64,000 nucleotides of DNA. Source: a virus. Below are positions 1 to 64,000 of the stretch, one piece after another. Each line of letters begins with the position of its first letter. The first letter of the stretch is position 1. A program made the translations under genes and the position numbers. The stretch lies in IMG/VR virus record IMGVR_UViG_3300047470_000115, positions 1 to 64,000 of that record; one strand, written 5' to 3'. Below the pieces are notes generated by a model that worked only from the letters and a program-made list of their open reading frames with translations, had not been told where the DNA came from and did not search any database.

Positions 1-27
1 CGTTCCGCGCAGCCTGATACCCCCTCC

Positions 28-43
28 GCTACCTCTAGGTAGC
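28..43. repeat. Inverted repeat left of the early-operon terminator
   Basis: Perfect 7-bp arms GCTACCT (28-34) and AGGTAGC (37-43) around a 2-bp centre. It lies in the 97-bp stretch between the window edge and the terminator at 98-148, in which I see no open gene. It could be an operator for a gene further left. Only the symmetry is observed. Confidence 0.35.
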
Positions 44-97
44 CAGTTGTATCGCAGGAAAGTCGTCCGGCCGACACTCCACCTGCGACGCGAGGGG

Positions 98-148
98 AAA
101 GAGCGAAGGCCCGACACCTAGCCTGCTGGTGTCGGGCCTTCGCTCTTT
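98..148. terminator. Strong bidirectional hairpin terminator
   Basis: A perfect 21-bp stem: arms 98-118 and 128-148, 9-nt loop. The left arm begins AAAGAGCG and the right arm ends CGCTCTTT, so a U-run follows the stem on the plus strand and an equivalent one on the minus strand. It closes the minus-strand operon that starts at about 7091, just after the stop codon at 156. Confidence 0.85.
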
Positions 149-155
149 TGTGAAG

Positions 156-569
156 TTACTCTCTGCCGGATGCTTTGATCGCCTTGTTGAGCTCCACGAG
201 TCGAGCGTCCCACCATCGCGAAAGACTTACACCTAGCGGTGGCGGTCCTGCTTTCACCCACTCGTCGCGGAGTTCCACAACGGGATCTTTCGCCCCTCCT
301 TTGCCCATGACATCCCTGAAGAGCGAGTTGAGCTCGGGGGCGGTGTCGGCGATGACTTCTTCGATGGACCGAGTCTCTGGTTCTCGAACCTTGTACTCGC
401 CAGCCTCGATCGCCTTCTTCATGCGGCGAAAGGCTGCACGCTTGTCTCGCGCACTTCCGAGATTGATGCCGAAATCATTCGCGAGAATGTTCGCCTCCTG
501 CAAGCTGACGAACTCTGTGATTTCGCCAGACTTGATCGCCTGTGCGATCTCTTCGAGTGATCGTGGCAT
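156..569 (-). CDS. Unknown phage protein, last gene of left early operon
   Basis: 137 residues, mostly helical and charged, no recognised domain. The start is placed at the ATG at 569, which overlaps the stop of the gene before it (TGATG) and has GGAGG just upstream. A GTG reading 15 nt further out is possible but would overlap more. The N-terminal half (MPRSLEEIAQAI...) looks like a small helical domain with several Lys/Arg after residue 45. It ends 8 nt before the terminator at 98-148, so it is the last gene of its transcript. Function unknown. Confidence 0.75.
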   Translation of the reverse strand: MPRSLEEIAQAIKSGEITEFVSLQEANILANDFGINLGSARDKRAAFRRMKKAIEAGEYKVREPETRSIEEVIADTAPELNSLFRDVMGKGGAKDPVVELRDEWVKAGPPPLGVSLSRWWDARLVELNKAIKASGRE

Positions 570-1147
570 CAGTACCTCCACCAACGCAGGTGCCTCGGGT
601 TGATCGGGTTCATCTCTTGATCCTCTCGGTCCACTCGGTCACCCCAGCGCTCGATGGCGTCGGCAGCGAGTTCTCGCTCGATGTTCGTCATCTTCGTGGA
701 GATGTGCTTCCAGTTGCCGTAGAGCCAGACACTCCCCCATGCGTCGTCGTTGGCCTCGCCCAGCACGTCATGCTGGAAGGCGAGACCCTCCCCCGGGTTG
801 CGCATGGCCTCCAGTAGTATCCTGGCTGACCCGATGATCGGACTCTCGGTCTTCTGCGTCTCAGTGCCAGACGGACTGGCATCCGGTGTCATGAAGCGCC
901 CTGACTCGCCGATCGCGATAGCGACTCGCACGAGCGGGTCCTTCGCGTCGATCAGGCGTTGCAGGCCGATCAGGAGCTGGTCGACAGCCTCGGGCGCTTC
1001 GGGGTCGACCAGAAGGTCATCGACCATCTCGTACGCCATGAGACAGACGCGCCTCCCGACGTCACGAGGGAGGCCTTCCGGCATGTGGTCGTACTCCAGC
1101 CAGCGGAGCTTGTCCATGACCCACTTGGGGTAGTCAGCACTTGCCAC
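569..1147 (-). CDS. Unknown phage protein (192 aa)
   Basis: GTG start with a GAGGAG ribosome site; the stop overlaps the next start as TGATG. The protein is soluble and acidic-to-neutral, with a long helical N-terminal half (residues 1-85) and a Trp/Asp-rich C-terminus. No catalytic motif is recognisable. The PRDVGRRVCLMAYEMVDDLL stretch suggests a compact helical domain. It is translationally coupled within the left early operon. I do not recognise a family. Confidence 0.75.
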   Translation of the reverse strand: MASADYPKWVMDKLRWLEYDHMPEGLPRDVGRRVCLMAYEMVDDLLVDPEAPEAVDQLLIGLQRLIDAKDPLVRVAIAIGESGRFMTPDASPSGTETQKTESPIIGSARILLEAMRNPGEGLAFQHDVLGEANDDAWGSVWLYGNWKHISTKMTNIERELAADAIERWGDRVDREDQEMNPINPRHLRWWRY

Positions 1148-1149
1148 AA

Positions 1150-1461
1150 CTACTCTCCTCGGCTGCGAGCTAGACGTTCTTGCTGGAAGGCGTTCAGGAA
1201 AGCATCGACGTTCATCTCGTCAGGCATCCATGTGATGCCAAGCGCGAGGCGAAGTGCGATCTTGAGGCCCTTCATCTCAATGAGGTGACGATCGCGCATC
1301 TTCACGCCCATGCGCTTCGACACTGGCTTTTTGCCGTCGGATTCGAGTGTGTTGATGCGAATCCAGATCTCACTCGCGATGTCGTAGCAGATCTGGCTTT
1401 GAGATTTGTCCTTTCCTGCCTCCATGAATCGACTGATGGTCTCCATGCCGGGCTTACTCAC
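1150..1461 (-). CDS. Unknown small phage protein
   Basis: 103 residues from a GTG start with AAGGA upstream; it overlaps the end of the preceding gene by 8 nt. Basic central part (SKRMGVKMRDRHLIEMKGLK) and a helical C-terminus ending in RLARSRGE. No signal peptide, membrane segment or metal site is visible. The basic character could fit nucleic-acid binding, but that is only inference. Confidence 0.7.
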   Translation of the reverse strand: MSKPGMETISRFMEAGKDKSQSQICYDIASEIWIRINTLESDGKKPVSKRMGVKMRDRHLIEMKGLKIALRLALGITWMPDEMNVDAFLNAFQQERLARSRGE

Positions 1462-1711
1462 TTTTGGCGTCCTTCTTCTTGGACTTGCGCGGATCGATGC
1501 CGTTCAGGTACTCGTCCAGGAAGTACTCGAAGGCGCGAACGAACGAGTCGAGATCCATTGTGGCCTCGACCTCAGCGTGGGTGAACTCGATATCACTCGG
1601 CCAGTTTGTCCAGCCTTCGCTTCGCAGTGTATCTTCCGCCGAGTCACGGACTGCGCTGGATACCTTGTCGATGAAGGTTTCACTGAACCCGCTTGACGCT
1701 TCACTGCTCAC
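1454..1711 (-). CDS. Unknown small phage protein
   Basis: 85 residues, acidic in the middle with a short Lys-rich tail (RKSKKKDAKSE). GTG start overlapping the previous stop as GTGA, with GGAGGG upstream, so translation is coupled to the gene at 1708-1962. No recognised family. Confidence 0.7.
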   Translation of the reverse strand: MSSEASSGFSETFIDKVSSAVRDSAEDTLRSEGWTNWPSDIEFTHAEVEATMDLDSFVRAFEYFLDEYLNGIDPRKSKKKDAKSE

Positions 1712-1962
1712 GGCGCGTACCCCTCCCTGCGAGCTGCCTCATAGAACAGCTCGGCCATCTTGTCCCGGTCGTTCGGATCGTCGACCTGCTCCAGTGGGGA
1801 CGTGTAGAGAATCCAGTCCGGCTTGGGGCTGAGTGTGCCGTGCAGATCGCCGAACCACTTGTGCAGCTCTTCCGCCTCGTCGCTGGTCTTGCACGGCACC
1901 AGCAGGATGGGACCCTCGCTATCAGCTACGACAACAAGGGTCCCATCATACTCTTCGCTCAC
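1708..1962 (-). CDS. Unknown small phage protein
   Basis: 84 residues. The beta-rich N-terminus (DGTLVVVADSEGPILLVP) followed by a helix resembles a small alpha/beta domain. GTG start with a GAGG-type site; its stop overlaps the next gene's GTG. No catalytic residues can be assigned. Confidence 0.7.
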   Translation of the reverse strand: MSEEYDGTLVVVADSEGPILLVPCKTSDEAEELHKWFGDLHGTLSPKPDWILYTSPLEQVDDPNDRDKMAELFYEAARREGYAP

Positions 1963-1966
1963 TCTG

Positions 1967-2302
1967 TCACATCCTCACGATGGTCACGTTACTCCCCTGG
2001 GCGCGGACTATCGTTGCCAGCGCCTCGCAGAGTGCGACATCTGGCCTGTCGAACTCGGTGCCTACCGCGCATGTGATCACTGCGCGATCGTAGTCATGCA
2101 GGCCGAATGCGTTCTGTGTGTAGTATTCGACCTTGGCGTAAGCGTTGATCGACTGCTCTGGCCAGCGATCGTTGGCATCCTCTTCGAGGTAGCCAAACTC
2201 GACTGACCTCGCGCCACTACGCTTCAGTGCCTCGACCATCGCAACCACACCCTCGGTGTCCTCAAAGATTGCCAGGTTCAGATCCCAGTCGCTCGACGAC
2301 AT
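1967..2302 (-). CDS. Unknown phage protein (111 aa)
   Basis: ATG start preceded by GGAGGTAAAGC, a strong ribosome site. The first 41 nt overlap the end of the zinc-ribbon gene at 2262-2447 in another frame. The protein is an alpha/beta mixture without a recognised motif; the last third (ALCEALATIVRAQG) is helical. The long but plausible overlap is typical of this compact operon. Confidence 0.7.
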   Translation of the reverse strand: MSSSDWDLNLAIFEDTEGVVAMVEALKRSGARSVEFGYLEEDANDRWPEQSINAYAKVEYYTQNAFGLHDYDRAVITCAVGTEFDRPDVALCEALATIVRAQGSNVTIVRM

Positions 2303-2447
2303 GCTTTACCTCCATGATCTCGGGTACGCTGGTGTACTCGTGGCAGCTGCCGCAGTACCCGTACTTCACGTCGTTTGGGTTATGCGAGGTTTTCCTGCAT
2401 TCCGGGCAGGTGATGCTCGCAGGCGTACACTTCGAACTCTCGCTCAT
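2262..2447 (-). CDS. Small zinc-ribbon protein
   Basis: 61 residues with two Cys pairs, CPEC at about 14-17 and CGSC at about 32-35, the layout of a rubredoxin-like zinc ribbon. These usually bind zinc and mediate protein or nucleic-acid contacts. It overlaps both neighbours (41 nt with the gene after it, 68 nt with the one before). ATG start with AAGG upstream. It is one of roughly a dozen small Cys-pair proteins in this window. Confidence 0.65.
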   Translation of the reverse strand: MSESSKCTPASITCPECRKTSHNPNDVKYGYCGSCHEYTSVPEIMEVKHVVERLGSEPGNL

Positions 2448-2796
2448 CTACTGGACCTTCTAGCCTTTCTACCTCGTACTCGATATCGATTTCGCCCCAG
2501 TAGTCTTGCTCGGCCCTTGCACGGACGCGCCAGACTCCATACTTGATATCGAGCACTTCGTCAAGCCAGTAGCTCAGTCCGTAGTACTCGCCATCGACGG
2601 CGAGGTTGCACCTGAAGTAGACCTCGGTTGTCACCGACCCATCCCAGTTGGCACTGGTGTGAATCTCGTTCGGACAGTCGAGACTGTGCTTAACTACGGC
2701 CTGGTGACTCTCTTCATCGTTGCCATCTTCATCCTGCACGACGAATGGCACACCGACTTCCACGGTGTGCCATTCGTCGACGCTCAGAACCGTCAC
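2380..2796 (-). CDS. Unknown phage protein (138 aa), Cys/His-containing
   Basis: GTG start with a G-rich ribosome site. Beta-rich sequence with alternating hydrophobic residues (VEVGVPFVVQ; GSVTTEVYFRCNLAV) and a C-terminal CEHHLPG that could bind a metal together with earlier cysteines. It overlaps the zinc-ribbon gene by 68 nt. Family not recognised. Confidence 0.7.
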   Translation of the reverse strand: MTVLSVDEWHTVEVGVPFVVQDEDGNDEESHQAVVKHSLDCPNEIHTSANWDGSVTTEVYFRCNLAVDGEYYGLSYWLDEVLDIKYGVWRVRARAEQDYWGEIDIEYEVERLEGPVDEREFEVYACEHHLPGMQENLA

Positions 2797-2814
2797 GCCC
2801 CTACCCCCCCTTGT

Positions 2815-3180
2815 TCAGTTGCTACTCAGCCAGTCTTCCATCGTCGGCGAATCCTTCTCGCGGAGGGACCCCTCGCGCAGGAAGATTCCCGCAAACAGTA
2901 GCACCACCGCTGTGGGTCCCCACTCCCACTCCCCCAGCCAGATCCAGGCGAGCACGCTCGCGAAGACGCACATGAACGCGGCAGAGGCGGCGTACTTGAG
3001 TGGACCTGCCGAAGTGCGCTTTCCGCCTACCTGCACCTCGTCGATGGTGTCCGGGAGCATCTCGCGCACTGGGATCATTTTGTACGACGGGTGCCCCTGC
3101 GAGCAGCTGAGAGGGTCGAGGCATGTCGGTACAGTGTTGTTGCACCGAGGGCATATCCAGGTGATTTCTTTCGGCATCAC
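2815..3180 (-). CDS. Zinc-ribbon membrane protein
   Basis: 121 residues. CPRCNN near residue 10 and a C-x-D-P-L-S-C pair near 20-26 form a zinc ribbon at the N-terminus. Two adjacent hydrophobic segments follow (about residues 66-84 and 90-103), giving a membrane hairpin, then a charged tail. This arrangement predicts a cytoplasmic zinc domain tethered to the host membrane. GTG/ATG start overlapping the stop of the preceding gene. The role is unknown; a membrane or takeover function is inference only. Confidence 0.65.
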   Translation of the reverse strand: MMPKEITWICPRCNNTVPTCLDPLSCSQGHPSYKMIPVREMLPDTIDEVQVGGKRTSAGPLKYAASAAFMCVFASVLAWIWLGEWEWGPTAVVLLFAGIFLREGSLREKDSPTMEDWLSSN

Positions 3181-3590
3181 GCGACCCCCTTGAGGTCAGG
3201 ATTGTTGTTGATGCGCTGCATGTACTGCTCGCAGATGTAGTTCAGCACGGCATCGTCGATCTGACTCTTGCGCCGATTGCGACTCGCGCCAGGGTTGCCC
3301 TTCTGATACCGCTTGCGAGATCGGTCCCGCTCGGCCTTGAGGCACAGTGGGCCCTTGCAGCCTTCGTCGTACAGCTTCCGCCTGTTGTGGGTGCGATCAC
3401 GATACGTCTCGTCGGATAGTTCGAAAAGGATCTGACCGATGAGGACCGTGATACGTCCTTCCAGTTCTTCTGCAATGCTCTCATCCCCCGCCTTCGGGTC
3501 GTAACCCGAAGCTACCGCAGCACGAAAGACTGCCGCCCGGAACTCGGGCGAAGCCTTGATTTCGCTCAGGAACTCGTGAAGTTCCAGCAT
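3177..3590 (-). CDS. Unknown basic phage protein
   Basis: The start is set at the ATG at 3590 because GGGGGAGAGGG sits just upstream; the open frame extends 48 nt further but without a ribosome site and into the helicase gene. 137 residues: a helical N-terminal domain and a strongly basic stretch in the second half (RDRTHNRRKLYDEG... RSRKRYQKGN... RNRRKSQ). CKGPLCLKAERDRSRKRY gives a Cys pair. The basic part suggests nucleic-acid binding. It may assist the primase and helicase encoded just upstream in the same transcript. Confidence 0.7.
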   Translation of the reverse strand: MLELHEFLSEIKASPEFRAAVFRAAVASGYDPKAGDESIAEELEGRITVLIGQILFELSDETYRDRTHNRRKLYDEGCKGPLCLKAERDRSRKRYQKGNPGASRNRRKSQIDDAVLNYICEQYMQRINNNPDLKGVA

Positions 3591-3612
3591 CCCTCTCCCC
3601 CTCGGAGATGCG

Positions 3613-6249
3613 TCACTGGTCATCTGACGCAAGGCCATACCTCACTGTCTTTCGACCAACCTGAGGCATCGTGGGCAAAGGCCACTGGATCTGCTTCAGG
3701 TCGCCGATCTCAACGAGATTCTTGATAGCCCTGACGAGAACTTCTCCATCGACTCGCGAGCGTCCGAGTGCGTCATGCAGCTCGCGATATGTAGGCGGCT
3801 TGCCGATCTTGAGCGTAAGCCTGCCAGCTTGGTGAAGAATCTTCTCGCGAAGTTCCGACGACTCCGTGGCCGTGAGCGATCGATCGAGGATGTTGTAGCT
3901 GTCCATCAGGTACGGATATACCTTCATGGCAGCCTCGACCGATTCAGTCGTGACCATGCTCTGACGTGAATTCAGCGCAAAGATCAGCATGAGCTTCTTT
4001 GCGATGAGGTCAGTGCGCTTGATGAGCTTGTTGTCGCCGTTCTTCTTCATGTTGGGATGTACGACGTCACCCAGCCAGTCACGACCGAGTGCTAGTGCCG
4101 CCTTATCCCAACCAATCTGCCTACCCTCGTTCTCGACTGCCCATTCGTGAATTGCCTTGAGGTAGGGTCCTGCAGCCTCGACGCTGGTGGGGTCACCACC
4201 AAGCATCTCTTCCTTGGCCATGATCTTCTCGGTCGCGGGTGCGAACACGAAGCGGTTCATGAAGCCGTTGTCTACATGCTCGCGCCCCACGAGGCGCTGG
4301 AGCATGCTAGGCTGTGTAGAGGTGAGCATGGTGACGAACGGGTCAGGTGCGACCTTGTCGCCGGTTGTGAACGAACTGGATTCGACCGGCGCGTACCCGT
4401 CAAAGAGGCCCTGGAGGATCGGAACGAAGTTAGAGGCTGGTCCCGACGACTTCGCCATGACAGTCGCCAGCTCGTCATACTCGACGAGGCCAGCAACTCT
4501 CTTGATCTCCAGGATACTACTTGGCTTGGCTGGGTCGCGCAGCTCGTCACGCAACTTGTCGATGAGCTTCTCGCCCGACGCTACACCCGAGATGAGTCGA
4601 GGTGCTGTGTTGAGCGGGTCGTTCGTCAGCCAAGGCATCGTTTCTCGGATGAGGCCGAGAATGAATGACTTGGCAACCGACTTACCGGCAGTGGTCTCGC
4701 CCAGTAGGCATACGTAGAGATTTGCGTACACCGGCTTAACTGTGTCTTGCAGGCCGAGGCGCTTTCCAACCGCGACACTTAGACCAGCTACACCGTTCCA
4801 GAAGTTCCATTCGTTCGGTGACGAGCTCGCGCGAAGAATGCGACAGTATGTTCCCAGGAAGGTGTCCTCCGCCACCATCAGTGGAACATCCAGAGGTGAG
4901 AACGCGAACTCGGAACTGCCTAGTTCTGCGTCATCCTCGTCGGGCGTCCTGACGCCGTAGTCTTCCAGCATGGCCTTGACGAGCCCGGGGTCAGTCGGGT
5001 CCATCCTGGGTGCAGGCTCGGAGACGAATAGCTTGCCGCCCATGCCGGGCATCAGGCCAATCCCTATGGTGGGAGCCTTCTTGGTGAGCGGCTTGAATCC
5101 AGGCGGGATGACTGCAGGCTGCTGTTCGGTGTCTTCGAGCATCTCCGCAGGAGGCGGAGCGATCGTACTGCCAAACAGTCCACCGAGGCCAGCCACCATC
5201 GGGGGCGGTGCGTCTTTTGAGGTCACGCCGTTTGGCGACCCCTCCGGACCGGCGACCTCCTGGGGTTCCGCTTCGGTTTTGGGTTGCCCGTTGTGCGTCG
5301 CAATCGGAGAGGCACCTGGAATCTGCGTAGGGATCGGCAGAGATGCAGGTGCCTCTTGCTGTGTGTCGTCGCCCTTGTTGTAGTACTTCCGCAGGCGAGT
5401 GTTGTAGTCATCGACCGACCCAAGATACATCTTGGTCAGTGGATCGAGGTTATCGGCAGGTTGACTCGGCTGTGGAATGACGGGCGGCTCAGTGGGGCGT
5501 TCGCGAGTCTCTTGTGGTGCCGTTACCGGCGCCCCCTGGTCGCCTTTCTGGTGATCTTCCTTTTCAGCCAGATATGCCTTCGCTGCCGGGCCGAGCAGGT
5601 GCGAGTCGACATCAACCCCGAGGTCGCGAGCCATGTCCAGTTTGAGCTGGCGAAAGCTTCCGTCAGTTTTGTACTGGAATAGGTTGTACCCGAGGCCGAC
5701 GGCTGCGAGGTCGTACTTGTCACCACCGCGCTGGCATCCGCCACAGTGCCAAAGGCCACCGTCACCCTTTGCGCTGTTGATCCACGCCGAGGGGTCGCTG
5801 TCCTCGTGTCCAGGGATAGGACACGAGATCATAATGCTTTCGACCTGGCCGTCGTAAACCTTCGGCTCCATCTTGCGAATCCACTTGCGGTAGGCGTCGA
5901 GGACGTCCACGCTAGAGATCGCATCATCGACGATGTGGTCGAGTTCGCTCTTCTCGTGACCCGAGTCCAGTTCGGCGCGCATTTCCTGCGCGTCAGCACT
6001 GACCTGGTTCTGAAGCCGCTTGTCGGTCGTAGTCTCCGGTCGACGCCCAAACAGTCCATTAAGTCCAGGAGCTTGCATCGGCGGAATGCGAGGCGGAGAC
6101 GGGCGGCGAACTCCGTTGGAGGCGGGTGCTGGCGGAGCCTGAGTTGAGTAGCCTACCAGTTCATCGAGCTGGCTGTCACGCTTCTCCTCCTGCCTAGCCT
6201 TAACGCGAGCCAGAAAAAAGTCATTATTGATTCCGGGCTCGTCCGTCAC
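3613..6249 (-). CDS. Primase zinc-finger / replicative helicase fusion
   Basis: 878 residues from a GTG at 6249 that overlaps the primase stop (GTGA), with GGAGG 6-10 nt upstream. A CHC2-type zinc finger uses C143, H148, C169 and C172. A Pro/Gln-rich linker of about 250 residues follows, then a P-loop domain with Walker A GETTAGKS at about 513-520 and Walker B VEYDE at about 590, and a C-terminal winged-helix-like segment. In phage and plasmid replication proteins this combination recognises the template and unwinds DNA. Here the polymerising domain is not fused but encoded by the adjacent gene, so the two probably act as one primase-helicase. The exact helicase superfamily cannot be fixed by eye. 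Confidence 0.85.
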   Translation of the reverse strand: MTDEPGINNDFFLARVKARQEEKRDSQLDELVGYSTQAPPAPASNGVRRPSPPRIPPMQAPGLNGLFGRRPETTTDKRLQNQVSADAQEMRAELDSGHEKSELDHIVDDAISSVDVLDAYRKWIRKMEPKVYDGQVESIMISCPIPGHEDSDPSAWINSAKGDGGLWHCGGCQRGGDKYDLAAVGLGYNLFQYKTDGSFRQLKLDMARDLGVDVDSHLLGPAAKAYLAEKEDHQKGDQGAPVTAPQETRERPTEPPVIPQPSQPADNLDPLTKMYLGSVDDYNTRLRKYYNKGDDTQQEAPASLPIPTQIPGASPIATHNGQPKTEAEPQEVAGPEGSPNGVTSKDAPPPMVAGLGGLFGSTIAPPPAEMLEDTEQQPAVIPPGFKPLTKKAPTIGIGLMPGMGGKLFVSEPAPRMDPTDPGLVKAMLEDYGVRTPDEDDAELGSSEFAFSPLDVPLMVAEDTFLGTYCRILRASSSPNEWNFWNGVAGLSVAVGKRLGLQDTVKPVYANLYVCLLGETTAGKSVAKSFILGLIRETMPWLTNDPLNTAPRLISGVASGEKLIDKLRDELRDPAKPSSILEIKRVAGLVEYDELATVMAKSSGPASNFVPILQGLFDGYAPVESSSFTTGDKVAPDPFVTMLTSTQPSMLQRLVGREHVDNGFMNRFVFAPATEKIMAKEEMLGGDPTSVEAAGPYLKAIHEWAVENEGRQIGWDKAALALGRDWLGDVVHPNMKKNGDNKLIKRTDLIAKKLMLIFALNSRQSMVTTESVEAAMKVYPYLMDSYNILDRSLTATESSELREKILHQAGRLTLKIGKPPTYRELHDALGRSRVDGEVLVRAIKNLVEIGDLKQIQWPLPTMPQVGRKTVRYGLASDDQ

Positions 6250-7091
6250 TTTCCACCTCCCCACGGGTCTAGAGTCTTGAGGGCTACAGCGGGATCTAGT
6301 GGCTTCAGTTCCGCCATGGGGTGACGGCAGTCCACAAAGAACGTTGGATCTGTGGTCTTCTGATTGCGACCGAGTGGAAGGCGCATGAGGTTCCCGAGCC
6401 CCTTATTTTTGTTGTCCACTCGTTCTTGCTTGGGGAAGACCTCGATTGTGAAGTTCGGATACCCGAGTACGGGGTCCTGGTTCACATGCCTGAAGAAGTT
6501 CCTACCGTTGGTTGGCTCAAAGCATCCGAGGCTGTCAAGAACGATATCGATACCCTCCCTAGCCTGCTCTCCGGTGATGGGTCCTGCAAGCGCATAGACG
6601 TGCATGCCCTTGCTTCCGGAATAAGCGATAAGCGTGGGGAGTCCGAGTTCCCTCTTGATCGCCTGTCCAAGCATCTCGGATAGCATCCGAAATTGATACT
6701 TCAGCCAGGATCTCGGGAATTGAGGCTGTCGAGACGTCCAGTACTGAAGCGGACTGAATGCGACCGCATCATGGTTGCCCTCGACGTGTGGACTAGTCGG
6801 CCAGAACCCCTCCTTGTTGAGATCGATGTCAAATGCGAAGACTCGGCACACATTGGCCGAGTCCATCAGGTAATGCCCGTATGTAACTTTTTTATCGAGG
6901 TGATCACGGATATCTTGCACCGTGAACTCTCGATGTCTTATCGGGTGATAACCTCCAGGCTTATGGGGCTTCATTTGATACTTCGGGTCACGGTCCGGAT
7001 CGATCTCGTGGACCTGCATGCACTGGAAAGCTTTGACATCTCTACGCTGTACAAAGTAGCGCATGAGAAGCTCAGCGACCTCATCATTCAC
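6246..7091 (-). CDS. Archaeo-eukaryotic-type primase (AEP) catalytic subunit
   Basis: 281 residues from the GTG at 7091, with AGGGG upstream; a longer reading from a GTG at 7178 lacks a ribosome site. The AEP catalytic signature is complete: FDID at 87-90 (metal-binding Asp pair), SGSKGMHV at 158-165 (the sGxxGxHv nucleotide motif), and IEVFPKQ at 216-222. A LGNLMRLPLG stretch at 232-241 resembles AEP primases of mobile elements and TOTE-type systems. Predicted to make primers for phage DNA replication. It is the first gene of the left early operon and is coupled to the zinc-finger helicase. Family call firm; subfamily inferred. Confidence 0.88.
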   Translation of the reverse strand: MNDEVAELLMRYFVQRRDVKAFQCMQVHEIDPDRDPKYQMKPHKPGGYHPIRHREFTVQDIRDHLDKKVTYGHYLMDSANVCRVFAFDIDLNKEGFWPTSPHVEGNHDAVAFSPLQYWTSRQPQFPRSWLKYQFRMLSEMLGQAIKRELGLPTLIAYSGSKGMHVYALAGPITGEQAREGIDIVLDSLGCFEPTNGRNFFRHVNQDPVLGYPNFTIEVFPKQERVDNKNKGLGNLMRLPLGRNQKTTDPTFFVDCRHPMAELKPLDPAVALKTLDPWGGGK

Positions 7092-7178
7092 TGAGACCCC
7101 TACTTGTGGTCGCCCTATCGACTCTTGCGTAAGTCGTTGGGCTAAGATATGCGGTAAGCTGTGCGATAATGTCGGCAC

Positions 7179-7237
7179 AGCGCCGGGGTTTGATCACTAT
7201 CCTAGCCCTAGGGGGGGGAGTTTTACAACGTTCCTCC
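7179..7237. other. Divergent intergenic region, left half
   Basis: Non-coding stretch between the early minus-strand operon and the plus-strand late genes. It contains a near-palindrome CCTAGCCCTAGG (7201-7212) followed by a run of eight G. On the minus strand a 6-bp repeat CTGTGC/GCACAG lies at about 7156-7177. I could not identify a convincing promoter for the primase gene here. Confidence 0.4.
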
Positions 7238-7267
7238 TTGACCGCGTGTCGCGATCCCGGTTATCAT
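7238..7267 (+). promoter_or_regulatory. Sigma70-type promoter for short RNA unit
   Basis: TTGACC (7238-7243), 18-bp spacer, TATCAT (7262-7267); transcription start expected at about 7274. The -10 context GTTATCATCGG is identical to that of the promoter at 62938-62966 on the other strand. The next element downstream is a terminator at 7374-7420, so the primary product would be a short transcript. Confidence 0.65.
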
Positions 7268-7273
7268 CGGCAT

Positions 7274-7418
7274 GAGATATGCGGTGCTTGGTCTGGATTC
7301 CGACGAAGTCTTGCGATCGGCCCTCGGGTCGTTTCTTCGCGGATCAGTTACCCGTTCCGAGTGCTACCTGCTGAAGGCCCCCGTTGAGTTCCGAATCTCG
7401 ACGGGGGCCTTTTCCTCT
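7274..7418 (+). ncRNA. Candidate short non-coding RNA of the divergent region
   Basis: About 145 nt between a consensus-like promoter and an intrinsic terminator, with no ribosome-bound gene inside. An ATG lies almost exactly at the predicted start (7272), but its frame runs through the terminator hairpin, so a leaderless protein is unlikely. The stretch could be a regulatory RNA or an attenuated leader of the late operon. The promoter and terminator are seen; RNA function is inference. Confidence 0.5.
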
Positions 7419-7420
7419 TT
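7374..7420 (+). terminator. Intrinsic terminator ahead of late operon
   Basis: Arms 7374-7388 and 7397-7411 (15 bp, one G-U pair, very GC-rich), loop of 8 nt, then TTTTCCTCTTT. The loop and upper stem resemble a tRNA T-arm, but no other tRNA part is present. It may attenuate transcription into the terminase genes. Confidence 0.8.
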
Positions 7421-7550
7421 ATTGCTCACGCTCCACTCCCCCGGCGTCGAATCGTGGTCCGCAGTAGGACTACGAAGTTAACGTCCGAAATGGCCCGTGG
7501 CCAGCGTTACAACCCGCGTAGCGCATCGGATGCACTGTTGGGGCGGTTTG
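7421..7550. other. Leader of the late operon
   Basis: 130 bp without a well supported gene. A 36-codon frame starts at 7490 but has no ribosome site. A short repeat GTAGGACTAC is present near 7464-7473. No strong promoter is seen, so late transcription may depend on read-through of the terminator at 7374-7420 or on a phage-specific promoter I cannot recognise. Confidence 0.4.
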
Positions 7551-9101
7551 ATGGGCGATCAGGGTATTCGCGAGTTCGATACCGAGATGTGGTTCCGTAA
7601 CCCGAACGGGTACGTGAAGGAGCTTGCCGAGGTTGGCGAGTACCTGGTCTCATGGGATTATGGACTTGTCAAGAAGACGCGTCTAGACCCCGTCAAGACG
7701 TGCGAGCTCTACTTCGGTATCGACAAGCCCTGGCGGGCAATCATTGTGGCCGAGTGGGGCGCGGCCGAGTATGTACCTGGAGACAAGTTCGGTACGCCGT
7801 CTGCGGTGTATCCAGTCTTCACTTACGGCGATAGCCAAGACATCCTCGAAGAGATGCTTGAGCTTCCGTGGGGCGAGGACGAGGAGATGTGCTCGAACCC
7901 TCGCGATCAGGACGCCGACAGGGTGCCCATCAAGGGCCAGGAACATCGAGTCGTCATCACGAGCCTGCCGAACATGCGAGACGCACGCTCGCGCGGCTTC
8001 CTCCGCTTCATGGCTGGGAAGCAGCAGGATTACCCGAACTGCATCGTTCACCTACATGGGCTTACTGCATTCAGGCCCATGTTCGCATACCCGTTCAGAG
8101 CGGTGGACTTCGAGGCACGGACAACCGCACAGGGCGGTAGGGTCTGTATGCCAACGGGTAACATCGTTCCGTATGAGCGTAGCGTGAATACTCCGCAGTG
8201 GCTCAAGCTTCTGGGTTACACGGTCGGTGACCTGGCCGTTCCCAGGAATCGCACGATGTTCAACATACGCTCGGCCGCCTGGGCATCGAAGTACTTCCGT
8301 GCCAGTCTGCGTTTCCGCGTGGGACGCGCAAGCCCGAATGGCTCCGTCTTCCCTGGCATGGGTAACGACGAGGCTGCGAATCAGCCTGACGACGAGCTGT
8401 CGGTGATGATTCGAGCCAGGGAGGCGGAGTGGCGCCGCAAGAACGGCGTACCCGCAGAGAGCGAGCCTGTTGATACGACGTCCAGCGACAAGGACTACAA
8501 ACCTGCCGAGGTGAAGAGCACCACGTCGCTGAAGTCCACGAAGTACCTTCCGGGTGACAAGGTGACATGCGATACATGCTCTGTCGCCCGTACATGCAAG
8601 GTCTACCGAGAAGGGTCGGTGTGCAACTTGTCTCAGTCTGACGGCCAGAAGCTAGCGAAGGCGTTCGGCAGCCGAGACTCAAGCCAGATCATCGACGCGC
8701 TTGGTCACGTACTCGGTATGCAGTCTCGACGCCTCGACACGGCGATGCAGAACGAAGAGGACTTCGGCGAGACCGACCCGAACGTAACCACTCTGATGAA
8801 CTCGTTGTTCAAGAACGGAACCACGCTCGCCAAGCTGGTCGATCCGTCTTTGAATGGAGCTGGGGTGAGTGTAAACGTCGGCGTGGCTGCCGGTGGACAG
8901 GCCCAGGTGATGACTGGCAACCCCAACACCATCATGGCGCAGATCATCAGGGTCCTGGAAGATAAGGGCATCCCTCGTAACGAGATCACCTCCGACATGG
9001 TCGCTGGCGTGCTCAAGGAGATGAATCGCGGCTCATCCGCCGTAGCCTCCGACGAACCGCGCGCTATCGAAGGGGTAGTTACGAAGAGGGCTGACGGATG
9101 A
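7551..9101 (+). CDS. Terminase-associated protein, probable small terminase subunit
   Basis: 516 residues from the ATG at 7551 (GGGGCGG upstream); earlier in-frame starts at 7497 and 7530 lack ribosome sites. An alpha/beta N-terminal domain of about 260 residues is followed by a linker, a cysteine cluster C-x2-C-x5-C-x7-C (CDTC ... CKVY ... CNLS) and a helical segment typical of the DNA-binding or oligomerising part of small terminases. Its stop overlaps the large-terminase ATG (ATGA), the classic order. The N-terminal domain is much longer than a usual small terminase and its role is unknown. Confidence 0.65.
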   Translation: MGDQGIREFDTEMWFRNPNGYVKELAEVGEYLVSWDYGLVKKTRLDPVKTCELYFGIDKPWRAIIVAEWGAAEYVPGDKFGTPSAVYPVFTYGDSQDILEEMLELPWGEDEEMCSNPRDQDADRVPIKGQEHRVVITSLPNMRDARSRGFLRFMAGKQQDYPNCIVHLHGLTAFRPMFAYPFRAVDFEARTTAQGGRVCMPTGNIVPYERSVNTPQWLKLLGYTVGDLAVPRNRTMFNIRSAAWASKYFRASLRFRVGRASPNGSVFPGMGNDEAANQPDDELSVMIRAREAEWRRKNGVPAESEPVDTTSSDKDYKPAEVKSTTSLKSTKYLPGDKVTCDTCSVARTCKVYREGSVCNLSQSDGQKLAKAFGSRDSSQIIDALGHVLGMQSRRLDTAMQNEEDFGETDPNVTTLMNSLFKNGTTLAKLVDPSLNGAGVSVNVGVAAGGQAQVMTGNPNTIMAQIIRVLEDKGIPRNEITSDMVAGVLKEMNRGSSAVASDEPRAIEGVVTKRADG

Positions 9102-10963
9102 TCCAGAAGACCGCCGAGGAGCGGGCACTGGAAAGTTTCGAGTGGCTCAAGCTACACCCGGACTTCGAACAGAAGCCTGCGAGTATCACGGAGTTCCTGG
9201 GGCCCCTCTACCTCAACATCGAAAGCAAGGTTCGTCCGGCCATCAGGTCCGAGCTGGTTAAGCTCTTCGGGGAGGATGTATCTGGCGCCAGGATTGCCAT
9301 CAAGAAGCTCGGCATGTTCACTGGCGCAATCGGCATCGGCAAGACGACCATTGCCAGCATCATTCTTCCGTACATGGTCCACTGGGTGCTATGCCTTAAG
9401 GACCCGCAAGACTTCTACGGCCTACTGCCCGGATCTCGCATCGCATTTATGATGATGAGTACATCGGAGAAGCAGGCGAAGAACGTTCTGTTCGGAGATA
9501 TCTTTGCGCGCATCCAGAACTCACCGTGGTTCACGGAAAACTATTCTTACGATCCGACGTACACGACGATCATCAAGTTCCCGAAGAGTATCTGGATTCT
9601 TCCTGGCGATAGTGCTGAGACTACCTTTGAGGGCTACAACATCCTCGGGGGAATCCTTGACGAGGCAGACTCCCACAAAGTAACCGACAAGCAGGATTAC
9701 GCTGATACCGGTTATGACACGATCTTCACTCGCATGAGTTCTCGGTTCGATGACAAGGGCTTCGTCATGGTCATCGGGCAGATGAAGAAGGCAACTGGGT
9801 TTGCCGCTCGCAAGTACGAGGAGATGAAGAACGATCCAGATGCGCACGTCATCCGGCTGACCATCTGGGAGTCGTTCGGCTGGGCTAAGTACCTCAAGCC
9901 TGACGGACGCCGGGACAGTTTCTGGTACGACAAGAACCGTCGACAGATTGTGCCGTCTGATGTGATCGAGCTCCTCGAAGACTCGAGTACGCTCATTGAA
10001 GTTCCGAACATGTACAAGCGGGACTTCGAGAACAACCCCGAGAAGGCACTCAAAGACCTCGCTGGCATTCCGCCAGCCGTTGGACATCCCTTCATCTCGC
10101 TGATCCACAAGATCACCGAGTGCGTGGACAAGTGGCAGGAACGGTACGAGTTCGTTGGTTCGCCGGTTGACCAGAATTGCACGAAGCCTCAGCTGGCCAG
10201 CTGGTTCAAGGCACTGGACACGCGAAAGCGTGCTCTGCACATTGACGTGGCTTATTCTGAGCATGGCGATGCTCTTGGCCTCGCTATGGGGCACGTCGAG
10301 TCACTCGAAGAGATAGATGGCGAGGAGAAGCCGTACATTGTCTTCGACATCTTGTATCGGATCAAGGCTCCTGCTGGGTCGGAGATCTTCCTTTCAGACA
10401 TCCGGCGCCTCGTATACCACATCAAGGACGACCTCGGCTTTCGACTCGGCAAGATCACCATGGATGGATTCCAGTCCACTGATAGCCTCCAGCAATTCAG
10501 GAAGCGACGCATCAAGTCGGACTACCTGTCTGTCGACCGGAACACACTCCCTTACGAGGACTTGCGTGAGGCGATCTACGACGGTCGAGTGGAGTTCCCG
10601 CCGTACTTCACACAGTTCGATCGGAGTGGTACACGTAGTGGTGAAATCGCCGTAAAAGAGCTGATGGAGCTAGTCGACAACGGCAAGAAGGTGGACCACC
10701 CTGAAGGCGGATCAAAGGACGTAGCGGATTGCATGGCTGGCGTTGTTACGTCTCTGATGGGTGACCGCAGTTACCGGCGCGGGGTACGGTCGTTTGGTTC
10801 AAGTTCGAGTGATTCTCGTTCTGAAGAGACCACCAGCCCGTACTCGGTTGGGGGAATGCTTCTCGACGGTGGAATGGCTGCGAAGGCTCTCGGGCGTAGT
10901 GCCTCACTGCCGCAAGCACCTGTTCCCGGCGAGTTCATGCCACCTCCCGGACGGCATACCTAA
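9098..10963 (+). CDS. Terminase large subunit (packaging ATPase/nuclease)
   Basis: 621 residues. Walker A GAIGIGKTT at 76-84 and Walker B ILDEAD at 186-191 form the packaging motor. The C-terminal RNase H-like nuclease has acidic residues at D383 (HIDVAYSEHGD), in MDGFQSTDS near 454-462 and in DVADCMAG near 552. The enzyme translocates the genome into the prohead through the portal and cuts it. Length and motif spacing are normal. Coupled to the preceding gene by ATGA. Confidence 0.93.
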   Translation: MIQKTAEERALESFEWLKLHPDFEQKPASITEFLGPLYLNIESKVRPAIRSELVKLFGEDVSGARIAIKKLGMFTGAIGIGKTTIASIILPYMVHWVLCLKDPQDFYGLLPGSRIAFMMMSTSEKQAKNVLFGDIFARIQNSPWFTENYSYDPTYTTIIKFPKSIWILPGDSAETTFEGYNILGGILDEADSHKVTDKQDYADTGYDTIFTRMSSRFDDKGFVMVIGQMKKATGFAARKYEEMKNDPDAHVIRLTIWESFGWAKYLKPDGRRDSFWYDKNRRQIVPSDVIELLEDSSTLIEVPNMYKRDFENNPEKALKDLAGIPPAVGHPFISLIHKITECVDKWQERYEFVGSPVDQNCTKPQLASWFKALDTRKRALHIDVAYSEHGDALGLAMGHVESLEEIDGEEKPYIVFDILYRIKAPAGSEIFLSDIRRLVYHIKDDLGFRLGKITMDGFQSTDSLQQFRKRRIKSDYLSVDRNTLPYEDLREAIYDGRVEFPPYFTQFDRSGTRSGEIAVKELMELVDNGKKVDHPEGGSKDVADCMAGVVTSLMGDRSYRRGVRSFGSSSSDSRSEETTSPYSVGGMLLDGGMAAKALGRSASLPQAPVPGEFMPPPGRHT

Positions 10964-10977
10964 GTCTGCGGGTACAC

Positions 10978-12705
10978 ATGGCCACTGGACTTGTCGACAG
11001 GAACGGCAACCCACTGAGTTCGAAGAACCATGCACGGACGGCTCGACCCAAGCCCATTGTTGGCGAGGCGTTCGGAAGCTGGACCGGGCGCGATCAGTTC
11101 ATGTACGAGATGCCCGGCGGAGGCTACGTACAGTTCGACCTGAGCAAGCTCACCCTCGCCGACTTTCGGGGGATGAAGACTCACTACCAGGTGAACGCAT
11201 CGCTCTCGCTGCTTTCGTTCATGATCCACCAGTCCGACTGGCACATTGAGTGCGATCAGGCGAAGATCGTGACCCACGTCGAAGACAATATGCGCAACGT
11301 CTGGTCGCGGCTCGTGAGGGCGATGAGTCAGGCGTTCTGGGCTGGCTACTCCCCCAACGTGCTCCAGTGGGAGAATGACGACAAGACCAGCACGGTCCAG
11401 CTGGAGAAGATCAAGGATCTGATTCCCGAAGAGTGCGACATCAACTGGAAGGAAGTCGAGGGGTACATCCCCCCGGATCGTCGTCCGGGTGTCGCACCGA
11501 AGTTCAAGGTGTATGACGGTATTCGTCAGATCGGTGCGCCCTGGCCGATCCCGGTACGTAACTCGCTCTGGTATCCGCTCCTCATGGAGAACGGCAACAT
11601 GTACGGGCGCCAGCTCCTGAAGGCTGCGTACACGCCGTACTTCTTCAGTATGCTTATGCACCTGTTCGCGAACAGGTACTACGAGCGCTTCGGCGAGCCG
11701 GTGCCCATCGGTCGTGCACCGTGGGACAGTGAAGTCGAGATGGGCGGAACGCGAGTCCGTGGCAACGAGGCCATGGCGACGATCCTCTCGAATCTCCGAA
11801 ACAGGTCGACGGTCGTGCTACCTGCAGACATCGACCAGGAGACCAAGGAGTTCGATTACCAGATCGAGTACCTCGAATCCCAGATGCGAGGTGCCGACTT
11901 CGAGCGTTACATGACGCGCCTCGACGAAGAGATCTCGCTTGCACTCTTCACTCCGCTTCTCATGATGCGGACTGCAGACATCGGCTCGTACAACCTCGGC
12001 GTCGGCCACACGCAGGTGTACCTGTGGCTGCTCAATGCGATCCTTGCGGACCTCACCGAGTACGTCAACAAGTACATCCTGTCTCCGATGGTGGACTTCA
12101 ACTTTGGCGAGAAGGCTCCACGCGCGAAGATCGTGTTCCGGAAGCTCGGAACGAAGAACGAAGAGACCATTCGCGCCATCATCACGGAGTTGATCCGTAA
12201 GGGTGCGGCAAAGGTCGACGTGGTCGAGCTGGGCGAGTCTCTGGGCATGAAGGTCGAAGAGGTTGAGGTTGTCACCGAGCCTGCACCTGCACCGACAGAC
12301 CCGTCGGCTGACCCGAACGCGGACCCTAACGCAGACCCGAATGCTGACCCCAACGCACCCAAGCAAGATAATCGTACGGGACGCGATAAGCCGAAGTCGC
12401 CGAAGGGAATCCAGAAGACTTCAAAGGTTCTCGACCTGATTCAGGGTCGCGTCTTTGCGCAGCTCCAGAAGGCAGAGAAGGATGGCTCGTCGCCGAGGAT
12501 TGACCTGGGCTACCTCGGCCAGCTGTCGGACTCGCTGATCGGGAGGGTGCCTCGTCCGAGCGAGACGGCTGGGCAGATGCACTCGCGATTCGAGGCGGCC
12601 CTCGGCGACCTCATGGCTGCCGATGAGTCAAGCGAGGCCATTTCTACGGACTTCGCCTGGTATCTCAAGGCTATCGCAGAGGAGGTTCTTGGTGAGCCAG
12701 CCTGA
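10978..12705 (+). CDS. Portal protein (Mu gp29 / DUF935-like)
   Basis: 575 residues. It follows the terminase directly and has the long helical body and conserved KAAYTPYFFSMLMHLFANRYYERFGEP-type core of the DUF935/Mu gp29 portal group (I quote only its character; see residues about 205-240). Twelve copies should form the ring at the capsid vertex. Near residue 440 lies an Ala-Asp-Pro-Asn repeat (12307-12354), a flexible spacer. The C-terminal 100 residues after a basic linker form a separate helical domain. Family call by motif and position. Confidence 0.85.
   Translation: MATGLVDRNGNPLSSKNHARTARPKPIVGEAFGSWTGRDQFMYEMPGGGYVQFDLSKLTLADFRGMKTHYQVNASLSLLSFMIHQSDWHIECDQAKIVTHVEDNMRNVWSRLVRAMSQAFWAGYSPNVLQWENDDKTSTVQLEKIKDLIPEECDINWKEVEGYIPPDRRPGVAPKFKVYDGIRQIGAPWPIPVRNSLWYPLLMENGNMYGRQLLKAAYTPYFFSMLMHLFANRYYERFGEPVPIGRAPWDSEVEMGGTRVRGNEAMATILSNLRNRSTVVLPADIDQETKEFDYQIEYLESQMRGADFERYMTRLDEEISLALFTPLLMMRTADIGSYNLGVGHTQVYLWLLNAILADLTEYVNKYILSPMVDFNFGEKAPRAKIVFRKLGTKNEETIRAIITELIRKGAAKVDVVELGESLGMKVEEVEVVTEPAPAPTDPSADPNADPNADPNADPNAPKQDNRTGRDKPKSPKGIQKTSKVLDLIQGRVFAQLQKAEKDGSSPRIDLGYLGQLSDSLIGRVPRPSETAGQMHSRFEAALGDLMAADESSEAISTDFAWYLKAIAEEVLGEPA
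12307..12354 (+). repeat. Four 12-bp coding repeats in the portal gene
   Basis: Units at 12307-12318, 12319-12330, 12331-12342 and 12343-12354 each encode Ala-Asp-Pro-Asn. Third positions have diverged while the amino acids are kept, which indicates selection on the protein spacer rather than a recent slippage event. Confidence 0.85.
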
Positions 12706-13006
12706 CGGAAAGACTGAGGTCAGGTGTCCATTCTGTGCGAGGAGTCCCCTCCTTGCCGTGTGCGGTAGGGATGCAAAGGGTAACCCCTTTGTTCATGTCA
12801 GGATCTACAAGCAGAAGCGCATCTTTGGAAACGTGGTTGCTACAGGTGGTCCAGTCCATCTGCAATGTCGCGAGTGCTTCCGGTGGCTCCGAATTCGGTT
12901 CGTCCGAATCTCCGACGTAAACCTCGACGAGGTCAAGGCACAAGATGTTCCGGGATCGGATACACCGACCCCTGCCCGAATGATGGACGCCGCGCAAACC
13001 GCCTAG
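12692..13006 (+). CDS. Zinc-ribbon protein, Com-like
   Basis: 104 residues from a GTG at 12692 with GGAGG upstream; the frame overlaps the last 14 nt of the portal. CPFC at residues 12-15 and CREC at about 57-60 form a zinc ribbon like that of Mu Com, a small RNA-binding translational regulator. It sits between portal and protease; a structural or regulatory role is possible. The Com resemblance rests on the two Cys pairs and size only. Confidence 0.65.
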   Translation: MSQPDGKTEVRCPFCARSPLLAVCGRDAKGNPFVHVRIYKQKRIFGNVVATGGPVHLQCRECFRWLRIRFVRISDVNLDEVKAQDVPGSDTPTPARMMDAAQTA

Positions 13007-13023
13007 CTAAGGTGGCAACCGAG

Positions 13024-14166
13024 ATGAGTAACGCACTGAGGGCGCCCCTCGCACCACGTTCTACCGTCTTCGCGACGGGCGCTGTAGCCATGGGACCGAA
13101 GCCCCAGTACTACCGTCGAGGAGACGGAGCACTGGTGGTGGAGAAGCATGCTGTGTTTCGCACGGGCACCTTCCGTGACAGTATGGGTCGCCAAGGTTCC
13201 TGGGAGGCACTCCACCTCGACCAGATGGCTTCACACTTCGACATGCTCAAGAATCGAGGCATTCTCACTGATGTCCCGGTTCGTGATGGTCACCCAGGGT
13301 TCCTCATCTCTGGCGCGGAGGGCAACGGTAAGGTAGTAGGGTGGCACACCGCACTTGAAACCAAGACCGTTGAGTCTGACTCCGGTGACACTACGTACCT
13401 GCTTGCCAGCTACGTTCTCACTGAGCCGGACGCTGCGGATCGATACGAGCGCGGCACTTACCGCAACCGGTCGGCCGAGATCGGCACCTACGTGACGAAC
13501 GCCGAGGCTGAATTCTGGCCCGTCTATATGGGTGTCGCCTTCGTCGACATCCCGGCGGTTGAGGGTCTGAACAGCGTCGAGTTCTCGAAGTCAAACTCCA
13601 ATGTCTACGCCGAACGAGACGTCGTCTTTCTGTTCGACAGGGAGAATCCCTTGACCAGTTCCCAGCAGCAGCCGAACTTCCCGGCCCCCGTGATGCCCGG
13701 TATGCATTCTGCACCGACACAGCAGCCCGCCCAGTTCATGATCAACGGCGCGGCATCCACCGACGTGGGCGCGATCCAGGCGCACATCACCACCCTGGAG
13801 AACTTCCGCTCCGAGACGCTCGACGGCGCGCGAGTCGCCTTCGTCAGCGACCTCGTCAAGGGTGGGAAGATCCTCGCTCCGCAGCAGCAGTCGATGACGG
13901 ACTTCGCGAAGGGCCTCACCGACGACCAGTTCGCCAACTGGAAGACCGCGATGGACGCGGCCCCGCAGATGTCGGTTCTCGGTCAGCACGGCGCGTCGAC
14001 CTCGGAGCACGGCAAGCCTGCTACCGGCGCCGAGAACAGCGAGCTCTCTCAGGCGAAGGCGATCGTGCGCATGCACGAGCTCGCTGGCAAGCCCGAGGAG
14101 TTCATCAAGACCACCGCCTCCTACCAGACGGTACAGCGCCTCACGGCGGCTGGCGTCCAGAGCTGA
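13024..14166 (+). CDS. Head maturation protease/scaffold (Mu I-like)
   Basis: 380 residues from the ATG at 13024 (AAGGTGG upstream). The N-terminal half has the marks of the Mu gpI prohead protease: DGHPG near residue 88, VVGWH near 105, YRNRSAEIG near 150 and a GVAFVDIPAVEGL stretch near 180. The C-terminal half is Gln-rich then helical, as expected for a scaffold domain that is removed during maturation. It lies just upstream of the decoration and capsid genes, as in Mu-type and lambda-type heads. Catalytic residues cannot be proven by eye. Confidence 0.8.
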   Translation: MSNALRAPLAPRSTVFATGAVAMGPKPQYYRRGDGALVVEKHAVFRTGTFRDSMGRQGSWEALHLDQMASHFDMLKNRGILTDVPVRDGHPGFLISGAEGNGKVVGWHTALETKTVESDSGDTTYLLASYVLTEPDAADRYERGTYRNRSAEIGTYVTNAEAEFWPVYMGVAFVDIPAVEGLNSVEFSKSNSNVYAERDVVFLFDRENPLTSSQQQPNFPAPVMPGMHSAPTQQPAQFMINGAASTDVGAIQAHITTLENFRSETLDGARVAFVSDLVKGGKILAPQQQSMTDFAKGLTDDQFANWKTAMDAAPQMSVLGQHGASTSEHGKPATGAENSELSQAKAIVRMHELAGKPEEFIKTTASYQTVQRLTAAGVQS

Positions 14167-14178
14167 AGGGCCTGAAGA

Positions 14179-14646
14179 ATGCCTGCATTCGTCAAGGGTG
14201 GTGCCCTCCGCCAGCCGTTCGGTCGGAACCAGTACCTGCGTTCCACGCGGGGGATGAAGTTCAACTCGTTCACGATCGCCGCCAGTACCGTTCCGGCTGT
14301 CACGATCGACGGGTTCGCGAACCAGAAGATCCTGCAGCCCGGCACGGTACTCGCGAAGATCACGAGCGGCCCCGAGGCCGGAAAGGTCGGGCCGTACTCG
14401 ACCGACACCGCGGGTGTTACGGATGGAAGGCAGACTGCCGCGAACATCGTCGGCATCTGCGACACCTTCCTCCCGTGGCAGCTCATGGAGCGAGACGTCG
14501 AGGTCGCCGTGCTGTACGACGGCACCGTGGTTCAGGGCTGGTGCTTCGAGTACACGCTCGCCGGTGGTACTGCGCCGCAGGCGCTTTCGAACACCACCGC
14601 AACGGCCATGGTCTCCACCAAGTCCATGAGCATCACGTTCAACTGA
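14179..14646 (+). CDS. Capsid decoration protein (lambda gpD-like)
   Basis: 155 residues, beta-rich. PGTVLAKIT, a GKVGPY segment, TDGRQTAANIVGI and the late DVEVAVLYDGTVVQG follow the pattern of lambda-gpD-like head-stabilising proteins. It directly precedes the capsid gene, the standard gpD-gpE order. ATG with GAAGGG upstream. Confidence 0.8.
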   Translation: MPAFVKGGALRQPFGRNQYLRSTRGMKFNSFTIAASTVPAVTIDGFANQKILQPGTVLAKITSGPEAGKVGPYSTDTAGVTDGRQTAANIVGICDTFLPWQLMERDVEVAVLYDGTVVQGWCFEYTLAGGTAPQALSNTTATAMVSTKSMSITFN

Positions 14647-14659
14647 TCGGAGACAAGAC

Positions 14660-15856
14660 GTGACTCTGTCTTTTGCGCCGAAGGGGCGTACCCGGAGTGA
14701 CTTCGTGTCCCCGGCCTTCCCCCAGGATCGGCTCATCCGCAAGGAGGAGTCTCTCGGAATGCTCCGGGAGATCGTCCCTCCGCAGGACCACATCGGCCTC
14801 AGCCTCGTGCCATGGCTCGAAGTGGCAAGTGATGATGTCATCTTCGACTACGCCGTCGGCCTCGCCGAGGGACTGGCCCCGGCGCGAGCCGAGGACGCCG
14901 AGTCGGAGCTGGCCCAGAAGGACGTCCTCTTCGCCGGGCAGGGCCGCGCTGCGGTCATCGACTGGGCGATGAAGGATCACTACAACGCTTCCGACGTGAA
15001 CCGCTACCAGGAGATTCTGCGGATCGTCAACGGCATGCAGGACGGCGGCAACCTGCCGCTCCAGATGTCGACGATCCTCGGCGACTTCCAGGCGATGGTG
15101 GTCCGCGACGACGCCCTCCGCAAGAAGAAGCTCGACAACCGGCTCGAGTGGCTGATCATGTCGGGGCTCTCCAACGGCGCGATCAGTTACAACGACGGCC
15201 GAATCAAGTTCACCGTCGACTACGGACGGCCCAGCGACCAGGTCGTCACCAAGGACTACTCGGGCACCACTCACGACCCGATCGGCGACATCCTGCGCAT
15301 GCAGGACTTCATGTACGAGCGGTACGGCATCCGCATGACGCGAGTCGTGTCCAGCCGTCGCTCGATCAACACCTTCATGAACTCCGACCGGTTCCTCGCA
15401 AGGTCCGGCTTCGTCGTCGGCGGTACGCCCAGTGCGACCATCGATCCGAACTACGTACTCGACGGCTGGGGTCCGAACGCCGCGCTCGACCTGGTCAAGC
15501 GCGCGTGCAACCTCGACGAGTGGATCGAGTACGACTCGGTCTACCGTACTCGTCCCGTCGGGTCGAAGGTCACCACGGTGAACAGGTTCTTCCCGGAGAA
15601 CCGACTCCTGTTCCTCCCGGCCATCGAGGACATCAACTCCTTCGACGAGACCGAGATCGGCTTCGGACGTACGCTGACCTCGCCGCACCCGGAAGGTAAC
15701 TGGTCCGCCGGTTACTACGAGTGGGAGAAGGACACTGGCCCCGACCCGTGGGGGCGTGACCGTGGGACCGGTGTCAAGGCGTTCCCCGTTCTGCCGCACA
15801 TGGACATGACGGCCGCCTTCGACCTGACCCTGCCCGCCACGATCAGCAGCCTGTAG
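14660..15856 (+). CDS. Major capsid protein (lambda gpE-like)
   Basis: 398 residues from a GTG (GGAGAC upstream). Position after protease and decoration protein, length, and the C-terminal segment with FPENRLLFLPAIED and repeated Pro/Trp turns fit the gpE group of HK97-fold capsid proteins. Codon use is very biased toward G/C-ending codons compared with the early genes, as expected of the most abundant virion protein. Confidence 0.88.
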   Translation: MTLSFAPKGRTRSDFVSPAFPQDRLIRKEESLGMLREIVPPQDHIGLSLVPWLEVASDDVIFDYAVGLAEGLAPARAEDAESELAQKDVLFAGQGRAAVIDWAMKDHYNASDVNRYQEILRIVNGMQDGGNLPLQMSTILGDFQAMVVRDDALRKKKLDNRLEWLIMSGLSNGAISYNDGRIKFTVDYGRPSDQVVTKDYSGTTHDPIGDILRMQDFMYERYGIRMTRVVSSRRSINTFMNSDRFLARSGFVVGGTPSATIDPNYVLDGWGPNAALDLVKRACNLDEWIEYDSVYRTRPVGSKVTTVNRFFPENRLLFLPAIEDINSFDETEIGFGRTLTSPHPEGNWSAGYYEWEKDTGPDPWGRDRGTGVKAFPVLPHMDMTAAFDLTLPATISSL

Positions 15857-15868
15857 GAGGTCGCCGGT

Positions 15869-16063
15869 ATGGCACAGCGAAACGCTGACGGTACAGTCAC
15901 CATCAAGACCAAGGGCAAGACCGGGCGCCCCGGCGGCACCACTGTCGCCAAGGGTACACCGGGCGGTGTCCCCGCCAAGGACATGGGTGCCGCGAGTCCC
16001 AAGCGTGTCCGCACCAAGAACAAGGCGACTCCGAAGAACCAGCCGAACAGCACGGAGTCCTGA
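15869..16063 (+). CDS. Small basic protein after the capsid gene
   Basis: 64 residues, rich in Lys, Gly, Thr and Pro, almost certainly disordered. A very strong ribosome site (TAGGAGG) precedes the ATG, so it should be well translated. A minor head or DNA-condensing component is conceivable. No family recognised. Confidence 0.7.
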   Translation: MAQRNADGTVTIKTKGKTGRPGGTTVAKGTPGGVPAKDMGAASPKRVRTKNKATPKNQPNSTES

Positions 16064-16067
16064 TTGT

Positions 16068-16099
16068 CCGTCGGGGTCTTTTGGGGAAGGCTCCGACGG
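16068..16099 (+). terminator. Weak hairpin after capsid cluster
   Basis: CCGTCGG (16068-16074) pairs with CCGACGG (16093-16099); the loop holds TCTTTTGGGG and no U-run follows. It could be a partial terminator or RNA-processing point that keeps capsid transcripts above those of connector genes. Confidence 0.35.
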
Positions 16100-16122
16100 G
16101 CCTCTAATCGGAGGGATGGGTC

Positions 16123-16488
16123 ATGGCGGACACCGCCGAAGAGAAGGCCGACAAGGCCCCGGAGAACATCACCGGTGACTGGCTGGGCGACGACGAGGCG
16201 CGAAACTTCGGCGTCGAGGGCAACGACCTGAGCGGGTACATCGGAGTTTCGCCCGAGTACATGACGTACGCGGACGACACGCACAAGCCGTACTCTACGG
16301 ACGAGGAGGTGCTTCCGCCTGCGGAGCAGCTCATGTTCGCCGAGGACGGCGCGGATGCAACCGAGGCCGACGACAAGTCAAGCGACGCGGACTCAAAGAA
16401 GGAGGAGCCGAAGAAGACTGCGGCTCCCTCTTCCGCCAAGGCACCGACCGGCGCGACGACAAGCAAGACGGCTTCTACCTCGAAGTGA
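16123..16488 (+). CDS. Acidic head-associated protein
   Basis: 121 residues, strongly acidic in the first 90 and Lys/Thr/Ser/Ala-rich at the end. GGAGGG precedes the ATG. The position between capsid and connector genes suggests a head or head-tail role, but composition is low-complexity and I recognise no fold. Confidence 0.7.
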   Translation: MADTAEEKADKAPENITGDWLGDDEARNFGVEGNDLSGYIGVSPEYMTYADDTHKPYSTDEEVLPPAEQLMFAEDGADATEADDKSSDADSKKEEPKKTAAPSSAKAPTGATTSKTASTSK

Positions 16489-16497
16489 GGCTCGGGC

Positions 16498-16989
16498 GTG
16501 GCGTATTCTGAAGTTGGCGATCTGCTGTTCGGGTCGGTCCCGACCGTCGGTCAGGATCTGGCCGCATGGGTGGATCGTGCTGACGAAGAGATCGACGCAG
16601 CAATCGGCAACATCTACGTCACGCCAGTCTCCTTCCCCTCGACCACAGAGGCGCGACCCGGCAAGCTCCTGGTCAAAAAGATCAGTTCGCAGCTGGCCAC
16701 CGGTCGCGCCATCATGTCTATGGACGCTGGCAGTGAGGAGAGTACCCTCCACCAGTATGGACTGTATCTGATCAAGGAGGCCAACGCCTCTCTCAAGTGC
16801 ATCAAGGATGGCGACGTTATCCTCCCTGGTGTACAGATGATCAGCCCCGATGACTTGACGTCGGCGCCGAAGGTCTACAACGTCGACAGTAGTAGCGCAG
16901 TCGAGGATTTCTTCGGGCAGTTCAACACTGCCAATCGAGGGCCGCAAGGCGTGCCCTACTGGATCAATGCAGATAGGTGGGGAGGCTGA
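16498..16989 (+). CDS. Head-tail connector/adaptor protein
   Basis: 163 residues from a GTG. The N-terminal helix YSEVGDLLFG...AAWVDRADEEIDAAIG followed by a helical bundle resembles adaptor proteins that dock under the portal (gp6/Mu gp36 type). Its stop overlaps the next start (TGATG). Assigned by position and helical pattern. Confidence 0.65.
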   Translation: MAYSEVGDLLFGSVPTVGQDLAAWVDRADEEIDAAIGNIYVTPVSFPSTTEARPGKLLVKKISSQLATGRAIMSMDAGSEESTLHQYGLYLIKEANASLKCIKDGDVILPGVQMISPDDLTSAPKVYNVDSSSAVEDFFGQFNTANRGPQGVPYWINADRWGG

Positions 16990-17552
16990 TGGCAAGGGCT
17001 AGCCGCACACCCTCCTCATCTGGTAGCGGTGGATCTGTTTCGGTAAGTCTCATCGGTGACTCTAAGGCCGTGGATCTTATGATCACACGGCTTGAATATC
17101 TGTTGGGGCCGCTCGGGATGAGCGCCTTCCTGGTCGGGCAGGTCACTCCCTACCTCAAGGCTCGCGCCGCAAACAGGTTTGCGAACGAGGGCGACTCGGT
17201 CTCTGGGCCATGGCCTGCACTCTCCCCTGTGACAGTGTCGATTCGAAACAGCCTGGGCTATGGCGGAGAACATCCGATCAACCGTCGATCTGGGGCACTA
17301 GAGCGTTGGGTTACCGGATCGACGCCGACACTAGTAACCAGTCCTGTCCTGTCGGTCCTCACGTACCCAGGCAACCCTCCTTCGGGACGATTGAAGGACA
17401 AGGTTGTCACTGCCCAGACGGGACAGATCGCTGGAAAGACATCTGGCACTGTTCCCCGCCCGGTGCTCGGCATGGACGCGACAGACTATGTCGCCATTCT
17501 CGGAATGCTCGCACTTAGTGTCGAGGCCGTTGGAAGGACTGGCAGGATTTGA
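16989..17552 (+). CDS. Virion morphogenesis / tail-completion protein
   Basis: 187 residues from the ATG at 16989, which overlaps the previous stop and is preceded by GGGGAGG. An LKARAANRFANEGDSVSGPW motif and a following segment of the kind SLGYGG...RRSGALERW resemble the Mu gpG-like virion morphogenesis group. It is likely a head-completion or tail-neck protein. The open frame extends 12 nt upstream, but the overlap start is better. Confidence 0.65.
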   Translation: MARASRTPSSSGSGGSVSVSLIGDSKAVDLMITRLEYLLGPLGMSAFLVGQVTPYLKARAANRFANEGDSVSGPWPALSPVTVSIRNSLGYGGEHPINRRSGALERWVTGSTPTLVTSPVLSVLTYPGNPPSGRLKDKVVTAQTGQIAGKTSGTVPRPVLGMDATDYVAILGMLALSVEAVGRTGRI

Positions 17553-18037
17553 TTAACGCCGACTCGACAGCTTTCCCCGGCAATGTCATCGAGAAGGTCC
17601 GTCCGCGAGCGCAGGCTCTGGATGCAGACCTGTTCGTTGTGGCACGTCCACTGCAGCCCACTGATCCGATTCAATCGGTGGGAATTTTCCCGGCGCAATG
17701 GGGGCCGCAAGAAGGATCGCAGGAGATGGGACGCCAGTTCCCTGGCGAGCCAACACTCCAGAGGTACGACTTCGTGATCCAGGCACTCGTCAAGCATACG
17801 GATCAGGTTGAGGGCACTGCAATCATTTCAGCATTGTCGTCGATGATCCGTCGGATGCTGTACCGGGACGCAGCCTTGACGGTAGCTTTGACAAGCCTGA
17901 GCTCGTCGGCCCTGGGCTCAATCGAGAGGACCCAGCGCTGGGGTGTTGGGAGTCAAAGGTATCTGACGAACGAAATCTCGGGCAACTGGGTGTTCGTCAG
18001 CACATCCGAGTTCTGGGTCGAGACAGAGTCCACATAG
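17549..18037 (+). CDS. Tail terminator-like protein
   Basis: 162 residues. The only start consistent with coupling is a TTG at 17549 overlapping the previous TGA (TTGA). Size, position before the tube protein and the alternation of strands and helices fit a tail-terminator/head-tail joining protein. No specific motif. Confidence 0.6.
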   Translation: MINADSTAFPGNVIEKVRPRAQALDADLFVVARPLQPTDPIQSVGIFPAQWGPQEGSQEMGRQFPGEPTLQRYDFVIQALVKHTDQVEGTAIISALSSMIRRMLYRDAALTVALTSLSSSALGSIERTQRWGVGSQRYLTNEISGNWVFVSTSEFWVETEST

Positions 18038-18046
18038 GGAGTACGC

Positions 18047-18403
18047 GTGGCGACGACGGATGAGGAACTGCAGCAACTGCAGAGTGAGATCAAAAACAAG
18101 AAGAAGTCGCTGGAGGAGAAGCAGCGCAAGGGCGCAGAGCTGCAGCGACTCATTCAGAACGACCAGACCAAGGACGCCCTCGCCAAGGAGTCCGAGAACC
18201 TGGACGCCGCGCTCGCGCAGGCCGACGCCCACCTCGGCGCCCTCGAAGAGGCGTCCGGCGTGAGTGCCGATTCCATCAAGCTCGCGGTCACCCGCAGTGC
18301 GTCGGAAACGCCTGCAACTCCAGCTGTCGCAACTGCGCCGGTTCCGGACAGCGCAACGCCGACCGAGGCTGCGACCTCGACCAGCGCCAAGCGCGGCAAG
18401 TAG
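18047..18403 (+). CDS. Coiled-coil protein upstream of tail tube
   Basis: 118 residues. Residues 5-70 have a heptad-type pattern rich in Gln, Glu, Lys and Leu (EELQQLQSEIKNKKKSLEEK), a clear coiled coil; the C-terminal 45 residues are Ala/Thr/Pro-rich and disordered. GTG start with AGGGAG upstream. It may be a minor tail component or assembly factor. Confidence 0.65.
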   Translation: MATTDEELQQLQSEIKNKKKSLEEKQRKGAELQRLIQNDQTKDALAKESENLDAALAQADAHLGALEEASGVSADSIKLAVTRSASETPATPAVATAPVPDSATPTEAATSTSAKRGK

Positions 18404-18416
18404 AGGGGGCAGTTAA

Positions 18417-19427
18417 GTGGGATTCTCTTCCCAGGGCGGCGCGGTACTCGTCAAGACGCAGGCGGTCAAGGGCACCTTCCCGGCCGACTTCGACGCGACA
18501 GCGATCGGCGTCAAGCTTCGTTCTGGAGCACTCGGCGCCAGCCGAGACCTCCTCATTCCGGACCCCGAGATCGGTGGCGGTCGAGACACTGCCGACGCAT
18601 ACCTCGGTGCGATCTCGTTCTCCGGAGACTACGAGTTCTATGCGCGCATGGAGAGCGTCGGCTCGTTCCTGGCTGCCGCCCTCGGTGTCACGAACAGTGC
18701 ACTCGTGACCGGCGTGGGAACTCACACCATCACGCCGAGCGATGCGGCGCAGTTGCCGTACATCGCAGTCCAGGAGCAGATCGGCGCCGGTCTCGATGCC
18801 TTCAACTACACGGACGCTGTCGTCAACACCTTTCACCTCGAAGCCGAGGCGAACGGGTACCTGATGGGCACGGCGGGTTTGATCGCGCGCACCCAGCTGC
18901 CGGTCGCATCGCCTGTGGCCTCGCCCGAGTTCGACAACACGCCGATGACTGTTGGCACGAACATCACGGCGACTTACAACGGCGTGACCGTACCCGCGAA
19001 GTCCTTCAGCCTCGACATCAACAACAACTTCGAAGACGACGACTTCCGCCTCGGCTCGTTCTTCCTCGGGGACCTGACTCCGAAGACTCGCGAGATCACG
19101 GCCCAGCTGTCGATCCGTCACGACTCGAAGGACATCTGGCGGCAGGCCACCTACGGGTCTTCGGCAGCCGTGGCCCCGGGCGGCATCGCGACGAAGCAGC
19201 CGCTCGTCATCACGATGACGACGTACGAGGACATCGTCGGCAGCACGCCGCTCACCAAGGCGAGCCTCCAGTTCACGATCCCCAAGGCGATCATCAGTCC
19301 GTTCGCGTACGGACCCTCGGGTGACGACATCCTGGAGAACGACATCGACCTGCGCGGACTTCGCCCCGACCCGGCGAACCCGATCCTCACGGCCGTGCTG
19401 AAGAACAGCCTGGCAACCCTCCCGTAA
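18417..19427 (+). CDS. Major tail tube protein
   Basis: 336 residues from a GTG. G/C-biased codons like the capsid gene, beta-rich sequence, and location two genes before the frameshifted chaperone and tape measure identify the tube subunit. DLGSFFLGDLTPKTREITAQ-like segments (about residue 205-230) are typical of siphophage tube proteins. No sheath gene accompanies it, which argues for a non-contractile tail. Confidence 0.82.
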   Translation: MGFSSQGGAVLVKTQAVKGTFPADFDATAIGVKLRSGALGASRDLLIPDPEIGGGRDTADAYLGAISFSGDYEFYARMESVGSFLAAALGVTNSALVTGVGTHTITPSDAAQLPYIAVQEQIGAGLDAFNYTDAVVNTFHLEAEANGYLMGTAGLIARTQLPVASPVASPEFDNTPMTVGTNITATYNGVTVPAKSFSLDINNNFEDDDFRLGSFFLGDLTPKTREITAQLSIRHDSKDIWRQATYGSSAAVAPGGIATKQPLVITMTTYEDIVGSTPLTKASLQFTIPKAIISPFAYGPSGDDILENDIDLRGLRPDPANPILTAVLKNSLATLP

Positions 19428-19474
19428 CCCAGATCAATTCGAGATAGCTAGACCTAGAAAGGGTCATCAGTCTC

Positions 19475-20035
19475 ATGGAATCCACCATGGAAGTGAAGCA
19501 CTTGAGCGAGAGCGCGGACGCTGCGATGTCGGCTGCTGGAGTCGACGTCGCGGTCTCACAGGAGGTCGACTACTTCGACTTCGAGGAGCTTGGTGAGTTC
19601 CTCATGCCGGACGGCCGCCAGAAGATCTTCCTGAAGGCGCTGAACGAGGGCGCCAAGCGGAAGTTCCAGAAGGAGACCAGCCGGGACCTTCGCGTGCAGC
19701 GATCGAGCGGTGACGCGCTCGTGAAGATGGACCCGGGCCAGGAGCGTTACACGCTCTGCATGGAGTCCATCACCGGCTGGACGCTGCGTCGGCGGAACCC
19801 GAAGAACCGCGAGGTTTGGGAGAACGCACCGTTCGACCCCTCCAACGTCAAGCGGTTCTTGGAGGCGACGAACCCGGCCCTCATCGAGGATCTGGAGAAG
19901 GAGATCCGCAAGCTCAACCCCTGGCTGCTCGACGAGTTGTCGGTCAAGGAGATCGACAAGGAGATCGAGAACCTCCAGGAGCTTCGCGCGAAGGCGGTGG
20001 AACGGGAAGCGGCAAAAGCCGATTCCGCGAGCTAG
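19475..20035 (+). CDS. Tail assembly chaperone, unshifted product
   Basis: 186 residues, acidic N-terminus and a helical, charged C-terminus. It occupies the invariant position between tube and tape measure. The stop at 20033 lies 16 nt after the slip site, so most ribosomes make this short form, analogous to lambda gpG. ATG with GAAAGGG about 12 nt upstream; a second ATG 12 nt later is possible. Confidence 0.82.
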   Translation: MESTMEVKHLSESADAAMSAAGVDVAVSQEVDYFDFEELGEFLMPDGRQKIFLKALNEGAKRKFQKETSRDLRVQRSSGDALVKMDPGQERYTLCMESITGWTLRRRNPKNREVWENAPFDPSNVKRFLEATNPALIEDLEKEIRKLNPWLLDELSVKEIDKEIENLQELRAKAVEREAAKADSAS

Positions 20036-20274
20036 TCTTCAACTGGGCCTTCGATAAGAAACTCGAATGGATTCCAGAAAGTCTCCGACTGTACGTCTTC
20101 TGTAAATCGATCAAGTTCACGCACCTCCCGGTCGCCGGTGGCCTGTACGATCAGCACCCGGACTTGATTGAACAGTGGGAAGTCATCATGGAGGCCGAAG
20201 CTACTCGCCAGAGGCGCGACGAGGAAAAACGCGAGGCGGAATCTCGCCGAAATCAAAGGCGTCGCGCTAGATAG
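19475..20274 (+). CDS. Tail assembly chaperone, -1 frameshift product
   Basis: A second open frame, -1 relative to the first, continues to 20274 with no ribosome site or plausible own start. Slipping at the Lys codon 20015-20017 would join 181 residues of the first protein to 85 from the second (starting SRFRELVFNWAF and ending in a basic RRNQRRRAR). The longer form (266 residues) corresponds to lambda gpGT, which bridges tube protein and tape measure. Confidence 0.8.
20012..20019 (+). promoter_or_regulatory. Probable -1 ribosomal slip site
   Basis: GCAAAAGC: in the zero frame the codons are GCA AAA GCC; because the base before AAA is A, the Lys tRNA can move back one base and re-pair perfectly, giving AAA AGC. 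It is not a classical XXXYYYZ heptamer, so the exact codon is inferred, but the two reading frames overlap only around here. Confidence 0.65.
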
Positions 20275-20310
20275 CCCCCGGTGCTTTACGGTGCCGGGGG
20301 TTGTCCTTTA
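20275..20310 (+). terminator. Hairpin between chaperone and tape measure genes
   Basis: Arms 20275-20284 and 20291-20300, about 10 bp with two G-U pairs and five C-G pairs at the base, then TTGTCCTTTA. It immediately follows the stop of the frameshift product. It probably reduces transcription into the tape measure gene. Confidence 0.6.
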
Positions 20311-20333
20311 TCTTCAACAGTAGTCGGGTACGT

Positions 20334-20369
20334 GAGACCCTTTTGGACACTATAAGTCCTAGGGGTCTC
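20334..20369 (+). promoter_or_regulatory. Hairpin covering the tape measure ribosome site
   Basis: GAGACCC (20334-20340) pairs with GGGTCTC (20363-20369), with an inner GGAC/GTCC stem (20345-20348 and 20356-20359). The 3' arm contains the AGGGG ribosome site of the TTG start at 20371, so translation of the tape measure may be held low. Confidence 0.5.
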
Positions 20370-20370
20370 G

Positions 20371-23300
20371 TTGAGCGCAGCAGTGATGAACATCCAGGTC
20401 CGAGTTATCAACGGCAATGCCCGCTCGGTTCTTCGGTCTCTGCGCTCCGACATCGACAACGTGAACCGTGCACTTGGGGACACGAATAAGCGGTCTGCAC
20501 TTTCAGGTCGAGGCATGACCTCCCTGGGTAACCAGATCCAATGGACTGGACGACAGATCCAGACCAACTTCACCTTGCCACTCATCGCTGCAGGTGCTGC
20601 TGCAGTCCATTGGCAACTCCAAAACGAACAGGCGATGACAAGAGTCGCCAAGGTTTACGGGGACGCCTCTCTCTCTGCAGCCACAATGAAGAACGAGCTC
20701 CATGCACTGAGTGGTGCATTCGAGGAACTGTCGAACCACTTCGGCGTGCAGCAGTCCGAGGTCATCGGCATCGCGGGTGACTGGGCTGCAGCCGGTGCAT
20801 CAGGCCTTGCCCTCGCCAAGAGTGTCAAGCTCACCCTTGAGACCATGGTCCTCGGCGAGATGGACGCAGCCGAAGCGACGCAGGCACTCATCGCGATCCA
20901 GGCACAGTACGGATTCAGCACTACTCGCCTCGCTGAAACGATCGGCTACCTGAACGCCGTCGAGAACCAGACCGGTATCTCGATGAAGGGCCTCATTCAG
21001 GGCTTCGCGCGTTCTGCTGGTGTAGCACGTCAGGCAGGTGTCGACGTCCGGCACCTGGCCGCCATGCTCGCAGCCATCAGCCCCGCTGCAGGTGGTGCGG
21101 CTGAAGCCGGTAACGCACTCAAGACTATCTTCTCTCGACTTGCATCTCCAACTCGCGAAACAAGTCAGGTGCTGAACCTCATGGGTATCAGCATGAAGGA
21201 CTTGGAGTGGAAGTCGTCGACGGCCACCGAGCAGCTTCAGATCATGTCGAAGAAGTTCAAAGAGCTGTCGGACAAGCAGAAGGAAGTCGTCTCGACGGTT
21301 GTCGCGTCGCGTTGGCAGATCAACAAGTTCTCCATCCTCATGCGTGAGTTGTCATCGGAGAACGGCTACTACCAGAAGGCGCTTGATGCGACAGCGAGTC
21401 GTCAGCACGTCTTCAACCTGTACCAGAAGGAGCTCAACACTGTACTGAGCTCTAATCCGCGTCGGCTGCAGATCATCTGGACGATGATGCAGAACGCTGC
21501 GACCGACATCATCCAGCCGATGATCCCACTTCTCCTGTATGTGGCGAACTCGGTTCGCATGGTGGTCCAAGCATTCTCGAGCTTGGACCCGGCACTCCAG
21601 AAGCTTATCCTGTTCGGACTGGTAGCCCTCGCGTTTGTTGGGCCGTTCGTCAGGTACGTCGGATCGTTGCTGACGCTGATTGGCGCACTCGTCACGATCG
21701 TCAGTGCCATGGCTGCGCCATTTATAGCTGGCTTCGCGGCCATCGGAACTGGCGCAGCAGCATTCGCTAAGGGTATTGGTTTCGTCTGGACCACCATCAT
21801 GGTGAACCTGAGAGCCATTACTTATATCGGGATGGCCTGGATTCAAGGTGTCTGGGCTGCTGGCATGTTTGGACTGCGCCCCATCCTGTCGCTGGTCGGA
21901 ATGATCATCGCGAGCAGGTGGGCAACGCTGATGGCAGCGCTCCCCCGTACCATGGCGGCAGCCCAGATCCTCATGAGGACGATCTGGATCAATGGTCTGC
22001 TCGCCCTGGCCGCAGCACAGATCGTGGTAGGTGCCCTACTGACCCGCGCTTGGCTGGCGACCATGAGGGCGCAGGCTGTGATCACCTCGGTTGCGGGTAC
22101 CGCAATCAGGGCAGCCTATACAGGTTTGATGCTGAGTATCGCGGCTATCTCGTCCGTGGTGTACCCGCTCGTTGTGCGCATGTGGACTGCGATGATGACA
22201 GGCGTCTTCATCGTGGTGAACGCTTGGAGCAGGTTCACTACGATGATCTACCGCGCCTTTGCGATGGGCCTTACGCCCATCAGCGTGGCGGCTGGCGCGC
22301 TCCTCACTGCAGCCTGGACCGCAATTACCACTGCTGTACAGTACGTGCTCCTCGCTGGCACGATTGCGTACACAGCTATTTGGCGCCTGTTCGCCTTCGG
22401 CCTCGCGCCCATCACCGCAGCTGCAGGCAGGCTACTCACTGCAGCGTGGGTCGCGACAATGCGCGCCCAGATGATCGTGATGGCGGCAGCTCAGAGAGCG
22501 TGGGCTCTTGCGTGGTCCGGCATGGTCGCGATTGCTGCAGCTGGCTCCAGAGCCATCGCCCTCGTAACCACCATGGCCACGGGCGCGATCACCCTCCTGG
22601 CGGCGTTCCCCGGACGCGTGGCAGCCCTCTTCCGTGGCGGTTGGGCCCTATTGCTAATAGTGGCGAGAGCCGGACTTGCCGGTCTCGCGTCGCTCATTAC
22701 CGGCGCGGTTGGTGCGATCAGTTGGCCCGTCGTAGCAGTGATTGCTGCCGTCGTTCTGTTGATCGCAGGGTTCTGGGATCAGATCCAGGCCATCTGGAAC
22801 AACATAGTCAACTACTTCAGCAACAGTGGGAACTCGCTAGTTACGGCAGTCAGGAACACCTTTGGCAGCCTGGGCAGCATGATGTCCAGGGTGTTCAACA
22901 AGCTGCCCGAGAGTGTGAAGAACGCAATGCTGGCGGTGGTCAGCCTGGTCGCCGCAGCCGCACGCAAGGTGTACGAACTCTTCAGCTACATCAACCCGTT
23001 CGCGCATCACTCGCCCTCGCTCGTCGAGAATGTCACGAACGGTATGGCGATAGTTCGCAAGCAGTTCGCGACACTCTCCGAGGTTGAGGGTTACGTCAAG
23101 TCTGCCTACGCAACGATCAGTGCATTCGGGCGCGCGACGGCAGGCCTCGCCTCGAAGAACCAGGCAGCCGACTTCGCGGAGAAGCGCGCCTCGATCGTCA
23201 AGCAGTCCCCGAGTGCCGGGCCTGCGTTTGACTCGATGGTGGCACAGATCAATAAGCTGACGCCTGTACTTAACCAGCTGAAGTCTGCAGTAGCAGCACA

Positions 23301-26300
23301 GCAGGCTGTCGTTGATCAGTGGTCCAAGGCTCTTGACGATGCCAACGCCAAGCTGGACGTTCAGCAGGATAAGCTAGAGAAGCTGAAGAAGGTTGCTGAC
23401 GACCTACAGAACCAGCTCGATGCTGCGAAGTCGACTCTCGACACCTGGGCGGACACTCCCATCCAGGGTCAGCAGGCAATGTCTGATGCGATCTTCGATA
23501 ACACGATGGCGCAGAAGAAGCTCCAACTTCAGATGATGGAGATGGAGAAGATCACCGGCCCGCTTGATGACATCAAGAGTAAGATGTCTGCGATCAACGG
23601 CCAGATGGATCAGCTGCAGGGCATGCGTACAAGCCTTCAGCAGGGTGGCGCTGGATCTGACATCCTCAAGTTCTATGACGACCAGCTCGCTGGCCTGCAG
23701 GGTCAGAGTGATGGACTTGGAGAGCAGGCGAAGGCGCTCCAGGATATGCAGGATCAGCTCGACGAGTTGGCGCGCAAGGGCCAGGAGCTTGACCTGCAAA
23801 ACAGCATCCAGTTCGATCCGCTGATTCGGCAGATCGAGCAGGCGTCGAAGGATATGAAGGAGATGCCCTTCGACACCATCATGGCTGGGATTAAGGGCAG
23901 CAAGGCTGAAGTCGACAGCCTGACTGATGCGTACAACAAGGCTAACGCCGAGGTCGAGAAGCAGCAGAAGGTCGTTGACGCAGCCACGGCGGCGCGTGAC
24001 GCGATCCAGAAGCGTTACGATGAAGAGAACAAGAAGCTTCAGACCCTCAAGGACTCGTACGACAAGATCAACCAGGCCATCCAGGACATCACCAACAGCC
24101 TGAATGACATGGCATCGGCAGCTGATGCTGCTACCCGTCGGGCTACCGATAAGAAGGCAAAGAAGAAGGGTGGCGACAGCCTCAGCCCTGGTGCGCAAAA
24201 CTTTATCGATGCAGCCGGTGGCAACTTCCCCGACCCGGGCATGGATGCCGCGATTGGCCGAGAAGGCGGTATAGGGGATCAGTCGTCGGCCATTGACGAC
24301 TTCACGAAGGATCTTGCTAAGCAGACGTCCGGTATGTTTGCTGGACTCAATCCCCTTGGCCCGCTCAAGAAGTGGTGGGACAAGGCGTGGAGCTGGCTCA
24401 AGAAGTACATCGGCCCGCTGTTCTCCGGACTGGGAGACTTCATCGGCTCCGCCTTCGAGGGTATGGGAGACCCCTTCGGTGGCGCGATGAGCGGATGGAT
24501 GGACAGCATCAAGGGTTTCGTTGACACTTCGGTAAAGGTGTTCGGCGAGATCGTTAGCGGCGTGTCCACATTCGTCGGACAAGTCTGGGGATTCATCCAA
24601 GGGTTCTGGGACTTTGCGCAGCCTATCTTTGAGCACCTATGGGACGGCATTGTCGATGGACTCAAGAAGATGTGGGACAAGATTGGTCCACAGCTTGCAG
24701 CGTTCGGCGACCTCGTCAAGCCCGTCGGTGACGCGATCAGTAACCTGTGGACACTGATCGGACCTATCATTGGACTGATCTTCGCTGATCTTGCTGCAGG
24801 CGTAATGCTCGTGGTGGACATCATCGCGCACACCATCGGTCCAGTACTCGAGACCATTGGTGCCATCATCGGTGGAGTCATCCGCATCATTCGAGGAGTC
24901 ATCGAGTTCCTCGTCGGAGTCTTTACCCTCGACTGGGATATGGCCTGGAAGGGCATCACTGATATCTTCGGTGGCGTCTGGGACATCATTGCAGGCATCG
25001 TTACAGGCGCCTGGAATATCGTGGTCGGTATCCTCGTAGGTGCACTTGACTGGGTTGGCCATGTCTTCGCGTTCATCTGGAACAAGGTCAAGGGGCCGTT
25101 CAAGGATGCATGGGACTGGATCACAAAGAAGCTGACAGGCTGGAAGGATAGCTTCGTCGGCACTATGCGAGACCTGTCGAACTGGCTCGGCACGAAACTC
25201 GCCAACGCATGGAAGCCCGTAAGTGACTGGTGGAGCTCGACTTGGGGCACCATCAAGAAGAATGCGATCGGCGCCAAGGACGCGATCATTAAGCCCTTCG
25301 TCGATATGTATAACTGGATCTCCAGCAAGCTCACTGGTGTCATGGGGACCATGTCGGCGAAGTGGAAAGAAAAGTGGACAGACCTTAAGAAGTGGTTCAA
25401 CGACGCGAAGAAGTGGATCAGCGATCCGCTGAAGGACGGCATCAACTTCGCGATCTCGGCGATCAACCTGCTCATCAGTGGACTGAACAAGGTAGCCGAC
25501 CTACTGCCAGGTCTGGACTGGCACATCAGCCCCATCCCGAAGCTGGCAGCCGGTGGTGGCATTCCGACTAAGCATGTCGGCGGAGGCTTCAAGACGACTG
25601 GTCCGAGGGCCATCGTCGGCGAGGGTAACCAGCGATACCCAGAGTATGTCATCCCGACTGATCCGATGTATCGAGGTCGAGCGTTCAACCTGCTCGGCGG
25701 TCTTACGTCTGACCTTGGAATCGCGCAGAGTTCGATCGGAGGCGTCCCGGCCTACAAGGGCGGTGGCATCCTCGGCTCGATCGGTGACGCGATCGGAAGT
25801 GCAGGAAACTTCTTCAAGGGCCTGGGCGACGACCTACTGAGTCACATCAGCGACGGTGTGGCAAGTTACATTGTCGATCCATTCTTCAAGATGGCTGACC
25901 CCTGGGTAAGCAAGATTAATTGGAAGTTCGTCAAGGGTATGTGGAATGCCGGAAAGGCGAAGATCAAGGACTGGCTGTCGTTCACTGATGACGCCGCGAA
26001 GGAGAAGTACGAGGAGGGTGGCGCCGCTGGAATCCCTGCTGGAAAGCTGAAGACCTGGATCACCAAGGCCCTCGGCATCATCAAGGAATCCCTGAGTCTC
26101 TCCAAGGGCGTCTACAACATCGCCATGCATGAGTCTGGCGGTAACCCTCGGGCTATCAACCTCACGGACAGCAATGCCAAGGCGGGTCACCCGTCCAAGG
26201 GCGTTATGCAGACTATCGACGGCACGTTCAACGCGTACTCGATCAAGGGCCACAAGGATATCTGGAACCCGGTCGACAACATCATCGCGGGTACCAGGTA

Positions 26301-26634
26301 TGCAATCTCTAGGTACGGACGCAAGTGGCTCCAGAAGGGTGGCAACCGAGACAAGAACGGAAATTACATTGGTTACGAGATGGGTGGCATTTTGGGGTCC
26401 ATCCCGAGCCTCGCGCAGGGTGCTTACATCCGGCGCAAGGCGGGCGGTACGATCGTCCGGGTTGGAGAGGGTCAGCACGACGAAGCTGTTCTGCCACTGC
26501 CTAGGGGTGCACAGGATCTCAAGGGTGGGACGACGAACAACTTCTACGGCGACCTGTCCTTCCCGAACATCAAGTCTGGCGACGACGCCCAGGCGTTCCT
26601 CGATAACCTTGAGACCCTAACGGCAGGTAAGTGA
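20371..26634 (+). CDS. Tape measure protein with lytic transglycosylase domain
   Basis: 2087 residues. TTG start with AGGGG upstream; an in-frame ATG at 20386 is the alternative. Order: helical N-terminus, about 330 residues of hydrophobic segments (residues about 410-800) containing repeated LLTAAW modules, long coiled coils (about 960-1270), a second Trp-rich helical region, then an SLT-type transglycosylase near 1900-1990 (HESGGNP, GHPSKGVMQTIDGTF, NPVDNIIAG). It sets tail length; at roughly 0.15 nm per residue this predicts a tail near 310 nm. The enzyme would cut peptidoglycan during DNA entry. Confidence 0.92.
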   Translation: MSAAVMNIQVRVINGNARSVLRSLRSDIDNVNRALGDTNKRSALSGRGMTSLGNQIQWTGRQIQTNFTLPLIAAGAAAVHWQLQNEQAMTRVAKVYGDASLSAATMKNELHALSGAFEELSNHFGVQQSEVIGIAGDWAAAGASGLALAKSVKLTLETMVLGEMDAAEATQALIAIQAQYGFSTTRLAETIGYLNAVENQTGISMKGLIQGFARSAGVARQAGVDVRHLAAMLAAISPAAGGAAEAGNALKTIFSRLASPTRETSQVLNLMGISMKDLEWKSSTATEQLQIMSKKFKELSDKQKEVVSTVVASRWQINKFSILMRELSSENGYYQKALDATASRQHVFNLYQKELNTVLSSNPRRLQIIWTMMQNAATDIIQPMIPLLLYVANSVRMVVQAFSSLDPALQKLILFGLVALAFVGPFVRYVGSLLTLIGALVTIVSAMAAPFIAGFAAIGTGAAAFAKGIGFVWTTIMVNLRAITYIGMAWIQGVWAAGMFGLRPILSLVGMIIASRWATLMAALPRTMAAAQILMRTIWINGLLALAAAQIVVGALLTRAWLATMRAQAVITSVAGTAIRAAYTGLMLSIAAISSVVYPLVVRMWTAMMTGVFIVVNAWSRFTTMIYRAFAMGLTPISVAAGALLTAAWTAITTAVQYVLLAGTIAYTAIWRLFAFGLAPITAAAGRLLTAAWVATMRAQMIVMAAAQRAWALAWSGMVAIAAAGSRAIALVTTMATGAITLLAAFPGRVAALFRGGWALLLIVARAGLAGLASLITGAVGAISWPVVAVIAAVVLLIAGFWDQIQAIWNNIVNYFSNSGNSLVTAVRNTFGSLGSMMSRVFNKLPESVKNAMLAVVSLVAAAARKVYELFSYINPFAHHSPSLVENVTNGMAIVRKQFATLSEVEGYVKSAYATISAFGRATAGLASKNQAADFAEKRASIVKQSPSAGPAFDSMVAQINKLTPVLNQLKSAVAAQQAVVDQWSKALDDANAKLDVQQDKLEKLKKVADDLQNQLDAAKSTLDTWADTPIQGQQAMSDAIFDNTMAQKKLQLQMMEMEKITGPLDDIKSKMSAINGQMDQLQGMRTSLQQGGAGSDILKFYDDQLAGLQGQSDGLGEQAKALQDMQDQLDELARKGQELDLQNSIQFDPLIRQIEQASKDMKEMPFDTIMAGIKGSKAEVDSLTDAYNKANAEVEKQQKVVDAATAARDAIQKRYDEENKKLQTLKDSYDKINQAIQDITNSLNDMASAADAATRRATDKKAKKKGGDSLSPGAQNFIDAAGGNFPDPGMDAAIGREGGIGDQSSAIDDFTKDLAKQTSGMFAGLNPLGPLKKWWDKAWSWLKKYIGPLFSGLGDFIGSAFEGMGDPFGGAMSGWMDSIKGFVDTSVKVFGEIVSGVSTFVGQVWGFIQGFWDFAQPIFEHLWDGIVDGLKKMWDKIGPQLAAFGDLVKPVGDAISNLWTLIGPIIGLIFADLAAGVMLVVDIIAHTIGPVLETIGAIIGGVIRIIRGVIEFLVGVFTLDWDMAWKGITDIFGGVWDIIAGIVTGAWNIVVGILVGALDWVGHVFAFIWNKVKGPFKDAWDWITKKLTGWKDSFVGTMRDLSNWLGTKLANAWKPVSDWWSSTWGTIKKNAIGAKDAIIKPFVDMYNWISSKLTGVMGTMSAKWKEKWTDLKKWFNDAKKWISDPLKDGINFAISAINLLISGLNKVADLLPGLDWHISPIPKLAAGGGIPTKHVGGGFKTTGPRAIVGEGNQRYPEYVIPTDPMYRGRAFNLLGGLTSDLGIAQSSIGGVPAYKGGGILGSIGDAIGSAGNFFKGLGDDLLSHISDGVASYIVDPFFKMADPWVSKINWKFVKGMWNAGKAKIKDWLSFTDDAAKEKYEEGGAAGIPAGKLKTWITKALGIIKESLSLSKGVYNIAMHESGGNPRAINLTDSNAKAGHPSKGVMQTIDGTFNAYSIKGHKDIWNPVDNIIAGTRYAISRYGRKWLQKGGNRDKNGNYIGYEMGGILGSIPSLAQGAYIRRKAGGTIVRVGEGQHDEAVLPLPRGAQDLKGGTTNNFYGDLSFPNIKSGDDAQAFLDNLETLTAGK

Positions 26635-29600
26635 TGGCGACGGAACCGGCAAGCATTCAGAACTCTTCGTTCGTGACTGATTTCACGAACGCGGTGTCGC
26701 CGATCATCAAGCGTCCGATCCACATTCTGGATGACGGAGCGCTCGTCGCAGTAATCCCCCAGCAGAACTCCCCTGATTCGCCCTACGGATCAGGGGATAG
26801 CGTTAACAAGATCGAGATCTGGTACAGTCCTGCGGACAGGTCTACATGGACCAAGAAGGCTACTTACAACCTTCCAACCGCCTTTGATATTTCACCGGGT
26901 GCTCATATCCACTGTGGATCGGTCCTGCTGAACGATGGAAGTGTCTACTTCGCGTGGCGCACTCCATCCCCAGACTTCATCATTAAGGCTGTAGTATTTA
27001 GCAAGACTGCAACCGCAACCTGGACGGCACCAGGCTCGGTTGAGACTGTATTCACGCCCGTCGGTCGCTTCCCGTACCGGCTCGACCTGGACGTGAACCG
27101 AGCTAACAATCGAGTCTTCCTCGGTTGGGCGTATCGAGGTATCAACTCGACCACCGACACCATCGGCGCAGATGTCATCGTTCGTACGGCAGCCAATACG
27201 TACGACTTCATTACGGGGTCGTACGACCTCGGAGGCAACGCTCAGCAGAAGGACAGCACTGAAGACTTCACGATTGCGATCGACCCAGCGTCCACCACTA
27301 CCTGGACACGCCTTGCCTACTGCGTCACCGTGGTCAGTACGACCAAGGATTACGGCGACAAGGTTTACATGCAGGTAGTGCGAAACTCTGACAACACCAC
27401 ACAGGGGAGTCAGCTGTATCGCACGATCAACACGGGAAGGTCTGCGAGTCGCAGGAGCAGCTGGCTATTCGCACCCAAGAACGGCATTTTCACTCTAGTA
27501 GGCGTGGGCGGTGCCGGGGCGGGGAGCGAAGCGTGGGGGATGCGCTTCAAGACATCTGACCCCATCACGGACACTACGCCTGCAATCGCGCAAGTCGCGC
27601 CGATTACCTACTCGCCGCTCAAGTTCAACACGAACCGGAGTAACTCGCTCTTCTCCGACGTGACTGTAACTTACGCGAACGACAACTTCAACATCCTTTG
27701 GCATGACACGTCTTACGTCTACAACATGCCTGGAAAGTTCAAAGGCGTTTCGATCTTCAACGCCGACACTCTTGCGAGTGTCAGCTTTGAGACCTCGCAG
27801 TACTCGTGGGACAACAGGCGTGTTTACGATCCAGCGACCGGGCGAGGTGCTGGTGTCGCCTCCGGCCTGTACGGCGGAGCACGAAATGCGGCTGCCACAA
27901 ATATGCACGATGTGCTGATGTCATACTTCGTGCGTACGTCGATCAGCAACAAGGATGCCGCCTGGCTGCACCAGTATAACAGGCCGTCGCGAGCGCCACA
28001 GAGTGCCGTTCCCGGAAAGAATACCGTTCAGAACACTAGCTTGCCACTGATCGGGATCTACGCTGACCTGGATCAGAAGTACCCACGCACTCCGATCAGG
28101 CCGAAGATTCAGATTGCTAAGGATGCCGGATTCACGACCGGCCTTATCGAGTACACCAAGTCTGGCTACACGGCAGTAAACAACACCAACGCCGATAACA
28201 CTTATGTCTACATCGCAGAGAAGCTCGCGCAGGGAAATGCGCTCCAGTCCGGCGCGTGGTACATCAGGGCGGCACACGAGGATTCGTTCGGAACTCGTGG
28301 AGCCTGGACTGTGGCGCAGCCGTTCAGTGTTCTACACAAGCCCTTCGCTTCGCCGGTGTCGCCTGTTCGTGGGGCAACGTTCAACTACGGGGCGTCTGGA
28401 CAGGTAACGTTCACCTGGACATTCGGTGATGGCTACGAGTTCGACTCTCAGACTGCGTATCGCATTCTGATCGAGACGAACGACAGCGACGATCCCGTAG
28501 TGGTACTCGATACTGGCAAGATCGCCTCGACCGATACCTTCGTGACGCTGGAGATCCCAAGCACCTCCAAGAACATCCAGCTGCGCTGGAGTATGCAGGT
28601 CTGGGACATCGACGACACTGCTGGTGACATGAGCGACTATGGCCTGTTCATGGTCGCTGATCCGCCGACGATAACCATTACGACACCAGTCGATGGCTCT
28701 GTCGTGGATAACGCCCGACCCTTTGTGCAGTGGACTTACGTGGACCCGACCGACTCGACACAGGCAGCGTACCGAGTTGTCATCCTCAAGGAGGGTGTCG
28801 CTGTATTCGACTCGGGATGGAAGACTGGAGTTGAGACTGTCTTCCAGGCGGACTCGCTTCTGTTGAGTAACGAGTCGTCGTACACGACCGTGCTGTATGT
28901 ACGAAACAGTATTGCGCTAGAGTCAAGCGTATCTTCGTCGTACACGACAGAGTGGATTGCACCACCAGACCCTGACCTGAGTAGCCTGTTCATTGACGTG
29001 ACGGGATACGATCAGCGCGGCCAGGGGTATGTGCTCATCTCGTGGGCGAACCTGACGGCGGATGACGAGTTCCTGTCGTGGAGGCTATACAGGCGATACA
29101 AGCTGTCGGACTCGGCCATCGTGGAGGACCCCGGAATCGACTGGGAGCTCGTTCACGAGGAATTCTCCGTCTCGCCTCCACTGGACGAGCCTGCATACAC
29201 GTTCCTGGATTACACGGCTCCGTCTGGGTATGACGTGCACTATACACTCACTCAGACTGTGATGCGCTTTGGGTCCATCGTGGAGTCTCGGAAGGTGACG
29301 ATTGACGATCTCGGGAAGATGGTGCACCTCGCGTCCGCCTCGTACTGGCTGATCGATCCAGAGGCTGACGGCAATCCAGACGATGCCATTCAGCTGTATG
29401 GAGCCTCTTCGGACTCATACACGGACGAGTACGAGACCGAGATCATGAACATCATCGGTCGAGGACGGCACGTCGAGATTGGCGACCGCCTCGGATACTC
29501 TGGTTCACTCAAGGTGCCGCTCCGGTTCATTCGAGGTAGCGAGGCACTTGATGGACCGCGCAGGCAAAAGCTTGACCTTGAGCGATTCAAGGCGAAGGGC

Positions 29601-29738
29601 AAGGCCGTGATTCTTCGATCTCCGTTTGGAGACGTGTTCATGGCCAACACGGGAGACCTTCAGTTCGACCGCATCCCCGGGGTAGGGTCGAGTGAGTTCA
29701 TTGATGTCACTCTGCCCTACTCGGAGGTGTTCAAGTGA
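26631..29738 (+). CDS. Large minor tail protein with Fn3-like domains
   Basis: 1035 residues, coupled to the tape measure by ATGA. The first 480 residues are beta-rich with Asp/Asn/Trp repeats suggestive of a propeller-like domain (LNDGSVYFAWRTPSP and similar). Residues about 490-800 contain fibronectin-like strands (two to three domains). The last 150 residues (GRGRHVEIGDRLGYSGSLKV) look like the distal-tail/tube-end domain. Predicted distal tail or baseplate component contacting the host surface. Domain borders are estimates. Confidence 0.75.
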   Translation: MMATEPASIQNSSFVTDFTNAVSPIIKRPIHILDDGALVAVIPQQNSPDSPYGSGDSVNKIEIWYSPADRSTWTKKATYNLPTAFDISPGAHIHCGSVLLNDGSVYFAWRTPSPDFIIKAVVFSKTATATWTAPGSVETVFTPVGRFPYRLDLDVNRANNRVFLGWAYRGINSTTDTIGADVIVRTAANTYDFITGSYDLGGNAQQKDSTEDFTIAIDPASTTTWTRLAYCVTVVSTTKDYGDKVYMQVVRNSDNTTQGSQLYRTINTGRSASRRSSWLFAPKNGIFTLVGVGGAGAGSEAWGMRFKTSDPITDTTPAIAQVAPITYSPLKFNTNRSNSLFSDVTVTYANDNFNILWHDTSYVYNMPGKFKGVSIFNADTLASVSFETSQYSWDNRRVYDPATGRGAGVASGLYGGARNAAATNMHDVLMSYFVRTSISNKDAAWLHQYNRPSRAPQSAVPGKNTVQNTSLPLIGIYADLDQKYPRTPIRPKIQIAKDAGFTTGLIEYTKSGYTAVNNTNADNTYVYIAEKLAQGNALQSGAWYIRAAHEDSFGTRGAWTVAQPFSVLHKPFASPVSPVRGATFNYGASGQVTFTWTFGDGYEFDSQTAYRILIETNDSDDPVVVLDTGKIASTDTFVTLEIPSTSKNIQLRWSMQVWDIDDTAGDMSDYGLFMVADPPTITITTPVDGSVVDNARPFVQWTYVDPTDSTQAAYRVVILKEGVAVFDSGWKTGVETVFQADSLLLSNESSYTTVLYVRNSIALESSVSSSYTTEWIAPPDPDLSSLFIDVTGYDQRGQGYVLISWANLTADDEFLSWRLYRRYKLSDSAIVEDPGIDWELVHEEFSVSPPLDEPAYTFLDYTAPSGYDVHYTLTQTVMRFGSIVESRKVTIDDLGKMVHLASASYWLIDPEADGNPDDAIQLYGASSDSYTDEYETEIMNIIGRGRHVEIGDRLGYSGSLKVPLRFIRGSEALDGPRRQKLDLERFKAKGKAVILRSPFGDVFMANTGDLQFDRIPGVGSSEFIDVTLPYSEVFK

Positions 29739-31582
29739 TCCAGCCTCCTGCGTCAGTACTCAATGCGGTAATGGCACCAGTCACTACGGTGACGCGTCGT
29801 GTCGAGTTCTATGAGGCGGATGGCGTAACACCTTGGGGTGACAGCGAGGAGGCGTCGAGTTCACTCAAGGACGGCAGCGTTAGCGTAGACTCTACGCGGG
29901 ATGAGCGCCGCTCTCTGGACATGACCCTCGATAACTCCAGTGGCGCCTTCGTGCGAGATCCGAACAACGGATTCTGGTACGACAAGGTTGTCAAGGTCTA
30001 TCGCGGTATTCAGTACACATCATTCGAGGAGTACGAGCAGCTCATTCTCGGATTCCACCCAGACCTCTACTGGCGGATGGACGGGGCGCTTGTAACTCGC
30101 GACCGATCCAACAACGGGATGCATGCCAGGCGAGTCGGATGGCCTGTGCTCACGCGCCCCCTCGTGGACACGCCCGACTCGATGGGGAGTGTTCGGTTCG
30201 GCGAAGATGCGACGTTCATGAGGACGGCCGACATCTTGACGACCCATCCGGCGTACGCTGGCGCTACCTGGACGCTAGAGGCGTGGGTCAGGCCGATTGG
30301 ACTTAGCCCAGCATTCGGTGGTCAGATCTTCGGACGTGACGGCATAGACTGCCGAATCCAGATCGCAACCGACCTGAAGATTCAGGCCATCGTCCGCAAT
30401 GCAGCTGGTACGCTATTCGTTGCGAGTCCATCGTGGTCCGCGACGCCAGGCAACATCTATCACGTGGCTGCCACACTCGACGGCTCGTTTCTGCGGCTCT
30501 ATGTTAATGGCAACCTTGAGGCGAGCGTAACCTTCTCTGGAGTTTCAATCCAGTCAACGACTGGATTTTCGACAGGTAATGCAGGCGACGGCTCGACAAA
30601 ACAGCTTCGGGGTGACGTGGACGAGTGCGTCTACTTCGCGCGCGTACTTCGTCAGGATGAGATCGCACAGCACTACCAGTCCGGTCGTGGTCGCCGCGAG
30701 GTAAAGCACAGCTGGGAAGCGCAGATCGGAGAGTTCCTCATCGATAAGATCGATGAGGCTCGCTTCCCAAAGGAGACGAAGATCACGGGGAGGGACTACA
30801 CCAAGAAGTGCCTCCTTGCCCAGTTGCCTGTGGCGATGAGCTTCGACACGAAGACGCCACTCGAAGACTTCGTCCGCGCCATGGCCGCCAACGCTGGCAT
30901 CAAGAAGATGACGCTGCCGAAGACTGGTGTCACGATCGGTACGGCAACCGACTTCGACCAGGGCACTGAGCGCTGGAATGTCATGAGCAAGGCGTGCGAG
31001 ACGGCAGCCTACGAGCTGTTCTTTACGCCCGATGGATACCTGACGATGCGCAAGCAGCTCGACCCGTCAACGAGTCCCGTGACGCTAACCTTCGAGACTG
31101 GACCCAAGGGCAACCTGGTCGACTGGAGCAAGTCTAGTACTGACACCGAGATCCGTAACAGGATCATCTGCGTGAGCGACGGAAGCGACCAGGTGCTCCC
31201 GTTCTATGGCGAGGCTGTTAACACTGAGATAACTTCGCCCACCAATACCACTCGGCTGGGCGAGCGTACGTTCATCTACACCTCGCCATTCTTTACCAGT
31301 AACGATCAGTGCAAGGCCACGGCGCAACAGATGCTGAAGATCAAGGCACTAGAGAGCTTCAACGTCGACTTCAGTTCACTGGTGTTCCCGTGGACCGAGG
31401 CCGGAGAGATTGTCGAGTTCCTTGATCCAGATGCTGCTGCGTATGACCCGACGCGCTTTCTGCTCAGTTCGTTCACGATCCCGCTCAAGCTCGGACCGAT
31501 GACTGCGACCGCAAAGCGCATCATCATCGTTGGCGAGTTGGCCAACCCCCTGGATGTAGCGCTCGCGGCAGTGGAGGACTGA
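29735..31582 (+). CDS. Tail hub protein with inserted LamG-type lectin domain
   Basis: 615 residues, ATGA-type coupling on both sides. N-terminus (about 1-95) and residues about 320-615 resemble the baseplate hub (gp27/siphophage Tal-like) fold. Between them, residues about 105-320 read as a LamG/concanavalin jelly-roll: DLYWRMDG, WTLEAWVRP, YHVAATLDGSFLRLYVNG, then the exit YFARVLRQDEIAQHY. LamG domains bind glycans, so the insert may recognise the cell wall. Hub assignment is by position and pattern; the lectin pattern is clear. Confidence 0.75.
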   Translation: MIQPPASVLNAVMAPVTTVTRRVEFYEADGVTPWGDSEEASSSLKDGSVSVDSTRDERRSLDMTLDNSSGAFVRDPNNGFWYDKVVKVYRGIQYTSFEEYEQLILGFHPDLYWRMDGALVTRDRSNNGMHARRVGWPVLTRPLVDTPDSMGSVRFGEDATFMRTADILTTHPAYAGATWTLEAWVRPIGLSPAFGGQIFGRDGIDCRIQIATDLKIQAIVRNAAGTLFVASPSWSATPGNIYHVAATLDGSFLRLYVNGNLEASVTFSGVSIQSTTGFSTGNAGDGSTKQLRGDVDECVYFARVLRQDEIAQHYQSGRGRREVKHSWEAQIGEFLIDKIDEARFPKETKITGRDYTKKCLLAQLPVAMSFDTKTPLEDFVRAMAANAGIKKMTLPKTGVTIGTATDFDQGTERWNVMSKACETAAYELFFTPDGYLTMRKQLDPSTSPVTLTFETGPKGNLVDWSKSSTDTEIRNRIICVSDGSDQVLPFYGEAVNTEITSPTNTTRLGERTFIYTSPFFTSNDQCKATAQQMLKIKALESFNVDFSSLVFPWTEAGEIVEFLDPDAAAYDPTRFLLSSFTIPLKLGPMTATAKRIIIVGELANPLDVALAAVED

Positions 31583-32352
31583 TGGCCGGGTTCGATGAGT
31601 ACGCGTTCGCGCTGAAGTTTCGCGACACCATCAAGCGCATCGTTCGGGACATCCTGGATCAGGAGAGACCTCAGCCAAAGATCGGCCGAGTTGTCGACAT
31701 AGATCGTGCATCGGGTATCGCTTACGTGGTCTACCCAGGTAGTGACGAGACCACGATGAAGGTCACTGTTTACCCAGGCGGTCAGCCGCTCAACACGGAC
31801 CGACTTAACGGAGAAGGTCAGGGCAGTGTTGTCCGCGTGGCTGGAACACTCGGCTCGCGCTACATCGCTGAGGTTCTGAGTACCGGCAAGCAGTTCATGA
31901 ACCCGAGGCTGTTCCGGGCAGCGTTCGCTGGCGGTGGATCTGGTGACACTACAGTTCGCAACATCTTCAGTTTTAACTCGCCGACCGTCCCACCAGCCGA
32001 CGGTAGCGATTTGCCAGTCGCAACCTTCTTGTTTCCGAACCTGTGCGGCCGAGCTCGAATCTACCTTGAGCTTGCGAGTGACACGGACGGCTGGAACCTG
32101 TACAGCGACATCCCGTTCGATCAGACTACAACGAAGAACACGCTACTGAACTGGAGTGGCGGACTTCAGAGTTCGGCGGGGATGCTGGCCAGTATGAACT
32201 ACACGATCACGGCAGATCCTGGCGGACTCCTGGTCGTATTCAGTATTACCAGGAGTGCATCAAGTACGCGAACACCTACTCGTACGGCTATCGACTTCGA
32301 CATGGCGGGAGCCAACGTAACCCTGACGGCAGTAGGGGATACCTTCGTATAG
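31582..32352 (+). CDS. Minor tail/baseplate protein
   Basis: 256 residues, starting on the last base of the hub stop. Residues 30-110 form an OB-like beta domain (IGRVVDIDRASGIAYVVYPG ... GSVVRVAGTLGSRYIAEVL) as in baseplate spike/hub partners; the C-terminal 140 residues are a beta-sandwich-like unit. Probably at the tail tip. Confidence 0.7.
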   Translation: MAGFDEYAFALKFRDTIKRIVRDILDQERPQPKIGRVVDIDRASGIAYVVYPGSDETTMKVTVYPGGQPLNTDRLNGEGQGSVVRVAGTLGSRYIAEVLSTGKQFMNPRLFRAAFAGGGSGDTTVRNIFSFNSPTVPPADGSDLPVATFLFPNLCGRARIYLELASDTDGWNLYSDIPFDQTTTKNTLLNWSGGLQSSAGMLASMNYTITADPGGLLVVFSITRSASSTRTPTRTAIDFDMAGANVTLTAVGDTFV

Positions 32353-32426
32353 GGCCCTATGCGTCGAATGATTGCTCGCGGGCAACTCTGAAGCTTAGTC
32401 TCGTGGTCTACCTAGGAGGTCACGGC

Positions 32427-32735
32427 ATGGTGGGAGAGAACAAGAACTGGTTCCGTCGTCTGGTCGAGGCGAACCCGGTCATGGTGCGCGGCGTGATCGT
32501 CGCAATCTTCGGCCTCGTCGCCATGGGGCTGAACATCCAGTTCGCCAGCGGTGCCGTCGAGAACATCGCGAACGGCGTCATCAGTGTCTTCGCGCTGATA
32601 TCCAGCTCCTGGGCGCGGCCGAAGGTCACGCCGAACACGAAGGTCGTGAGCTACATGCCGCGACCGGACACGAACCCCAGCGTCGTACTGCCGGGGAAGG
32701 CCAACGACTCGGTGATAGGCGGAGTACAACAGTGA
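32427..32735 (+). CDS. Holin-like membrane protein
   Basis: 102 residues from the ATG at 32427, chosen because TAGGAGGT lies 6-8 nt upstream. Two hydrophobic helices (about residues 20-40 and 45-60) separated by a short turn, and a hydrophilic C-terminus. It directly precedes the endolysin, with GTGA overlap. It should form membrane lesions that let the endolysin reach the wall. Confidence 0.8.
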   Translation: MVGENKNWFRRLVEANPVMVRGVIVAIFGLVAMGLNIQFASGAVENIANGVISVFALISSSWARPKVTPNTKVVSYMPRPDTNPSVVLPGKANDSVIGGVQQ

Positions 32736-33709
32736 CAAGAACAGGCCCGCAGATCTACCCCGGAGCCATCCAGGGCAGCCACTGGTACCAGGACACCTGG
32801 GGCGGTGACGCGATGGAGAGCAACGTCATCCTCGTGCACAGCACCGAGGGTACTGACGTCACGAGCTACCGGGCAGGCGCCGACGCGCCGAACTTCACCC
32901 TGATGCCGAGGATCTCGAAGAAGAAGCTGGACGTCTACCAGCACTTCGGCGTGGACACCTCCTCGCGTGCGCTCGTCAACCTGTACGGCGGCGTCGAGAC
33001 GAACACGATGAACGTCGTGCAGTTCGAGCTCGTCGGCACCTGCGACGAGCGGCACAAGAGCAGCTGGGGAAGCCTCAAGGCGGGCGTCGACTACATCTTC
33101 TGGCCGGACGCCCCGGACTGGCTTCTCAACGAGGTTGGCAAGGTCTTCGGCTGGCACAACCTGCACCACGGCATCAAGCTGCAGTCGTCCGTCTCCTGGG
33201 CGCCGTACAACAAGGGCCAGGTCGGCGGCTCGTACGGCAAGAACAACGGCGTCCGCCTCACCGGCACGCAGTGGGTCGAGTACTACGGCATCCTGGGCCA
33301 CCAGCACGCTCCGGAGAACGAGCATGGCGACCCCGGCAACATCAACATCAAGAAGATCATCGACTACGCGAAGGCGTGGGTCAAGGCCCAGACCGGCACT
33401 TCAACGGGCGGCACCACCCCGACCAAGCCGAACGCGCCCAAGTTCAAGCCGTACCCCGGCGTCGCCTTCTTCATGAACGGCAAGGAACCGGCGTTCGGTA
33501 AGTCCTCGGTCGTCTTCACGAACATGGGCAAGCAGCTCGTGAAGAAGGGCTTCGGCAGGTACTACAAGGAAGGTCCCGGGCCGAAGCTGGGAAGGGCTGA
33601 CGTGAACGCGTACGAGTCCTTCATGCGGAGCCTCGGCCTCACCGACAAGGATGCCGAGTGGCCGCCCGGCCCGTGGAGTTGGGGCAAGCTCGAAGTCCCC
33701 AACAACTGA
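32732..33709 (+). CDS. Endolysin: amidase plus peptidoglycan-binding domain
   Basis: 325 residues from a GTG overlapping the holin stop. Residues about 25-220 form an N-acetylmuramoyl-L-alanine amidase (amidase_2/PGRP fold): zinc ligands are expected from H30 in ILVHSTEG, the HNLHHG segment near 147-152 and GHQHAP near 188-193. The last 90 residues (YPGVAFFMNGKEPAFGKSSV ... GPGPKLGRADVNAYESFM) match the peptidoglycan-binding module common in Streptomyces wall enzymes and Streptomyces phage endolysins, the main clue to the host. It is G/C-biased and well expressed late. Confidence 0.88.
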   Translation: MTRTGPQIYPGAIQGSHWYQDTWGGDAMESNVILVHSTEGTDVTSYRAGADAPNFTLMPRISKKKLDVYQHFGVDTSSRALVNLYGGVETNTMNVVQFELVGTCDERHKSSWGSLKAGVDYIFWPDAPDWLLNEVGKVFGWHNLHHGIKLQSSVSWAPYNKGQVGGSYGKNNGVRLTGTQWVEYYGILGHQHAPENEHGDPGNINIKKIIDYAKAWVKAQTGTSTGGTTPTKPNAPKFKPYPGVAFFMNGKEPAFGKSSVVFTNMGKQLVKKGFGRYYKEGPGPKLGRADVNAYESFMRSLGLTDKDAEWPPGPWSWGKLEVPNN

Positions 33710-33720
33710 CACCCCAAGTT

Positions 33721-33759
33721 CCCCAGGGGCAGTCCATGAGCCCTTGCCTGCCCCTGGGG
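33721..33759 (+). terminator. Hairpin after the lysis genes
   Basis: Perfect 11-bp arms CCCCAGGGGCA (33721-33731) and TGCCCCTGGGG (33749-33759). Only C residues follow, not U, so it is a weak terminator or processing site separating lysis from fibre genes. Confidence 0.5.
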
Positions 33760-33781
33760 TCCCCCGATTGTAGAGGTTGAG

Positions 33782-34021
33782 ATGACGAAGAAGGGTAACA
33801 CCGAGAAGATCTTGCCCAACCCGAATCGCATGACCATCTTCAATGCGTTCGGGCTGGACTCGGAGGGGATGTGGGTACCCAAGGGGGAGCAGCTTATCCT
33901 CTGCGCCTGCGGCTGGAAGGATGGGTTTCGGGTCTTCCCGGAGGGTGACATCTCCAAGTCGGTCCAGGACCACAACCAGAGCTGCGAACTCCTCGAAGGC
34001 CGCGACCGCTCGAAGATTTAG
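33782..34021 (+). CDS. Small unknown protein with Cys pair
   Basis: 79 residues, AGAGG ribosome site before the ATG. CACGW near residue 42-46 and a later HNQSC could bind a metal. It lies between the endolysin and the fibre gene. No family recognised. Confidence 0.65.
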   Translation: MTKKGNTEKILPNPNRMTIFNAFGLDSEGMWVPKGEQLILCACGWKDGFRVFPEGDISKSVQDHNQSCELLEGRDRSKI

Positions 34022-34032
34022 GGGAGAGCTTC

Positions 34033-36204
34033 ATGGCATTGCCGGGAAACCTGACACTGCGTCCGGTTCAGGGTACTTACCTCAATCTAGAGGGTACGCC
34101 CTTGACCGGCACGATCGAGTTCACGATCGAGCCGATCCTCACTGATCCGACAGCGGGTGTCGTGATCATCCCGACAGCGCTGATCGCGAAGCTCGACGCG
34201 AACGGATTCTTCACCAAGTCGATCCTCACCACAGACGATCCCGACACTGACCCAACCGGGTTCAGGTACAAGGTCGTCGAGAAGTTCAACGGCGCGACAG
34301 GTCGAACCTTCTATCTGGATGTACCAGGTGACTCGGCCACCCCGATCGACCTCTCGACTGTCGCGGTAACGGCACCGCCTTCGGGGGGTAGCACCTCGTA
34401 CGCAACGGCCGCTGCCCTGACCGCCGAGATTGGCGCCAGGCAGTCAGGTGACAATGACCTGATTGCGCGCTCGTATGACATCGTCAACGCTGGCGGCTTC
34501 CCGTACTACGTCAAGTGTGACGACGTCACTGACGACACGAGCGCACTACAGACGGCGCTGTATTCGTGCCCCGAGGGCGGAACGGTCTATGTGCCGGTTG
34601 GCAAGTGCCGCACGAGTGTACCCATCATTATTCCGCCTCACGTCACGTTCCAGCAGAGCCACGCGAACGGTGAGCAACTCCCGACTGACACGGCACCCAG
34701 GTCTTGCATCAAGCCTCTCGCTAGCTTCGTCGGCGACGCGGTAATCAAGATCAACGACAAGCTCACGGGCGGTTACGCCGACGAGTCGCGCGAGCAGCGC
34801 CTGTACAACGTCAGCATCGACGGTAGTGCAGTGCCGGGCGGGACCGCAGTCGATGGCATCAAGATCTACGGGTACGTGCAGTCGGTCGAGCTGCGAGACG
34901 TGTGCATCTGGAAGGTGACAGGCAACGGCATCATCTGCCTGGTCAACGGTTCGGTCACGTCGGGCTCGCAGGCGCCGCTCGCGATGAAGTGGCAGCGCGT
35001 CATCGCGTACGAGGTCGGAGCAACAGGCTTCATTGCCTTCAACTGCACTGACTGCACCTTCACGGATGTCCTCGCCCTTGGCTGTAACGGTGACGGCTGG
35101 TACATCGAGGGTCCGGCGAACAGCACCTTCGCCGAGTGCCGCGCCGAGTGGTCGTCGGGTGAGGGCTTCAAGATCCAGCCGAAGTTCGGTCCTGTGACGC
35201 TGACCGGCTGCAGTACTGACCGTAACGACAAGAACGGCATCAGCATCATCGGTGGCGACTGGGACAGCTCGGTCATCATCAGTGGAGTCAGGCTTAACCG
35301 CGATGGTCGCAACGGAGGCGCCGGGGGAGGCGGGTATTCTGGCCTTCGCGTGGACAGCAATTGCCCGGTCCTGGTCAGCGGCATCATGGTCAACGCGCGC
35401 CGTGACGACAACGTCACGGGTCCTCTCGGGCCGGACTATGCCGTGTCCGCCATCAATTCGCAAGAGGTTGTACTTCACTCTGGTTACCTCAACGCGATCC
35501 TCGGAGGCGTCAACGACCTGGGTGGCAACTCCACACTTCTTCGAGGCATCAACGTCGAGGAGAAGATCGGAAACATGATCGGCTCGGCCACCGTTCGTAA
35601 GCGCGGTGTGCGAGCTGACCTGACCTCGGTCGCCTTCTTCGACACAGCAGGTGTCGAGACGAACCTGCTTCGTCCGGCGGTGCCTGTATCTACAGATCAG
35701 AACGTCGCGGCTTGGTCGGCAGACTTCGCGCTGGTGACGTCTGGTGCGCAGATCACTGCGGGGCAGATTCACCTAACAAAGGTCATCCTGTCTTCGCCGC
35801 GCAGCATCAGCAAGCTGGCGCACCACGTATTCACGGCAGGTGCCACGCTGACGGCAGCGCAGAACCTCATCGGGCTGTATGACGCCACAGGTCTGAAGCT
35901 CGCACAGTGTGCCGACCAAGCCACAGCCTGGACGACTGTCGGCTACAAGAACCCAGCCCTTGTGGGCGGAGCCCTGAACCTCGCGGCAGGTGTGTACTAC
36001 GTCGCGCTGCTTTCGAACGGTACGACTCCACCGTTTATCTCTCGAGTCGGTTCGGGCGCCGGTTCGCTGATGAACGCAGAGCTCGCCGCCACGGCGGTAC
36101 GATCTGCAACCTACGGCACAGGACAGACCACGCTACCGACAAACCTGACCATGGCGAGCATGGCTGTCAACTCGGCCCTGTTCGCCGTCGGTCTGGTCGC
36201 GTAA
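34033..36204 (+). CDS. Tail fibre/spike with beta-helix domain
   Basis: 723 residues. The N-terminal 110 residues (LTLRPVQGTYLNLEGTPLTG) form a small beta domain of the type that attaches fibres. Residues about 150-520 show the repeated short strands and NGISI, GDGWYIEG, GEGFKIQP turns of a right-handed parallel beta-helix (pectate-lyase-like). The C-terminal 170 residues form a separate jelly-roll-like domain. Such spikes bind and often cleave surface polysaccharide. Catalytic residues cannot be located, so receptor binding is the safer call. Confidence 0.8.
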   Translation: MALPGNLTLRPVQGTYLNLEGTPLTGTIEFTIEPILTDPTAGVVIIPTALIAKLDANGFFTKSILTTDDPDTDPTGFRYKVVEKFNGATGRTFYLDVPGDSATPIDLSTVAVTAPPSGGSTSYATAAALTAEIGARQSGDNDLIARSYDIVNAGGFPYYVKCDDVTDDTSALQTALYSCPEGGTVYVPVGKCRTSVPIIIPPHVTFQQSHANGEQLPTDTAPRSCIKPLASFVGDAVIKINDKLTGGYADESREQRLYNVSIDGSAVPGGTAVDGIKIYGYVQSVELRDVCIWKVTGNGIICLVNGSVTSGSQAPLAMKWQRVIAYEVGATGFIAFNCTDCTFTDVLALGCNGDGWYIEGPANSTFAECRAEWSSGEGFKIQPKFGPVTLTGCSTDRNDKNGISIIGGDWDSSVIISGVRLNRDGRNGGAGGGGYSGLRVDSNCPVLVSGIMVNARRDDNVTGPLGPDYAVSAINSQEVVLHSGYLNAILGGVNDLGGNSTLLRGINVEEKIGNMIGSATVRKRGVRADLTSVAFFDTAGVETNLLRPAVPVSTDQNVAAWSADFALVTSGAQITAGQIHLTKVILSSPRSISKLAHHVFTAGATLTAAQNLIGLYDATGLKLAQCADQATAWTTVGYKNPALVGGALNLAAGVYYVALLSNGTTPPFISRVGSGAGSLMNAELAATAVRSATYGTGQTTLPTNLTMASMAVNSALFAVGLVA

Positions 36205-36268
36205 GGAACGGATCTAGACGGGGGAGAGGGGTGTGGTACTGAAAGTGCGCATGTAACGGGAGGACTGC

Positions 36269-36601
36269 GTGAACGAGGTTATGCAACTCCTTCCGTCGCT
36301 CGCAGTACCCGGCAGTGCATTGGGTGCGCTGGCAATCGGCATCGTGTCACTGCTGCGGGTACGAAGTACGGACAGAGACGCACTATCAACTTCACAGCGA
36401 ACCTATATCGAGATGGTCGAGAAGGCTCGCAACGACGCCGAGGCTAGAGCTCAGCGTTACATCGATCAAGTTGATGCCGAACGACAGAAGAGAATCGAGA
36501 CCGAGTATTCACTGGCCACCTCGGAGGCTACTAAGGGGGAGCTTCAGCGCCAGGTGGAACGCCTGCAGGAGCTTCTACAGCAAAGTAGACCTCGTGAGTA
36601 A
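36269..36601 (+). CDS. Membrane-anchored coiled-coil protein
   Basis: 110 residues from a GTG with GGGAGG upstream. One hydrophobic segment (about residues 8-29) followed by an uninterrupted charged helix with heptads to the C-terminus. The layout resembles small accessory lysis proteins (spanin- or holin-partner-like), but in a Gram-positive host the role is unclear. Overlaps a different frame belonging to the next gene only at its end. Confidence 0.65.
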   Translation: MNEVMQLLPSLAVPGSALGALAIGIVSLLRVRSTDRDALSTSQRTYIEMVEKARNDAEARAQRYIDQVDAERQKRIETEYSLATSEATKGELQRQVERLQELLQQSRPRE

Positions 36602-36632
36602 CGCCAAACATAAGACTCGGAGTGGTGACAGG

Positions 36633-37394
36633 ATGAGTGCCTTGAAGGTCGTGGACAGGTGGTGGAGTAGGCGGGCGCCCATATTCTTGGGCGGGGCACT
36701 CCTTGTTCTCGCTACCATGACGGTGATGCTCTATATCGGTCAGCTTCAGAGTGCTGATGCTAACAGCAGGCAGACCGATCAGATCGCGAGCCTCGCAAAG
36801 GCGCTCGATGATCAGCGCGAAGCAGCTCGCGAGGGTGGCGCCAAGGTTGTAGCGCCTCCCGCATCCAAGATCAAGGAAGACCCCAACATCATTGAGGGGG
36901 TCAAGGGCGACAAGGGAGACACTGGTGCATCAGGAGCGTCCGGCCCGTCAGGGCCTCCCGGGCCCTCGGGTCCGCCTGGACCATCCGGCACGCCCGGCTC
37001 AGAGGGAAGCGACGGGTCCAACGGGCAGAACGGCGCTAACGGAGCTGATGGAACAGACGGCTCGAATGGTGCGGACGGCGTGGGACAAGTTGGTCCAACT
37101 GGTCCGCCTGGCCCGACCGGCCCTGCAGGCAGCGATGGAGCGGATGGCAAGGATGGTGCAGATGGTAAAGACGGCAAGTCGCCATCTTCAATCCGCATCC
37201 CAGTCGGAGCGATCACGTACGTCTGTACGCCGACAGAGTCTGGCTCGACGGACTACACCTGCAGCCCGGAGGTCGGAGATGGCGGGTCTCAGGCGTCAGC
37301 AAACAAGTCAAGCCAGCTCCCCGTACCAGTACATCCCGCCGCGATACTCCCGGCCCTCGCGTTCATACGCAGGGTGAAAATGAGCTCGCGGTGA
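36633..37394 (+). CDS. Membrane-anchored collagen-like protein
   Basis: 253 residues from the ATG at 36633 (GGAG upstream); a GTG at 36594 overlapping the preceding stop is the alternative start. A transmembrane segment (about residues 12-35), a short coiled coil, then about 32 Gly-x-y triplets with one two-residue interruption after the 21st. The first ten or so are Pro-rich, the middle Asn/Asp-rich, the last Lys-Asp-rich. The C-terminus has a Cys pair (YVCTP ... YTCSP). Collagen repeats in phages usually sit in fibres; a membrane anchor is unusual. Confidence 0.75.
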   Translation: MSALKVVDRWWSRRAPIFLGGALLVLATMTVMLYIGQLQSADANSRQTDQIASLAKALDDQREAAREGGAKVVAPPASKIKEDPNIIEGVKGDKGDTGASGASGPSGPPGPSGPPGPSGTPGSEGSDGSNGQNGANGADGTDGSNGADGVGQVGPTGPPGPTGPAGSDGADGKDGADGKDGKSPSSIRIPVGAITYVCTPTESGSTDYTCSPEVGDGGSQASANKSSQLPVPVHPAAILPALAFIRRVKMSSR

Positions 37395-37534
37395 TTGCGT
37401 GGTTCAAGGCCGAGTGGGAGTTCCTTCTCTGGAGGATCAACTTCCGAAGGTACTGTCAGCAGTGTGACGAGATTTACGATTGGCCCACAGGGAAGCACAA
37501 GACCTGCACCTGTGCCGGGTTCTGGCGAATTTGA
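37391..37534 (+). CDS. 47-residue zinc-binding protein
   Basis: GTG at 37391 overlaps the previous stop (GTGA). The protein begins with a Trp-rich helix and carries CQQC at about 22-25 and CTC at about 39-41, a plausible zinc-ribbon. It is the last gene of the late operon and too short to be found by size filters. Supported by the overlap start and the Cys pattern, but not by a strong ribosome site. Confidence 0.6.
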   Translation: MIAWFKAEWEFLLWRINFRRYCQQCDEIYDWPTGKHKTCTCAGFWRI

Positions 37535-37578
37535 TCAGGCCGTGAAGAGCTTGTAAAGATAATGCCAGTACGTGTCAC

Positions 37579-37678
37579 CCGAATGCAAATTCGGATTGTT
37601 CCCCATTTGATACGAAGTCGGAACAATGTTCTTGCGGAAACCACTAGACAATGGGTCAACAGGGGGTAATATATTACC
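37579..37678 (+). other. Structured 3' region of the late transcript
   Basis: No gene between 37535 and 37714 is supported. Three symmetric elements occur: a hairpin CCGAAT-GCAA-ATTCGG (37579-37594) with a GNRA tetraloop; ATTGTTCC/GGAACAAT (37595-37602 with 37620-37627); and the perfect 14-bp palindrome GGTAATATATTACC (37665-37678). They may protect the 3' end of late mRNA or bind protein. Confidence 0.55.
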
Positions 37679-37714
37679 AGCAGGTAGGACACGTGGGACA
37701 GGTGACACCAGCAG

Positions 37715-37770
37715 AGATGACCCACCATGCGCTTTCCTCCGAGTGCGCATGGTGGGTCATCTTCTGTTTC
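37715..37770. terminator. Terminator between converging operons
   Basis: Perfect 18-bp stem, arms 37715-37732 and 37745-37762, 12-nt loop, followed on the plus strand by TCTGTTTC. It stops late transcription at the point where the minus-strand genes arrive. Confidence 0.82.
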
Positions 37771-37803
37771 GAAGTCTTCTTATTGAGCGTATGGCTTGCG
37801 CTC

Positions 37804-38070
37804 TTACGGCTCCTCGCTGTCCAGCTGTATCACCTTGCCGAACTCGCCAAGTGCGCCGATCAGCTCTTCATCCCGTTCGGTCTCGGTCATCCCAGGGCGC
37901 AACCGTTCCATCAGGACGCGATACACCTTCCAGGCGAACTCGTACTCCGCGCTGTTGGGGTAGTCTTCGAGCTTCGGCATCGGAGGCAGTATCGGGGGAG
38001 GTGGATCGGGCAGCTTCGCGGGCTGTAATGCACTGAAGCTGGTACCAGTCTCCGATGGCTTCGAGCTCAT
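37804..38070 (-). CDS. Unknown protein, last gene of right operon
   Basis: 88 residues: a Pro-rich N-terminal third and a helical remainder (EYEFAWKVYRVLMERLRPGM). ATG with GGAG upstream. Followed by the terminator at 37715-37770. No family recognised. Confidence 0.65.
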   Translation of the reverse strand: MSSKPSETGTSFSALQPAKLPDPPPPILPPMPKLEDYPNSAEYEFAWKVYRVLMERLRPGMTETERDEELIGALGEFGKVIQLDSEEP

Positions 38071-38085
38071 CGAGTATGACTCCGT

Positions 38086-38304
38086 TCATTCCGACCTTGC
38101 CTCCTGGTACGGGATCTCCTCGCCCTCGTATCCGACGTACGGCTCGATGATCCCACGTACTGTGATGTGATGACCGCACTTCTTCTGGCCAGGAACCTTG
38201 CCAGCCTCCGTGGTGACGACAGATCGCCACTCGCGATCACCATCAGACGGCAGGATCACGAGATCGCCGATCTCTAGATCCTCGATGGCCTTCTTGATGG
38301 CCAT
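38086..38304 (-). CDS. Unknown small beta-rich protein
   Basis: 72 residues. EDLEIGDLVILPSDGDREWRSV is the pattern of a small beta-barrel of the SH3/KOW type, often found in nucleic-acid-binding or regulator proteins. ATG start immediately at the stop of the preceding gene. The barrel inference is weak. Confidence 0.65.
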   Translation of the reverse strand: MAIKKAIEDLEIGDLVILPSDGDREWRSVVTTEAGKVPGQKKCGHHITVRGIIEPYVGYEGEEIPYQEARSE

Positions 38305-38561
38305 CAGAACGTTTGCCTCTCCCGAATGCCCGGGGTCGACGTGTCCCCGGCGTGGGAGTGGTTGATGGGGGAGTCCTCCATGTCCGCCGTGACGGCCGGT
38401 GTTTCCCGCCCTTCGAGCAGCTTCTGCGCTCGCGTTACGCGACTGTCACCCGTCGGATGGTGCTGACAGGTCTGACAGTTCCGACCGTACTCGCCCGGCT
38501 TGCCGCAGTGGAGACTCTGGTCCCCGGTAGTGGCGGCATCCATACAGCCCTGACACATCAT
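38304..38561 (-). CDS. Small Cys-rich zinc protein
   Basis: 85 residues with CQGC at 3-6, C19, C29 and CQTC, enough for one or two zinc sites in the first 35 residues; the rest is polar. Excellent ribosome site (AGGAGG) before the ATG. Function unknown. Confidence 0.7.
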   Translation of the reverse strand: MMCQGCMDAATTGDQSLHCGKPGEYGRNCQTCQHHPTGDSRVTRAQKLLEGRETPAVTADMEDSPINHSHAGDTSTPGIRERQTF

Positions 38562-38569
38562 GAGTCCTC

Positions 38570-38764
38570 CTAGGAGGCGTCGTTGTTCATGCTGGCGAGG
38601 CGACGCTCGACAGGAAAGGGGATGACGGTGGCGAGCGGACGAGTGTCCCAGTGACTCGCATGCGCCATCATGAGGCCGTCCACGTACCTTGACTCCGTCT
38701 TGAGTGCCCTCAGAACGGTCCTGGGCGCTATCTTGACTCCCTGACCCATACGCAGTACAGCCAT
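38570..38764 (-). CDS. Unknown small basic protein
   Basis: 64 residues, basic, with a possible helix-turn-helix-like middle (IAPRTVLRALKTESRYVDGL). AAGGGA precedes the ATG. Lies directly after the nuclease gene at 38767. Function not assignable. Confidence 0.62.
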   Translation of the reverse strand: MAVLRMGQGVKIAPRTVLRALKTESRYVDGLMMAHASHWDTRPLATVIPFPVERRLASMNNDAS

Positions 38765-38766
38765 GG

Positions 38767-39930
38767 TTATCCCTTCTTCTCCTTGAAGTCGAGCGACATC
38801 GGCTTCGCAGTGCGCTTGCGAAGTTCCTTTAGACTGACGACCTGCTCGGGGGAGAGCCGCTCGTCGTTGAGCATCCTCTTGTGACCGGCCGTGCCGATCT
38901 TTGCGTACTCGAAGTAGACTTTATCGCCAACGAGTGCCCGCACGTCTTCCTCGATCACGAACGACGTGTAATGAGCTTTCATGCGAGCTTCGAGCTCGGT
39001 TCCGTCTTCCTTTGTGTGGTACAGTTCGCTATCCTCGTCAGCGTCCACGCGAGCCTGCAGGAGCTGCTCGATCTCCGTTAGGGCCGACGCGATCATCGAA
39101 GAGGTACTCTTGAGTTCTACAGCGCGCACCAGAATCTGCTCGTCCGTGAGGCCGTGAATCCCACCAGCCTCCTTGTGCTTACGGAACGAACCGCAGTTGT
39201 TCTTCTTAACGCAGAACCCGCACTCGGGGTTGATCGTCTCCTTGATGTCCTCGTCTTCGAGGGCAAGCAAGTACTTTACCCGGCCCTGCAACCAGCGCCA
39301 GCATTCCGCTAGGTCCCGCTCGTTGAAGTAAACCCCGACCTCGGTGTATCTGAGCTGATCGTACACGACGTGTACGCGCTTGACGTCGGGGTAAAGAATC
39401 TTCGTCGCGACAGCGTAGATGCGCGCCTGGGTTGTTCTCTTGACGTCTTCGGGGTAGAGCTTCTTTTGCCACGACTTGTAGTCGACAACTCGCATCGTGG
39501 TCTCATCGATCCGGTCGAGACGGTCGATGATGAAGTTGCAAGGCACCTCCCCCGCGGAAGTGCTAACCTGCACCGTCCTCTTTGACTCAAGAGAAACCAC
39601 CTCGAATTCCCAGGGCGCCTTGTTCCGCTTGAACCAGGTACGCATCATGGCGACGCCGTCCTGATACTGCGGAAGCTCGAACTCGTGATCCTTGAAGATC
39701 TTCAGGTAATACATCTGATAGAAGTCAAGGAGCGTCTGCTCGGTGTGCGGGTGGCTGCCATTGATCACGGCCGTCTTGACGAACCACTCAAGAGCAGAGT
39801 GGCACACGGTACCGAGATCGGCGGCCGAGCTGCTGAAGCCTCGACCGCCGATTACGTTCTCCGCGTACCACCGTGATGTGCACAGCCCCGCCGTCAAGAG
39901 TGCTGTCGGACTTACGGAGCGGAACTTCAT
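38767..39930 (-). CDS. RecB/Cas4-type nuclease with Fe-S cluster
   Basis: 387 residues from the ATG at 39930 (AAGG upstream, TAATG overlap with the WhiB stop). PD-(D/E)XK core: D136 (IDRLDR), D150 and K152 (VDYKSW), Q168 and Y172 (QARIY). Four cysteines in the one-plus-three layout of AddB/Cas4 Fe-S nucleases: C17, then C237, C240 and C246. It probably processes DNA ends during recombination or degrades host DNA. Motifs complete; substrate unknown. Confidence 0.85.
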   Translation of the reverse strand: MKFRSVSPTALLTAGLCTSRWYAENVIGGRGFSSSAADLGTVCHSALEWFVKTAVINGSHPHTEQTLLDFYQMYYLKIFKDHEFELPQYQDGVAMMRTWFKRNKAPWEFEVVSLESKRTVQVSTSAGEVPCNFIIDRLDRIDETTMRVVDYKSWQKKLYPEDVKRTTQARIYAVATKILYPDVKRVHVVYDQLRYTEVGVYFNERDLAECWRWLQGRVKYLLALEDEDIKETINPECGFCVKKNNCGSFRKHKEAGGIHGLTDEQILVRAVELKSTSSMIASALTEIEQLLQARVDADEDSELYHTKEDGTELEARMKAHYTSFVIEEDVRALVGDKVYFEYAKIGTAGHKRMLNDERLSPEQVVSLKELRKRTAKPMSLDFKEKKG

Positions 39931-40175
39931 TAGCTCGCCTTCTTTGTGCCTTGCTTCTTCGTTGCACTCCCCCGACGAATTATTCCGCCAGCCCATACGC
40001 CGTACTCAGGCTTAACGCTCAAGCGCAATTCTTTGCACTCAAGCCTGACCGGACACCAGAAGCACGTTTCCATCGCACTTCGATACCCCTGGCCGCGTTC
40101 CGGGAAGAACGCATCGCGGTATACCTCGTCACGCCTGCGAGAAGGCGCCGACCCCAGGCAGGCCGCTCGATCCAT
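39930..40175 (-). CDS. WhiB-family regulator
   Basis: 81 residues with the WhiB signature: Fe-S ligands C6, C38, C41 and C47 (CxxC then x5 then C), the aaC start, FFPE at about 23-26, and the GVWAG turn at 59-63, then a basic tail that normally contacts DNA. WhiB proteins occur only in actinobacteria and their phages and bind the primary sigma factor. Phage copies can down-regulate host whiB genes and interfere with septation or superinfection. Here it is co-transcribed with the Fe-S nuclease. Confidence 0.92.
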   Translation of the reverse strand: MDRAACLGSAPSRRRDEVYRDAFFPERGQGYRSAMETCFWCPVRLECKELRLSVKPEYGVWAGGIIRRGSATKKQGTKKAS

Positions 40176-40216
40176 CCACTGGAGTTCGGATGAGCGCTGC
40201 GCGGGAAGCGAGTACC

Positions 40217-40528
40217 CTACTCCGTCGGAGTCTTGTCCTTCGTCAGGCTGGCCTTCTCCGCATTCGCAGGGTCCGCCTCGCTCGCCGGGTTCGCACCCTT
40301 GTCGCTGATCGGCGGAGAGGTAGGCGCAGATGCCGGTGCAGATGAGGGGGCAACTTTTGGGTCAGCACCATCTCCCGTCTCTCCCCCGTCGGCGACCGTG
40401 GCCTCGTCCTCATCGGGAGCGCTAGCAGGAAGCACGGCTGGGGAGAAATCTTTCAGGCCGTCGTTGTCCGCGTTCGCCGTAAGAAAGGTGAACGGCACAA
40501 CCACGCGAGGAAACTTGATGTCGGACAT
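40217..40528 (-). CDS. Unknown low-complexity protein
   Basis: 103 residues from the ATG at 40528 (AAGGA upstream). First 25 residues are ordered (IKFPRVVVPFTFLTAN), the rest Ala/Pro/Asp/Ser-rich and probably disordered. No known domain. It follows the hairpin at 40562-40600. Confidence 0.62.
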   Translation of the reverse strand: MSDIKFPRVVVPFTFLTANADNDGLKDFSPAVLPASAPDEDEATVADGGETGDGADPKVAPSSAPASAPTSPPISDKGANPASEADPANAEKASLTKDKTPTE

Positions 40529-40561
40529 ATTCGGCCTGAATCCTTTCGATGGTGCACTTAC

Positions 40562-40600
40562 ACAACAGCACCAGCTCCCTGAATGAGCTGGTGCTGTTGT
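40562..40600 (-). terminator. 16-bp hairpin after the methyltransferase gene
   Basis: Perfect 16-bp arms 40562-40577 and 40585-40600 with a 7-nt loop. On the minus strand it follows the methyltransferase stop at 40627, but no U-run follows, so it may be an RNA-stabilising or weak-terminator element. Confidence 0.55.
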
Positions 40601-40626
40601 ATGTGCCTGGTATGGTCTGTGCGTCG

Positions 40627-41367
40627 CTACAGGAGCTGGTCTCCAGTGTTGCGCCACTTTTCCATAGCGAGTTTGTGGTTTTTCTCGTCGTACTCGGTCG
40701 ACACGCAGGATCTGTCGGTCGCTCGCGCCGCGCGTGCAGTCGCGTACGAGCCTCCATAGGGATCGACCACCAGCTCGCCGGGCTCCGTACTGAACTGGAT
40801 CAGGTCAGTCAGAAGCTTCAGTGGCTTCTCGTGCGGATGGATGATCTTGCTGGAAGGAAGTTTCGGGCAGTCGATCACGGCACCTCGACGGTCACCGTAC
40901 ATCGGCTTGCGACCCTTCTTGGCGTAGAGAATAAACTCCACGCCACTCCCCCACGTAGCCAAGTCCCCGATCCCAGGCGTCATCGCGCCGTTCTCCAGCC
41001 CCTTGCGCCAGATGAGCGTACGGGTGAACTTGAATCCGTGAGTCTTCTCGACCCATCCCCTCATCAGCTGCAGCCATTCCATCAGGACGGCGTCGTTGCA
41101 GAAGACGTAGAGGTCACAGTGTTCTTTTGTCTTCGGAAGCAGCACATCCATGACAGACTTGAACGTAGCTTCCGCCTTCTCGAAAGTATCGTCGTTCTCG
41201 ATCTTCCGAGCGAACGTCTGACCCTCTGATGTGGTCGACATGTTCGAGTGGTTGTCCGACCCGAAGGGCGGGTCAGTCAAAACCAGGTCCACCGAGTCTG
41301 CAGGCAGTACGGCGAGCCGGTCTTCGGCCTTGCCCTGCCAGAGGCGGTGAAAAGGCTCGTTACTCAT
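40627..41367 (-). CDS. DNA methyltransferase (DPPF type)
   Basis: 246 residues from the ATG at 41367 (TGGAGAT upstream). Catalytic motif IV is DPPF at residues 32-35; the S-adenosylmethionine motif comes at the end (ELVVDPYGGSYATARAA, near 205-220), the beta-class order of amino-methyltransferases. HPHEKPLKLL precedes it. Predicted to methylate adenine N6 or cytosine N4 in phage DNA, giving protection from host restriction or marking DNA. No restriction partner is seen. It has its own promoter at 41428-41457. Confidence 0.88.
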   Translation of the reverse strand: MSNEPFHRLWQGKAEDRLAVLPADSVDLVLTDPPFGSDNHSNMSTTSEGQTFARKIENDDTFEKAEATFKSVMDVLLPKTKEHCDLYVFCNDAVLMEWLQLMRGWVEKTHGFKFTRTLIWRKGLENGAMTPGIGDLATWGSGVEFILYAKKGRKPMYGDRRGAVIDCPKLPSSKIIHPHEKPLKLLTDLIQFSTEPGELVVDPYGGSYATARAARATDRSCVSTEYDEKNHKLAMEKWRNTGDQLL

Positions 41368-41427
41368 TGGCAAGAATCTCCACGGTTGGCGTAGCTCTCC
41401 CAAACGTGGCGGATGACCAACGTCTGG

Positions 41428-41457
41428 AGTATATGCGTTTTAGTCGGAGCGTGACAA
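41428..41457 (-). promoter_or_regulatory. Sigma70-type promoter for the methyltransferase gene
   Basis: Minus strand TTGTCA (41457-41452), 18-bp spacer, TATACT (41433-41428); start at about 41421, 54 nt before the ATG. Both boxes are close to consensus. Confidence 0.75.
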
Positions 41458-41464
41458 TCCGTTG

Positions 41465-41497
41465 GTACAACTCTGTCCGACCCCGAAATGGTTGTAC
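41465..41497. repeat. Inverted repeat upstream of the methyltransferase promoter
   Basis: GTACAAC (41465-41471) and GTTGTAC (41491-41497), perfect 7-bp arms, just upstream of the -35 box. Could be an activator/repressor site or a short terminator of the RusA gene. Only symmetry is observed. Confidence 0.4.
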
Positions 41498-41504
41498 TCA
41501 ATTA

Positions 41505-42014
41505 TCACAAAACTTCCACCAATTCATCACGGATCAGTTGCGGGACTAGGGAACGAATATCTTCATCCTCTACGACTCGCACGCCGATGGCGACGTAGGG
41601 CTCAAGTTCTGGACCCTGCTCCAGGATGATCGAGCTGACCACCCGGTTCTGGTTGTCGTTGTGAAACAGGATGCCTTGCAGTGCATCCTCGACAGCCTTC
41701 TGCATGTTGGTCGCGTCAGCCTGGTGGGCACGCGACTTGCGAGTCCCTCCCCTGTGGATCTCGTCGAGCGACCTGACGAAGACGAAGGTCACGTCCATGT
41801 CATCTGCGAACGGGATGGTGATCCAGCGCTCCATCTCCTGCTGTACTGCAGACTGGAACGTCTTGAGGTCTTTGCTCGGCCGCATGTATACGCGCTTCTT
41901 GCCGCCAGTCCCTGCCGCAAAGGCCACCTCGCCCGGCGTCCAGGGGACCGGGTTCAGGTTCAGAACGTACCACAGTCGCCCCTCGTGCCTGATGGGCTGC
42001 CTTAGCTTGGCCAT
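41505..42014 (-). CDS. RusA-like Holliday junction resolvase
   Basis: 169 residues. The RusA pattern is visible: D100 with N103 and K106 (DATNMQKAVEDALQG), then ND at 119-120 before the second strand pair (FHNDNQNRVVSSIIL). RusA enzymes cut four-way junctions as dimers, resolving recombination and replication intermediates before packaging. Length normal. Confidence 0.82.
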   Translation of the reverse strand: MAKLRQPIRHEGRLWYVLNLNPVPWTPGEVAFAAGTGGKKRVYMRPSKDLKTFQSAVQQEMERWITIPFADDMDVTFVFVRSLDEIHRGGTRKSRAHQADATNMQKAVEDALQGILFHNDNQNRVVSSIILEQGPELEPYVAIGVRVVEDEDIRSLVPQLIRDELVEVL

Positions 42015-42214
42015 GACTCGTCCTCCGTCGTGGGCAGGGGCTCCGTGGGAAGTGTAGCGGAAGATCCTACCGGAACGTGATTGTGCTCATTCCAGCAGTA
42101 CCCGTGAAGAACTCTGAACTCGCAAGTGCCCCACTTGGCCTCTGCCTGACAGAGTGGAACACCATCCCCGTCATAGAACTTTGACTCTTCGGTTTCGTCG
42201 TCCCCTGCAGTCAC
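42002..42214 (-). CDS. Unknown small acidic protein
   Basis: 70 residues from a GTG, overlapping the RusA start by 13 nt. Three cysteines and two His (CQAEAKWGTCEFRVLHGYCWNEH, split here as about residues 22-44) could form a zinc site. Acidic tails at both ends. Family unknown. Confidence 0.6.
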   Translation of the reverse strand: MTAGDDETEESKFYDGDGVPLCQAEAKWGTCEFRVLHGYCWNEHNHVPVGSSATLPTEPLPTTEDESWPS

Positions 42215-42258
42215 TTCTTTGCTCTCCGGGAATCGGCGGATTGGGTCACACGCAAGCC

Positions 42259-42306
42259 GGAGGGGCCGCTACACGCGGCCCCCGGCCGCCCTCCTGGGGC
42301 CCCTCC
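42259..42306. repeat. GC-rich nested hairpin
   Basis: Outer arms GGAGGGGCC (42259-42267) and GGCCCCTCC (42298-42306); inner arms GCGGCC (42275-42280) and GGCCGC (42284-42289). It fills the 93-bp gap between the genes at 42002 and 42308. No U-run follows on either strand. A 62-codon frame passes through it but looks non-coding. Confidence 0.55.
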
Positions 42307-42307
42307 G

Positions 42308-42589
42308 CTACCCCCCACCCTGCATGGGCGGCAACGTCGGCAGCCCTGATGTGGGACGAGTTTTCGGTGGAGGTGTAGCTCTTTTGCCAGCCTCGACACG
42401 GATCGGCTTCTCGATCGTACCCTCCTCGTACTCCTTGAGGCGGGCCAGCAAGACGACGACGTGCGACATGAGCACGGCGTAGCGCATCTCGCCCAGGGTC
42501 AGCGCGTGATTGCGATGCTCGACCAGTTCACCGCGAATCTGCTCGATCCCCTCGGGCGAGTAGTCGACTCCCTCGACCTCGACTGTCAC
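42308..42589 (-). CDS. Unknown helical protein (93 aa)
   Basis: GTG start overlapping the previous stop (GTGA). Residues 12-55 are a long helix-rich stretch (YSPEGIEQIRGELVEHRNHAL ... LLARLKEYEEG) and the C-terminal 25 are Pro/Arg/Thr-rich. A dimerising helical hairpin is plausible. No family. Confidence 0.65.
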   Translation of the reverse strand: MTVEVEGVDYSPEGIEQIRGELVEHRNHALTLGEMRYAVLMSHVVVLLARLKEYEEGTIEKPIRVEAGKRATPPPKTRPTSGLPTLPPMQGGG

Positions 42590-42804
42590 TTGTTCGTCAC
42601 CACCTTGCTGTAGTAGTACCTGAACATACGAGTCGGCATGGCACCTGAATTACCCCCGGCAGTGTCGGCAGCGTAGAAAGTCTTACTACCGATCACCTCC
42701 GTGACGAGTACCTTTCCAGTGCCATGGTTTGACGACCAGTATTCCCCTGGTTCGGGGATGTCTTCTGTGATGTCTGATGTCACGCGCGCCCGTCTCCCTG
42801 CCAT
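42586..42804 (-). CDS. Unknown small protein
   Basis: 72 residues, basic start (MAGRRARVT), then beta-like segments with GTGKVLVTEVIGSKTFYAA. AGGGG precedes the ATG. Directly after the sliding clamp gene in the operon. Function unknown. Confidence 0.63.
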   Translation of the reverse strand: MAGRRARVTSDITEDIPEPGEYWSSNHGTGKVLVTEVIGSKTFYAADTAGGNSGAMPTRMFRYYYSKVVTNK

Positions 42805-42815
42805 GATTGCCCCTG

Positions 42816-43994
42816 CTACTTACGCGCCTTGCCTGTGTTCGGCATGCACCAAGCCTGGAAGTTCCGCCCCAGCGTGAACCGCAGGTTGGATGCCATCTTC
42901 ATCGACTTCGGAGTGTTCTCCGGGTGGTCGGTGTACTGATGGCCTGCACGGTAATGCATCGTGATCAGTTCGTCGCCCGCCTGGATCATGTCCAGGAAGA
43001 ACTCGGGCATCACTCTGATCTTCGTAACCTCGTGCGTCGCCTGGCCGGGAAGATCCATCGCGTCGCCCAGGTACCCCATATCACTGTCGGCACAGAATAC
43101 TGCCAACTGCTCCTGGCCGACGAACAGGTCCAACTTCGCCGTGCGCTTCGAGGTGTTCATCTGAAGTGCACGGCGACACATCGCCACGAGGTCATCGCGT
43201 GAGAACTCGATGGAGTGCGTCTGATCGACACGCTCCAGGAACGTCCTCACGTTCGGCCACTTGACTGAGTACAGCCGAGACGAGTACTGCGTATCCTCGT
43301 CGATCTGGGCGAGGAAGTTGTTGCCGTCCTTCGAGACCGCGACGTCAGGCTCCACCTTCAGGTTCGCCATGACTGTGCGCGGCACAGCGAGCGGGACGCA
43401 GTGGTCTTCCGTGAAGGGCAGCCCATCCAGGTGAACAGCTGCGAACCGGAGTCCATCGAAGGCGGCGACCATGTCGGACGCGAGCATGAGGCCGATCTTC
43501 GGCGGCGTGCCGTCCTTGGAGACCGCGAACGAGACCCTGTTCATCGCCTCGCGGAGGCCGGGAACCTTTACGAGGTCTACATCCACGAAGGGGTCCCAGT
43601 TCGGGTATCCGTCAGGATCGATCAGGTTGAAGCTCGCCTGCGCCTTACCTGAGTTGACCTTGAGCTGCCTGCCCTCCTGTTCTAGGGAGACAACCTTGCC
43701 AGCCCCACCTGGCAGCGACCCGATCACTCCACTGAACGCCTTCGAAGGCAGACGCCACACCTGGTCGGAAAGGTCACCAGCGAGAAGCTCAACTTCGCAA
43801 GGAATCCAACTGCTATAGAAGGTCTCGGCATCGGTCGAGCGCACGCGAACGGTCTTCTCGGTCACGTTGACCTCGATGATCACGCCCGCGAAAGCGGTGA
43901 TATCTTTCCCGCTGTTCGGCGAGACGTCGGCGGCACGCTTAAGCGTCTCCGCGAACAGCCCGGTCTCGATATCAACTCGTACTCGCCCAGGCAT
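42816..43994 (-). CDS. dnaN-like: DNA polymerase sliding clamp (beta-clamp-like)
   Basis: 392 residues from the ATG at 43994, with AAGGGGGG upstream. The repeated alpha/beta pattern of three clamp domains can be followed: TGLFAETLKRAADV at the start, LPSKAFSGVIGSLPGG near 80-95, a middle FDGLRFAAVHLDGLPF, and a C-terminal third ending MPNTGKARK. A ring of two copies holds polymerase on DNA. No DNA polymerase lies in this window. The 5' 23 nt overlap the exonuclease gene. Length is normal for DnaN. Confidence 0.85.
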   Translation of the reverse strand: MPGRVRVDIETGLFAETLKRAADVSPNSGKDITAFAGVIIEVNVTEKTVRVRSTDAETFYSSWIPCEVELLAGDLSDQVWRLPSKAFSGVIGSLPGGAGKVVSLEQEGRQLKVNSGKAQASFNLIDPDGYPNWDPFVDVDLVKVPGLREAMNRVSFAVSKDGTPPKIGLMLASDMVAAFDGLRFAAVHLDGLPFTEDHCVPLAVPRTVMANLKVEPDVAVSKDGNNFLAQIDEDTQYSSRLYSVKWPNVRTFLERVDQTHSIEFSRDDLVAMCRRALQMNTSKRTAKLDLFVGQEQLAVFCADSDMGYLGDAMDLPGQATHEVTKIRVMPEFFLDMIQAGDELITMHYRAGHQYTDHPENTPKSMKMASNLRFTLGRNFQAWCMPNTGKARK

Positions 43995-44646
43995 CGATGC
44001 CCCCCTTGCTGAAGAAGAATTCCTGTGCCCACTGGTAGTAGTGGATCGCGTCCTTGATGTCATCCAGGACGCGGTGATTGCCTCGCTTTTCGGGCTCGTT
44101 CTTTGCGAGGTCGGGTCGAAGCAGAGCCACGGCCTTGCGGATAGTGCTGACGTCAAAGTTCCTGTAGTGGAACCCCTCCTCCACCGACGGCCAGAAATGA
44201 GCGAGCCATCGCCTGTCGAAGTGCGGAGTGGCGCCCGCCATGGTGAGTCCATGGGTGCCGTACTCGACACCCATCTCCGCCAGGGCCTCCTGGGTGAGGT
44301 ACATCGCCGACATCATCGGATAAGTCCGAATGGCCATCATCCAGGCTTCGGCCGGTGCTCGCTTGTGGCCCTCCTCGAAGTCTTCAACCTCTCCGATTTG
44401 CACATCACGCAGCTCGTCCATCAAGCCAGACTTTGTGTGCATGTCCGTACACACCTCGTCCATCTTGCTGAAAGTGTAATCCAAGAAGTTAGTCGGATAC
44501 CGCGGAACTACCGAGTACTCACCGAGGATCGTGCCGAACTTGTCGGTAAGGACGAAGCCAGCCTCGAAGATCGCCGACCACGGTTCGAGGTGCTCCAGGC
44601 CCGGAGTCTCCAGATCGGTCCAGAGAAGTGCAGCGTCCTTGTTCAT
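43972..44646 (-). CDS. Oligoribonuclease-like DEDDh exonuclease
   Basis: 224 residues. Complete DEDDh set: D11 and E13 (WTDLETPGLEH), D144 (TPHFDRRWL), H191 and D195/D196 (NHRVLDDI). SGLMDEL at 73-79 and YRNFDVSTI at 161-169 are typical of Orn, which degrades 2-5-nt RNAs to mononucleotides. In a phage it could recycle nucleotides or remove primer-length RNA or nucleotide signals. Slightly longer than bacterial Orn (about 180) because of an insert around residues 85-105. Confidence 0.85.
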   Translation of the reverse strand: MNKDAALLWTDLETPGLEHLEPWSAIFEAGFVLTDKFGTILGEYSVVPRYPTNFLDYTFSKMDEVCTDMHTKSGLMDELRDVQIGEVEDFEEGHKRAPAEAWMMAIRTYPMMSAMYLTQEALAEMGVEYGTHGLTMAGATPHFDRRWLAHFWPSVEEGFHYRNFDVSTIRKAVALLRPDLAKNEPEKRGNHRVLDDIKDAIHYYQWAQEFFFSKGGIDAWASTS

Positions 44647-44843
44647 GTCTTTCTCCGTCCATACCGTCGGTTGACGTATTCAACCAGGCTGTCAGTGTCG
44701 ATGTCGCGATAACCCATCTCCCCGACGTATTTGAGGTCACCTGAATGCGCCAGGGTCTTGATAGTCGCAACACTCAAACCGAGCATATCGGCCGTCTCGT
44801 TCACCGTCAGCTTATCCGGCAATTCATCACGGGAGACCATCAT
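44643..44843 (-). CDS. Small helix-turn-helix (excisionase-like) protein
   Basis: 66 residues: LTVNETADMLGLSVATIKTL is the MerR/excisionase-type helix-turn-helix, followed by a beta wing and RRYGRRKT basic end. ATGA overlap with the helicase stop. Likely a transcription regulator or recombination directionality factor; the tyrosine recombinase at 50781 could be its partner, though it is 6 kb away. Confidence 0.78.
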   Translation of the reverse strand: MMVSRDELPDKLTVNETADMLGLSVATIKTLAHSGDLKYVGEMGYRDIDTDSLVEYVNRRYGRRKT

Positions 44844-46519
44844 GACGCCTTGGCTAGCAGCTTGCGGGCGTCATCGCGAACACTGTTCATGACGTCCTTG
44901 ATGAGGTCTCGCTCGTCCACGATGGTGTCGAACAGGTCCCGTTTGGCCTTGCAGATGTCTTCGACTCGAACCTCAACCGAGAATCGAGTGATGATCTCGT
45001 AGACCGTAACAGGATGCACAGTCTGCTGGCCGATCCTGTTCGCCCTGTCGATAGCCTGATCGTTGAGCTTCGGAACCAACAACTTATCCAAGAAGATCAC
45101 ATCTCGGGCCGCCGTCATGTTCAGGCCCTCGGCCGTAACCTGCAGACCACAGACGATTACACCTGGTCCATCATGGTTGCTCCACTCGCGGATCACGCTT
45201 GTACGATCACGACCAGGCACGTCACCGTGAAGCTGCCAGGCCGCCATGTTGCGACCTTCGCGCAGGCGCTTGACCATCAGGTCGTTGATAGCTCGGAACG
45301 TCGTGAAGACGATGACCTTACGTCCGCCCTTGGTTGCCCCCTCGTCATCTTTGATGATGTCGTCGATTAGATCGATAGCACGATCTAGTTTCGCACTGTG
45401 ATCCTCGCCGGTGAAGTCGAACGTCGACCCACAGATCTGACGCAGGCGAGTGAACTTCGCCCGGTCGTCAGTGATGTCCTTGTCCTCCTTGCCGGGGCGC
45501 TCGATGACCATGTCCTCGATGGCTTTCAAGTACAGCGCGCGCTGCTTGTCGTTCATGTCGACCCATACCTGCTGCTTCACAACAGGCGGCAGTTCAAGGT
45601 CAGGAATCTCACTCTTGAGTCGGCGAATCATCCTGCCGTACACGCGCACCCTGAAGTCCGGATCGTCCTTGACTTGTTGCTGCAGCTCGGGACTCGCTGC
45701 AACCTGAGCCTGCAAGTCAGTATTACCGTAGAGAAGCTGGCGCAACTCAGATACACGCTTTGCGCCAGTGACAACCTTCTCGTTCTTCGTGAGGGCGGGC
45801 CTGTAATCCGGGTCGCCCTCTTTTCCGTGGGCAGGTCGCACAGTAAAGGTGCGAGTCTCGAACTGGGCATACCTGTTCATGAACGAGTCGACCGGCCTGT
45901 CGATCGCCCCAACCATGGTGAGCGGCGCCCACAGGCTGCCTACGTCGTTCATGTACAGTGTGCCAGTCAACGCAAAGACTCGCGTCACCGATTTGGCGAA
46001 TGCGACTGACGCCTGCGTACGGTTAGACTCGGGATTCTGTGTCTTGTGGGCCTCATCAAAGACGCCGAGGTGAAAGTTGAGCTTGGATAGTAGGGTGCCA
46101 TGCTTGATGAGCATCTCATAGCTGCAGATCAGTGCGGAGGGCCCGTCGCCGTCGTAACTGGCAAACTCGGCAATCTGGAGCTTACGGGCCCTCGCGTCCA
46201 GGCGAGTCTTGCGACCCTCCGCTTGTCCAAGTACCGTGACGGGAAAGGTGCAGAACGAAGCAATCTCCTCGGCCCAGTTGGGGACGACCGAGTTGGGCGC
46301 CACGACGACGAGACGCTTAGTCCCCGCCATGCCTGCCTTGACATCTACACCAAAGGCTACAAGGGTCTGCAGCGTCTTGCCGAGGCCCATATCGTCACCC
46401 TGGATGAGGTGTCGACGATGCCTCATCCACTCGACGCCGCGCATCTGATGTTTGTAAAACTCAATTCCATCTTTGAGGTAAAATGCGGTCAGATTCACCC
46501 GAGTCACCCTACTTATCAC
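44840..46519 (-). CDS. SNF2-family DNA helicase/translocase
   Basis: 559 residues from a GTG with GGAGAGG upstream. Motif I GDDMGLGKT at 41-49, motif II DEAH at 155-158, motif III LTGT near 183, and C-terminal motifs V-VI (GLNMTAA, QAIDRANRIGQ near 490-500) define an SNF2 ATPase. It moves along double-stranded DNA to displace proteins or remodel replication or recombination complexes. Short for the family: just the two RecA-like lobes with a spacer. Confidence 0.9.
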   Translation of the reverse strand: MISRVTRVNLTAFYLKDGIEFYKHQMRGVEWMRHRRHLIQGDDMGLGKTLQTLVAFGVDVKAGMAGTKRLVVVAPNSVVPNWAEEIASFCTFPVTVLGQAEGRKTRLDARARKLQIAEFASYDGDGPSALICSYEMLIKHGTLLSKLNFHLGVFDEAHKTQNPESNRTQASVAFAKSVTRVFALTGTLYMNDVGSLWAPLTMVGAIDRPVDSFMNRYAQFETRTFTVRPAHGKEGDPDYRPALTKNEKVVTGAKRVSELRQLLYGNTDLQAQVAASPELQQQVKDDPDFRVRVYGRMIRRLKSEIPDLELPPVVKQQVWVDMNDKQRALYLKAIEDMVIERPGKEDKDITDDRAKFTRLRQICGSTFDFTGEDHSAKLDRAIDLIDDIIKDDEGATKGGRKVIVFTTFRAINDLMVKRLREGRNMAAWQLHGDVPGRDRTSVIREWSNHDGPGVIVCGLQVTAEGLNMTAARDVIFLDKLLVPKLNDQAIDRANRIGQQTVHPVTVYEIITRFSVEVRVEDICKAKRDLFDTIVDERDLIKDVMNSVRDDARKLLAKAS

Positions 46520-46613
46520 TATCCCTCTCCGGATCGCAGCGTATCGGCGTCGCTACAATCCGAAGAGGGAATCCATTCCCACCACACAGCCCCGCGATGA
46601 GGTACAGACTCGC

Positions 46614-47117
46614 CTAGAGTTCAAGCAACTCCTGGGTCGTATCCTTCTTCGCGAGTTGGGCCTCGATACATTTCTTGTGTGCGTACGCTCCCGTGTACGT
46701 CCGCATGCGTGTGTTCTGCGACTTCGGACCCGACACCCACAGGGTCGCCTGCTTGCAGGCGTTCTCGACGTCGGCGAGGTCGACCACCTCCAGGCAGTAG
46801 TCGCAGACAGGCTCCTGACCCTCCATGGCCTTGACGACCACCAGAAGCATCTCGGTCAGTGACCGAGTGAACAGGTACTCGACACCTGGCGGGACCTCGA
46901 CTCCCGTGACGTCCTGACCCGTCGCCGAGAAGCTCTGTGATCCCCTGGATGCGAGAAGTTCGATCAGGGCTACCCTCTGGCGGTCATTCAGTTCGGTAGC
47001 CCGCTGCGCGAATTCATCACGGGCCAGGTCGGCGTCAACGACGCTCTTGTGGCCCACAAGCTCTCCGACTCCGAAGAGTGCCTCGGAGAGCCAGTCTTCC
47101 CCCTTGCGCTCACCCAT
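46614..47117 (-). CDS. Unknown protein with zinc-binding C-terminus
   Basis: 167 residues. Helical N-terminus (about 1-60, with Glu/Arg-rich helices) and CDYC near 104-107 followed by C123 and a HKKC at about 155-158, a possible treble-clef/zinc site. AGGGG before ATG. Role unknown; it lies upstream of SNF2. Confidence 0.68.
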   Translation of the reverse strand: MGERKGEDWLSEALFGVGELVGHKSVVDADLARDEFAQRATELNDRQRVALIELLASRGSQSFSATGQDVTGVEVPPGVEYLFTRSLTEMLLVVVKAMEGQEPVCDYCLEVVDLADVENACKQATLWVSGPKSQNTRMRTYTGAYAHKKCIEAQLAKKDTTQELLEL

Positions 47118-47136
47118 CTTTGCCCCTAGCTCCTAC

Positions 47137-47679
47137 TCAGATCTTTTTTGCTGCGGTGGCTGGTGTGCATCCCGGGCAGGCAGGTTCCCCCGAAGCGACC
47201 ATACGTGCAGCAAGAGTGTCGTACACCGAACCGCAGTCTCGGCATGTGACAGATCCAGATGCGAAATCGCCTGAAGTAAGCGCTTCGGGAGTGACATTAA
47301 ATCTGTCGCAGGCTGCCCGGTATCCTCGTTTTGAGGACATCACCTCGTCGTAGCACTGGTTCGTCTCGTGCGACTTCATACAACGAGGACAAAGCCCGAA
47401 CTTAAATCGCAGAAGAGACTCGGCATAGCCAAGGTGGTAGAGGGCGTTCGGGTCTACGTTCTCGCCTGCACCCGCTATTCCGAGCATCATCACGCGGATG
47501 TAGTGAAGCTGTTCTGCGTCCAGCGAGCCCCAGAACTGCGCAGTCCTGACCTCGTGGTCAAGGTGCTCCAGTTTGGGCACTTCTGTTTGATCCGACTCCG
47601 AGGTGTCACCGAGCATCTTCATAATGCGATCGATGTCATCTTCGGCGCCCTCTCCAGTCCAGCTAAAGTAGCCATCCAT
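47137..47679 (-). CDS. Unknown protein with two zinc ribbons
   Basis: 180 residues. CPRC at about 97-100 with C109, then CRDC at about 147-150 and CPGC at about 169-172, giving one or two zinc sites in the C-terminal half. N-terminal half is helical and acidic. The ribosome site AGGAGGTGA is unusually complete but lies in a 7-bp inverted repeat (47688-47704). Confidence 0.7.
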   Translation of the reverse strand: MDGYFSWTGEGAEDDIDRIMKMLGDTSESDQTEVPKLEHLDHEVRTAQFWGSLDAEQLHYIRVMMLGIAGAGENVDPNALYHLGYAESLLRFKFGLCPRCMKSHETNQCYDEVMSSKRGYRAACDRFNVTPEALTSGDFASGSVTCRDCGSVYDTLAARMVASGEPACPGCTPATAAKKI

Positions 47680-47687
47680 TCTTACGA

Positions 47688-47704
47688 TTCACCTCCTAGG
47701 TGAA
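47688..47704 (-). promoter_or_regulatory. Ribosome site inside a short inverted repeat
   Basis: Minus strand TTCACCT-AGG-AGGTGAA: perfect 7-bp arms with a 3-nt centre, the 3' arm holding the ribosome site of the gene at 47137-47679. It may be a translational operator or a dyad for a DNA-binding protein. Confidence 0.45.
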
Positions 47705-47761
47705 ATAGAAAAAGCGAGACTACGCCCAACCAGTCGCGAGGACCGGTTGGGCGTAGTCTCG
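47705..47761 (-). terminator. Intrinsic terminator with U-run
   Basis: Perfect 17-bp arms (47745-47761 and 47715-47731), 13-nt loop, then CTTTTTCTATTT on the minus strand. It ends the transcript of the gene at 47772-49217. Confidence 0.87.
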
Positions 47762-47771
47762 TATGAAGTTG

Positions 47772-49217
47772 TTACGTCCAGGGCAGGGCGCCTTCGGTTT
47801 CATCCGCAGGCTCTTCGTACTGATCCACGCCAGGCTCTGCGAAGCCCTGGGGCGGACCGGGTACTTCTGCTGCCCAGACGGGCATGCTACTGCTTACCGC
47901 ACCCCCCGCACCGTCGGGCACGACTTCAGCGACCTGTACGGCTTGCGGCATGCCCATTGGAGCGAAGGGAATGCCGCTTGACGCGCGGGCCGGTGAAGGT
48001 GCACTCTGTGCGGGGGGCGGAGGTGCAGCTGCCGTTGCGACCGGGGTTCCGGAGGGCTGTCCGGTCTGGACCGGCGCGGCGGCGGGCTGCGGTTGCGGAG
48101 CAGGCTGTACCTGCTGTGCTGGAGCAGGCGTCTGTTGTGCCATGTACTGCGGTTGCGGTTGCTGCTGCTCTTGCTGCGGCTGCGGTTGCGTGGGTGCAGT
48201 ATTCGGAACCACACTCCCCTGAATGGTCTGATGACCACCCATGAGGCGGGCCAACGGGTCGGGGGCTCCCGACGAGACGAGCTCCTTCACCCGACTGGGC
48301 GGCGGCGCACTTCGGCGACCTCCACCCATCGAGGACGGGTCTACGCCGTCCTTCAGTTCGTCGACACTCATGACGAAGTTCGGGTCCTCCGAGCGCGGCG
48401 GCTGGAGGCCGTTGACCGCGTGCTCCTTGTCTTCGGCTTCGATGATGATGTTCTTGGTGAAGTCACGCATCTGCGAGAATTGACCCGACAGTGCAGCCCA
48501 GTGGTCTGCAGGAATCGTTCCGGTCACCTCGACACGCGGGGTGCAGAACTGCACTTCCCCGCTGGTGTGCATATCGAGCGCAAGGTTGACCATGAACTGG
48601 TACGGCGACGCGTTCTTGCCGCTGCTGAACACCTTCCTGAAGAACTTCTTCATCGGCTTGATGCCCGCGCCCTTGATAGACAGGAACGCGGTGACCGGCT
48701 GCTCTGCACCAGGGGGCTGGTACATCACATACACGTTCATGATCAGGCCGCACGCCGGACGGCTGCCGTCGCTGCCCCAGATCTGGAAACTGCACTTCGT
48801 GCAGTCCAGAATCACCCGGTTGTAAACCGGGTTTACCTGGGCCTTTGTCGGCTCGAAGACGCTCGTGTTCCAGGGGAACAGGACCGGCTTCTCGACGTCC
48901 GTGTTGGGCTGGCCGTGCTCGTTGTCGTTCGACCTGCACTGAGGCATTTCGTCCGACTTGAAGCCCTGGCCTGGCTTGGTGGGCTTCCACATGACGCGCG
49001 AGTAGCTGAAGCCGAGGATCACGACGTTCGCGAGAATGTCGTACTCGGTGTCGCTGACGGACTCGACGAATCGGCCGTCCTTGTGGTTGATCCTGAGTCG
49101 GGGATAACCTCCCTCCTCAAGTTCATCCATGCCGGTTTCGAGGTCTTCCGGCACACCACCCGCGTGCTGCTTTACGAGTTCAGACCCAACCATCGAGTCT
49201 TCGACGGGTACGCTCAA
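47772..49217 (-). CDS. Possible ssDNA-binding protein with P/Q-rich tail
   Basis: 481 residues from a TTG with AGGAAA upstream. The folded N-terminal ~280 residues contain Cys pairs (ILDCTKC near 128-134 and C144) and beta-strands compatible with a zinc-bearing OB fold. Then 150 residues of Pro/Gln/Ala low complexity end in an acidic tail closing with GALPWT. The folded domain, disordered linker and short acidic tip recall single-stranded-DNA-binding proteins. It has its own strong terminator. This call is by architecture only; a virion or accessory role is not excluded. Confidence 0.5.
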   Translation of the reverse strand: MSVPVEDSMVGSELVKQHAGGVPEDLETGMDELEEGGYPRLRINHKDGRFVESVSDTEYDILANVVILGFSYSRVMWKPTKPGQGFKSDEMPQCRSNDNEHGQPNTDVEKPVLFPWNTSVFEPTKAQVNPVYNRVILDCTKCSFQIWGSDGSRPACGLIMNVYVMYQPPGAEQPVTAFLSIKGAGIKPMKKFFRKVFSSGKNASPYQFMVNLALDMHTSGEVQFCTPRVEVTGTIPADHWAALSGQFSQMRDFTKNIIIEAEDKEHAVNGLQPPRSEDPNFVMSVDELKDGVDPSSMGGGRRSAPPPSRVKELVSSGAPDPLARLMGGHQTIQGSVVPNTAPTQPQPQQEQQQPQPQYMAQQTPAPAQQVQPAPQPQPAAAPVQTGQPSGTPVATAAAPPPPAQSAPSPARASSGIPFAPMGMPQAVQVAEVVPDGAGGAVSSSMPVWAAEVPGPPQGFAEPGVDQYEEPADETEGALPWT

Positions 49218-49349
49218 GGTTTCCTGCCTTGTTTGATCCGATATGGACTGGTGTTTTGTCTCAGCGTAAACCGCTCGAAGCGGCGTGTACCCCGAAGAGT
49301 ACGACGTCGCCCACCACTTGACGACCCCAAGGCGCTACCCTCGCAGTCG
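49218..49349. other. Intergenic leader of the 47772 gene
   Basis: 132 bp without a gene. It contains a 5-bp dyad CCGCT/AGCGG (about 49270-49282). A CATATC box occurs near 49236, but no -35 box is correctly spaced. I see no convincing promoter. Confidence 0.4.
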
Positions 49350-49643
49350 CTAGTGATAAGCGACGATCCCAACCCGGAAGCACCAATCGACAAGGTCTGC
49401 TTCAGACACTCGCCATTCGGGCTGCCGATCCTTTGGGGCTATATTTACCGCCTTAAGGCGGTCGCCGTTCGCAAGGTAACTACCCTCGCTCCTGCCCCAA
49501 AAGTATATGTAGTTATTCTCCAGCTCGGGCTGCGTCAACGCCAGCAGTCCGGCGACTTGGTCCATGGTGTACAGAAAGGGTCGCACCGGAAGGCCGACCT
49601 TTTGCGCTTTGGCCAACCTACTCGATGTGCGACCCTGACTCAC
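49350..49643 (-). CDS. Helix-turn-helix DNA-binding protein
   Basis: 97 residues. FLYTMDQVAGLLALTQPEL begins a MerR/excisionase-like helix-turn-helix, and WRVSEADLVDWCFRVGI closes it, as in many small actinophage DNA-binding proteins. The gene has a near-consensus promoter overlapped by two copies of a 9-bp direct repeat, which suggests that it, or a co-regulator, represses its own transcription. Confidence 0.78.
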   Translation of the reverse strand: MSQGRTSSRLAKAQKVGLPVRPFLYTMDQVAGLLALTQPELENNYIYFWGRSEGSYLANGDRLKAVNIAPKDRQPEWRVSEADLVDWCFRVGIVAYH

Positions 49644-49687
49644 GAGACCCCCAGGTCGATCTGGACGCCCCCGCTATGAGTAGTGCT

Positions 49688-49716
49688 ACCATAGCAAACG
49701 GGCTCGTCTTTGTCAA
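49688..49716 (-). promoter_or_regulatory. Near-consensus sigma70 promoter for the HTH gene
   Basis: Minus strand TTGACA (49716-49711), 17-bp spacer, TATGGT (49693-49688); start at about 49681, 38 nt before the ATG. The best promoter match in the window. Confidence 0.82.
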
Positions 49717-49722
49717 ACGGGC
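49695..49722 (-). repeat. Direct repeat overlapping the HTH promoter
   Basis: GCCCGTTTG occurs twice, at 49714-49722 and 49695-49703 (19 bp apart, nearly two helical turns). One overlaps the -35 box and the other lies in the spacer just upstream of the -10 box: an operator-like arrangement. Confidence 0.65.
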
Positions 49723-49730
49723 AAACTCTC

Positions 49731-50780
49731 CTAGCGCCGATGGAACCCGTGGAGCTCTTTGGTGGCAGCTCCGCGTGCACTACGCCCCTGATTCGAGATC
49801 AGGGCTGCAATGCCCTGCTCGATACCTTCAGGCGTGTATCCACCGAACCGGTGAGGTCCCGTTTGATGCACTGCGAATCCTACCTCAGACCATCGCTTGA
49901 GGACATTCGTAATCGCGCCGGTCGATGGCGGGTTATCAACGTTGATCGCTCTTGCGATCTCGGTGACGGTGAGCTCTGTCACCTCGACCATGAGACCGAT
50001 GGTGTACTTGTCGCACACCTCCTTGACCTCACGCTCCAGCTGGCCAGCCTTGCGAAGGTTCTTGGACTCAACCTCGGGAGCCACACCCTCGCGGAGCGAC
50101 AGGCCCATGTGCTTGAGGCCGGTCGCGAGCGCCTGCTCCTCACTGACACTGTTGGACGCGCGCCGACCAGACTCCACGTAGTCCGGATTCGGCGGCAGAA
50201 TGCCCACCTTGATGGCCCGACGCACACGCATCTGATCCTTGGTCAGCTCGCCCTTCTCGGCGAGCTCCTCCTCGCGCTGGTTGGCAGTCACCGTGGGCGC
50301 AACCTCGGATGCAGCCTGCGCTCGATTGAGGCCGTAGCTCGGGTCATCCCAGGGTCGCACGAAGTGCTCGACGGGAACGATGCCCTCGTCGTCCTCTCTC
50401 CACCACTTGCCGGTGAACCAGATGCGCTCGCCCGGTTCCCACGCGATGGACGTAAAGAACTCCGGCTGGCGGGCGACCCTCTCCACCACATCGGGGGTAG
50501 TATCGCACATCTCCGCGAGCAGGTCCACCTCCAGGCCGGTGACCGACCCCTTAATGATGCGGAGGATCGCCTTTCGTTCGAGCTTCATCACGCGAGTGAT
50601 CACATCGTGGCAGCCACAGGCGCATGAGTGATGGGTATGAGTGCCGTGCAGGTGCGTGGTCCAATCCCCACGACAGAACTGCATCGGCTCGCCTCGGTAG
50701 TTCCGATTCTGCTCGGCCTCGTGATTGCCGTTCTGGCAAAAACCCGTCACGTACCCAGACGGCAAATTCTTAGTAGCCAC
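49731..50780 (-). CDS. Zinc-finger/winged-helix regulator-like protein
   Basis: 349 residues from a GTG. N-terminus is Cys/His-rich (C15, H20, C36, HTHHSCACGCH near 48-58), a probable metal site. Residues 66-110 form a helical module shared with the protein at 53043-53729 (LLAE...VxRxAxQPxFF). The C-terminal 100 residues (VTELTVTEIARAINVDNPPSTGAITNVL) contain a winged helix. Likely DNA-binding, perhaps a middle or late regulator, but no family is recognised. Confidence 0.7.
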   Translation of the reverse strand: MATKNLPSGYVTGFCQNGNHEAEQNRNYRGEPMQFCRGDWTTHLHGTHTHHSCACGCHDVITRVMKLERKAILRIIKGSVTGLEVDLLAEMCDTTPDVVERVARQPEFFTSIAWEPGERIWFTGKWWREDDEGIVPVEHFVRPWDDPSYGLNRAQAASEVAPTVTANQREEELAEKGELTKDQMRVRRAIKVGILPPNPDYVESGRRASNSVSEEQALATGLKHMGLSLREGVAPEVESKNLRKAGQLEREVKEVCDKYTIGLMVEVTELTVTEIARAINVDNPPSTGAITNVLKRWSEVGFAVHQTGPHRFGGYTPEGIEQGIAALISNQGRSARGAATKELHGFHRR

Positions 50781-51731
50781 TCACGCACTCCTCTGATCCT
50801 CGTCGTGCCCTTCGAGTGCGGCTCGAAGTTCGCTCTGCTTGATATCGACATAAACAGCGGCACTGCGTATGTCTCTCTGTCGCAGTACCCGTTGAACCAG
50901 TAGTAGACTCTTGCTCTTGTCGTACACCCTCGTGCCAACCGTATGCCGTCCCGAGTGTGAACCCTCCGACCCGTCGGTCTTGGTCGGCCGCCCTAACGCC
51001 AGTTCAAGAAGCTCGCTCCACCACAGTCGAGCGGTGCGATCGGCTGCACTGATAATCGAAGATCGACCCTCATTCTCGGCAGTCATCGCAGCCATGAACA
51101 GGGGTCGGCGAGCCTTCTTCGGGATCGGGTAGCGCTTGACCTGGCCACCCTTGCCGATCATAATCAGTTCCCAGTTCACGAAGTCGAGCTGCTCGGGTGC
51201 GATCGACCTCGCCTCACTGATGCGGAAGGCCATGTAGCCCGTGAAGGCTACGAGTGCCTCCTTCTCGTTGTGGCCGTCAGCCTTCTCCATCATCTTGTCT
51301 ATGGTGGCATCGCCACCCTCGACCGGGTGAGGCTTCCCGTCCGGTGACGAAGGCTGCTTGTAATCCTTGAGGGGCTCCACCATCCCCAGCGAGGCCATGA
51401 ATCGCCGGAACCCAGCCAGGTGACGAAGGCAGGACTTTACGCGCTCCGGATCGGCAGCCTCCTCGTTGAGGAACTCGGCGGCGATGAACTCCGCCTCCTC
51501 CTGGGAGACCTGTATCGAAAGCCGCTCACGCTCGACCTCGATCCACTTGAGGTCAAGTCGCTCCAGCTTCACCTGCATCAGGAGGAGCGTCAGCACCTTG
51601 GCGTCCGACTGATACGCCCTTCGGGTGTTGGGCTTTCTTCCTTGCGAAATCAGTTGACGTCGGAGACGCTCGAGTGAGTCGGTAGAGACCGTAAAATCCT
51701 TCATCTTCTGCCTGCCTAGCCCTTTCATCAC
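50781..51731 (-). CDS. Tyrosine recombinase/integrase-like protein
   Basis: 316 residues (GTG at 51731, ATG at 51728). SAM-like core-binding domain near 12-60 (STDSLERLRRQLISQG, NTRRAYQSD), then the catalytic domain: R170 (YMAFRISEA), K near 200, HSGRH with H259 and R262, and the nucleophile Y294 (AAVYVDI). The second conserved His/Trp before the Tyr is replaced (LRQ in place of LGH), so activity is not certain. Its 5' 179 bp overlap the gene at 51553-52119 in another frame. No repressor or attachment site is seen, so lysogeny is not shown; resolution of genome multimers is an alternative. Confidence 0.82.
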   Translation of the reverse strand: MMKGLGRQKMKDFTVSTDSLERLRRQLISQGRKPNTRRAYQSDAKVLTLLLMQVKLERLDLKWIEVERERLSIQVSQEEAEFIAAEFLNEEAADPERVKSCLRHLAGFRRFMASLGMVEPLKDYKQPSSPDGKPHPVEGGDATIDKMMEKADGHNEKEALVAFTGYMAFRISEARSIAPEQLDFVNWELIMIGKGGQVKRYPIPKKARRPLFMAAMTAENEGRSSIISAADRTARLWWSELLELALGRPTKTDGSEGSHSGRHTVGTRVYDKSKSLLLVQRVLRQRDIRSAAVYVDIKQSELRAALEGHDEDQRSA

Positions 51732-52119
51732 GGCGCTTCACCTCGGGCAAGGCTGCTTCGACTGCTCGATTTACGGCGTCCTGAAGGGCTAGCAACTCTT
51801 CCTCAGTGCATCGGGACAGATTCGTTCGCATCGTGCGACCATCTGGCTGCGACGTCCAGCCGAACCACACGGCAGTCCCGGATTCGAGATTGCCATACTC
51901 GGCGTAGAGTTGTGCACCTTCAGCGCCTTCCTCGACCAGCCGAGCAGCTTCTTCCTCGAATCCCTCCCTTCCGGGGTCCTTGGCTTTGTCTACGACAATC
52001 ACGCCAGGGTAGAAATCGAGTTGGAACTGTCGACCCAGTGGAACTGCACTGAAGCCACCTAGGGGGCGCCTGCCCCCACCGTCTTTTTGATTACGCCTGC
52101 CAGGCTGATAGAGAGTCAC
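51553..52119 (-). CDS. Unknown protein overlapping the recombinase gene
   Basis: 188 residues from a GTG overlapping the preceding stop (GTGA). Residues 25-135 look like a genuine alpha/beta protein (FQLDFYPGVIVVDKAKDPG, EEEAARLVEEGAEGAQLYAEYG). The last 60 residues (RARQAEDEGF... to the end) overlap the recombinase N-terminus and have the composition of an out-of-frame extension. The original stop may have been lost, or the frame may be wrong near 51731. Confidence 0.6.
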   Translation of the reverse strand: MTLYQPGRRNQKDGGGRRPLGGFSAVPLGRQFQLDFYPGVIVVDKAKDPGREGFEEEAARLVEEGAEGAQLYAEYGNLESGTAVWFGWTSQPDGRTMRTNLSRCTEEELLALQDAVNRAVEAALPEVKRRDERARQAEDEGFYGLYRLTRASPTSTDFARKKAQHPKGVSVGRQGADAPPDAGEAGAT

Positions 52120-52622
52120 TGCGCAGCACCCCTCGACTCTGCTTCACGGGCTCCAGGTGATGACCTGTATTCGGGGAGGTTGTATACCTCATCCTTCGCC
52201 ATGCAGCATGTCGGTTCAAGCACCACGTTGCGCCCGGAAGCGTCCGCCTCAAGGACGATGTAGCACTTCCAGGCACGAGTGCGAGACCGGACAGTCCGGC
52301 TCGCCTCGCCGAGTGGGTAGAAGATTACCTTCGAGACCATGATCTGACCCCGAGGGAACTGTCCACTGCACTCGTCACAGGTGACTTCACCCTTACCAAC
52401 CTTGGTGTGGCTGCGCTGCGGAATGTTCCACTCGTCAGACTTGCCGAGGCATTCCGGGCACAGCCAGTCAACCGTTCGAGACCTCTTCTGGCTCGACGGT
52501 TCACCAAGCATATGAAAGGCGACCTTCATCACGAAGATTTCAGATCGCCTCACGTCGTTGCCACACCTTGTGCACCTTTTCATGGTGTCACTGGCAGCAT
52601 TGACGGCCTTTTTTAGAGTCAC
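52116..52622 (-). CDS. Protein with duplicated zinc-finger module
   Basis: 168 residues from the GTG at 52622 (GTGA overlap, GAGGT upstream). Two homologous halves: CTRCGNDVRRSEIFVMKV ... WLCPEC (about 16-60) and CDECSGQFPRGQIMVSKV ... WKC (about 80-125), sharing FxMLGE/FYPLGE and RSRT. The second copy has lost the last Cys pair or uses a later CC. An internal duplication of a zinc module; no function known. Confidence 0.72.
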   Translation of the reverse strand: MTLKKAVNAASDTMKRCTRCGNDVRRSEIFVMKVAFHMLGEPSSQKRSRTVDWLCPECLGKSDEWNIPQRSHTKVGKGEVTCDECSGQFPRGQIMVSKVIFYPLGEASRTVRSRTRAWKCYIVLEADASGRNVVLEPTCCMAKDEVYNLPEYRSSPGAREAESRGAAQ

Positions 52623-52993
52623 CCGTACCTCGCTTGGGACCATTCGCCAACTTCCGAACGGAACCTTTTGCGACGCTCTTCAAGCATAGGCGCCCGAAGC
52701 ACTCCAGTGTGGCGACGAAGTTCGGCGTCGCTCAGTAGTGGAGCCAGACACATAATCGCAGCCAGGAGGGCGGGATCGTCTTCCTCGGATACAGTTTCTG
52801 TGTCGATGGGTTCTTTTGTTTGAGCGGCTACCCCGACAGGGGCGCTACTAAACTTGGGAACACCCTTTCGAATCGGTTTTACCTGCGCCGGTTCTGCTGT
52901 CAAGCGACGAGAGGCCCGCGCGGTTACCTTCTTGACTGGTTTGTCATTGGGGCATTCGCACGGGCTCTCACAGCAGATCAAGCATTCGTCCAT
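52619..52993 (-). CDS. Small Cys-rich N-terminus protein
   Basis: 124 residues from the ATG at 52993 with GAGG upstream. CLICC and CECP in the first 15 residues form a compact metal-binding knuckle; a basic linker and a helical C-terminus (LLAAIMCLAPLLSDAELRRH) follow. First gene after the promoter at 53034-53062. Function unknown. Confidence 0.68.
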   Translation of the reverse strand: MDECLICCESPCECPNDKPVKKVTARASRRLTAEPAQVKPIRKGVPKFSSAPVGVAAQTKEPIDTETVSEEDDPALLAAIMCLAPLLSDAELRRHTGVLRAPMLEERRKRFRSEVGEWSQARYG

Positions 52994-53033
52994 GACGACC
53001 TCACTAAATCCGCTTCGCATCGTTCCATGGTCG

Positions 53034-53062
53034 ATTATAGACCTATCCCCCGGTCGGGGCAA
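53034..53062 (-). promoter_or_regulatory. Sigma70 promoter with consensus -10
   Basis: Minus strand TTGCCC (53062-53057), 17-bp spacer, TATAAT (53039-53034), start at about 53027. It lies across the end of the gene at 53043, and drives the run 52993 to about 49731 (zinc proteins, recombinase, regulator). Confidence 0.78.
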
Positions 53063-53729
53063 ACCTATTCGGCTGAGCGGCAATTCGCTTAACCAAGGGA
53101 AGTTCGACGTTGTTGACCTCGGCGAGGAAGTCCGCATCCATACCGGCGCGCAGGCCCTTGATCAGGCGAGACAGAACCTTGCTGTCCAGCGCCTCGATCT
53201 TGAAGTCGAGAGGATGCTTGGTTACCGGCACCGCCTTGGCAGTGGTCACGCGGGTTCGGGCGCCAAGTTCCTGCACCGAGTGCGGTACCTCGCAGCCGGG
53301 CGTGGCACGCTTCGGGATCTCACCCTTGCGCATCTTCAGGCGCTCGGCACCTTCAGCCATCACGGCATGCGGCGACTTCCAGAACGGCTGGTCCATCAGG
53401 AAGATGCACTTGGCGATGCCGAGGATCTCGCCCTTGGCCTGCTCCTTCTGGGGCGGGTCAGTCTCGGGGTCAACTGCGCGGTCAACCGCCAGGTCGAGCT
53501 GGTCCCACTGCATCTCGCGAAGACTCTTACCAACGGGCATGAACTGTGATGCCTCTCGTGCTCCGAACGGGCAGGGCCCGTTGGTCTCATGCTTCAGGAG
53601 GATGCCGTCAGCCTCTTCTACGGAGCCAGCACACACGTAGAAGTTGCAGCTGATCGCACTGCAACTTACCGAGTACGGCCAACGAGCCGAATCGTACGTG
53701 TTAGTGAAACCGCGAGTGTTAACTGGCAT
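53043..53729 (-). CDS. Unknown protein sharing a module with the 49731 regulator
   Basis: 228 residues from the ATG at 53729; the ribosome site is weak and the start overlaps the previous gene by 11 nt. N-terminus carries a zinc-like Cys set (SCSAISCNFYVCAG, C near 50), the middle has a CIFLMDQPFWKSPH segment, and the last 50 residues repeat the LLAE/VKRIAAQP module of the protein at 49731-50780. Possibly two paralogous regulators. No known family. Confidence 0.66.
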   Translation of the reverse strand: MPVNTRGFTNTYDSARWPYSVSCSAISCNFYVCAGSVEEADGILLKHETNGPCPFGAREASQFMPVGKSLREMQWDQLDLAVDRAVDPETDPPQKEQAKGEILGIAKCIFLMDQPFWKSPHAVMAEGAERLKMRKGEIPKRATPGCEVPHSVQELGARTRVTTAKAVPVTKHPLDFKIEALDSKVLSRLIKGLRAGMDADFLAEVNNVELPLVKRIAAQPNRFAPTGG

Positions 53730-54084
53730 CCGTGGGACCGTCTTTCTGGGTGAACGTGAACGCCTTGCCGTCCTCGGTGCGGATGATGCCCCATGCTTCC
53801 AGCATGGTAGAGTACACGTCCCAGAGGTGCGACGCACGCAACTTGCGCACGTCATCCAGCTTCGGGTCCGGCTTGGGATCGTCAGGCGGTCCGTACTCGT
53901 CTACGATGTTGTTTGCGTACTGCAGGAGGATGCGACGAAGGTGCGTGTACCTGTGCTCCCAGGTGCGCTCCTCCCCCTGGATGGCCTCGTCATTCTCGAC
54001 CCACGGCTCTATGGCGGTGTTGCACGCCCAGAGGAGGTGCTTAAGGTGAGCCAATGCTCGATCCACCGTAATCTCCTGATCCAT
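53719..54084 (-). CDS. Unknown helical protein (121 aa)
   Basis: Helical throughout, with a Pro/Asp loop near 65-80. AGGGG before the ATG. It begins 24 bp after the terminator at 54109-54146 without an obvious promoter, so it probably relies on read-through. Family unknown. Confidence 0.68.
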   Translation of the reverse strand: MDQEITVDRALAHLKHLLWACNTAIEPWVENDEAIQGEERTWEHRYTHLRRILLQYANNIVDEYGPPDDPKPDPKLDDVRKLRASHLWDVYSTMLEAWGIIRTEDGKAFTFTQKDGPTDAS

Positions 54085-54099
54085 TGCTAGCCCCTACCC

Positions 54100-54146
54100 C
54101 ATACAAAGAGACCTGCACGGCAGCCTTGCGACTGCCGTGCAGGTCT
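54100..54146 (-). terminator. Intrinsic terminator after the 54161 gene
   Basis: Perfect 15-bp arms (54132-54146 and 54109-54123), 8-nt loop, then CTTTGTATG on the minus strand. Together with the promoter at 54752 it makes a one-gene transcription unit. Confidence 0.82.
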
Positions 54147-54160
54147 TCGAACTTCTGATA

Positions 54161-54664
54161 CTACGCCGACCGCTGAAGCGAGGCCGCCTCGATGCGCGCC
54201 CTCACGTCGGGCGACACGCCCTGAAGTGCGTTGGACGACTTGGTGTTGCTACCCGAGTCGTTGTGGTCGTGCGCGAGGGGCTCGTGGTCGATCTTCTCAT
54301 GCTCGACCAGTGCCGCCTCGTCACTCATGCCGTTCACCTTGTCGAGCGACCAGCCGTGAGCGTCGGCAAGGTGGCGCCGCACCGTGGCCGCCTTGGCGGG
54401 GTGCAGGCTACGCTTGCTGACGAGACGAAGGCGTGTCTCGGTGGCCTCGAACCCGAGGATGTTCCCGCCCTCCACGAGGATGGGAACTCCGCGACCTCGC
54501 GGATTGAAGAACACCAGAGGGTCCTTGATGTTGACCTTGAGATTCTTGATCTCCCCCGTCTTGGAGACCTCTTCGTCGTCCTCGATGTATCGAAGAGTGA
54601 TGGTCTTGCCGACGTAGGGGACCAGCTGCTCAAGGTCGAACGATGTCTGAGTGTCGCCAGGCAT
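54161..54664 (-). CDS. Unknown His-rich protein, single-gene unit
   Basis: 167 residues, ATG with GAGGAG upstream. Residues 10-75 are beta-rich (KTITLRYIEDDEEVSKTGEI, FNPRGRGVPILVEGG), perhaps an SH3-like domain. Residues 90-140 contain LADAHGWSLDKV and SDEAALVEHEKIDHEPLAHDH, a His-rich helical motif also seen in other actinophage proteins that could bind metal. It has its own promoter, operators and terminator, so its dose is strictly controlled. Function unknown. Confidence 0.75.
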   Translation of the reverse strand: MPGDTQTSFDLEQLVPYVGKTITLRYIEDDEEVSKTGEIKNLKVNIKDPLVFFNPRGRGVPILVEGGNILGFEATETRLRLVSKRSLHPAKAATVRRHLADAHGWSLDKVNGMSDEAALVEHEKIDHEPLAHDHNDSGSNTKSSNALQGVSPDVRARIEAASLQRSA

Positions 54665-54730
54665 CCCGTTTTCTCCTCATCGCCGAAGGCCGATCCGACT
54701 ACCATTGCTCGACAGTCTCTCAAGACTTGA

Positions 54731-54819
54731 CCGCCGTTACCGCTAGTATGCATATTACCGGAACACACCGCACTCAGCAAGCGAAATAAAACGGGGTGTT
54801 GCGGGTACGGTAACGGCGG
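54731..54819. repeat. Widely spaced 12-bp inverted repeat around a promoter
   Basis: CCGCCGTTACCG at 54731-54742 and its exact complement CGGTAACGGCGG at 54808-54819, 65 bp apart. They bracket the promoter at 54752-54780: one lies just after the transcription start, the other upstream of the -35 box. Confidence 0.7.
54752..54780 (-). promoter_or_regulatory. Sigma70 promoter of the 54161 gene
   Basis: Minus strand TTGCTG (54780-54775), 17-bp spacer, TAATAT (54757-54752); start at about 54745. The downstream repeat copy (54731-54742) covers about +4 to +15, ideal for repression. Confidence 0.75.
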
Positions 54820-54823
54820 GCTC

Positions 54824-57700
54824 TTATGACAGAAGCCTCTCGCGAAGTTTCTCGGAGACGAGATGAACATCCTGCGGACCGCTGACGACCACCGTATCAA
54901 GGCCATACGCCGAAGGGCTATCCGTGTTAATGCCCACACCCACGAGGTGAATTCCGGCAGCCTTGCACAGTTCGATGTTGTCCGTGAGGATATCCAGTTC
55001 CTCGTTGTAGTTGGCTTGCGGCATGCGGCCGTCAGTGAAGTAGAAGAATACCTTGTCGGTCGCTCGAATCCCCTGCATCTGCTTACGGTAGAACTCGAGC
55101 GTATGTCCGTCGAGGTTCTCCGAGTCCGGGCCGAGAGTCGACACGGCCTCACGCGCACGAGCACTCCACGGCTCATTGAACGGCTTACACTCGTACATGT
55201 TCGCAACGAGCTTCGTGTCGTACGTCATGACAGGCTGACGGCTACGTCCGCGCCCCTGCCACTGCCTCCACTGCCACTGCGCCGAGTGACCCCAGACTGC
55301 GAACTTGACACCAGGCAGGGCGTTCATCGCATCAGCCATGACCAGGGCACACTGCTTGAGTAGCAGGAGGTTTATGCCGGTCGTGCTGGCCGACAGGTCA
55401 ATGCCCATACCAACTGCATACTCGCGCTTAGCGGGACGCTGCTTCTTCTGGAAGACGCGATCGTCTCCGAAGGGGACGCGTCGCGCCAGCATCGAGCCTG
55501 CAATGTCGCCAGTCTTGCGGTTTCGAACCTGACTCGACCTTTTATTGAAGTCGAAGATCGGCCTGACCGCACCAATGAAACGACTGATGTCCGCAATGCT
55601 CGGCTCGAATGCACCCTCGATGCCGAGCTGCGCATTGTTGTAGTTCGCAAGCGACCGATAAGGCTCGTAGGCATGCGTCCAGGCGAGTGCTGCATCTCGA
55701 CCGTTCTCGTCGAGTGCATGTCGATCTGGGCGTGAAATCAACAGGCCAGTGACATCTCGACGGACAACGTCGAAGGCCATGATCTGGGAATCTGCTGTTC
55801 CCATCTCCTCTTCGAGTGTCTTGATCTGCTCTGGACTGACGGTGTCCTTGCTGGCCGTAGCCTGGTGGGCGAACTGCTCGAAGCCCTTCTCTAGATCTTC
55901 CGGCGTGCCGTACTCGCTCGGATCGATCTGCTGCGGCTGGCGGTCTAGAGGCTCATCACCCTTCTCGTCAAGGTTCTCGCGATCGAAGTCCTCGTCCTCG
56001 TCGCCATCCCACGGACTGTCTTCGGAGTCGTCGTCGCCCTGCTCTGTCGAGTCGGAAGCCTCACCATCAGCCTCGCCGTCAACTTCACCGTCAGAGTCGT
56101 CATCAGAGTCACCGTCACCCTCGCCTTCGCCAGAGCCGGTGCCGCCCGATCCACTTCCGCCATCGGGCGCCTCGTCCTCTCCGTCACCGTCCCCGGTATC
56201 GGGCGTGACTGATGAAGAGGAGTCGTCGTCCCCGTCCTCCGAGCCATCCTGGGCCGGTTCCCCGCCACCGTCCGACGATTCCGAATCGTCGCCTTCACCC
56301 TCAGATTCCTCGCCTGTGCCGCCAGGGCCACCAGAGTCCGACTCCTTGTCGGCATCTTCGGCGTCTCCCTGACCGCTACCCTCGTCGGCGTCGTCGCCGC
56401 CTTCATCCTCGTCGGACTCATCCGACCCCTGGCCGCCGTCAGCGTCGTCGCCCTCGTCGGAGTTCGACTCATCATCCTGCTGGTCAGTACCACCAGACGA
56501 GTCAGACTCCTCGGCATCTTCCGACTCCTCGTCGGACTCGCCATCACTCTGGCCGCCGTCGGAGTCGGAATCCGAGTCAGACTCTTCTTGCCCGTCGTTG
56601 TCACCAGAGTCTTCGTCGGAATCCTCGTCGGACGAGTCATCGGACTCTTCGAACTGAATTTCAGTCTGTTCGCCAGGTCCAGCCGAGTCGTCCGGCTCGC
56701 TGTCGTCCTCATCCTTCGGCTCGGGCTGCGGCTGGGGCTCGCCGTCCTGGTCGTCCTCGTCCTCGTCCTCGCTGTCCTGCTCCGGGAAGAACCCGAGCTC
56801 CTGCGCGATAGACAGGAAGTCCTGTGATGCATGGAAGGCGTCGCGAACGGTCCTCATGCCGCCTTCGAGCGACCTCGCGAACTCCTGCATGACGGGATTC
56901 TCGATCGCCTCTACGACCGGCTCGCTGTACGCAGTTGGCACAAACGAATCCAGCACCAGGTTATAGAACGCGACCACGAGCTGGACGTTGAGGGGCTGAC
57001 CCCTGAAGGGCATCCACACCTTCTCGCCCTCGTCACCCTCGATCATCTCGCCGCCGGACTCCTGGCGACGGATAATGTCAGCGCGACGCACGCGAGCTGA
57101 ACCAGGGCGAACCTTACCCATCTTCAGGTCGACGCGCACATCTTCCATGATGTTGACGATCGCCGGAAGATACGGCGACGAGACGGCTGCGACAGTCATC
57201 CAGTCGGGCGACCGCATCAGTGCCTCGCGGAGCTTCTCACCCGTAGCCTGATCGACCTTTCCGGTCGAGATCATGCGACGGATGGCAGACATGATGTCAG
57301 CATCCTTAGCGGGCTCGAAAGTATTGTGTGCTACGTGCGAGATCTCGTGAACCATGCGGGACATAACGAGATCGTTGATAGCGCAGCGCCTGCACCTCGA
57401 CTCGCCATAGGAGGTCCGAAGATCACAGAAGTTCGGCTGGTGCGAACCGGCCTTGCCGAGGGCGAGAGGCGGACGCACGTAGATGTCCTGGTTGTCGGTC
57501 CAAGACTTGTCCCATGTCAGCCGCACTCGAAGTGAAGGCCGCTTAGTGACTACCCTCGCGAACGACTCAAGCATCGGACGCATGGCTGCGAACTCCTGCG
57601 CCGTCTGTCGAACCAACTCGCGCAGGGCGTGATTCGCCATGTCCTGCGTATCGACTGCAACCTCAAGGGGATCTCCCCCCTCGTACACACTGCTAACCAT
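54824..57700 (-). CDS. Metallopeptidase-like / VWA-domain protein
   Basis: 958 residues. N-terminal domain with a zinc-protease signature HEISH at 118-122 and Cys at 92, 103 and 106. A 300-residue Asp/Glu/Ser-rich acidic stretch (about 310-620) follows. The C-terminal domain is von Willebrand A-like, with a MIDAS DLSAS near 765 and FYFTDG near 885. Putative-metallopeptidase plus VWA proteins (DUF2201-type; CobT-like architecture) act with MoxR/CobS AAA+ ATPases, here encoded at 58726-60333. Such pairs remodel proteins or insert metals. Role in the phage is unknown. ATG with a GGGGCGT stretch upstream. Confidence 0.83.
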   Translation of the reverse strand: MVSSVYEGGDPLEVAVDTQDMANHALRELVRQTAQEFAAMRPMLESFARVVTKRPSLRVRLTWDKSWTDNQDIYVRPPLALGKAGSHQPNFCDLRTSYGESRCRRCAINDLVMSRMVHEISHVAHNTFEPAKDADIMSAIRRMISTGKVDQATGEKLREALMRSPDWMTVAAVSSPYLPAIVNIMEDVRVDLKMGKVRPGSARVRRADIIRRQESGGEMIEGDEGEKVWMPFRGQPLNVQLVVAFYNLVLDSFVPTAYSEPVVEAIENPVMQEFARSLEGGMRTVRDAFHASQDFLSIAQELGFFPEQDSEDEDEDDQDGEPQPQPEPKDEDDSEPDDSAGPGEQTEIQFEESDDSSDEDSDEDSGDNDGQEESDSDSDSDGGQSDGESDEESEDAEESDSSGGTDQQDDESNSDEGDDADGGQGSDESDEDEGGDDADEGSGQGDAEDADKESDSGGPGGTGEESEGEGDDSESSDGGGEPAQDGSEDGDDDSSSSVTPDTGDGDGEDEAPDGGSGSGGTGSGEGEGDGDSDDDSDGEVDGEADGEASDSTEQGDDDSEDSPWDGDEDEDFDRENLDEKGDEPLDRQPQQIDPSEYGTPEDLEKGFEQFAHQATASKDTVSPEQIKTLEEEMGTADSQIMAFDVVRRDVTGLLISRPDRHALDENGRDAALAWTHAYEPYRSLANYNNAQLGIEGAFEPSIADISRFIGAVRPIFDFNKRSSQVRNRKTGDIAGSMLARRVPFGDDRVFQKKQRPAKREYAVGMGIDLSASTTGINLLLLKQCALVMADAMNALPGVKFAVWGHSAQWQWRQWQGRGRSRQPVMTYDTKLVANMYECKPFNEPWSARAREAVSTLGPDSENLDGHTLEFYRKQMQGIRATDKVFFYFTDGRMPQANYNEELDILTDNIELCKAAGIHLVGVGINTDSPSAYGLDTVVVSGPQDVHLVSEKLRERLLS

Positions 57701-57708
57701 TTCGCGTC

Positions 57709-57732
57709 ACGCCCCAAAGTATTACGCCCCAA
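57709..57732 (-). repeat. Short direct repeat before the VWA gene
   Basis: TTGGGGCGT occurs twice on the minus strand (57724-57732 and 57709-57717, 15 bp apart), directly upstream of the start at 57700. It may be an operator or simply a duplicated G-rich ribosome site. Confidence 0.4.
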
Positions 57733-57792
57733 CTTCCACTGCCCAGCCCGGAGGCATCGCTACCCCCGGACCAGGTCGAAGCTGCTGGTACG

Positions 57793-58062
57793 TCAGTTCG
57801 TGCGGAGCTTCTCGCCGATGATCTCCAGGCCGACCTCGTCGGACAGCTCGGCCAGTCGCTCCAGCGCCGCCCGGTCCCACGTGGACAGCTGCGCCTTCTC
57901 GTCGAGGGTCAGTCGCTCCCAGAGGAGCGACGCGAACCCGAGGGCTGCCACCGATGCCTCGGCAGGCAGCTCGTCGACCAGCTCGTAGGCGACCTCGGGG
58001 AACTCGGGCATCGCCGACTCGTCGTCGAAGACCGTGTGCGTGTTGATGGTGGACTCAGTCAT
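57793..58062 (-). CDS. Small acidic helical protein between AAA+ and VWA genes
   Basis: 89 residues from the ATG at 58062 with GGAGGAA upstream; overlaps the previous gene by 8 nt. Acidic, helical (FPEVAYELVDELPAEASVAAL ... AALERLAELSDEV). Strongly G/C-biased codons. Possibly an accessory of the ATPase/VWA system because of its position. Confidence 0.68.
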   Translation of the reverse strand: MTESTINTHTVFDDESAMPEFPEVAYELVDELPAEASVAALGFASLLWERLTLDEKAQLSTWDRAALERLAELSDEVGLEIIGEKLRTN

Positions 58063-58315
58063 TGGATTCCTCCGAGTTGATACCTGTTGCGTCACCGACG
58101 GCCTGCGTGGACTCGTCGGGGCTTGTGGGCGGCGCAGGCCAGTAGAGCTCGACCTGTATCTTCGAGTGCATGAACTCGATGGCGCCGGTGTGGGTCGCGG
58201 CCAGCTGGTCGAAGATCGGCGTGCCGGGGTCTGCCTGCGGACGTACGAACCAGTCAGCCGACTCGTCGGTAGTGGGCCTGGGTCCTGTTCGCTGGAAGAA
58301 TGCTGTCGCGTTCAC
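58055..58315 (-). CDS. Small unknown protein next to the HNH gene
   Basis: 86 residues from the GTG at 58315 with GAGGAG upstream. Residues 1-60 contain WFVRPQADPGTPIFDQLAAT and the segment EFMHSKIQVELYW; the C-terminus is Ser/Asp-rich. It starts 9 nt after the HNH stop. Unknown function. Confidence 0.65.
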   Translation of the reverse strand: MNATAFFQRTGPRPTTDESADWFVRPQADPGTPIFDQLAATHTGAIEFMHSKIQVELYWPAPPTSPDESTQAVGDATGINSEESND

Positions 58316-58323
58316 GCTGCTCC

Positions 58324-58665
58324 TCAGTGTGAGAACTGGTTTCGGCGCCCCCATGGACGTCGCTCTGCGGCCAGAGCCAAGTTTTCCATGTTGCTGATCT
58401 GCTTCAGGTGAACGGGGTTGCAGCACCCCTTGTTGTTGCACTTGTGGTCAACAACAAAGCCTTCGATCAGGTCACCCACCCAGTGATCGAAGGCTAGTCT
58501 GTGAGATAGAACCGTCTTGCCGCTCGCAATGCAGAAGCGACCGTACCCCTTGCCAGTGACAGATCCCTGCCACACCCAGCAGGGACCGAGTTCCCAGTCG
58601 GGATCTGTCACGATTCTGACCCGGCGAACCTTTGCCAGGAACTTGTCTAGTTGCTCGCGTGTCAT
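58324..58665 (-). CDS. HNH homing endonuclease
   Basis: 113 residues. Classical HNH fold: CWVWQGSVTGKGYGRF near 29-44, SHRLAFDHWVG near 54-64, VVDHKCNNKGCCNPVHLKQ near 71-89 with the catalytic His of the first HNH motif and the Cys zinc knuckle, then NMENL. Free-standing homing endonuclease genes of this size cut cognate phage DNA lacking the gene. It interrupts the AAA+/VWA operon between 58055 and 58726. Its ribosome site and ATG lie in a 15-bp hairpin, which should keep translation low. Confidence 0.88.
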   Translation of the reverse strand: MTREQLDKFLAKVRRVRIVTDPDWELGPCWVWQGSVTGKGYGRFCIASGKTVLSHRLAFDHWVGDLIEGFVVDHKCNNKGCCNPVHLKQISNMENLALAAERRPWGRRNQFSH

Positions 58666-58704
58666 CGTAGCCTCCCCGACCAGATCTTAGGAGGCTACGA
58701 TGAC
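58661..58704 (-). promoter_or_regulatory. Hairpin sequestering the HNH start
   Basis: Minus strand: GTCATCGTAGCCTCC (58704-58690), 14-nt loop, GGAGGCTACGATGAC (58675-58661). The 3' arm contains the whole ribosome site GGAGG and the ATG (58665-58663) of the HNH gene, paired over 15 bp. The same dyad places an identical GGAGG-ATG on the plus strand. Confidence 0.8.
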
Positions 58705-58725
58705 GAAACCATGCGCACAACTATT

Positions 58726-60333
58726 TCAGCCGACGCGCGTTTTGACCGTTCCGCGTACCAAGTCGCGTTCGCGCGGGTCGAGGAAGTTGACCAGCGCGAT
58801 GTCGTACGCCTTAGTGAGCGGCCAGATGCGAGACAGCTTCGCCACCTTGATGCTGTGACGGACACCCCATGAAGTCGTGATCGAGTGATTGGCGGCGAGG
58901 CCACGCAGATCTTCGGCGATCCCGACGATCTGATCGAGCGTCTCCTCGCCGATCTTCCAGCCGATGTCAGGGTCGTCGGCCCACTCGCGCAGAATCTCGC
59001 GCTCGATATCGAACGGCGGATAGTCCACAGCGAGGTGCGCGAGACGAGAACTGTCTGCGTCGGCGATCATGTCAGCGCCCACGTTACGTGTATCCCAGGC
59101 AGGGTTCATCGCCAGGGCGAACACCGAGTCGGGATGGCGCTCGATGATCTCGCCAGCGTTCTTGTCGATGACGAACTGCTTCGAGTTGTCCGTGAGTGGA
59201 CGCACCGCCTGCCAGACCTCGACCGGCCCCACGTTGGGCTCGTCAAGGCAGATGACACCGGGCGACTGCCACGCACGAGGGAGGCGACCGTGGGCGAACT
59301 TGGTCGCGTTGTCCTGCAGGGTGAACTGGCCGACCAGTTCCTCGACCTCGGTGCTGGCCGTGATGCTGATCCGATGGAACGGCAACTGCATCAGCCACGC
59401 CATGTGTCGCAGGACTTCGGTCTTGCCGACACCTGCCGGACCCCACAGGGCGGGCGTCTCGTCCATCTCCCACCACAGGGCGGCGAGCATGAACACAAGG
59501 CCCAGGTAGTCGATGAAGTTCTCGGGGTGCTCGTCGTCGCCAGTGGTCGGTACCAGAGCCTGCAGGTTCTTGGGGAATCGCGCCTTGTCGTAGACCGGAA
59601 TGAACACCGAGGCTCCAGTGTCATGGTCAACGATCTCACGCCATGCCCTTATGCCGCGATCCTTGTCCTCGACACTCAGGGTGCGATCCGTCGGATACTG
59701 TGACGGATCGACGAAGTTGACACGCTCCGACTTCCACCGCTCCAAGGGTGTCATCATCTTGAAGTACGCGTCAACGAGCTCGGGGATGAGCCGCATCTGA
59801 CCGTCCATCTGACGATTGTGCACCGGCGTACCGCCGTAGCGCATCAGGCGAACAGCCGACCCGCACCGCTGCGACTTCTCGGCGACCTGCCCCTGAAAGA
59901 CCAGCTCGTTGCGTGAGCTGCAAATGCCGGTCCCCCGCCAGCCGAGACGAACCGTCTCGGCCCTGTTGTAGAAGATGCACTCCGTACAGGTCTCGACCTT
60001 CGGGATTCCATCGTTCTCGTCATCCTCCCCGAGCATGACCTGTGCCGCAACAGCCTCCCTACTCGGGAGCGTGACAGGCGGATTCACCTTCGACCAAGTC
60101 ACAGTCGACGGACGGGGCAAGCCGTACTCCTGGCACTTCCCCGCCGTCGCCTTGCGGAGTCCGTCGGCCTGCCTCGGATGCATCTCTTCACGTCCGAGAA
60201 TGTACCCGAACCTTGCGCAGTGGTCCATGCCGGTTCGAGTTCCGAAAAGCTTCTCGGACTCGGGACCGTCAGGAACGAACGAAGGGCACCCTACGCAAGA
60301 GCGCTTCTTCTCGCCGACAGCCTCGGTTGTCAT
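58726..60333 (-). CDS. MoxR/CobS-type AAA+ ATPase with Cys-rich N-terminus
   Basis: 535 residues from the ATG at 60333 (GAGGGG upstream). The first 180 residues hold many cysteines (CVGC near 13-16, C36, CTEC near 115, C136, C156), likely zinc or Fe-S. The AAA+ core has Walker A GPAGVGKTE at about 297-305, Walker B VICLDEP near 361, and a sensor-like FALAMNPAWDTR. MoxR and CobS ATPases act as rings with VWA partners, here the protein at 54824-57700. The N-terminal Cys-rich region is unusual for the family. Confidence 0.85.
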   Translation of the reverse strand: MTTEAVGEKKRSCVGCPSFVPDGPESEKLFGTRTGMDHCARFGYILGREEMHPRQADGLRKATAGKCQEYGLPRPSTVTWSKVNPPVTLPSREAVAAQVMLGEDDENDGIPKVETCTECIFYNRAETVRLGWRGTGICSSRNELVFQGQVAEKSQRCGSAVRLMRYGGTPVHNRQMDGQMRLIPELVDAYFKMMTPLERWKSERVNFVDPSQYPTDRTLSVEDKDRGIRAWREIVDHDTGASVFIPVYDKARFPKNLQALVPTTGDDEHPENFIDYLGLVFMLAALWWEMDETPALWGPAGVGKTEVLRHMAWLMQLPFHRISITASTEVEELVGQFTLQDNATKFAHGRLPRAWQSPGVICLDEPNVGPVEVWQAVRPLTDNSKQFVIDKNAGEIIERHPDSVFALAMNPAWDTRNVGADMIADADSSRLAHLAVDYPPFDIEREILREWADDPDIGWKIGEETLDQIVGIAEDLRGLAANHSITTSWGVRHSIKVAKLSRIWPLTKAYDIALVNFLDPRERDLVRGTVKTRVG

Positions 60334-60345
60334 CCCGCACACCCC

Positions 60346-60792
60346 TCACTCGGCGGCCTTGCATTCCTTCTCGTACCGTCGATAGTACGGAAGAAGGTCC
60401 ACCTCTAGATTCTTGACATGTTCAGTAGTCTTGTCGTTCAACTTGTTCTGCCGGTCCTGAAGTTTAACCAGCCTCTGGAAATCCTTCTCCGCGATGGCCT
60501 CATGAGCCTGACTCATGAGATCGAGTTGCGGATTGCCAGCATCCCCCAGACCTGACGCCGCCTTGATGATGGCATCCAGGTTCTCCAACGCCTTCATACA
60601 AGAGCCAGGCGTCTTGTACTTCGTTACCGTCTTCGTGTCACCCTTTACAACCTCGGTGACTACAGGTGCCGGTTCCCTCTCCGATTGGTCGGGCCCATCG
60701 GGACCCCCGGGGGCGGAGCACCGTCCCATACTGAACACCATGGCCCCCACGAGGACCACCGCACCCGCACACCTGAGCGGAGTCATCGTCAC
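60346..60792 (-). CDS. Secreted or membrane-anchored small protein
   Basis: 148 residues. A hydrophobic N-terminal helix (CAGAVVLVGAMVFSMG) ends with Arg-Cys-Ser-Ala, resembling a signal peptide or lipoprotein signal, although the residues before the Cys do not match a strict lipobox. Then a Pro-rich linker and a helical charged domain (SQAHEAIAEKDFQRLVKL). It would lie outside the membrane. Role unknown; superinfection exclusion is possible but speculative. Confidence 0.7.
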   Translation of the reverse strand: MTMTPLRCAGAVVLVGAMVFSMGRCSAPGGPDGPDQSEREPAPVVTEVVKGDTKTVTKYKTPGSCMKALENLDAIIKAASGLGDAGNPQLDLMSQAHEAIAEKDFQRLVKLQDRQNKLNDKTTEHVKNLEVDLLPYYRRYEKECKAAE

Positions 60793-61511
60793 TCCTCGGT
60801 GTCGTCGAGTTCCGCCATGGTCTCCAGGTAGTGCGGGTTATCGCGCAGGCAGATGGGACCGATGCCAAGTGATGTCGACTGCGGGTCGGTCAGCTCCTTG
60901 CCACATACGCCGCAGTATCCTTCCTGGCGTCCATAGATGATCTGCATCTTCGGGCCCTCAATGAAGATCTTCTTGAGGACCAGGTTGATGTGATCTGCCA
61001 TGCTCTCGACAATCGACGCCCAGGGCTTTACGCCTCGGTTGTCAATCAGGAGAACCTCGCGCAGCTTAAGCTGCGTCTTGGCCGTGCGCTTCGGCACGGA
61101 CTGAAGGCGCCAGCTGACGATCTTCTTCTCGTCACCCTCGCCCTCGGTCTGGACACCGATACGCCAGAACTCGTAGGACTGCCCGTCAGGCTTCGCCATG
61201 GCGAAGTAACCTTCAGGGATACCCATGATCATGTCCGGCTGCCACTTCAGGTGCTGAAGTCCGCCGGTCTTCTGTGGCTGCGCCACGGTCATCCCTCCTA
61301 GCCCACCAGTCCCCTTACGGAGATTAGCCACGTACGTAAAGCACTCATCGAAGGACATGGCCGCAGCCTTAACGAGGTCGCCACGCATGCGCCTCACCTC
61401 GTTAAGCATGCTCTCGGTCGGCTTGCGCTGACCCTGAACACAACTCCGAACCTCGGCAACACTTTCGTGACTGTGAGGCTCACCCCCCGACGTGCAGCGA
61501 ATCCTTGCCAT
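60789..61511 (-). CDS. Phage protein with C-terminal zinc finger (DUF6011-like)
   Basis: 240 residues. The C-terminal CGVCGKELTDPQSTSLGIGPICL (residues about 197-220, quoted in part) is the DUF6011-type zinc finger common in phage proteins. N-terminus has His/Cys-rich RCTSGGEPHSHESV, which may form another metal site. The middle is beta-rich. ATG with GGAGG. First gene of the run 61511 to 57793; function unknown. Confidence 0.75.
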   Translation of the reverse strand: MARIRCTSGGEPHSHESVAEVRSCVQGQRKPTESMLNEVRRMRGDLVKAAAMSFDECFTYVANLRKGTGGLGGMTVAQPQKTGGLQHLKWQPDMIMGIPEGYFAMAKPDGQSYEFWRIGVQTEGEGDEKKIVSWRLQSVPKRTAKTQLKLREVLLIDNRGVKPWASIVESMADHINLVLKKIFIEGPKMQIIYGRQEGYCGVCGKELTDPQSTSLGIGPICLRDNPHYLETMAELDDTEE

Positions 61512-61540
61512 GAGACCCTAACCTCCGGATCAAATCGGAC

Positions 61541-61558
61541 GCACGCATTGCACGCATT
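61541..61558. repeat. Tandem 9-mer in the leader of the 60789 gene
   Basis: GCACGCATT twice without a gap (61541-61549 and 61550-61558), 30 bp before the start codon. A TATGAT-like box lies just upstream at about 61568-61573 on the minus strand, without a good -35. Possibly a regulator site. Confidence 0.45.
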
Positions 61559-61574
61559 GGCGCATCATACACTA

Positions 61575-61617
61575 TGGACAAAGTCAGGCCCCTCACTCAC
61601 GGGAGTGAGGGGCCTGA
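61575..61617 (-). terminator. Terminator after the 61637 gene
   Basis: Perfect 14-bp arms (61604-61617 and 61584-61597) with a 6-nt loop, then CTTTGTCC on the minus strand. Ends the transcription unit that begins near 62548. Confidence 0.78.
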
Positions 61618-61636
61618 TGCTCATTGTGGATCTCGC

Positions 61637-62095
61637 CTAGGAGCCCAGACGTTTGATCTGTTCCTTGCGTGCAGTGTTCATCATGGGGTGTCGAGACGAC
61701 CCAGGCCGGTGACACATCTCCTCATGGGCGATGCGTTCCATTACCTCGTCGGGAGACTCGACACGACCCCGGTGAATCTCTTCCACCGGCCTGTCAGTGT
61801 CAGTCAGAGCCGACGTGTCGTTTACGACACTCCAGGTCTCTACGACCTTCGTCAGCATCACGGCACGAATACCCTCGCGGGCGAGGATGCGACCCCGCCG
61901 AGTGCGAGTGAACTCTTTTACCGTGAACACCAACTTAATGAGTGTCGGTGTGGCGATCACGCGCGCCAGGGTATCCTCCCTGACTTCGCTACGCTCCGCG
62001 TGAACCAGGATGCCAGTATCAGTCCGAACTCGACCAATGACTTGCATGGGAGTGAGGTTGTCAACGCCCCCGTACTGCAGCTGCCCAGTTTTCAA
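61637..62095 (-). CDS. Unknown basic protein
   Basis: 152 residues from a TTG at 62095 overlapping the previous stop (TTGA); GGGGGTAG lies upstream. A beta-rich N-terminus (IGRVRTDTGILVHAERSEV) and an Arg/His-rich C-terminal half, with VMERIAHEEMCHRPGSS. Basic, perhaps nucleic-acid-binding. Family unknown. Confidence 0.65.
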   Translation of the reverse strand: MKTGQLQYGGVDNLTPMQVIGRVRTDTGILVHAERSEVREDTLARVIATPTLIKLVFTVKEFTRTRRGRILAREGIRAVMLTKVVETWSVVNDTSALTDTDRPVEEIHRGRVESPDEVMERIAHEEMCHRPGSSRHPMMNTARKEQIKRLGS

Positions 62096-62379
62096 CTCTG
62101 CTCTACCCCCACCAACTTGTCGAAGCAGTCGCCAGGCTCAGCCGTGACAATTCCGTGGGAAGTGCCACTCTGACCATGGATCGTAACACGGATGCGGCAT
62201 TTGGGCCGCTTCCTAGCACGCATCGACGACCCGGGGGAATGCAGGGTCACGGGCCCAACTGTCGCAATCGAACCGTCAGGCATGACGATCTGATCGGTTG
62301 CGACGAGCTGGACTGCAGCTATCGGTTCGGTTCTCACTCCCTCCGCCTGTTCGACACTCATGTTGCGCTTATCACTCAT
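62092..62379 (-). CDS. Unknown small protein
   Basis: 95 residues from the ATG at 62379 (GGGGAG upstream). Beta-rich, with an ATDQIVMPDGSIATVGPV barrel-like stretch and the basic RARKRPKCRIRVTI. It follows the operator region at 62521-62602, so this is probably its main product. Function unknown. Confidence 0.68.
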   Translation of the reverse strand: MSDKRNMSVEQAEGVRTEPIAAVQLVATDQIVMPDGSIATVGPVTLHSPGSSMRARKRPKCRIRVTIHGQSGTSHGIVTAEPGDCFDKLVGVEQS

Positions 62380-62520
62380 TCGCTGCTCCCCAGGTGGAGA
62401 TCCGAATACAACGAAGAGACCTGCTGTACGGCTTGCGACCGTATACCTCAACAAGTCAGGACCACCACCCAGTATAGGAAACGCGGCGCAGCGTGCGCAT
62501 ACTGGGGGGTGGACCTCACT

Positions 62521-62543
62521 TGATCGAGTACTCGACTCGATCA
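62521..62543. repeat. 9-bp inverted repeat downstream of promoter start
   Basis: TGATCGAGT (62521-62529) and ACTCGATCA (62535-62543), 5-bp spacer. It lies 5-27 bp after the transcription start of the promoter at 62555-62584, in a good place for repression or a leader hairpin. Confidence 0.62.
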
Positions 62544-62554
62544 TGGTGATACCG

Positions 62555-62584
62555 ATTCTAGCACTACGTGCCCCCAACCGTCAA
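62555..62584 (-). promoter_or_regulatory. Sigma70 promoter flanked by dyads
   Basis: Minus strand TTGACG (62584-62579), 18-bp spacer, TAGAAT (62560-62555), start at about 62548. It lies between the small gene at 62631 and the gene at 62092-62379. Confidence 0.77.
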
Positions 62585-62586
62585 CA

Positions 62587-62602
62587 GTTAGGGTACCCTA
62601 AC
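62587..62602. repeat. 16-bp perfect palindrome upstream of promoter
   Basis: GTTAGGGTACCCTAAC, a perfect 16-bp palindrome two bases upstream of the -35 box. A symmetric dimeric regulator is the natural ligand. The pair with the repeat at 62521-62543 brackets the promoter. Confidence 0.68.
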
Positions 62603-62630
62603 CTAGCGCTGACGATTTGTCGACATGTCG

Positions 62631-62789
62631 CTACTCGCCCGGAGTGGCCATACTCAGATCAAGTTTGGCGCGGATGTTGTGATAGTTGGTCTCGTCACTC
62701 TCCGACCAGTCGCCGTCGTCAGAGTACTTCTGGCGGTGCGCGTCAAGCGCCTCCAGGACCAACGCATACTCGCCTTCAGTGAATTGCAT
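62631..62789 (-). CDS. 52-residue protein
   Basis: MQFTEGEYALVLEALDAH at the start, an acidic loop, then LDLSMATPGE at the end. The ATG at 62789 has GGGGAAGG upstream, and the stop lies 29 bp before the palindrome at 62587-62602. Helical. Too short for size-filtered gene finding, but the ribosome site and codon pattern support it. It is the first coding region downstream of the candidate RNA at 62811. Function unknown. Confidence 0.7.
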   Translation of the reverse strand: MQFTEGEYALVLEALDAHRQKYSDDGDWSESDETNYHNIRAKLDLSMATPGE

Positions 62790-62810
62790 ACTTGACCTTC
62801 CCCGGTAAGT

Positions 62811-62931
62811 AAAAACAAGGCGCTAGGGCGCTGCGCCGCAACCCAGAACTCAGGGCCACCCGAGTCTGGTTACCGGTCCAACCCGTTCAGGAAGACCGTG
62901 CGGCGCAGCTTCCTAGCGCCTTGTGTTTCGT
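62811..62931 (-). ncRNA. Candidate folded non-coding RNA (about 120 nt)
   Basis: Minus-strand transcript from about 62931 to the U-run at 62815-62811. The ends pair: 62912-62924 with 62815-62827 (13 bp), a 2x2 mismatch, then 62899-62909 with 62830-62840 (11 bp). The closed interior holds two more hairpins: 62894-62898 with 62874-62878, and 62862-62869 with 62843-62851 (one bulge). The stem is followed directly by UUUUU. It has its own promoter at 62938-62966. No protein start is inside. The whole folds as a three-way junction; function unknown. Confidence 0.68.
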
Positions 62932-62937
62932 TGCCCG

Positions 62938-62966
62938 ATGATAACACGGGTGATCGCATCACACAA
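62938..62966 (-). promoter_or_regulatory. Sigma70-type promoter of the candidate RNA
   Basis: Minus strand TTGTGT (62966-62961), 17-bp spacer, TATCAT (62943-62938), start at about 62931, a few bases before the first paired base of the RNA. The context GTTATCATCGG matches the promoter at 7238-7267. Confidence 0.68.
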
Positions 62967-62969
62967 CCC

Positions 62970-63019
62970 CCAACAAGTACTGAATCCCCCCGCATCTTGC
63001 TCTCGGGGGGATTCAGTAC
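62970..63019 (-). terminator. Terminator after the 63038 gene
   Basis: Perfect 16-bp arms (63004-63019 and 62977-62992), 11-nt loop, then TTGTTGG on the minus strand. It isolates the following RNA unit from read-through. Confidence 0.82.
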
Positions 63020-63037
63020 CGGGCTGGGAGACCCGCG

Positions 63038-64000
63038 TCAGGCAGTCCGACGCGCACCCTTCTTGCCCTCCGGCGAGTCCTCGGCCGTGACACCCTCGAT
63101 GTTCGGGATGGTGCTGGGGCCGCCGGACGACGGGAACAGGCGGGCGCTGACGGCACCGGCCGAGGGCGGGTTCTTGCCCTCGTACTCCTTCGACGGGAAC
63201 TTCGAGATCCAGGCGATGGCCTTGAACTCGCCGACCGGCACGTCAGCCATGGCCTCGGCGACGTGCTTGCCGATGTCACCCTGGGCACCACCCGGGACGC
63301 GCGGACGACTGCCGCCACCCGCCGAGGCGCGGCGCCGGGCACCGGCCGCCTTGCCGTCGGCCGCCTTGAAGGCGCGCTTCACGTACTCGGGCACCTCGGG
63401 CTCGTCGCCCCGGTTCTCGGTGTCCGTGTTCCGGTACCACTCGGCGTACGCCTCGAAGGACTTGTGCTCGTTGGTCTCCGGGTCCTGGTACGCGTTGACC
63501 AGGGCGTGGATCGACTCGCCCGCCTTCTCCTTGTCGACCTCGTCCGCGATCGGCAGCGCCATGGTGGCGAGCGACAGGGACAGGAACTGGTCGACGTACG
63601 CCTCGGTCGGGTCGACCTTCGCCGCCGTCGCGGTGGCGCGGGTCGCCGTGGCCGCCTTCTTGGTCTCGTTGACCAGGAGGTTGTACGACTTGGCGCGCAT
63701 GATCGAGTCGTACATCGTGTCTTCGCCCTCGTCGTCCAGGAGCTCCTGGACCTTGCCCGTCAGCATCGGGCGGGCCTTGCGCTTCTCGCTGGCGTCGAGC
63801 TTGCGGTACGCCTCGCCGAACTTGGCGATGAGGGCCTCGGGGAGGGAGCCGGTCTGCTTGTCGCGACCCTCGTCCTCCATGATCTCGGCGCACAGCTTCA
63901 TCAGGTCGGCGACCGGGTCGGCCTCGGGCTCGGTGGTCGCGTCCGCCTCGGCGGGCGCGTCGCCCTCGGAAGCCTGGGCCTCGCCGGTCGCCTCGGTGAC
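63038..64000 (-). CDS. Abundant-type unknown protein, 5' end beyond window
   Basis: Open from the right edge to 63038; no start is forced before 64000 (an internal ATG exists at 63901 but the reading frame stays open to the edge, with Glu/Ala/Asp-rich sequence). At least 320 residues. Central region helical (YDSIMRAKSYNLLVNETKKA); the C-terminal 90 residues include VAEAMADVPVGEFKAIAWISKFPSKEYEG then SAGAVSARLFP, a small DNA-binding-like domain found in actinophages. Codon use is far more G/C-biased than its neighbours, as in the capsid and tube genes, so it is likely made in large amounts. Confidence 0.75.
   Translation of the reverse strand, partial: VTEATGEAQASEGDAPAEADATTEPEADPVADLMKLCAEIMEDEGRDKQTGSLPEALIAKFGEAYRKLDASEKRKARPMLTGKVQELLDDEGEDTMYDSIMRAKSYNLLVNETKKAATATRATATAAKVDPTEAYVDQFLSLSLATMALPIADEVDKEKAGESIHALVNAYQDPETNEHKSFEAYAEWYRNTDTENRGDEPEVPEYVKRAFKAADGKAAGARRRASAGGGSRPRVPGGAQGDIGKHVAEAMADVPVGEFKAIAWISKFPSKEYEGKNPPSAGAVSARLFPSSGGPSTIPNIEGVTAEDSPEGKKGARRTA

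Follow-up and report, generated by a model that had tools for sequence, protein, structure and literature searches.

The phage locus and its minus-strand RNA

The record studied here is a 79,487-base virus contig from an actinobacterial phage, and the window, that is, the whole stretch of DNA that was analysed, covers 64,000 nucleotides of it. The ATPase and phrog_6708 proteins match those of Gordonia, Tsukamurella and Rhodococcus phages at ∼30-40% identity and, judging from these proteins, the phage is a distant relative of them. In the relatives the same gene order is kept, in which phrog_6708 and a DUF6011 protein are separated by a variable stretch and followed by the ATPase and then CobT. 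The phrog_6708 gene, which is also matched by an A2 profile (G000:63044-64027, E 2.6e-114), is the host gene of an RNA hotspot, and a closed RNA lies 3' of it. A terminase-like gene, which was assigned from its conservation and position alone, is found near 9-11 kb, ∼50 kb from this RNA. The features of the locus are the following:

63038..64000, minus strand: 3' part of the phrog_6708 gene, which extends past the window edge (PHROG match, 1.9e-35)
62976..63020, minus strand: long hairpin immediately downstream of the phrog_6708 gene (16 Watson-Crick and 1 G-U pairs, 11-nt loop, without U-run)
62961..62966, minus strand: weak −35-like box TTGTGT (sequence and promoter scoring)
62938..62943, minus strand: weak −10-like box TATCAT (sequence and promoter scoring)
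62811..62931, minus strand: self-closing structured RNA, whole unit (folding, window stability scan and flank test)
62912..62924, minus strand: outer stem, 5' arm, 13 nt (folding)
62899..62909, minus strand: inner stem, 5' arm, 11 nt (folding)
62874..62898, minus strand: enclosed hairpin 1 (folding)
62843..62869, minus strand: enclosed hairpin 2 (folding)
62830..62840, minus strand: inner stem, 3' arm, 11 nt (folding)
62815..62827, minus strand: outer stem, 3' arm, 13 nt (folding)
62811..62815, minus strand: U-run (UUUUU) at the RNA 3' end, last base 62811 (sequence)
62631..62789, minus strand: small downstream ORF of 52 amino acids, with the ribosome-binding site GGGGAAGG at 62803-62796; no homologue of it was found

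A preliminary description of this DNA had proposed that a compact phage RNA, encoded on the minus strand, folds end to end, with 13 and 11 bp separated by a 2x2 mismatch, two hairpins and a final UUUUU. Folding reproduced all these elements, and the unit has the same direction as the operon. The two ends of the segment 62811-62931 (minus strand) pair to each other, the outer stem being formed by 62924-62912 with 62827-62815 (13 of 13 pairs Watson-Crick) and separated from the inner one by the mismatch AA/GC at 62911-62910/62829-62828. The minimum free energy of the unit is −78.1 kcal/mol, compared with −45.5 ± 4.0 for shuffled sequences (z −8.3), and none of 200 shuffles was equally stable. 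When up to 370 nt of flanking sequence are included, stem pair probabilities stay at ∼0.9-1.0, only the innermost pair being lower, at 0.75. Among 130-nt pieces of the 64-kb window, the unit ranks second in stability, surpassed only by a strong hairpin towards the left end, and its outer stem is one of only three perfect inverted repeats in the window with arms of at least 12 bp at this spacing. The complement of the unit folds less well than the sense strand (−73.0 versus −78.1) and with fewer G-U pairs (1 versus 3), a mild sign of selection on the RNA. The minus strand almost certainly encodes a compact RNA that is predicted to fold shut on itself. The CTAG contained in the outer stem was considered as a motif and dropped, 99 CTAG being observed in comparison with 101 expected.

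As a predicted fold the RNA is real, and it is a member of no curated family, as the preliminary description had supposed. Rfam 15 gave no match at the gathering threshold anywhere in the window, and at E values up to 5 the region 62700-63040 attracted sub-threshold microRNA models only. In the window, the Pistol model (RF02679) found no match even at E up to 5, ARAGORN predicted no tRNA, and our T-arm script detected nothing at the site. A blastn search of the RNA against 50,697 phage records was also without match. A single-protein scan with the ATPase recovered no close relatives of the phage, nor did a scan of genome contigs. The terminase-like relatives are at best ∼62% identical, and a close homologue of the window RNA was consequently not obtained. 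We also scanned viral contigs for the outer-stem pattern GCGCTAGG-N60-90-CCTAGCGC, which occurred in 75 of them, not above chance expectation. Its best-folding match (L094) belongs to a contig of the same clade, G010, the only one of 50 checked pattern contigs to carry the ATPase of the clade, and it comes after the hairpin behind a second, weak phrog_6708-like copy. Since this match was chosen for its fold and its interior is unlike that of the window RNA, it is evidence for position and form and not for homology in sequence. No description of the site was found in the open-access literature.

Promoter-like boxes and the upstream hairpin

The preliminary description also regarded the unit as autonomous, provided with its own promoter and isolated from the preceding gene by a terminator with a 16-bp stem. 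The boxes TTGTGT-N17-TATCAT are indeed present with the spacing and at the positions proposed. Their strength is low, with a score of 8/12 that is reached by 54 minus-strand sites in the window; the chance of such a site is P = 0.09 anywhere in the 112-nt gap and 0.01 at this exact place. A consensus scanner detected neither promoter nor terminator at the unit, its terminator search covering loops of 3-8 nt only. The unit does end in U5, yet its stem closes 84 nt, unlike a rho-independent terminator, in which the U-run comes after a short G+C-rich hairpin. As to the upstream terminator, the strong stem was found (62976-63020), but it lacks a U-run; transcription need not end there, and its designation as a terminator was an assumption.

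About 40 nt, including the promoter-like boxes, separate this hairpin from the closed RNA, and several relatives have no room for such boxes. In some syntenic relatives (the second copy of G010, Kvothe, Woes) the equivalent RNA starts 0-15 nt past the hairpin, and in others it comes behind a Pistol ribozyme; the Pistol elements of the relatives must sit on the transcript of the upstream gene. The weakness of the promoter, the absence of a U-run upstream and the lack of promoter room in several relatives thus leave the autonomy of the unit unsupported. The promoter-like segment was also tried as a ribozyme or other fold and rejected: its 50-nt fold is unremarkable (z −0.7), and none of the ribozyme models matched it.

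The equivalent site in related phages

A hairpin of at least 12 bp is present within 110 nt of the phrog_6708 stop in 19 of 21 relatives. The same feature was seen after the ATPase in 2 of 27 cases, after CobT in 1 of 22, after DUF6011 in 0 of 8 and in 16 of 540 random pieces. The elements that adjoin this hairpin, or that constitute it, vary. A Pistol ribozyme (RF02679) starts no more than ∼70 nt from the phrog_6708 stop in six phages (TIN3, TIN2, GTE7, GMA7, Amore2 and L016). tRNA-like elements, defined as a T-arm (5 bp, TTCRANN loop) stacked on an acceptor stem of 5-7 bp, occur in Woes, Kvothe, ASerpRocky, Katyusha, Demosthenes, ReqiDocB7, L020, G001 and the second copy of L014. Closed RNAs occupy the site in TIN2, TIN3, L012, L013, G003 and both copies of G010, whereas in Monty, Chelms, PokyPuppy and SteveFrench the hairpin is present with nothing evident behind it. 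These element types were partly assigned by eye; the strict T-arm count was scripted and yielded 9 T-arms on the sense strand of 13.5 kb of hotspot, 0 on the antisense strand and 14 in 424 kb elsewhere, that is, a 20-fold higher density at the hotspot, on the sense strand only. The enrichment of long inverted repeats by themselves at the site is only ∼3-fold (0.31 versus 0.11 per kb), so the case rests on the hairpins, the T-arms and Pistol.

The arrangement in the window has counterparts. The second copy of G010 follows the same order, with a 16-bp hairpin at +19..53 and then a 21-bp closing repeat at +64..179. TIN2 and TIN3 share a hairpin, a closed RNA, a ribosome-binding site and a small ORF in this order, and TIN3 and GTE7 have a closed RNA just ahead of a small ORF. 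When the TIN2 and TIN3 RNAs were compared, a comparison of two sequences only with the pairs laid out by eye, 20 of 25 stem positions were paired in both, with four double compensatory changes and one single change, and four positions were broken in one phage. This compensation concerns the RNA of TIN2 and TIN3 at the equivalent site only, the window RNA having no blastn homologue with which to compare it. Taken together, the window RNA is one occupant of an RNA hotspot and not alone, and the site looks like a swap-in place for RNA-processing or decoy RNAs and not like a lone promoter-driven small-RNA gene.

Individual relatives showed further arrangements. In G002 (L173, G002:61400-63400), a bare tRNA-like minihelix of acceptor and T-arm, GCCTGGG-TGGGG-TTCGATT-CCCTG-CCCAGGC, with nothing between its arms, is located directly past the phrog_6708 stop. 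Three self-closing RNAs, one with the 13 + 11 bp plan of the window RNA, follow phrog_6708 in tandem in G003 (L174, G003:3200-5000, positions 146-1031), with a sub-threshold Pistol match (32.1 bits) behind them. After phrog_6708 in G001 (L172, G001:71900-73216, positions 365-574), a tRNA-like element precedes a tRNA (43.3 bits) whose middle is interrupted by an insert of ∼50 nt. L013, L014 and G010 each have two phrog_6708-like genes, with a hairpin behind every copy. The record of a related phage, Gordonia phage Kampe (L125, 1684-2211), has a tmRNA annotated beside a tRNA-Leu in the corresponding arm. Finally, the segments L016:450-1900 and L005:2507-3618 are non-coding stretches of 1.1-1.4 kb that may be involved in replication or packaging; they are rich in repeats, both direct and inverted (AGGGAGAC, TAGGCCTAG, CTAGTACCAC).

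Possible functions of the closed RNA

We tentatively propose, with somewhat less than even confidence, that phrog_6708 is followed by a conserved RNA-processing site, which in this phage is occupied by the unit and would serve to process the upstream mRNA. The phrog_6708 gene and the downstream elements would be transcribed together, and the hairpin 62976-63020 would become the protected 3' end of the phrog_6708 mRNA. The next element would act as a cleavage module, which in the relatives would be either Pistol, through self-cleavage, or a T-arm/acceptor element serving as RNase P substrate; the acceptor/T-arm minihelix is the classic minimal substrate of this enzyme. In the window, the module would be the duplex of 13 + 11 bp with its 2x2 loop, long enough for RNase III, and cleavage would detach the small downstream ORF from the upstream mRNA and free a compact stable RNA. 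The analysis establishes the predicted fold, the conservation of the site and its hairpin, and the occurrence of ribozymes and tRNA-like elements at it; the co-transcription in this phage, the cleavage by RNase III and the role in forming an mRNA 3' end are steps that we infer. A typical RNase III signal is an intercistronic duplex of at least ∼20 bp, in many cases broken by an internal loop; the 13 + 11 bp found here between two cistrons, with pair probabilities near 1, are of this size. Against the processing reading, the window RNA has neither a ribozyme nor a T-arm, promoter-like boxes lie in the ∼40 nt ahead of it, and some relatives show nothing evident behind their hairpin. Moreover, the elements of different phages have no sequence in common, so that assigning one function to all of them is a unifying guess. 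A broader proposal, which we consider rather doubtful, is that a large clade of actinobacterial phages keeps at a fixed site a constant hairpin and an exchangeable RNA-cutting module (Pistol, an RNase P-type minihelix or an RNase III-type duplex), so that the 3' end of one mRNA is made by different mechanisms, the window carrying the duplex version.

Other explanations have to be weighed against the processing reading. The preliminary description had suggested that short end-to-end folded phage RNAs may bind host RNA polymerase, ribosomes or defence proteins. An autonomous phage small RNA, with a sigma-A type promoter of its own and a U-run end, that targets RNA or protein of host or phage in trans is unlikely in our view. 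The bounded 121-nt unit (z −8.3) ending in U5 would suit it, and TATCAT fits a common −10 form at a spacing of 17 (P about 0.01 at this place). However, the promoter reaches 8/12 only, like 54 sites on the strand, it escaped the consensus scanner, as did any terminator, and the equivalents in relatives have no room for a promoter or lie behind a ribozyme. The rapid turnover of content at one fixed site between conserved genes, the many tRNA-like occupants without a normal anticodon arm and the three closed RNAs in a row in G003 would instead agree with a hypervariable anti-defence cassette, in which self-closing and tRNA-like RNAs serve as nuclease-resistant decoys for RNA-sensing or RNA-cutting defence proteins, such as tRNA-cutting toxins. 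This leaves the Pistol ribozymes and the constant hairpin unexplained, and we consider it distinctly unlikely.

The position of the RNA end, 8 nt ahead of a good ribosome-binding site (62803-62796) and its ORF, raises the question of whether the RNA serves the 52-aa ORF as its leader or attenuator, with the closed stem and U5 acting as a conditional terminator or a ribosome-access switch; the closed RNAs of TIN3 and GTE7 are likewise placed just before a small ORF. We give this little credence, as no homologue of the small ORF was found, the loop closed by a terminator stem is normally short and not of 84 nt, and no competing fold is evident. It is also quite improbable that the structure works at the DNA level, as a protein-binding palindrome, a cruciform or what is left of a small inverted-repeat element. 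Such a role would agree with the purely Watson-Crick stems and with the good folding of both strands (−78.1 and −73.0), but the unit is single-copy in the 79,487-base genome, its own arms aside, the sense strand folds better, with 3 versus 1 G-U pairs, and the T-arms of the relatives are on the sense strand only.

If the processing reading is correct and the site is a hotspot of 3'-end processing, one clade would naturally contain several ways of solving a single problem, by ribozyme, RNase P or RNase III, that can replace each other, and small phage ribozymes such as Pistol, which mostly lack a testable biological role, would gain one. If the RNAs are decoys, the site would be an RNA-only counter-defence locus. 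Cultured phages of Gordonia and Tsukamurella with this site would allow both readings to be tested.

Several known systems resemble the locus in part. The association of the Pistol ribozyme (RF02679) with phages is known (PMC4604425). In six relatives, Pistol is found at the syntenic position directly 3' of phrog_6708; the window RNA differs in being a predicted three-way closed fold without the Pistol consensus (P1-P2-P3, P1 loop pseudoknot and conserved core). HDV-like theta ribozymes are located 3' of phage tRNA genes, where trimming of the trailer has been proposed (PMC10879173). The likeness lies in self-cleaving and tRNA-related RNAs that would serve processing in phages, but at the present site ribozyme, tRNA-like element and closed RNA mostly replace each other after a protein gene. 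The RNase III signals of T7 early mRNA are single hairpins. As in T7, an intercistronic duplex of ∼24 bp broken by an internal loop lies in a phage operon; however, the window duplex closes a three-way fold and its RNase III site is putative. Other end-closed RNAs include the phi29 pRNA, a 120-nt phage RNA with two arms, and the regulatory RNAs 6S and Ms1. Unlike pRNA, the unit is not beside packaging genes and matches no Rfam model, and it has two hairpins where 6S has a central bubble. RAGATH and similar candidates are structured phage RNAs without an established function that are found near small ribozymes; the window RNA resembles them in being a structured phage RNA in such company, and no RAGATH family of Rfam matches the window region.

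Two other structured segments were noted on the minus strand of the window. At 54731-54819, a second self-closing segment, with a 12-bp closing stem around 65 nt, starts 5 nt past the stop of the CobT-like gene (54824), ahead of the gene 54161-54664; structure at the matching site of the relatives is inconsistent. At 62386-62610, a promoter-like TTGACG-N18-TAGAAT (10/12, with TG before the −10) lies behind the 16-bp palindrome GTTAGGGTACCCTAAC; downstream of it, a structured leader (∼170 nt, z −3.7) precedes the gene 62095-62385.
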